From contig VGRA01000010.1 in assembly GCA_016875515.1 (NCBI GenBank), positions 1 through 15,241 on the forward strand: a DNA stretch of 15,241 nt. Direction: 5' to 3'. Numbering within the stretch: the stretch's first letter is position 1; every line of letters starts with the position of its first letter. Shown piece after piece: positions 1 to 15,241 of the stretch. The notes below the pieces were generated by a model. That model saw nothing but the letters and a program-made list of their open reading frames with translations, searched no databases and was not told the origin of the DNA. This DNA comes from Deltaproteobacteria bacterium. Lineage in GTDB: Bacteria; Myxococcota; Myxococcia; Myxococcales; Myxococcaceae. The position numbers and the translations under genes are program-made.

Positions 1-198
1 AACCTCTGGGTACTCATCCTCATGGCCTCCGTGCTGCCCACGCCCTTCAAGCTGGTGGCCATTGGCAGCGGCGTGGTGCAGGTGCCGCTCGCCCGCTTCC
101 TGCTGGCCGCGCTGGTGGGCCGCTCTGTCCGCTTCCTGCTGGTGGGCCTGGTGTGCCGCTTCGGTGGAGAGCAGGCGCGGCGCTGGTTGAAGCCGTAG
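1..198 (+). CDS. DedA/VTT-family (YqaA-like) membrane protein, C-terminal part
   Basis: The frame is open from the window edge and stops at TAG 196-198, so only the last 65 residues are visible. The fragment contains LPTPFKLVAIGSG, then VPLARFLLAALVGRSVRF and a hydrophobic helix ending in a short basic tail (RRWLKP). The PTPFK...G...GR..RF pattern is typical of the C-terminal half of the VTT (SNARE-associated/DedA, YqaA-like) integral membrane family; some DedA members are linked to lipid flipping and membrane homeostasis. The assignment rests on this pattern only, since the N-terminal half lies outside the window. It is the only plus-strand gene and converges with the motor cassette, so it is probably unrelated to it functionally. 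Confidence 0.75.
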   Translation, partial: NLWVLILMASVLPTPFKLVAIGSGVVQVPLARFLLAALVGRSVRFLLVGLVCRFGGEQARRWLKP

Positions 199-206
199 GA
201 GCACCT

Positions 207-242
207 CGCCCCGGACCCTCCAGCGTGGAGGAGACCGGGGCG
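207..242. terminator. Bidirectional hairpin between convergent genes
   Basis: Perfect 8-bp arms at 207-214 (CGCCCCGG) and 235-242 (CCGGGGCG) enclose a second 5-bp stem, 217-221 with 227-231 (CCTCC/GGAGG), around a 5-nt loop. It sits in the 70-nt gap between the convergent stops at 198 and 269, where a terminator serving both strands is expected. Neither side carries a U-tract, so it is not a textbook intrinsic terminator. It could act by pausing RNA polymerase or by protecting RNA 3' ends. Confidence 0.5.
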
Positions 243-268
243 GGTGGGTGTCACCGCTGGAAGGGAGA

Positions 269-871
269 CTACGGCGCGGCGGGGGCGGCGGCCTTGGGGG
301 CCTCGGGGACGGCAATCTGCAGGGTGGCGAAATTGATGTTGTTGTAGCCGGCAGTGGCGCAGCTGAACATGACGCGCTTCACAATCTTGAACTGCACGTC
401 CTTGTCCGCCTGGATGTTCACGTCACCCTTGAAGCCGTCCTGGTCGTTGGCCAGCGCACGCAGGTCCTCGTACTGCTTCTTCATCTCCCGCAGCTTCTCC
501 TCCAGCGCGGGAATGTTGAGGTAGTCCTCCTTGGACAGCTCGTCCACGCGGCCAATGACGGTGCCGGAGAGGATGACCTGGCCGGAGTTGACGTCCCCGC
601 CCTGCTGCTTGGTCACCATCACCACCGGGACCATCTCCACCTCCTTCACGTTGGAAGCCTCGGGCAGCTGGACCTCCTTCGTCATGCTGAGCACCTCGCC
701 CGTCGCCGAGAAGTTGGCGATGAGGAAGAGCACGATGATGACGAACATGTCCACCAGCGGCGTGATGAGCAGGTCCGCGAAGGTGCCCTTCTTGCCGGGG
801 CCGTGGCCCCCGAAGATGTGGGACTTGCGGAGGCGCTTACCGTAGCGGAAGCCGGGAGTGACGATGGGCAT
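269..871 (-). CDS. aglS: TolR/ExbD-family motor protein, probable AglS
   Basis: This 200-residue protein has a basic cytoplasmic N-terminus (residues 1-33) and one transmembrane helix at about 34-54. The conserved channel aspartate is D41, in TPLVDMF. A long periplasmic region includes a charged helical stretch (about 121-145) and the ExbD-type end, with QADKDVQFKIVKRVM and ATAGYNNINFAT, before a short Ala/Pro tail. The ExbD/TolR family forms dimers inside a TolQ pentamer and uses proton flow for periplasmic work. The gene follows a second TolR-like gene by 34 nt, the third in a TolQ-TolR-TolR order. That order and the sizes match AglR-AglQ-AglS of the Myxococcus gliding motor. Family assignment is firm; the exact name rests on order and size. 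A weak SD (GGAA) lies about 12 nt before the ATG. Confidence 0.72.
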   Translation of the reverse strand: MPIVTPGFRYGKRLRKSHIFGGHGPGKKGTFADLLITPLVDMFVIIVLFLIANFSATGEVLSMTKEVQLPEASNVKEVEMVPVVMVTKQQGGDVNSGQVILSGTVIGRVDELSKEDYLNIPALEEKLREMKKQYEDLRALANDQDGFKGDVNIQADKDVQFKIVKRVMFSCATAGYNNINFATLQIAVPEAPKAAAPAAP

Positions 872-905
872 GGCGCTGTGGGTTCCGGGGTGAAGGGGGT
901 GGGCG

Positions 906-1394
906 TCAGCCCATGGCCGGGGAGACGGAGACGTTGGGCAGCCCCGCGCCGATGCACTCGTCGATGATGCGGACGAGGTCCTCGTAGCGCACGGCGTCCT
1001 CCGTCTGGAGGGTAATCTGCGACTGGTCCGGGAGGCTTTGGCGCAGCTCCTTCAGCTTCGCGGTCAGCTTGACGAGGTCCAGCTTGCGGGTCTCGGTGCG
1101 GGTGACCGGGATGGGATCATACGTGGAGCCCCCCACCGTCAGCTTCAGCTCCTTCTCGGTGATGAGCAGCGTCACCGGGACGGTCTTCTGGTCCTGCTGC
1201 TCCTGGTTGGGGTCCGAGGGACCACCGGACTGCTGCACCTGGAGCCGGCCAATCTGCGTCCACACCGCCGTCATGATGAGGAAGCTGATGGTCACCGCCA
1301 TCAGGTCGATGAACGGGACGAGGTTGATGGCGGTGTCGAGGGGCTTCTTCTTGCCCTTTCCACCAGAGTCCCCAAGGTCCATTCCGCCGGCCAT
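906..1394 (-). CDS. aglQ: TolR/ExbD-family motor protein, probable AglQ
   Basis: This is a 162-residue protein. A Gly/Lys-rich cytoplasmic start leads into a single transmembrane helix at about 22-45, with the proton-carrying aspartate D30 in VPFIDLM. The periplasmic part is about 115 residues and ends in the ExbD-like segment TEDAVRYEDLVRIIDEC followed by GAGLPNVSVSP. In Myxococcus xanthus an equivalent AglQ aspartate (D28, as I recall) is required for gliding; the two-residue offset here fits a small difference at the N-terminus. The start at 1394 is supported by an AAGGAG Shine-Dalgarno seven nt upstream. It follows the TolQ homologue by 153 nt and precedes the second TolR homologue by 34 nt. 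A generic ExbD paralogue from another myxobacterial Tol/Exb cluster is the alternative. Confidence 0.72.
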   Translation of the reverse strand: MAGGMDLGDSGGKGKKKPLDTAINLVPFIDLMAVTISFLIMTAVWTQIGRLQVQQSGGPSDPNQEQQDQKTVPVTLLITEKELKLTVGGSTYDPIPVTRTETRKLDLVKLTAKLKELRQSLPDQSQITLQTEDAVRYEDLVRIIDECIGAGLPNVSVSPAMG

Positions 1395-1401
1395 CGACCT
1401 G

Positions 1402-1407
1402 CTCCTT
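1402..1407 (-). promoter_or_regulatory. Shine-Dalgarno of the aglQ-like gene
   Basis: Reading on the minus strand, AAGGAG lies 7 nt before the ATG at 1394. It is the clearest ribosome binding site in the motor cassette, and it fixes the start at residue 1 rather than at Met5. Confidence 0.75.
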
Positions 1408-1439
1408 TCCTTACCCCATACAGCGGTGCTGCGAAAACG

Positions 1440-1466
1440 GCTGCTTCGGTTGCTGCGGCTGCTGCG
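1440..1466 (-). repeat. Imperfect 9-nt tandem repeat in the aglR-aglQ gap
   Basis: On the minus strand three adjacent 9-mers read CGCAGCAGC, CGCAGCAAC and CGAAGCAGC, differing by one to three bases. They lie in the 153-nt gap between the TolQ and first TolR genes. I see no clear hairpin terminator in this gap. An open frame through it would read a Pro/Gln-rich stretch (QQPQQPKQP) ending in TAA just before the aglQ Shine-Dalgarno. Confidence 0.4.
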
Positions 1467-1547
1467 TCAGCTGAGACAACGGCCCGGGCAAGGTGCGGAC
1501 GACCACCCTGCCGCCTTGACCGGGCCGGCCCTGCGGGAACGTCCGGA

Positions 1548-2276
1548 CTACTGGCCCGAGGGCAGCGTGGCGCCCTTGAACTTGTCCTTGTTCGCCACGA
1601 TGAGGTTCAGCACCGACACCGACGTCTCGTTGATGTCATTGATGAGATGCTGCGTGCGGCCCATCAGGATGGAGAAGGCCACCAGCGCGGGGATGGCCGT
1701 GATGAGGCCGAACGCGGTGCAGTTCATGGCTTCCGAGATGCCGTTCGCCAGGATGGTGGCCTTGTCGGCCGGGTTCACATTGGCCACCGCCTCGAAGCAG
1801 CTGATGAGGCCGGACACCGTGCCGAGCAGGCCGGAGAGCATGGCCGCGTTGCCGAGCATGGCCAGGTAGCCGGTGCGGGCGTCCAGCGTCGGGGTCTCGC
1901 GCAGGGTGGCCTCGTCCAGCGCCGCCTGCACCTCGTCCTCGCCCTTCGGGACGTTCATCAGGCCCGCCTTGATGACGGAGGTCAGCGGAGTGGGCTTCTG
2001 GCCCGCCACGTAGTTGATGGCCTGGTCGAGGTTGCCCTCGTAGATGTGCCGCTTCAGCCCCTTGACGAAGCCGTCTTTGTTGATGGACGCGGAGAAGAAC
2101 AGCACCGCGGACCGCTCGATGATGATGGCCAGCGCAACCACGAGGCACACGGTGATGGGCCACATGCCCCAGCCGCCCTCGACGTACCGCTTGGCCAACG
2201 AGGCGAAAAGGCCCTCGTTGCCGCCGCCACCGGCGTTTGCGAACACGGCGAGGTTGCTCAGAGACGACACGTTCAT
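1548..2276 (-). CDS. aglR: TolQ/ExbB-family motor channel protein, probable AglR
   Basis: This 242-residue protein has three transmembrane helices at about 37-60, 136-160 and 184-206. The TolQ/ExbB signature is complete: GLLGTVSGLI (149-158) in the second helix, and NCTAFGLITAIPALVAFS (185-202) in the third, with T187 near the proton path. TolQ-type proteins form the pentameric stator around a TolR dimer. The length and the two following TolR genes match AglR of the AglRQS gliding motor, which energises the Glt complex in Myxococcus. The start at 2276 has a GGAGG Shine-Dalgarno nine nt upstream (2290-2286), preceded by a GC hairpin and a good promoter, so the cassette probably begins its own transcript here. 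An ExbB of a transport system is less likely, because no TonB or receptor gene is adjacent. Confidence 0.75.
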   Translation of the reverse strand: MNVSSLSNLAVFANAGGGGNEGLFASLAKRYVEGGWGMWPITVCLVVALAIIIERSAVLFFSASINKDGFVKGLKRHIYEGNLDQAINYVAGQKPTPLTSVIKAGLMNVPKGEDEVQAALDEATLRETPTLDARTGYLAMLGNAAMLSGLLGTVSGLISCFEAVANVNPADKATILANGISEAMNCTAFGLITAIPALVAFSILMGRTQHLINDINETSVSVLNLIVANKDKFKGATLPSGQ

Positions 2277-2285
2277 GGACTTCGG

Positions 2286-2310
2286 CCTCCGCGCGCCCGT
2301 CGCGGGCGCG
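2286..2310 (-). promoter_or_regulatory. GC hairpin abutting the aglR Shine-Dalgarno
   Basis: Positions 2310-2292 form a perfect 8-bp all-GC stem (CGCGCCCG/CGGGCGCG) with a 3-nt loop. One base later comes the GGAGG ribosome binding site (2290-2286). There is no U-tract, and the hairpin lies downstream of the predicted promoter, so a 5'-UTR element affecting translation or mRNA stability fits better than a terminator. It may also slow read-through from the kinase genes upstream. Confidence 0.45.
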
Positions 2311-2327
2311 GTTGAAAGAGGGCGCGG

Positions 2328-2357
2328 ATCCTACCCGCAGCCCCGGAAAGGTGTCAA
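2328..2357 (-). promoter_or_regulatory. Sigma70-type promoter for the motor cassette
   Basis: On the minus strand a perfect TTGACA (2357-2352) is followed after 18 nt by TAGGAT (2333-2328). A start site near 2321 would give a 5' UTR of about 45 nt containing the hairpin and SD of the TolQ-like gene. The promoter sits in the 91-nt gap after the kinase stop codon. It is the best consensus promoter I found in the window. Confidence 0.6.
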
Positions 2358-2367
2358 TGCCAATGGA

Positions 2368-3954
2368 TCACGCCAGGAGGCGGATGGAGAACGTCGTCCC
2401 CTCGCCCGGGCTGCTCTCCACGCGCAGGCTGCCCCCGTGGCGCTGGACGATGGAATGGGCGATGGAGAGCCCCAGCCCCGTCCCCATCCCCTCCGCCTTG
2501 GTGGTGAAGAACGGCTCGAAGATGCGTGGGAGAACGTCCGCTGGAATCCCACACCCGGTGTCTGCCACGCGGATGAGCACCCCCTGCCCCTCCGGCTCCA
2601 CCGACAGCCGGACGCGCCCACCGGGCTGCAGGGCGTGGCAGGCGTTTGTGAGCAGGTTCACGAACACCTGCACCAGGTTGCTGCGGCTGCCCTGAACCGG
2701 GGGCACGGGCTGGTAGTCCCGCTCCACGGTGACGCCGTGCTTGTGCAGCACGTGCTCGCTGAAGCTGACGGAGAGGTCCAGCAGCCGGTGCACGTCCACC
2801 CGGTCCGTCCGCGTGTCGGACGGGGGGCGGGCGTAGGTGACCAGGTCCTGGGCGAAGCGCAGCACCCGGTCCGTGTTGTCCAGGATGCGGCGCAGCTTCT
2901 CCTGCTCCCCCGCATCCGCGTCCGGCTGCCCCACCCGCCGGGCCAGCAGCGCGTCTGCGTAGGTGTGGATGGCCGTCAGCGGGTTGTTGATTTCGTGCAC
3001 CACCGAGGCGGCCAGCTGCCCCAGGGAGGCCAGCCGCTCCGAGTGCACCACCGCCCGCTCCAGCGCCCGCAGCGCGGTGAGGTCCTGCCCAATGGCGATG
3101 ACGCCGTCTGCCTGCTCCCCGTTGGGCAGCGCGGAGAACGAGAAGGCCACCCGCACCTCGCGCCCCCCCGCCGCCCGCAGCCGCGTCTCCACGTTGGACA
3201 GCGGCCGCCCGGCCACCGCCTCCGCCATGACCGCCTCGAACGCCGCCCGCTCCTCGTCCGGCACCAGCGCCGAGAGTGGTCGCCCCAGCACCTGCTCGCG
3301 GTGAAGCCCCGTCAGCCGGCACAGCGCCCCGTTGAAAATCAGCACCGTGCCGTCCAGCCGCGTGGCGCAGATGAGGGCGTTGGCGTGCTCGAGCAGTTCC
3401 TCCAGCGAGCCGCGGACGAACTTCAGCTCGTCAATCAGCTTGGCGGTGCGCATTCCCACCGCCACCAGGTTGGCCACCTGGATGAGCACGCGCGCGTCCG
3501 CCTCCAGGTCCGCAGGGCCCTCCGGCCCCACCTCCACGTTGAGCAGGCCGAACAGCTGCCCGGACGCCACCAGGGGCGCGGACAGCCCCCGCGCCGTGCC
3601 CTCGAACAGCAGCGGCACCGGGCCGTCCACCACCTCCACGCGCCCGGCCGCCTGCTCGTCCAGCCGCAGCCCGGTGCGCTGGACCGCGCTGCGCTTGATG
3701 ACCAGGGGCCCCGTGGCCGGGTCCTTCAGCGGCCCCTCGGCGTACAGAGAGGTGAGGGCGAAGCTGCGCGGGTCCGTCACCCGCACCGCGAAGGCGCGCC
3801 CGGGGAGCAGCCCCCGCAGCGCCCGGGCCACCACCTGCACCAGCGCCTCCTCGGAGGTGGCCCCGGCCACCTCACGCCCCAGGGAAAGCAGCGCCTCGGC
3901 CTGGCTGGGCAGCGGCACGGCGGGGGCGGAAAGCGGGGTGACTTCAGTCTTCAT
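2368..3954 (-). CDS. Soluble sensor histidine kinase, GAF-PAS-DHp-CA
   Basis: This 528-residue protein has no membrane segment. Residues ~17-170 form a GAF-like domain, and ~180-298 a PAS domain (ICATRLDGTVLIFNGALCRLTG). The DHp region starts at ~300, with phospho-acceptor H320 in VVHEINNPL. The ATPase domain is complete: N-box N437 (NLLTNA), G1 box DTGCGIP (465-471), F-box FEPFFTTK and G2 box GTGLGLS. It should autophosphorylate in response to a cytoplasmic signal; no response regulator gene is in the window. I chose the ATG at 3954, which overlaps the preceding kinase by 11 nt. The frame is open to 4032, but the extra 26 residues are Arg/Ser/Thr-rich shadow sequence, and the GAF domain begins after 3954. 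Overlap with the preceding gene indicates coupled translation and a joint function of the two kinases. Confidence 0.88.
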   Translation of the reverse strand: MKTEVTPLSAPAVPLPSQAEALLSLGREVAGATSEEALVQVVARALRGLLPGRAFAVRVTDPRSFALTSLYAEGPLKDPATGPLVIKRSAVQRTGLRLDEQAAGRVEVVDGPVPLLFEGTARGLSAPLVASGQLFGLLNVEVGPEGPADLEADARVLIQVANLVAVGMRTAKLIDELKFVRGSLEELLEHANALICATRLDGTVLIFNGALCRLTGLHREQVLGRPLSALVPDEERAAFEAVMAEAVAGRPLSNVETRLRAAGGREVRVAFSFSALPNGEQADGVIAIGQDLTALRALERAVVHSERLASLGQLAASVVHEINNPLTAIHTYADALLARRVGQPDADAGEQEKLRRILDNTDRVLRFAQDLVTYARPPSDTRTDRVDVHRLLDLSVSFSEHVLHKHGVTVERDYQPVPPVQGSRSNLVQVFVNLLTNACHALQPGGRVRLSVEPEGQGVLIRVADTGCGIPADVLPRIFEPFFTTKAEGMGTGLGLSIAHSIVQRHGGSLRVESSPGEGTTFSIRLLA

Positions 3955-5473
3955 GCGAGGACGCCTTGTCGAGGTCGACGATGACCTGGTCTCCCACGTA
4001 CGCCTTGGTCTCGTAGCGGGTGATTTTTCCAATTTTCCGGACGATGTCTGCCATCCGCTCCGCCTCGCGGTGGAGGGCCTCCAGGGCCTTGCTGTTCGGG
4101 GAGGCGGGGGAGGCCCGGCGGCGCAGCAACTCCGCGTACCCCAGCACGCAGGTGAGGGGCTGGTTGAGCTCGTGCGCGGCGGTGCCGGCCAGCGCCACCA
4201 GCACGGCGTTCTTCTCGCTCTCCTGCAGCCGCCCCTCCGTCTCCGTCAGCTTCTGCTCCAGCCGCATCAGCGTGCGCAGGTCCGAGAAGATGCCCAGCGT
4301 GGCAACCTCCCGCCCGTCCTGGTACACGACAGAGGCGGTCATGTTGACGGGCACCCGCTCGCCGGACTTCGTGAGGATGTCCTGCCGGCGCGGCCCCAGC
4401 CGCCCTCCGCCCGCCCGCAGCGCCCGCATGAGCTCCCGGGCATCCCCGGCCGGGTACAGTCGCTGGACGTTGAGGGCGCGCGCCTCCTCCGCGGTGTAGC
4501 CGCAGATGTCCTCCGCCCCCTTGTTGAACAGGATGATGCGGCCGCGCAGGTCTGCCGCGAGGATGGCGTCCACCGACGAGTCGATGAGCCGCTCGAGGAA
4601 GTCCTTGGCCTGCTGGATGGCCTCCACCGCCGCCCGCGCCCGCCGCTCCCGCTCGGACTGGCCGCGAACGGACTCCAGCAGCCGCACATGCCGCAGCGCC
4701 AGCGCCGTGGCGTGGGCCACCGAGGCCAACACCTGGAGCTCCTCCGGGCTGAAGCTGCTGCGCCCCCCGCCGGCACGGAGCAGCAGCACCCCCGTCACCC
4801 CCCCGCGCTGCAGGAGCGGCAGCGCCGCAATGGCCTGCACACCCTGCGCCGCCAGCGGGCCACGGGCCTGCTCCAGCAGCGGGTGGCCCTGCGCCTCCTC
4901 CAGCAGCACCGGGGCCTGCGTGCGGATGACCTCGCGGATTTCCGGGTACCGCTCCAGCTCGATGCGCTGCCCCTTCCGGGTGCTGTCGTCCGAGCTGGCC
5001 ACGAGGAAGCCCACCCCCTCCTGCGCGTCCAGCGCCACCAGCGCGGCGCGCTGGATGCCCATGGTCTCCGCCAGCCAGCGCGTCACCTCGTGCAGGAGCG
5101 CCTCGGGGGCCTCCGCGGCGGCGTAGCCCGCGGCCAGCTGCTGCAGGAGCAGCAGGTGGTGCCCCTGCCGCGCCCGGGCAAGCACCCCCTCCAGCCGGAA
5201 GGGCAGCTCCGCCGCAAGCCTCCCGGCGTGCACCACCTCCCACGCCCCGCAGGTGTGGGCCCGGCGCACGTCTGCCGGGTCATCCCCCACCACCGCCACC
5301 ACCGGCCGGGCGCCCCACGCCAGCTGCGCCAGCGCCTCCCACCCGCCCGGCTCGCCCACGTCCACCAGCACCGGGGCGCGCCCCTCCTCTCCCGGCTGCA
5401 GCGGCGCCACCGCCGCCCGCAGCGGGCTGCCCGCGGGGAGCACCTCCATGGGGATGGGGGGAAGCGCGGCCAT
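3944..5473 (-). CDS. Sensor kinase-like protein lacking the ATPase domain (GAF-PAS-DHp)
   Basis: This 509-residue soluble protein begins with a degenerate receiver-like region (~33-105), in which D38 and P42 keep the Asp-x3-Pro spacing of a receiver phosphorylation site but the usual paired acidic residues before it are not evident. A GAF domain (~108-266), a helical linker and a PAS domain (~287-402, with AADLRGRIILFNKGAEDICG) follow. Next is a DHp domain with H434 in AAHELNQPL and a second helix to ~487. The protein ends about 20 residues later, with no N, G1, F or G2 boxes. The next gene starts inside the last codons (ATGAAGACTGA), so this end is genuine and not an unnoticed frameshift. 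It could be a phospho-acceptor or partner for the complete kinase downstream. It follows the Cys-rich lipoprotein gene by 6 nt with only a weak SD, so translation is probably coupled. Start at Met1 is uncertain; Met9 is possible. Confidence 0.85.
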   Translation of the reverse strand: MAALPPIPMEVLPAGSPLRAAVAPLQPGEEGRAPVLVDVGEPGGWEALAQLAWGARPVVAVVGDDPADVRRAHTCGAWEVVHAGRLAAELPFRLEGVLARARQGHHLLLLQQLAAGYAAAEAPEALLHEVTRWLAETMGIQRAALVALDAQEGVGFLVASSDDSTRKGQRIELERYPEIREVIRTQAPVLLEEAQGHPLLEQARGPLAAQGVQAIAALPLLQRGGVTGVLLLRAGGGRSSFSPEELQVLASVAHATALALRHVRLLESVRGQSERERRARAAVEAIQQAKDFLERLIDSSVDAILAADLRGRIILFNKGAEDICGYTAEEARALNVQRLYPAGDARELMRALRAGGGRLGPRRQDILTKSGERVPVNMTASVVYQDGREVATLGIFSDLRTLMRLEQKLTETEGRLQESEKNAVLVALAGTAAHELNQPLTCVLGYAELLRRRASPASPNSKALEALHREAERMADIVRKIGKITRYETKAYVGDQVIVDLDKASSHED

Positions 5474-5479
5474 GGGCAG

Positions 5480-6628
5480 CTACTGCACCTGCAGGCAGGA
5501 CAGCCCCTCGTCCGGGGCGCAATTCTGTCCAATCAGACAGCCACCCACGCCGTTGAAGTCCACGCAGCGGATGGTGCGGCAGTCCCCGTCCGTGACGCAC
5601 GCGCGCTTGCTGATGCTGCACCGGCCGGCGCTGCAGGTCTCCTGTGCGCAGTCGCTGTCCACGAGGCAGGTGCAGTACCCCACCGGGTCCCCCTCGCTGA
5701 CGGCGCACTGCCCGGCGCAGAATCCGTTGGGGGCCCCGGGGGTCTTGGCGCAGCTGCCGCCGCGGGGGCACTCGGCGTCCGTGGCGCAGGGCAGCGCCGG
5801 ATTGGACGGGCAGGAGGGGTTGGCCGCGCTGCACTGGGGCAGCGCCCCGCCCCCCACCACGATGACGTCCTGGCAGCCGTAGCCGCGCGGGCAGGCCTGC
5901 CCCTCGCTGCAGTCCACGCCGCAGAAGTAGTTGCCCACGTTCTGGGTGTCGATGAGGCAGAAGTTGGGGCCGTTGCCGCACAGCGCGTCCCCGCCGCCGA
6001 AGCTGCAATTGCTGCAGTAGGGGCGGCGCACCGGGTCGAAGTCCTCGCCGCACCGGGCGTAGGGAACGCCCGAGTCCACCTGAACGCCGCAGATTTCACC
6101 GAAGCGGCAGAAGCGGTCCGAGGAGCAGAAGGTGGGGTCACACGCCCCCAGCTGGCCGCCGTCCGCGTCACACGCCCCGTCCCCGCAGCGGCAGGAGACC
6201 CCCTCGCAGTCCCCGTCCCGGCGGCACCCCTCCACGCAGGCCGAGGCCGGCCCGCACACCTGCCCCAGCGGGCACTGCAGGTCCGTGGTGCAGCGGCCGC
6301 GGGAGATGCAGCTGCCGGTGGTGGTGTCACACACCAGCGCGGCGTCCAGGCAGTCCGCGTTCTTCTCGCACCCGGCCCGATCCTGGCAGAAGCCAGAGGC
6401 GTTGCAGAACTCCGTGGCCATGCAGCCCTGGTTGGTGCGGCACAGGCAGGCGCCCGTCTCCGTCTCGCACTTGTAGGCGGACGCCGGGCTGCCGCAGTCC
6501 GAGTCCTGCTCGCACCCGGTGCTGCGCACGGTGTTGTCGCGGCAGCCGGACAGCGCCAGGCCTGCCAGCAGCAGGGCGGGGAGCGCGTGCCCGGCGCGCG
6601 GCAGGACGGATGGAGGGCGGTTGCTCAT
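5480..6628 (-). CDS. Cys-rich lipoprotein with 52 mature cysteines besides the lipidated one
   Basis: This 382-residue protein starts with a signal peptide and lipobox LSGC (C29). The rest is a secreted, cysteine-dense chain of 52 further Cys, with no other domain I can name. The first ~100 residues follow a C-x5-C-x5/8-C-x5/6-C unit (for example 63-69-75-81 and 113-119-125-131), usually with an acidic C-x2-D-x-D/E-C core, as in CEQDSDC, CRRDGDC and CVTDGDC. This recalls the Dickkopf-N-like Cys-rich modules frequent in myxobacterial surface lipoproteins; the resemblance is by spacing only. The even Cys number suits full disulfide pairing, so periplasmic or surface location is expected. The start at 6628 overlaps the IPT-protein stop in ATGA, with no visible SD, so coupled translation is likely. 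The frame is open upstream to 7543, but that extension lacks a signal peptide and is shadow sequence. Function unknown. Confidence 0.88.
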   Translation of the reverse strand: MSNRPPSVLPRAGHALPALLLAGLALSGCRDNTVRSTGCEQDSDCGSPASAYKCETETGACLCRTNQGCMATEFCNASGFCQDRAGCEKNADCLDAALVCDTTTGSCISRGRCTTDLQCPLGQVCGPASACVEGCRRDGDCEGVSCRCGDGACDADGGQLGACDPTFCSSDRFCRFGEICGVQVDSGVPYARCGEDFDPVRRPYCSNCSFGGGDALCGNGPNFCLIDTQNVGNYFCGVDCSEGQACPRGYGCQDVIVVGGGALPQCSAANPSCPSNPALPCATDAECPRGGSCAKTPGAPNGFCAGQCAVSEGDPVGYCTCLVDSDCAQETCSAGRCSISKRACVTDGDCRTIRCVDFNGVGGCLIGQNCAPDEGLSCLQVQ

Positions 6629-9600
6629 GGGAAGAAGCCGTCGGAGAGGGAGACGGTGTAGCTGCTCCAGCCCAGGGGCGAGAGCGCGTCGTACGTCCAC
6701 TGCGCGTAGCCGAAGCGGGGGGACCGGCTGCCGTAGTGCAGCACGTAGAGCACGGTGGTGGGCTCGGTGGCCCGCAGCGCTGCCACCGCGGGCTGCGGCA
6801 AGGTGACGGTGGTCTCGGTGCCGGGCAGCACCACCTGCCAGAGCGTCACCAGCCCCATCATGGTCAGCTTGACGATTTTCACCTCCTGCACGTCCGGCAG
6901 CGTCCCCGTCGCCCGCGCCCAGCTCACCGTCCCGTCGAACATCACCGAGGGGTAGTCCGGGGCGGTGACAGTGGGCACCGGCAACAGCGGCCCCACCGTC
7001 ACCCCCAGCGAGAGGTCCCCCGGCTGGCGCCGGAAGGCGTAGCTGTAGGGCAGGCCCGAGAGCGCCCCCGTGGGCTCCTGCGCGTGGGCCACGAAGAGGA
7101 AATTGCTGCCGTCCAGCTGCGGGAAGCCGGGGAAGCTGACCGGCGTGCCGGGCGAGGTGATGACCGTGCCCTGCCCCGTGCCGGTGCCGCCCGGGCCGCT
7201 GCGGCTGCTGCCCCGGGCCGCGGTGTTGTACGGGTTGGCGACGAAGCCCTCCGCCCCCAGGTCCAGCCAGGCGTACAGGCCGTGCAGCCCCGCCACGCCG
7301 CCGGGGTAGGTGACCGGCTGGTCGATGGTGACGGGCACCGTCACGTCCAGCGCCATGTCCAGGATGATGTCCTGGTTGGTGGCCGGGGTGTCCGGGGAGG
7401 CCGGCACGTTGCGGCGGACGCCCATCCGGTACGGCGTGAAGGTGCCGGCCTGGTTGTCCGCAATGCCAAAGTAGGCGTACACCGCGCGCAACCCCGCCGA
7501 GGTGGCGACGAGGAAGTTGCCGCCGTCCTGCGTCACCACCCACGTCTCGCCGTCCCGCGGGTACTCCTCGCCGAACGGGGCGCCCCAGAACGGCGAGGGC
7601 ACGGAGACGAAGACGCGCGCCTCCAGCACCTCGCCTGGCTGCAGCGGCCGCGGCGCCTTGAAGCCCGTCACCCGGCCGGAGATGAGGGACGCGGGCGTGC
7701 CTGCCGGGGGCGGGCCGGAGGAGGGCTCTCCGCCGCCCACGCGGGTGATGAAGACGGTGAGGTTCTCCGCGTTGACGGAGGTGACGGTGGTGGAGGAGTA
7801 GCCCTCCTTGAACACCGTCACCACCTGCGCCTTCACCAGCGACGGGTCCGAGAACACCAGCTGCCCGCGCGCGTCCGTGAAGCCCTGGAAGGGCGTGGCC
7901 GCGTCGTTGCCCAGCATCACGTTGGCGGACGGCACCGGGGCGCCTTCATAGCCGCGGGTGGCGTCCAGCACCGTCACGTTGAGGGTGCCCACCAGCGGGC
8001 CGCCGGACTGGCCGCCGGAGATGCTGCGCGGGTCCACGTAGCTGAAGCCGCCGGGCAGCGTGTCCACCTGCCCGCCCCGCTCCACCTTCACGTCCACCGT
8101 CCCCACGGACACCGCGCGCGGGGTGCGGCAGGTGAGGGTGTGGCCGTCCACCACCTTCACGTCCTTGGCCTTGTCCGTCCCGAACGTGACGAGCGTGCCC
8201 GGGCCGAATCCCGTCCCCAGCACCGTCACCAGCGTCCCGCCCGCAATGGCGCCGCGGTCCGGCTGGGCGCGCCCCACGGTGAGCGGCTCCTCGAAGGTGT
8301 AGGCGGCGGGCAGCGTGGCCTCGTTCTCCACGTCGGAGGCTGCGTGGACGCGCACCGGCACCGGCGCCCCGCCCGGGCCCGCGGGCGTCGTCACCGGGGC
8401 GGCCGTCTCCGTCACCGCGCCGGCAGGCGTGGCCTGCAGCGCCCCCACGCGCACCACCGCGTCCGGGGGCAGGGCCTCGCCCGCCACCGTCACCGCGGTG
8501 CCGCCGGCCAGGGGCCCCGCGGCCGGGGTGACGGACTGCAGCTGCAGCTGCCACGTCCAGCCGCCGGACAGCGTGCGGGTGGTGGTGCCGTCGGACACCG
8601 CCACGTCGGAGATGCGCGGCGTGCCGGCCCGCGGCGGCATGAACAGCTCCGCGGAGGTGGCAGTGCGCGCCCCCAGCAGCACGGTCGCCCCACCCACGGT
8701 GACGGACAGCCCGGCGGCGTCCAGCCCCTGCCCGGTGAGCAGCACGCGCGTCCCCCCGGCCGGCGGCCCCAGCCGCGGGGACAGCGCGAAGGCGGCGAAC
8801 GGCCCGGCCGCTTCCGCGTAGGTGAAGCCGGACTTCACCGTCCAGCTGCCGCGCGGCGTGGTGACGGTGACGTCCACCGCGCCCGGCTGGGTGGCGGCGG
8901 GGGTGGTGGCAGACAGCTGCCCGTCCGAGTCCACCGTGAAGGCGGCGGCCGGCTGCGCGCCGAAGCGGACCCCTGTGGCCCCGGACAGCCCCGCGCCCGC
9001 AAGCACCACCTCGGTGCCGCCGGAGAGCGGCCCCACCGGCGGGCTGATGGCGGTTACGCGCGTGTCTGCCACGTAGCGGAAGCCGTTGCGGACCATCCCC
9101 ACGCCGTTCTTGTCGTAGGCCGTGACGTCCACCGCGCCCGCCGCCCCGGGCGGGGCCACCGCGCGCACCTGCGAGGTGGACACCCACGTCACGCTCGGGC
9201 TGGTGAGGCCACCGAACAGCACCTGCAGCCCGGGCATCAGCCCCTGTCCGGAGAGCGTCACCTCGGTCCCGCCGGAAGTGGGCCCCTCGCCGGGCGAGAC
9301 GCCGGTGACGTACAGCTCCTCGAAGTAGGTGAAGCAGCCGTCGCAGGTGGCGGTGCCGCGGGGGCTGGTGAGGGTGACGTTCACCTGCCCGCGCGCCCCG
9401 GGCGGCACCCGCAGGTCAATGGTCTCGTCGTCGATGACCTGGAAATCCTGCACCGGGTTGGCGCCGAACTTCACGCTGGTGAGCTTCCTGGCCCCGGTGG
9501 CGGTGGCGGCCACGCCCTGCACGAAGCCGCTGCCCTGCAGCACCACCTGCGCCCCGCCCGCGGTGCCGCCGCGCGGGGGCAGCACGCGCAGCAGCTTGAA

Positions 9601-9807
9601 CTCGGACACCCCGCCGTCCTCGCCCCCCGTCCCCGCGTCCGGCGCGCCGGCGTCCGGGCCGTCCACCCCCGCGTCCTCCGCGGGGGCGCCGGCGTCCACC
9701 TCCGTGCCCGCGTCCGAGTTGGCGCTGCTGCGGGGGCAGCCGCCGCAGGCACCGAGCGCCGCGGCGAGGAGGGACAGGACCGCGGCGCGGCGGAGGGCGA
9801 CACTCAT
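6625..9807 (-). CDS. Large lipoprotein with six IPT/TIG repeats
   Basis: The protein has 1060 residues. The signal peptide ends in lipobox LGAC (C21). A DAG-rich linker (five DAG triplets, residues 32-59) should hold the body away from the membrane. Six IPT/TIG (Ig-like) repeats follow at about 72-162, 165-246, 249-330, 339-419, 423-506 and 509-591, each opening with a P..G...GGT pattern such as SPGEGPTSGGTEVTLSG and closing with a GF-Y type strand. Residues ~606-690 resemble a carboxypeptidase regulatory-like beta-sandwich. Residues ~706-1060 match nothing I recognise. A CxxC (C155, C158) sits in the first repeat. IPT repeats are usually structural or binding modules in surface proteins. The start at 9807 overlaps the previous stop (ATGA) and has a GAGGTG SD 8 nt upstream inside the preceding gene. 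It is the longest member of the five-lipoprotein operon and the likely scaffold. Confidence 0.9.
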   Translation of the reverse strand: MSVALRRAAVLSLLAAALGACGGCPRSSANSDAGTEVDAGAPAEDAGVDGPDAGAPDAGTGGEDGGVSEFKLLRVLPPRGGTAGGAQVVLQGSGFVQGVAATATGARKLTSVKFGANPVQDFQVIDDETIDLRVPPGARGQVNVTLTSPRGTATCDGCFTYFEELYVTGVSPGEGPTSGGTEVTLSGQGLMPGLQVLFGGLTSPSVTWVSTSQVRAVAPPGAAGAVDVTAYDKNGVGMVRNGFRYVADTRVTAISPPVGPLSGGTEVVLAGAGLSGATGVRFGAQPAAAFTVDSDGQLSATTPAATQPGAVDVTVTTPRGSWTVKSGFTYAEAAGPFAAFALSPRLGPPAGGTRVLLTGQGLDAAGLSVTVGGATVLLGARTATSAELFMPPRAGTPRISDVAVSDGTTTRTLSGGWTWQLQLQSVTPAAGPLAGGTAVTVAGEALPPDAVVRVGALQATPAGAVTETAAPVTTPAGPGGAPVPVRVHAASDVENEATLPAAYTFEEPLTVGRAQPDRGAIAGGTLVTVLGTGFGPGTLVTFGTDKAKDVKVVDGHTLTCRTPRAVSVGTVDVKVERGGQVDTLPGGFSYVDPRSISGGQSGGPLVGTLNVTVLDATRGYEGAPVPSANVMLGNDAATPFQGFTDARGQLVFSDPSLVKAQVVTVFKEGYSSTTVTSVNAENLTVFITRVGGGEPSSGPPPAGTPASLISGRVTGFKAPRPLQPGEVLEARVFVSVPSPFWGAPFGEEYPRDGETWVVTQDGGNFLVATSAGLRAVYAYFGIADNQAGTFTPYRMGVRRNVPASPDTPATNQDIILDMALDVTVPVTIDQPVTYPGGVAGLHGLYAWLDLGAEGFVANPYNTAARGSSRSGPGGTGTGQGTVITSPGTPVSFPGFPQLDGSNFLFVAHAQEPTGALSGLPYSYAFRRQPGDLSLGVTVGPLLPVPTVTAPDYPSVMFDGTVSWARATGTLPDVQEVKIVKLTMMGLVTLWQVVLPGTETTVTLPQPAVAALRATEPTTVLYVLHYGSRSPRFGYAQWTYDALSPLGWSSYTVSLSDGFFP

Positions 9808-11264
9808 GGGTAGGACACCTCGAGCAAGTAGCTGTTCTGCACCCGGCCATCCGGGGCGCGCACGCGGGCATGCAGCGGCCGGCCGGCGGCGAAGGCGGAG
9901 GAGATGGAGACGCGGGTGAGGGCAGGGTCGTCCGAGCAGCCCAGCTGCGCCTGCCCGTCAAACACGCACAGCTCCAGCAGCCCCGCGGATGGGGTGTACT
10001 GGCCCAGCGTCACCTGCAGCCCCTTCCCGGGCGGCACGTCCAGCCGGAACCAGTCCTGGTCCTGCGGGCACACGTTCCCGGGGAGGCTGACGGCGGCATT
10101 GGCGGGCGTGGCCTGGGCGGCCGCGTCGTTGGGCTCGAAGCCGTCGTCGGTGCAGGGGGTGCCCCGGGACAGCAGAAACGTCACGTCGTAGGGCTGGAAC
10201 GGGTCCGTGCTGGAGACGCCCACGGCGTAGCTCCCCGGGGCCCCCGCCACGAAGGAGGCGAGCAGCTTGCCCGTGGCAAGCGTCCGCCCCGCGCTGTCCT
10301 GCACCACGGTGGTGAAGGTGTCCTCGGCGAACGGGTCCGCGTCCACGTTGATGCCCAGCTGGTCCCCGCGCTGCAGCTGCAGCGAGAACCAGTCCTGGTC
10401 CCCCGCGCACAGCGTGAGGTAGCCGTACGCCCTGGGTTGGGCCGGGAAGGCGGCGGTGGCCTGGTTGTTGGGCTCGAGCGCGTCCGGCTGGCACTGGCGC
10501 GGCACGCAGCGGCCGGTGCCCACGTCACAGCGCTCGGCGGCCGGGCATGCGGCGTCCGTCACGCACGGCGGCAGCTTCGACACGCACTCGCCCGTCTGCA
10601 GGTAGCAGACGAGCGGCACCTTGCACTGGGCGTTGCCGTAGCAGCGGGCGGAGGCCGCGCAGCGCCCCGCCGCGTCGCACGTGAGCCCCGGGCCGCAGTC
10701 CGCGTCCGCCGCGCACTGCACGCAGAGGCTCGCCACGCACTTCTCCCCGGGGCTGCACACCTCCGACTGGTCCTCCGCGGTGCAGCGCGGCACGCACCGG
10801 CGCAGCCCGGTGTTGCACGCCTCCGTGGCGGCGCAGTCCGCGTCCGCGACGCAGCCCAGGTCCTCCTCGCACACCAACGTGGCGCCGTTGCAGCGCTGGC
10901 CGGTGGGGCACTCGGCGGAATCCCCCGAGGTGCACAGGTTGACCGCGGTGCGGTCCCGGCAGAGCCCCTGCTTGCACCACTCGCCGGCCTGGCACTGCTC
11001 GTTGGCGGCGCAGTCCGCGCCCCAGCCGTCCCGGTAGGTGCAGCCGCGGGTCTCCGGGTCACACTGCTCGCGCAGCAGGCACTGGCCGGTGGACTCGCAC
11101 GGGGCGCAGCGCCCCTCGTCCGTGCAGATGCGCCCCCCGCTGCAGTCCGCGCGGGCGGCGCACGTCTCCTCCGTCCCCGCGTCCGGGGTGGCCACGGGCT
11201 TCGCTGCCGGGCAGGCGGTGAGCACCACGCACGCGGCCCACGCCGCGAGGGCACGCGCCGTCAC
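9804..11264 (-). CDS. Lipoprotein with nine 4-Cys repeats and two PPC-like domains
   Basis: This 486-residue protein starts at GTG 11264, which overlaps the preceding stop (GTGA); a GGAGG SD lies 7 nt upstream. Lipobox LTAC gives C18. Residues 35-253 contain 36 Cys in nine consecutive units of C-x5/8-C-x5-C-x4/6-C, for example 35-41-47-53, 138-144-150-157 and 234-240-246-253. Two beta domains follow, each with the bacterial pre-peptidase C-terminal (PPC) pattern: DALEPNN...DQDWFSLQL (~261-365) and DGFEPND...DQDWFRLDV (~374-485). Six further Cys (258, 286, 371, 399, 433, 443) fall in or beside them. PPC domains are typically secretion or binding modules attached to proteases, but no protease is present here. 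The Cys repeat is shared with the lipoprotein at 5480-6628, which suggests related disulfide-rod structures in one complex. Substrate or partner unknown. Confidence 0.9.
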   Translation of the reverse strand: MTARALAAWAACVVLTACPAAKPVATPDAGTEETCAARADCSGGRICTDEGRCAPCESTGQCLLREQCDPETRGCTYRDGWGADCAANEQCQAGEWCKQGLCRDRTAVNLCTSGDSAECPTGQRCNGATLVCEEDLGCVADADCAATEACNTGLRRCVPRCTAEDQSEVCSPGEKCVASLCVQCAADADCGPGLTCDAAGRCAASARCYGNAQCKVPLVCYLQTGECVSKLPPCVTDAACPAAERCDVGTGRCVPRQCQPDALEPNNQATAAFPAQPRAYGYLTLCAGDQDWFSLQLQRGDQLGINVDADPFAEDTFTTVVQDSAGRTLATGKLLASFVAGAPGSYAVGVSSTDPFQPYDVTFLLSRGTPCTDDGFEPNDAAAQATPANAAVSLPGNVCPQDQDWFRLDVPPGKGLQVTLGQYTPSAGLLELCVFDGQAQLGCSDDPALTRVSISSAFAAGRPLHARVRAPDGRVQNSYLLEVSYP

Positions 11265-12721
11265 GGCGCCGCCTCCGGTACGGGCGCGAGCGCCCCGGAG
11301 GGCCAGGTGATGTCCACCACGGGCCAGGCCTCCCCCTCCGAGTCCAGCGTCTTCTTGAACTCCCCCTTGAGCACCCCGTACTGGTACACGCGCACGGTGG
11401 CGTTGGAGGTGGGGAGCGGCTGCAGGTGGGCGCTCGCGAGCACCACGTGCACCCGGTAGGTGTCCTCCACGGGGTTGACGTAGCCGAACACCTCCGGCCC
11501 GTACCCGGTGAGCGCGTCCCGCAGGTAGCCGGGGTCGTCCGAGGCGTCCCCCGCCACGCCCCAGTCCGGGGCCCGGTTGGCGTAGTGGCAGTCCGCGTCC
11601 GTGCCCAGGGGCGCTCCGGGGGCGTTGGTGACGTGGAGGTCCAGGTCCGTCACCGCGTTGTCCCAGAACAGCTCCACGAGCAGCTTCTGGGCGGGGGAGG
11701 CCACCACGGTGAGGCGGGCGGGGGTGAGGGACTTCGCGCCGAGCGCGTCCGTCACCTCCAGCTGCACCTCGTACTGGCCGGGCAGCGTGGGGTCCAGGGT
11801 CATGCTGGCCTCGGCGGCGTCCGGGGGGGTGAGGGCGGTGGCGCTGCCGAGCGGCTTCTGGCGCAGCGTCCACCTGTAGGTGAGCGGGGTGTGTCCGTCC
11901 GGATCGTTGCTGTCGGTGCCGTCCAGCGCCACCACCATGCCGGGGGCGCCGTTGCCCACTGGGGCAATGGCGGCCACCGGTGCGCGGTTGATGGCGGCGG
12001 CGAGCGTGACGAGCACCTCCGGGCGGTCCGGGTCCGTGCAGCGCAGGCGCACCGCGCCGGCCTGGGCGGCGGGTTCGCCGGGCACCGCGGTGAACTTCAC
12101 CGTCAGCTGGATTTCCCCGGGCAGGCCCGTGGCGGCCACGGCCTTCACCGTGGCGGGCGTCTTGGTGCTGCCCACGAAGGAGAAGGCGGACGGGGTGCCG
12201 TCCACCAGAGCAATTTCCTCGAGCACCAGGTCCGCCGTGCCGGTGCTCTTCACGGTGAGCGTCTTCACCGCGGAGGTGCCCTCGGCCACGGTGCCGAAGT
12301 CCAGCGCCTCGGGGACCACTTCCATCTTTGCCTTGGTGCTCCCGGTCCCGGCCAGGGCCACGGTGACCAGGGGGTTCTCCGCGTCGTCCGTCTCCAGCGC
12401 GAGCGTGGCGGCGTACGGCTGCTCCAGCGGGGGCAGGAACGCAACCACCACCGCGGCGGAGGTGCCCCCGGCCAGCTCCGGGGGGAAGGAGACCACGCGG
12501 AACGGCACGCCCGGCTCCTGGATGACCGCCGAGTTCACCTTGAGCGGGGCGCGCCCCACATTGGAGAGGATGATGTCTGCCCGCCGCTCGTTGAGCACCG
12601 GCACGGGACCGAAGTCCTGGCGCTCCACCGGGGGCACCAGGCGCGGCCGGACGGTGGCCACGTTGTCCCCGCCGCAGGCGGTGGCCAGCACCAGCAACAG
12701 GACGGAGAGGCGCTGGGTCAT
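11261..12721 (-). CDS. Lipoprotein with ASH/HYDIN-like, PKD and YfaP-like domains
   Basis: This 486-residue protein has a signal peptide ending at ATAC (C16); the -3 residue is Ala, which is less usual but acceptable. Two Ig-like ASH/HYDIN (choice-of-anchor-like) domains lie at ~30-127 (QDFGPVPVLNERRADIILSN) and ~132-245 (LDFGTVAEGTSAVKTLTV). A PKD-type domain is at ~247-342 (GTDSNDPDGHTPLTYRWTL), and a YfaP/DUF2135-like domain at ~346-475 (ELFWDNAVTDLDLHV). All are beta-rich extracellular modules with no catalytic residues that I can see, so a structural or adhesive role is likely. The ATG at 12721 overlaps the VWA gene's stop in ATGA, with a GGAGG SD seven nt upstream. The frame is open to 12916, but that part is Arg/Gly-rich shadow and hides the signal peptide. 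Domain names are from pattern recognition; the PKD and YfaP-like calls are the most secure. Confidence 0.88.
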   Translation of the reverse strand: MTQRLSVLLLVLATACGGDNVATVRPRLVPPVERQDFGPVPVLNERRADIILSNVGRAPLKVNSAVIQEPGVPFRVVSFPPELAGGTSAAVVVAFLPPLEQPYAATLALETDDAENPLVTVALAGTGSTKAKMEVVPEALDFGTVAEGTSAVKTLTVKSTGTADLVLEEIALVDGTPSAFSFVGSTKTPATVKAVAATGLPGEIQLTVKFTAVPGEPAAQAGAVRLRCTDPDRPEVLVTLAAAINRAPVAAIAPVGNGAPGMVVALDGTDSNDPDGHTPLTYRWTLRQKPLGSATALTPPDAAEASMTLDPTLPGQYEVQLEVTDALGAKSLTPARLTVVASPAQKLLVELFWDNAVTDLDLHVTNAPGAPLGTDADCHYANRAPDWGVAGDASDDPGYLRDALTGYGPEVFGYVNPVEDTYRVHVVLASAHLQPLPTSNATVRVYQYGVLKGEFKKTLDSEGEAWPVVDITWPSGALAPVPEAAP

Positions 12722-13866
12722 GGCTTGCCCTCCTCGTAGTACTGGATTTCCACCTTCGCGTTGACGCCCGGGACGGACTCGCCGGCAAAGAAGACCACCG
12801 GCCCGCCCGGCTCGTACGCCCAGCCGTCCGGGCCACCCTGCTTCGGGGTGCAGACCAGGTTGTAGCTGTCCACGGGTACCTCCGGCGTGCAGGCGGCGCG
12901 GTCCACGCGCGCGCACGGCGCGGTCACGTCCGCGGGGGCGTTGCAGGGGTAGAGGATGCGCACCTGCAGCGTGGAGACGTTGGGGGCCTTGGCCAGGGCG
13001 AACTTCCGCTTCAGCCCCACGGCGGAGGTGGCCAGCTTGCGCAGGGTGGTGGCGAACTCCGGGTCGCAGATGCTGCCCAGCTCCCCCCCGGCCAGCTCCG
13101 CCAGCTGCTTGTAGCGGGTACCCGGCGTGGCGTTGCAGCTGTTGGTGGGCACGTCCCCGATGATGGCCGCGCTGCTCACCATGCCGTCGTTGCCGGGCCC
13201 CAGCGCGGTCTCCAGCCTGCGGTAGTAGTAGCGAAGGTCCGGGTTGCCGGACTTGTCCTCCTCGTCCGTGACGAAGACGATGTAGAGGTACGCGTCCGGC
13301 CGGAGGAACTCCACGGCATGCGCCACGTCGCAGTTGGCCTGGCAGGTGCTGGTGTTGGCCTTGTCCAGGCAGCCGGTGCGGCAGGTCTCCCGGGCCTCCA
13401 GGATGGGGGCGTTAAGAGCGGCGCGGGCATCCAGGGCCATGACGGCGGCGTCCATGCCCGCCTCGTACGGGCTGCCGGCCGTGCCCACGCGGATGTTGGA
13501 CTGGAAGGCGGCCACCGGGCTGGGCGTCTTCGGGGAGATGACGGCGGGGCTGCCCTTGAAGGCCCCCTTGTCCTGGAAGGTGTCCGTGGTGGTGATGGCC
13601 AGCCGGTAGTCGATGGCGTTCTTCGTGAAGACGTCGATGAAGCTGCCGAAGTTGCGGGCCAGGTTGGCCTGCCGGGGCTCCATGGACCCGGAGTTGTCCA
13701 CCACCCACAGCACGTCGATGCGGGAGGCGGACTGCTGCGTCCAGGTGTCCACCCGGACATCCGGGGGGAGCGCCTTGCGGATGCGGTCCTCGGAGCAGGC
13801 AGGGAGGCACAAGAAGAGAAGGACGGCCGCCGAGCGCAGCGGGGCCGTGGGGGGGTGGGCAGACAT
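12718..13866 (-). CDS. VWA-domain lipoprotein with intact MIDAS
   Basis: This 382-residue protein has a signal peptide and lipobox LPAC (C24). A von Willebrand A fold starts at about residue 48, with VLWVVDNSGSM carrying the MIDAS triad D57, S59, S61. T129 (GTAGS) and D201 (VFVTDEEDKSG) are plausible remaining metal ligands. Ten Cys (162, 166, 175, 179, 244, 267, 308, 318, 326, 339) suggest up to five disulfides, four of them in an insertion before the IVFVTDEE strand. The last ~90 residues are a beta-rich C-terminal region. The architecture is like CglB, the VWA surface adhesin lipoprotein of Myxococcus gliding; I cannot say from the sequence alone whether it is an orthologue. It opens the five-lipoprotein series, 14 nt after the preceding gene, with no SD before the ATG. 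The open frame extends upstream to 14790, but only this start gives a signal peptide. Confidence 0.88.
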   Translation of the reverse strand: MSAHPPTAPLRSAAVLLFLCLPACSEDRIRKALPPDVRVDTWTQQSASRIDVLWVVDNSGSMEPRQANLARNFGSFIDVFTKNAIDYRLAITTTDTFQDKGAFKGSPAVISPKTPSPVAAFQSNIRVGTAGSPYEAGMDAAVMALDARAALNAPILEARETCRTGCLDKANTSTCQANCDVAHAVEFLRPDAYLYIVFVTDEEDKSGNPDLRYYYRRLETALGPGNDGMVSSAAIIGDVPTNSCNATPGTRYKQLAELAGGELGSICDPEFATTLRKLATSAVGLKRKFALAKAPNVSTLQVRILYPCNAPADVTAPCARVDRAACTPEVPVDSYNLVCTPKQGGPDGWAYEPGGPVVFFAGESVPGVNAKVEIQYYEEGKP

Positions 13867-13877
13867 GTGAGGCGGGA

Positions 13878-13909
13878 AGGTTAGCGGATCTGCGCGGGCG
13901 GCGGAACCG
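13878..13909 (-). promoter_or_regulatory. Possible promoter of the lipoprotein operon, perhaps leaderless
   Basis: On the minus strand TAACCT (13883-13878) sits 11 nt before the VWA ATG, and only a poor -35 can be found about 17 nt further up. If TAACCT is the -10, transcription would start at or within a few bases of the ATG, giving a leaderless mRNA. That would fit the absence of any Shine-Dalgarno there. The hexamer overlaps the stop codon of the preceding small gene. Evidence is weak. Confidence 0.25.
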
Positions 13910-14252
13910 CGCGGCCGGTAGGTGGGGCGCCTTCCGTCAGGCCAGGTGCCCCAGCGAATGGACGACCCGCCAGCAGTCCAGGTTGCATCCGTTGCCCGGC
14001 CCAGCGCGCCCGGAGCCTCCCGCGCCAACGCTCGCGTTCTTCCGGCGTGAAGTCCTGGCCGTACAAGGCGAGGAACACCCGCTCGCGAAACGCCACGGTA
14101 CCGGGCACCAGGCCTTCGGCCTCGAGGCCCATGGCCCGCATGGTCCGCGCGCTGGCGACCATCTCCGCGCACATCTGGAGCCGCTGAAGCCCGGTTCGCC
14201 GCTGCATCAGGACGCGCAGCCGCTCCTCGACTTCGGGGGGCGTGCCGTTCAT
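13881..14252 (-). CDS. Small uncharacterised protein, possibly with a read-through tail
   Basis: This 123-residue frame has an ordered, mainly helical first part (about 1-85: EVEERLRVLMQRRTGLQRL, ASARTMRAMGLEAEG, ERVFLALYGQDFTPEERERW). The pattern recalls small two-gene-locus proteins found across bacteria beside nucleotidyltransferase-like or other partner genes; I cannot name it firmly. The final ~38 residues are Gly/Pro/Ala-rich, and many codons there end in A or T, unlike the rest of the gene and its neighbours. That tail may therefore be former non-coding DNA read after loss of the original stop. The ATG at 14252 overlaps the TGA of a short upstream frame (ATGA), a sign of a former or present operon pair. 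It ends 14 nt before the VWA lipoprotein gene and is probably not part of that system. Confidence 0.55.
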   Translation of the reverse strand: MNGTPPEVEERLRVLMQRRTGLQRLQMCAEMVASARTMRAMGLEAEGLVPGTVAFRERVFLALYGQDFTPEERERWRGRLRARWAGQRMQPGLLAGRPFAGAPGLTEGAPPTGRAVPPPAQIR

Positions 14253-14404
14253 CGCCGCGCCTCCGCGACCAGTGTCTGGACGTGGATGGCACTGAACAAG
14301 CTCTCGCGTGCAATGGCGTCGAGCATGGACTCCAGATCACACTCGAACTCGGTGGCGAGCGCACGGGAGCTCCGGGAACGGGTGAGCAGCGCGCGCGAGC
14401 TGAC
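14249..14404 (-). pseudogene. Short coupled frame or remnant upstream of the 123-aa gene
   Basis: After the metallopeptidase stop, the same frame stays open for 51 codons and ends in a TGA overlapping the next ATG (ATGA). Its last part reads EFECDLESMLDAIARESLF then SAIHVQTLVAEARR, a protein-like amphipathic sequence. The only normal start is the ATG at 14326, which gives a 25-residue product; the protein-like part begins before it. Seven of the last 33 codons end in A or T, unusual in this window. I read it as the 3' end of a partner gene whose front was lost when the metallopeptidase end was joined here. A genuine tiny leader gene is the alternative. This covers nearly all of the 152-nt gap. 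Confidence 0.35.
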
Positions 14405-15241
14405 CTACTCCACCCCGCCCCACCATTGCCCCGCGGGCGCCCCGTCCCCGGCCGGAGACACCCCCGGGACAAAGGCGGCGCCTGCCGCCCGCGCCGCCCA
14501 GTCCCCTTCCGTCCCGGCCACCCTGCGGAGCAGCCCATCCCTTGCCTGCACAACGGTGAGCCCCCCGAAGGCGCGCGAGAAGGCGGCGCCGAACCCCTCG
14601 GCGCCTGCCCAGGATACGGCGGCGAGCAGCCGCGGCTGGGCGCCTGAGAATTCGAGGCGCAGGTGCTCAACGAAGAGCCCGCCCGCGGACTCCGACAGCC
14701 CGTGCGCCTCCTTCGGCCCGTCCACCGCCCCGGTGAGGTCCTCCCCCCCGGAGCGGGCGAGCGCCTCGGCCACCTCGGCGGCGGAGGCATCCGCGAGGTA
14801 GCCCTCCACGGGCCCGGTGGCGCGCCCGTGGAGGCCCCGGCCGTACCGGGCCCCGGCCGAGACAGCCATCCCCTCGTGCACGAACCAGGGGATGCCGTTG
14901 CCGCCCGGAACGAGCCTCCCCTGCACCACGTGGACGAGCTCGTGGACGAGCGTGTCGTCCAGCTCGGCGGCGTCCTGCATCAGCCCAAGGGGGGTGGCCA
15001 GCGCGTCCCCCTCCGCAGCATCCACCGTCAGCGCGCCCGCCCCTTCCGCCCCCGGGACGTCCGCGAACGCCTCGTCCGGCAGCAGCACCCACCGCAACGG
15101 CCCCTGCGCCCAAGGCTCGTGCGCCGCAAGCCCCAGCTCCCATGCCACGAAGCCCAGCGCCGCGCAGCCGCGGGCCCACGCGCCGTCCAGCCGCGGGCCG
15201 TCCAGCGGCACTCCCGCGGGGGGGCCCACACCTCCAGCCGC
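14405..15241 (-). CDS. Peptidase MA-like zinc metallopeptidase, C-terminal part
   Basis: The frame is open to the window edge, so the N-terminus is missing; 278 residues are visible. Residue numbers are from the edge. HELVH at 100-104 supplies two zinc-binding His and the catalytic Glu. A third ligand, E123, lies in IPWFVHEGMAV, giving the HExxH-x18-E spacing of gluzincins. LVHELVHVVQ followed by a W..EG.A motif is the pattern of the peptidase MA family. A GTG at 15229 could be a start, but the GGAGGT there abuts it with no spacer and the frame continues, so I treat the gene as partial. The remaining ~150 residues are helical and Ala/Gly-rich. No signal peptide can be judged. It is upstream of, and separated from, the lipoprotein operon by the decayed small locus. 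Substrate unknown. Confidence 0.8.
   Translation of the reverse strand, partial: AAGGVGPPAGVPLDGPRLDGAWARGCAALGFVAWELGLAAHEPWAQGPLRWVLLPDEAFADVPGAEGAGALTVDAAEGDALATPLGLMQDAAELDDTLVHELVHVVQGRLVPGGNGIPWFVHEGMAVSAGARYGRGLHGRATGPVEGYLADASAAEVAEALARSGGEDLTGAVDGPKEAHGLSESAGGLFVEHLRLEFSGAQPRLLAAVSWAGAEGFGAAFSRAFGGLTVVQARDGLLRRVAGTEGDWAARAAGAAFVPGVSPAGDGAPAGQWWGGVE

Follow-up and report, generated by a model that had tools for sequence, protein, structure and literature searches.

A five-gene lipoprotein cassette of the Myxococcia as a candidate surface adhesion complex

The locus and its known relatives

VWA surface lipoproteins help to decide how myxobacteria and Bdellovibrio hold substrate or prey, and have so far been known as single proteins. 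According to the available text of PMC4488436, CglB is an outer-membrane lipoprotein and CglD a predicted one; for Bd0875 of Bdellovibrio, a surface MIDAS lipoprotein, the available part of PMC11003981 describes a place at the junction of predator and prey and a need for the MIDAS motif. The locus analysed here encodes a VWA lipoprotein of this kind together with four other lipoproteins. The window, i.e. the whole stretch of DNA analysed, is the complete contig G000:C10 (VGRA01000010.1; 15,241 nt) of a draft genome of 3.9 Mb (904 contigs, 87% complete). The five genes, all on the minus strand, follow the order VWA, ASH, C9, IPT, C52, and the N-terminus of each product carries a signal peptide plus a lipobox-type Cys (read by eye), as a preliminary description of this DNA had stated; its gene coordinates and its four stop/start junctions were exact (ATGA at 12721-12718, GTGA at 11264-11261, ATGA at 9807-9804 and ATGA at 6628-6625).

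The VWA lipoprotein (382 aa; 12718..13866, minus strand) combines a lipobox, an integrin-I-type VWA domain with a MIDAS-type motif (DxSxS at D57, S59 and S61, plus D201) and a Cys-containing C-terminal part. Although Pfam gives it no family in the window (and only a weak VWA_2 match in 2 of 19 relatives), its predicted structure is a Rossmann-like VWA/integrin-I fold, which bears out the original reading of gene 1. The motif (S or T last) was present in 37 of 41 VWA proteins, that of the window included; DxSxS was altered in 4 of the 41 (L066, L067, L069, L071), so that metal binding would not be universal. All 19 scanned VWA proteins matched the NCBIfam MIDAS family adhesin (NF052240, the family of Bd0875) and 17 of the 19 matched CglD (NF033765); the scores of the window protein were 52.6 bits, below the curated cut-off of 700, and 29.5 bits, below the curated cut-off of 400, respectively. 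It resembles Bd0875 in its lipobox, its MIDAS-motif VWA and its similar size (378 model positions), and CglD in being a predicted outer-membrane lipoprotein whose VWA belongs to the same family. At 7 of 7 fetched CglD-like loci (a label given by size and VWA, without model scan, the loci being picked by VWA matches in long frames) frames of 1002-1335 aa carried ASH modules followed by a fused VWA, and ASH modules are likewise present in cassette gene 2; this fusion argument is moderate, since ASH modules are common and several large CglD-like VWA-ASH frames occur per genome (five genomes examined).

CglB is a VWA lipoprotein similar in length to the cassette VWA. Shorter VWA frames (391-508 aa), perhaps CglB, were found in the same five genomes, and a VWA-match frame of 418 aa in G012. 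The cassette carrier G086 has an additional VWA frame of 458 aa; judged by frame size and VWA matches, the cassette VWA therefore looks like a separate paralogue.

The ASH lipoprotein (486 aa; 11261..12721, minus) has two HYDIN/ASH Ig domains, a PKD domain and a weak DUF2135-like C-terminus: of the ASH-PKD-YfaP architecture first proposed, Pfam recovered the HYDIN/ASH Ig and PKD parts, and the YfaP part was weak (DUF2135 in 2 of 19 members, best E 0.0033). The C9 lipoprotein (486 aa, GTG start; 9804..11264, minus) contains 44 Cys in repeats, 40 of them invariant in 40 sequences, and then a PPC-type part; the proposed PPC was called in 13 of 19 family members and not in the window protein. Six IPT repeats had been counted in the IPT lipoprotein (1060 aa; 6625..9807, minus), and Pfam calls six TIG/IPT stretches (about 66-591; E 1.4e-56), followed by a carboxypeptidase-regulatory-like part and an all-beta C-terminal part (about 700-1060), to which the structure search, swamped by the IPT domains and with a weak model there, assigned no fold. 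The C52 lipoprotein (382 aa; 5480..6628, minus) has no Pfam family in the window and contains 53 Cys when the lipobox Cys is counted; 47 of the 53 were invariant in 38 sequences and 52 were present in at least 90% of these. Upstream of VWA, a 123-aa frame (13881-14252, minus) stops 15 nt before the VWA start, and a frame with HELVH (an HExxH-type motif; 14405-15241, minus), which we take to be metallopeptidase-like, is cut off by the contig end and found no match in the 40 fetched loci.

The reading towards which we lean, if only slightly, is that the five genes form one functional unit, whose products assemble at the outer membrane into a multi-lipoprotein complex that faces the surface and serves adhesion or contact in a metal-dependent way.

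Co-inheritance, gene order and the VWA-C52 core

Each family was searched in the same 145 genomes of the class. ASH was found in 57 (E<=1e-40; the other 88 lacked it at that threshold), C9 in 56, and IPT in 65 at E<=1e-60, nine of which matched TIG repeats only and were excluded, leaving 56. C52 matched 63 genomes at E<=1e-20 and was strong (E<=1e-50) in 55 of the 57 ASH genomes, the remaining matches being weaker Cys-rich ones (e.g. G138 at 4e-39); VWA was clear in 55 of the 57, the 113 genomes obtained at E<=1e-10 counting CglD-like and other VWA proteins. All five genes were present in 53 of the 57 genomes (in G085 and G142 the sole strong C52 sits on another contig and may be a solo paralogue, and in G083 the IPT match spans the second half only), and in each of the exceptions (G097, G131, G133, G134) the absent genes lie past a contig end. 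The 57 carriers represent nine families (f1 and f3-f10, none from f2), and include Myxococcus eversor, Myxococcus sp. RHSTA-1-4 and Archangium MAGs. Many genomes of genus group g7, to which M. eversor belongs, lack the cassette, which may be why such a surface machine, if it exists, was overlooked; judging from other genomes of this group, M. xanthus DK1622 would also lack it.

Among 40 loci fetched around VWA matches, and thus sampled by VWA, 37 had all five genes in the same order and strand; the deviating ones were L038 (contig end), L058 of G088 (no IPT or C52 in the stretch) and L060 of G111 (VWA on the opposite strand). The order was found on a single contig in 42 of the 57 genomes (including the window and, read from match coordinates, G080, G083, G110 and G115), two were rearranged (G088, G111), and in 13 it was only partly visible because contig breaks divide the set. 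In G088 the IPT and C52 genes are adjacent on a different contig and no gene was lost; in G111 IPT adjoins C9 and a partial C52 lies at a contig start. Both belong to genus g43, as does G087, which is intact; this genus (G087, G088 with L086 and L087, G111), one member of which came from sheep colon, has small genomes (about 2.9 Mb), which retain all five genes and of which two of three are rearranged. Scattered or individually missing genes had been named beforehand as evidence against the grouping; the genes proved to be clustered, co-retained or co-lost, and in one order, indicating that the five belong together as first proposed. The distance matrices of the five families correlate at r 0.95-0.97, values that vertical descent alone is enough to yield.

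The 4-nt overlaps were found at 30/40, 32/40, 31/39 and 28/38 scorable junctions, in cassette order, i.e. 121 of 157 in total (window included; raw counts), and all four are present in the M. eversor cassette. The cassette of G068 has a tandem second C52 (G068:C81) and that of G081 a second IPT (G081:C126). The initial suggestion that strict coupling implies fixed stoichiometry was not upheld: the overlap is missing at 36 of the 157 junctions, the operon is split in two genomes, C52 and IPT may be duplicated, and some loci hold VWA and C52 only.

These last loci lie mostly outside the class. Across the phylum, 82 of 195 genomes encode a C52-like protein (E<=1e-30), and 25 of these 82 lie outside the class. 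In all, 19 C52-match loci were fetched (one from each of 17 of the 25, plus second loci of G153, family f11, and of G029, within the class), as stretches of at most 20 kb, so that ASH, C9 or IPT may sit elsewhere in those genomes; L207, fetched alongside them, covers the aglR region of G048 and is not counted here. Four loci, from four of the nine listed f11 genomes, showed VWA-ASH-C9-IPT-C52, and a second C52 is present at three of these. At 12 of the 19, VWA is followed by one to three C52-like genes, with no ASH or IPT match at E<=1e-4 and with C9 matches solely on the C52-like frames; ten of these loci represent eight out-of-class families besides f11, and the remaining pair consists of the extra loci from G153 and G029. 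Of the remaining loci, L195 (f17) has IPT-C52 plus a separate VWA-C52, L194 a C52 near the contig start, and L204 a C52 alone. From these sequence comparisons, VWA-C52 is likely the core of the set.

Other arrangements were also recorded. A solo C52 paralogue, with about 51-58% identity to the window C52 and away from the cassette, is present in ten fetched f1 genomes (G104:C26, G136:C58, G121:C283, G072:C23, G041:C95, G141:C32, G116:C65, G063:C84, G020:C361, G080:C205; loci L156-L164 and L174, with L159 on a 6-kb contig and L160 holding two C52). A second full cassette at these ten loci was rejected, as they yield C52 only; at L165 (3.9-kb contig) the C52 may be the cassette's own copy. Loci L089-L155, from other organisms or distant, had ASH-like frames for which these models revealed no partner of the VWA, C9 or C52 type, and a weak IPT match in L121. 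A sixth cassette member among the flanking genes was likewise set aside: the widest flanking-frame cluster covers only 12 of 41 loci, and the flanking frames inspected (ATP synthase gamma, lactamase fold, transporter, dehydrogenase; named by eye) are lineage-specific.

The best-surviving alternative, which we nevertheless hold to be rather unlikely, is shared regulation without a complex, in which case the five would be independent surface lipoproteins that contribute to one coat and are made together because a single condition calls for them all. The splitting of the operon in G088 and G111 without gene loss would fit it, as would the widely differing module types of the five proteins and the occurrence of C52 alone, as a paralogue, at the ten solo loci; it is opposed by the spread of the set over nine in-class families and a tenth from outside the class, in an order kept at 37/40 and 4/4 fetched loci, by losses that are all-or-nothing, and by the persistence of the VWA-C52 pair without the rest at loci of other families.

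Neighbouring motor, kinase and CpaF-like genes

Downstream of the cassette, on the same strand, the window encodes a GAF-PAS-HisKA protein (3944..5473; no HATPase found), which starts 6 nt after the C52 stop, a PAS-HisKA-HATPase histidine kinase (2368..3976; start codon uncertain), and three genes resembling aglRQS: an aglR-like MotA/TolQ/ExbB gene (242 aa; 1548..2276), an aglQ-like ExbD/TolR gene (162 aa; 906..1394) and an aglS-like ExbD/TolR gene (200 aa; 269..871). The trio matches AglR, AglQ and AglS of M. xanthus (245, 162 and 194 aa in the available text of PMC3169522) in TolQ-TolR-TolR order, Pfam families and size, the features on which this comparison was made. A promoter-like site (TTGACA-18-TAGGAT; 2328..2357, minus; one found in the window versus a shuffle mean of 0.2) precedes the aglR-like gene. 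A relative of the GAF-PAS-HisKA gene (36% identity) adjoins aglRQS in G048 (family f6), and this gene probably goes with aglRQS rather than with the cassette; the HisKA-only GAF-PAS form recurs in a relative (L036, 14720-16687). Co-transcription of the cassette with aglRQS was set aside on these two grounds, the promoter-like site and the kinase-like gene beside aglRQS in G048, which make the motor genes look like a neighbour and not a part of the unit.

That the set might serve the Agl-Glt gliding machine as an additional or substitute surface adhesin, driven by the adjacent AglRQS motor, is suggested by the f1 genomes with both on one contig: in all 18 of these, counting the window, the cassette is located upstream of the aglR-like gene and shares its strand (3.2-32.1 kb from C52 end to aglR start). 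Two further points in favour are the distance of 18 kb between them in G048, from another family, and the place of CglD among the relatives of the cassette VWA. We consider this unlikely: an aglR-like gene is present in 135 of 145 genomes (E<=1e-40; the match in G001 and G004, with 41-45% identity, may be another paralogue, and that in G144 is partial) versus 57 for the cassette ASH; the two are on separate contigs in the other 20 f1 carriers and on opposite strands in G048; no aglR match was found in some 86-104 kb of contig downstream of the cassette in G082 (f1) or, outside f1, in G013 and G059; aglR has its own promoter-like site; and the linkage is explicable by an inherited neighbourhood.

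A part in contact-dependent predation tied to a Tad/CpaF-type machine is less likely still. It would agree with the role of the MIDAS-family lipoprotein Bd0875 at the predator-prey junction (available part of PMC11003981), and with the finding that 8 of 19 carriers outside f1 (G001, G004, G013, G053, G059, G068, G073, G102; six families) have a gene for a CpaF-like T2SSE ATPase that converges on the cassette from no more than about 8 kb away. However, the CpaF-like gene is present in 110 of 145 genomes, many of them without the cassette, and the FHA domain, contained in KilF according to the available text of PMC8460266, is absent from the two CpaF-like copies scanned (L057, L062); neither Tad core genes nor an FHA-containing KilF were found among ten window proteins scanned. 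Loci with the convergent gene in distant families were L057, L061, L062, L065, L067, L069 and L071; a 250-330 aa frame was also seen at L057, L061, L064 and L071, with a sub-threshold transglycosylase match in the scanned L057 copy.

A set that captures nutrients or matrix by binding glycans, comparable to the glycan-binding surface lipoproteins known from Bacteroidota, seems just as unlikely. In its favour are the matches of the IPT lipoprotein to the IPT-containing SGBP-B structures 6e57 and 7k44, and the PKD and PPC modules, which are common in glycan-acting proteins. Against it, neither a TonB-dependent receptor nor a glycosidase turned up in the scan of ten window proteins (the contig ends 1.4 kb upstream of VWA), and a VWA is, to our knowledge, not typical of such sets.

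Proposed complex and comparison with described systems

In the multi-lipoprotein complex that we favour, the VWA lipoprotein would be the ligand-binding head and C52 a rod of about 26 disulfides, acting as its partner or stalk, a role suggested by the VWA-C52 pairs that remain at loci of other families; the ASH-PKD, C9-PPC and six-IPT lipoproteins may be scaffolds between the two, in two classes, and the overlapping stops and starts would aid the joint production of the parts. Its binding might be reversible, with substrate, matrix, kin or prey as the target, in line with what has been proposed for CglB and Bd0875, both VWA lipoproteins. An accessory role in gliding is possible in family f1, accessory at most because many close relatives lack the cassette.

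An outer-membrane surface location of the five lipoproteins is inferred from their sequences. In M. xanthus, +2 Lys sorts lipoproteins to the inner membrane and +7 Ala to the extracellular matrix (available text of PMC3222651). Inspection by eye shows no +2 Lys in any of the window's five lipoproteins, if LTAC-P is read as the C9 site. Under a permissive rule, 4 of 38 C52 and 2 of 40 C9 proteins carry +2 Lys, and 6 of 39 ASH proteins +7 Ala; the window's ASH protein is among these six, so some members of the cassette might be destined for the matrix.

A stronger version, which we advance tentatively and think less probable than the general one, is an integrin-like multi-subunit receptor, in which a MIDAS VWA head, a disulfide-rod partner and three scaffolds would together form an obligate complex of five lipoproteins that bears force in adhesion or recognises contacts; if true, this type of surface machine would be new. 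The likeness to the integrin beta headpiece is an analogy of fold only (Foldseek TM-scores 0.34-0.41), and no homology is claimed.

The module types are each known. In the literature searched, mostly non-subscription, we found no description of the VWA-C52 core or of an obligate set of these five lipoproteins, in agreement with the preliminary description, which did not recognise the set as a described system. A set retained or lost as a block across the class, with a two-gene core across the phylum, would offer a compact new adhesion complex to research on gliding and predation, and VWA plus C52 a defined pair for head-stalk assembly. Compared with the described systems, the available part of PMC11003981 includes no C52-like partner in its account of Bd0875, and CglD is one chain of about 1000 aa, whereas the cassette has VWA and ASH in two genes, plus C9, IPT and C52.
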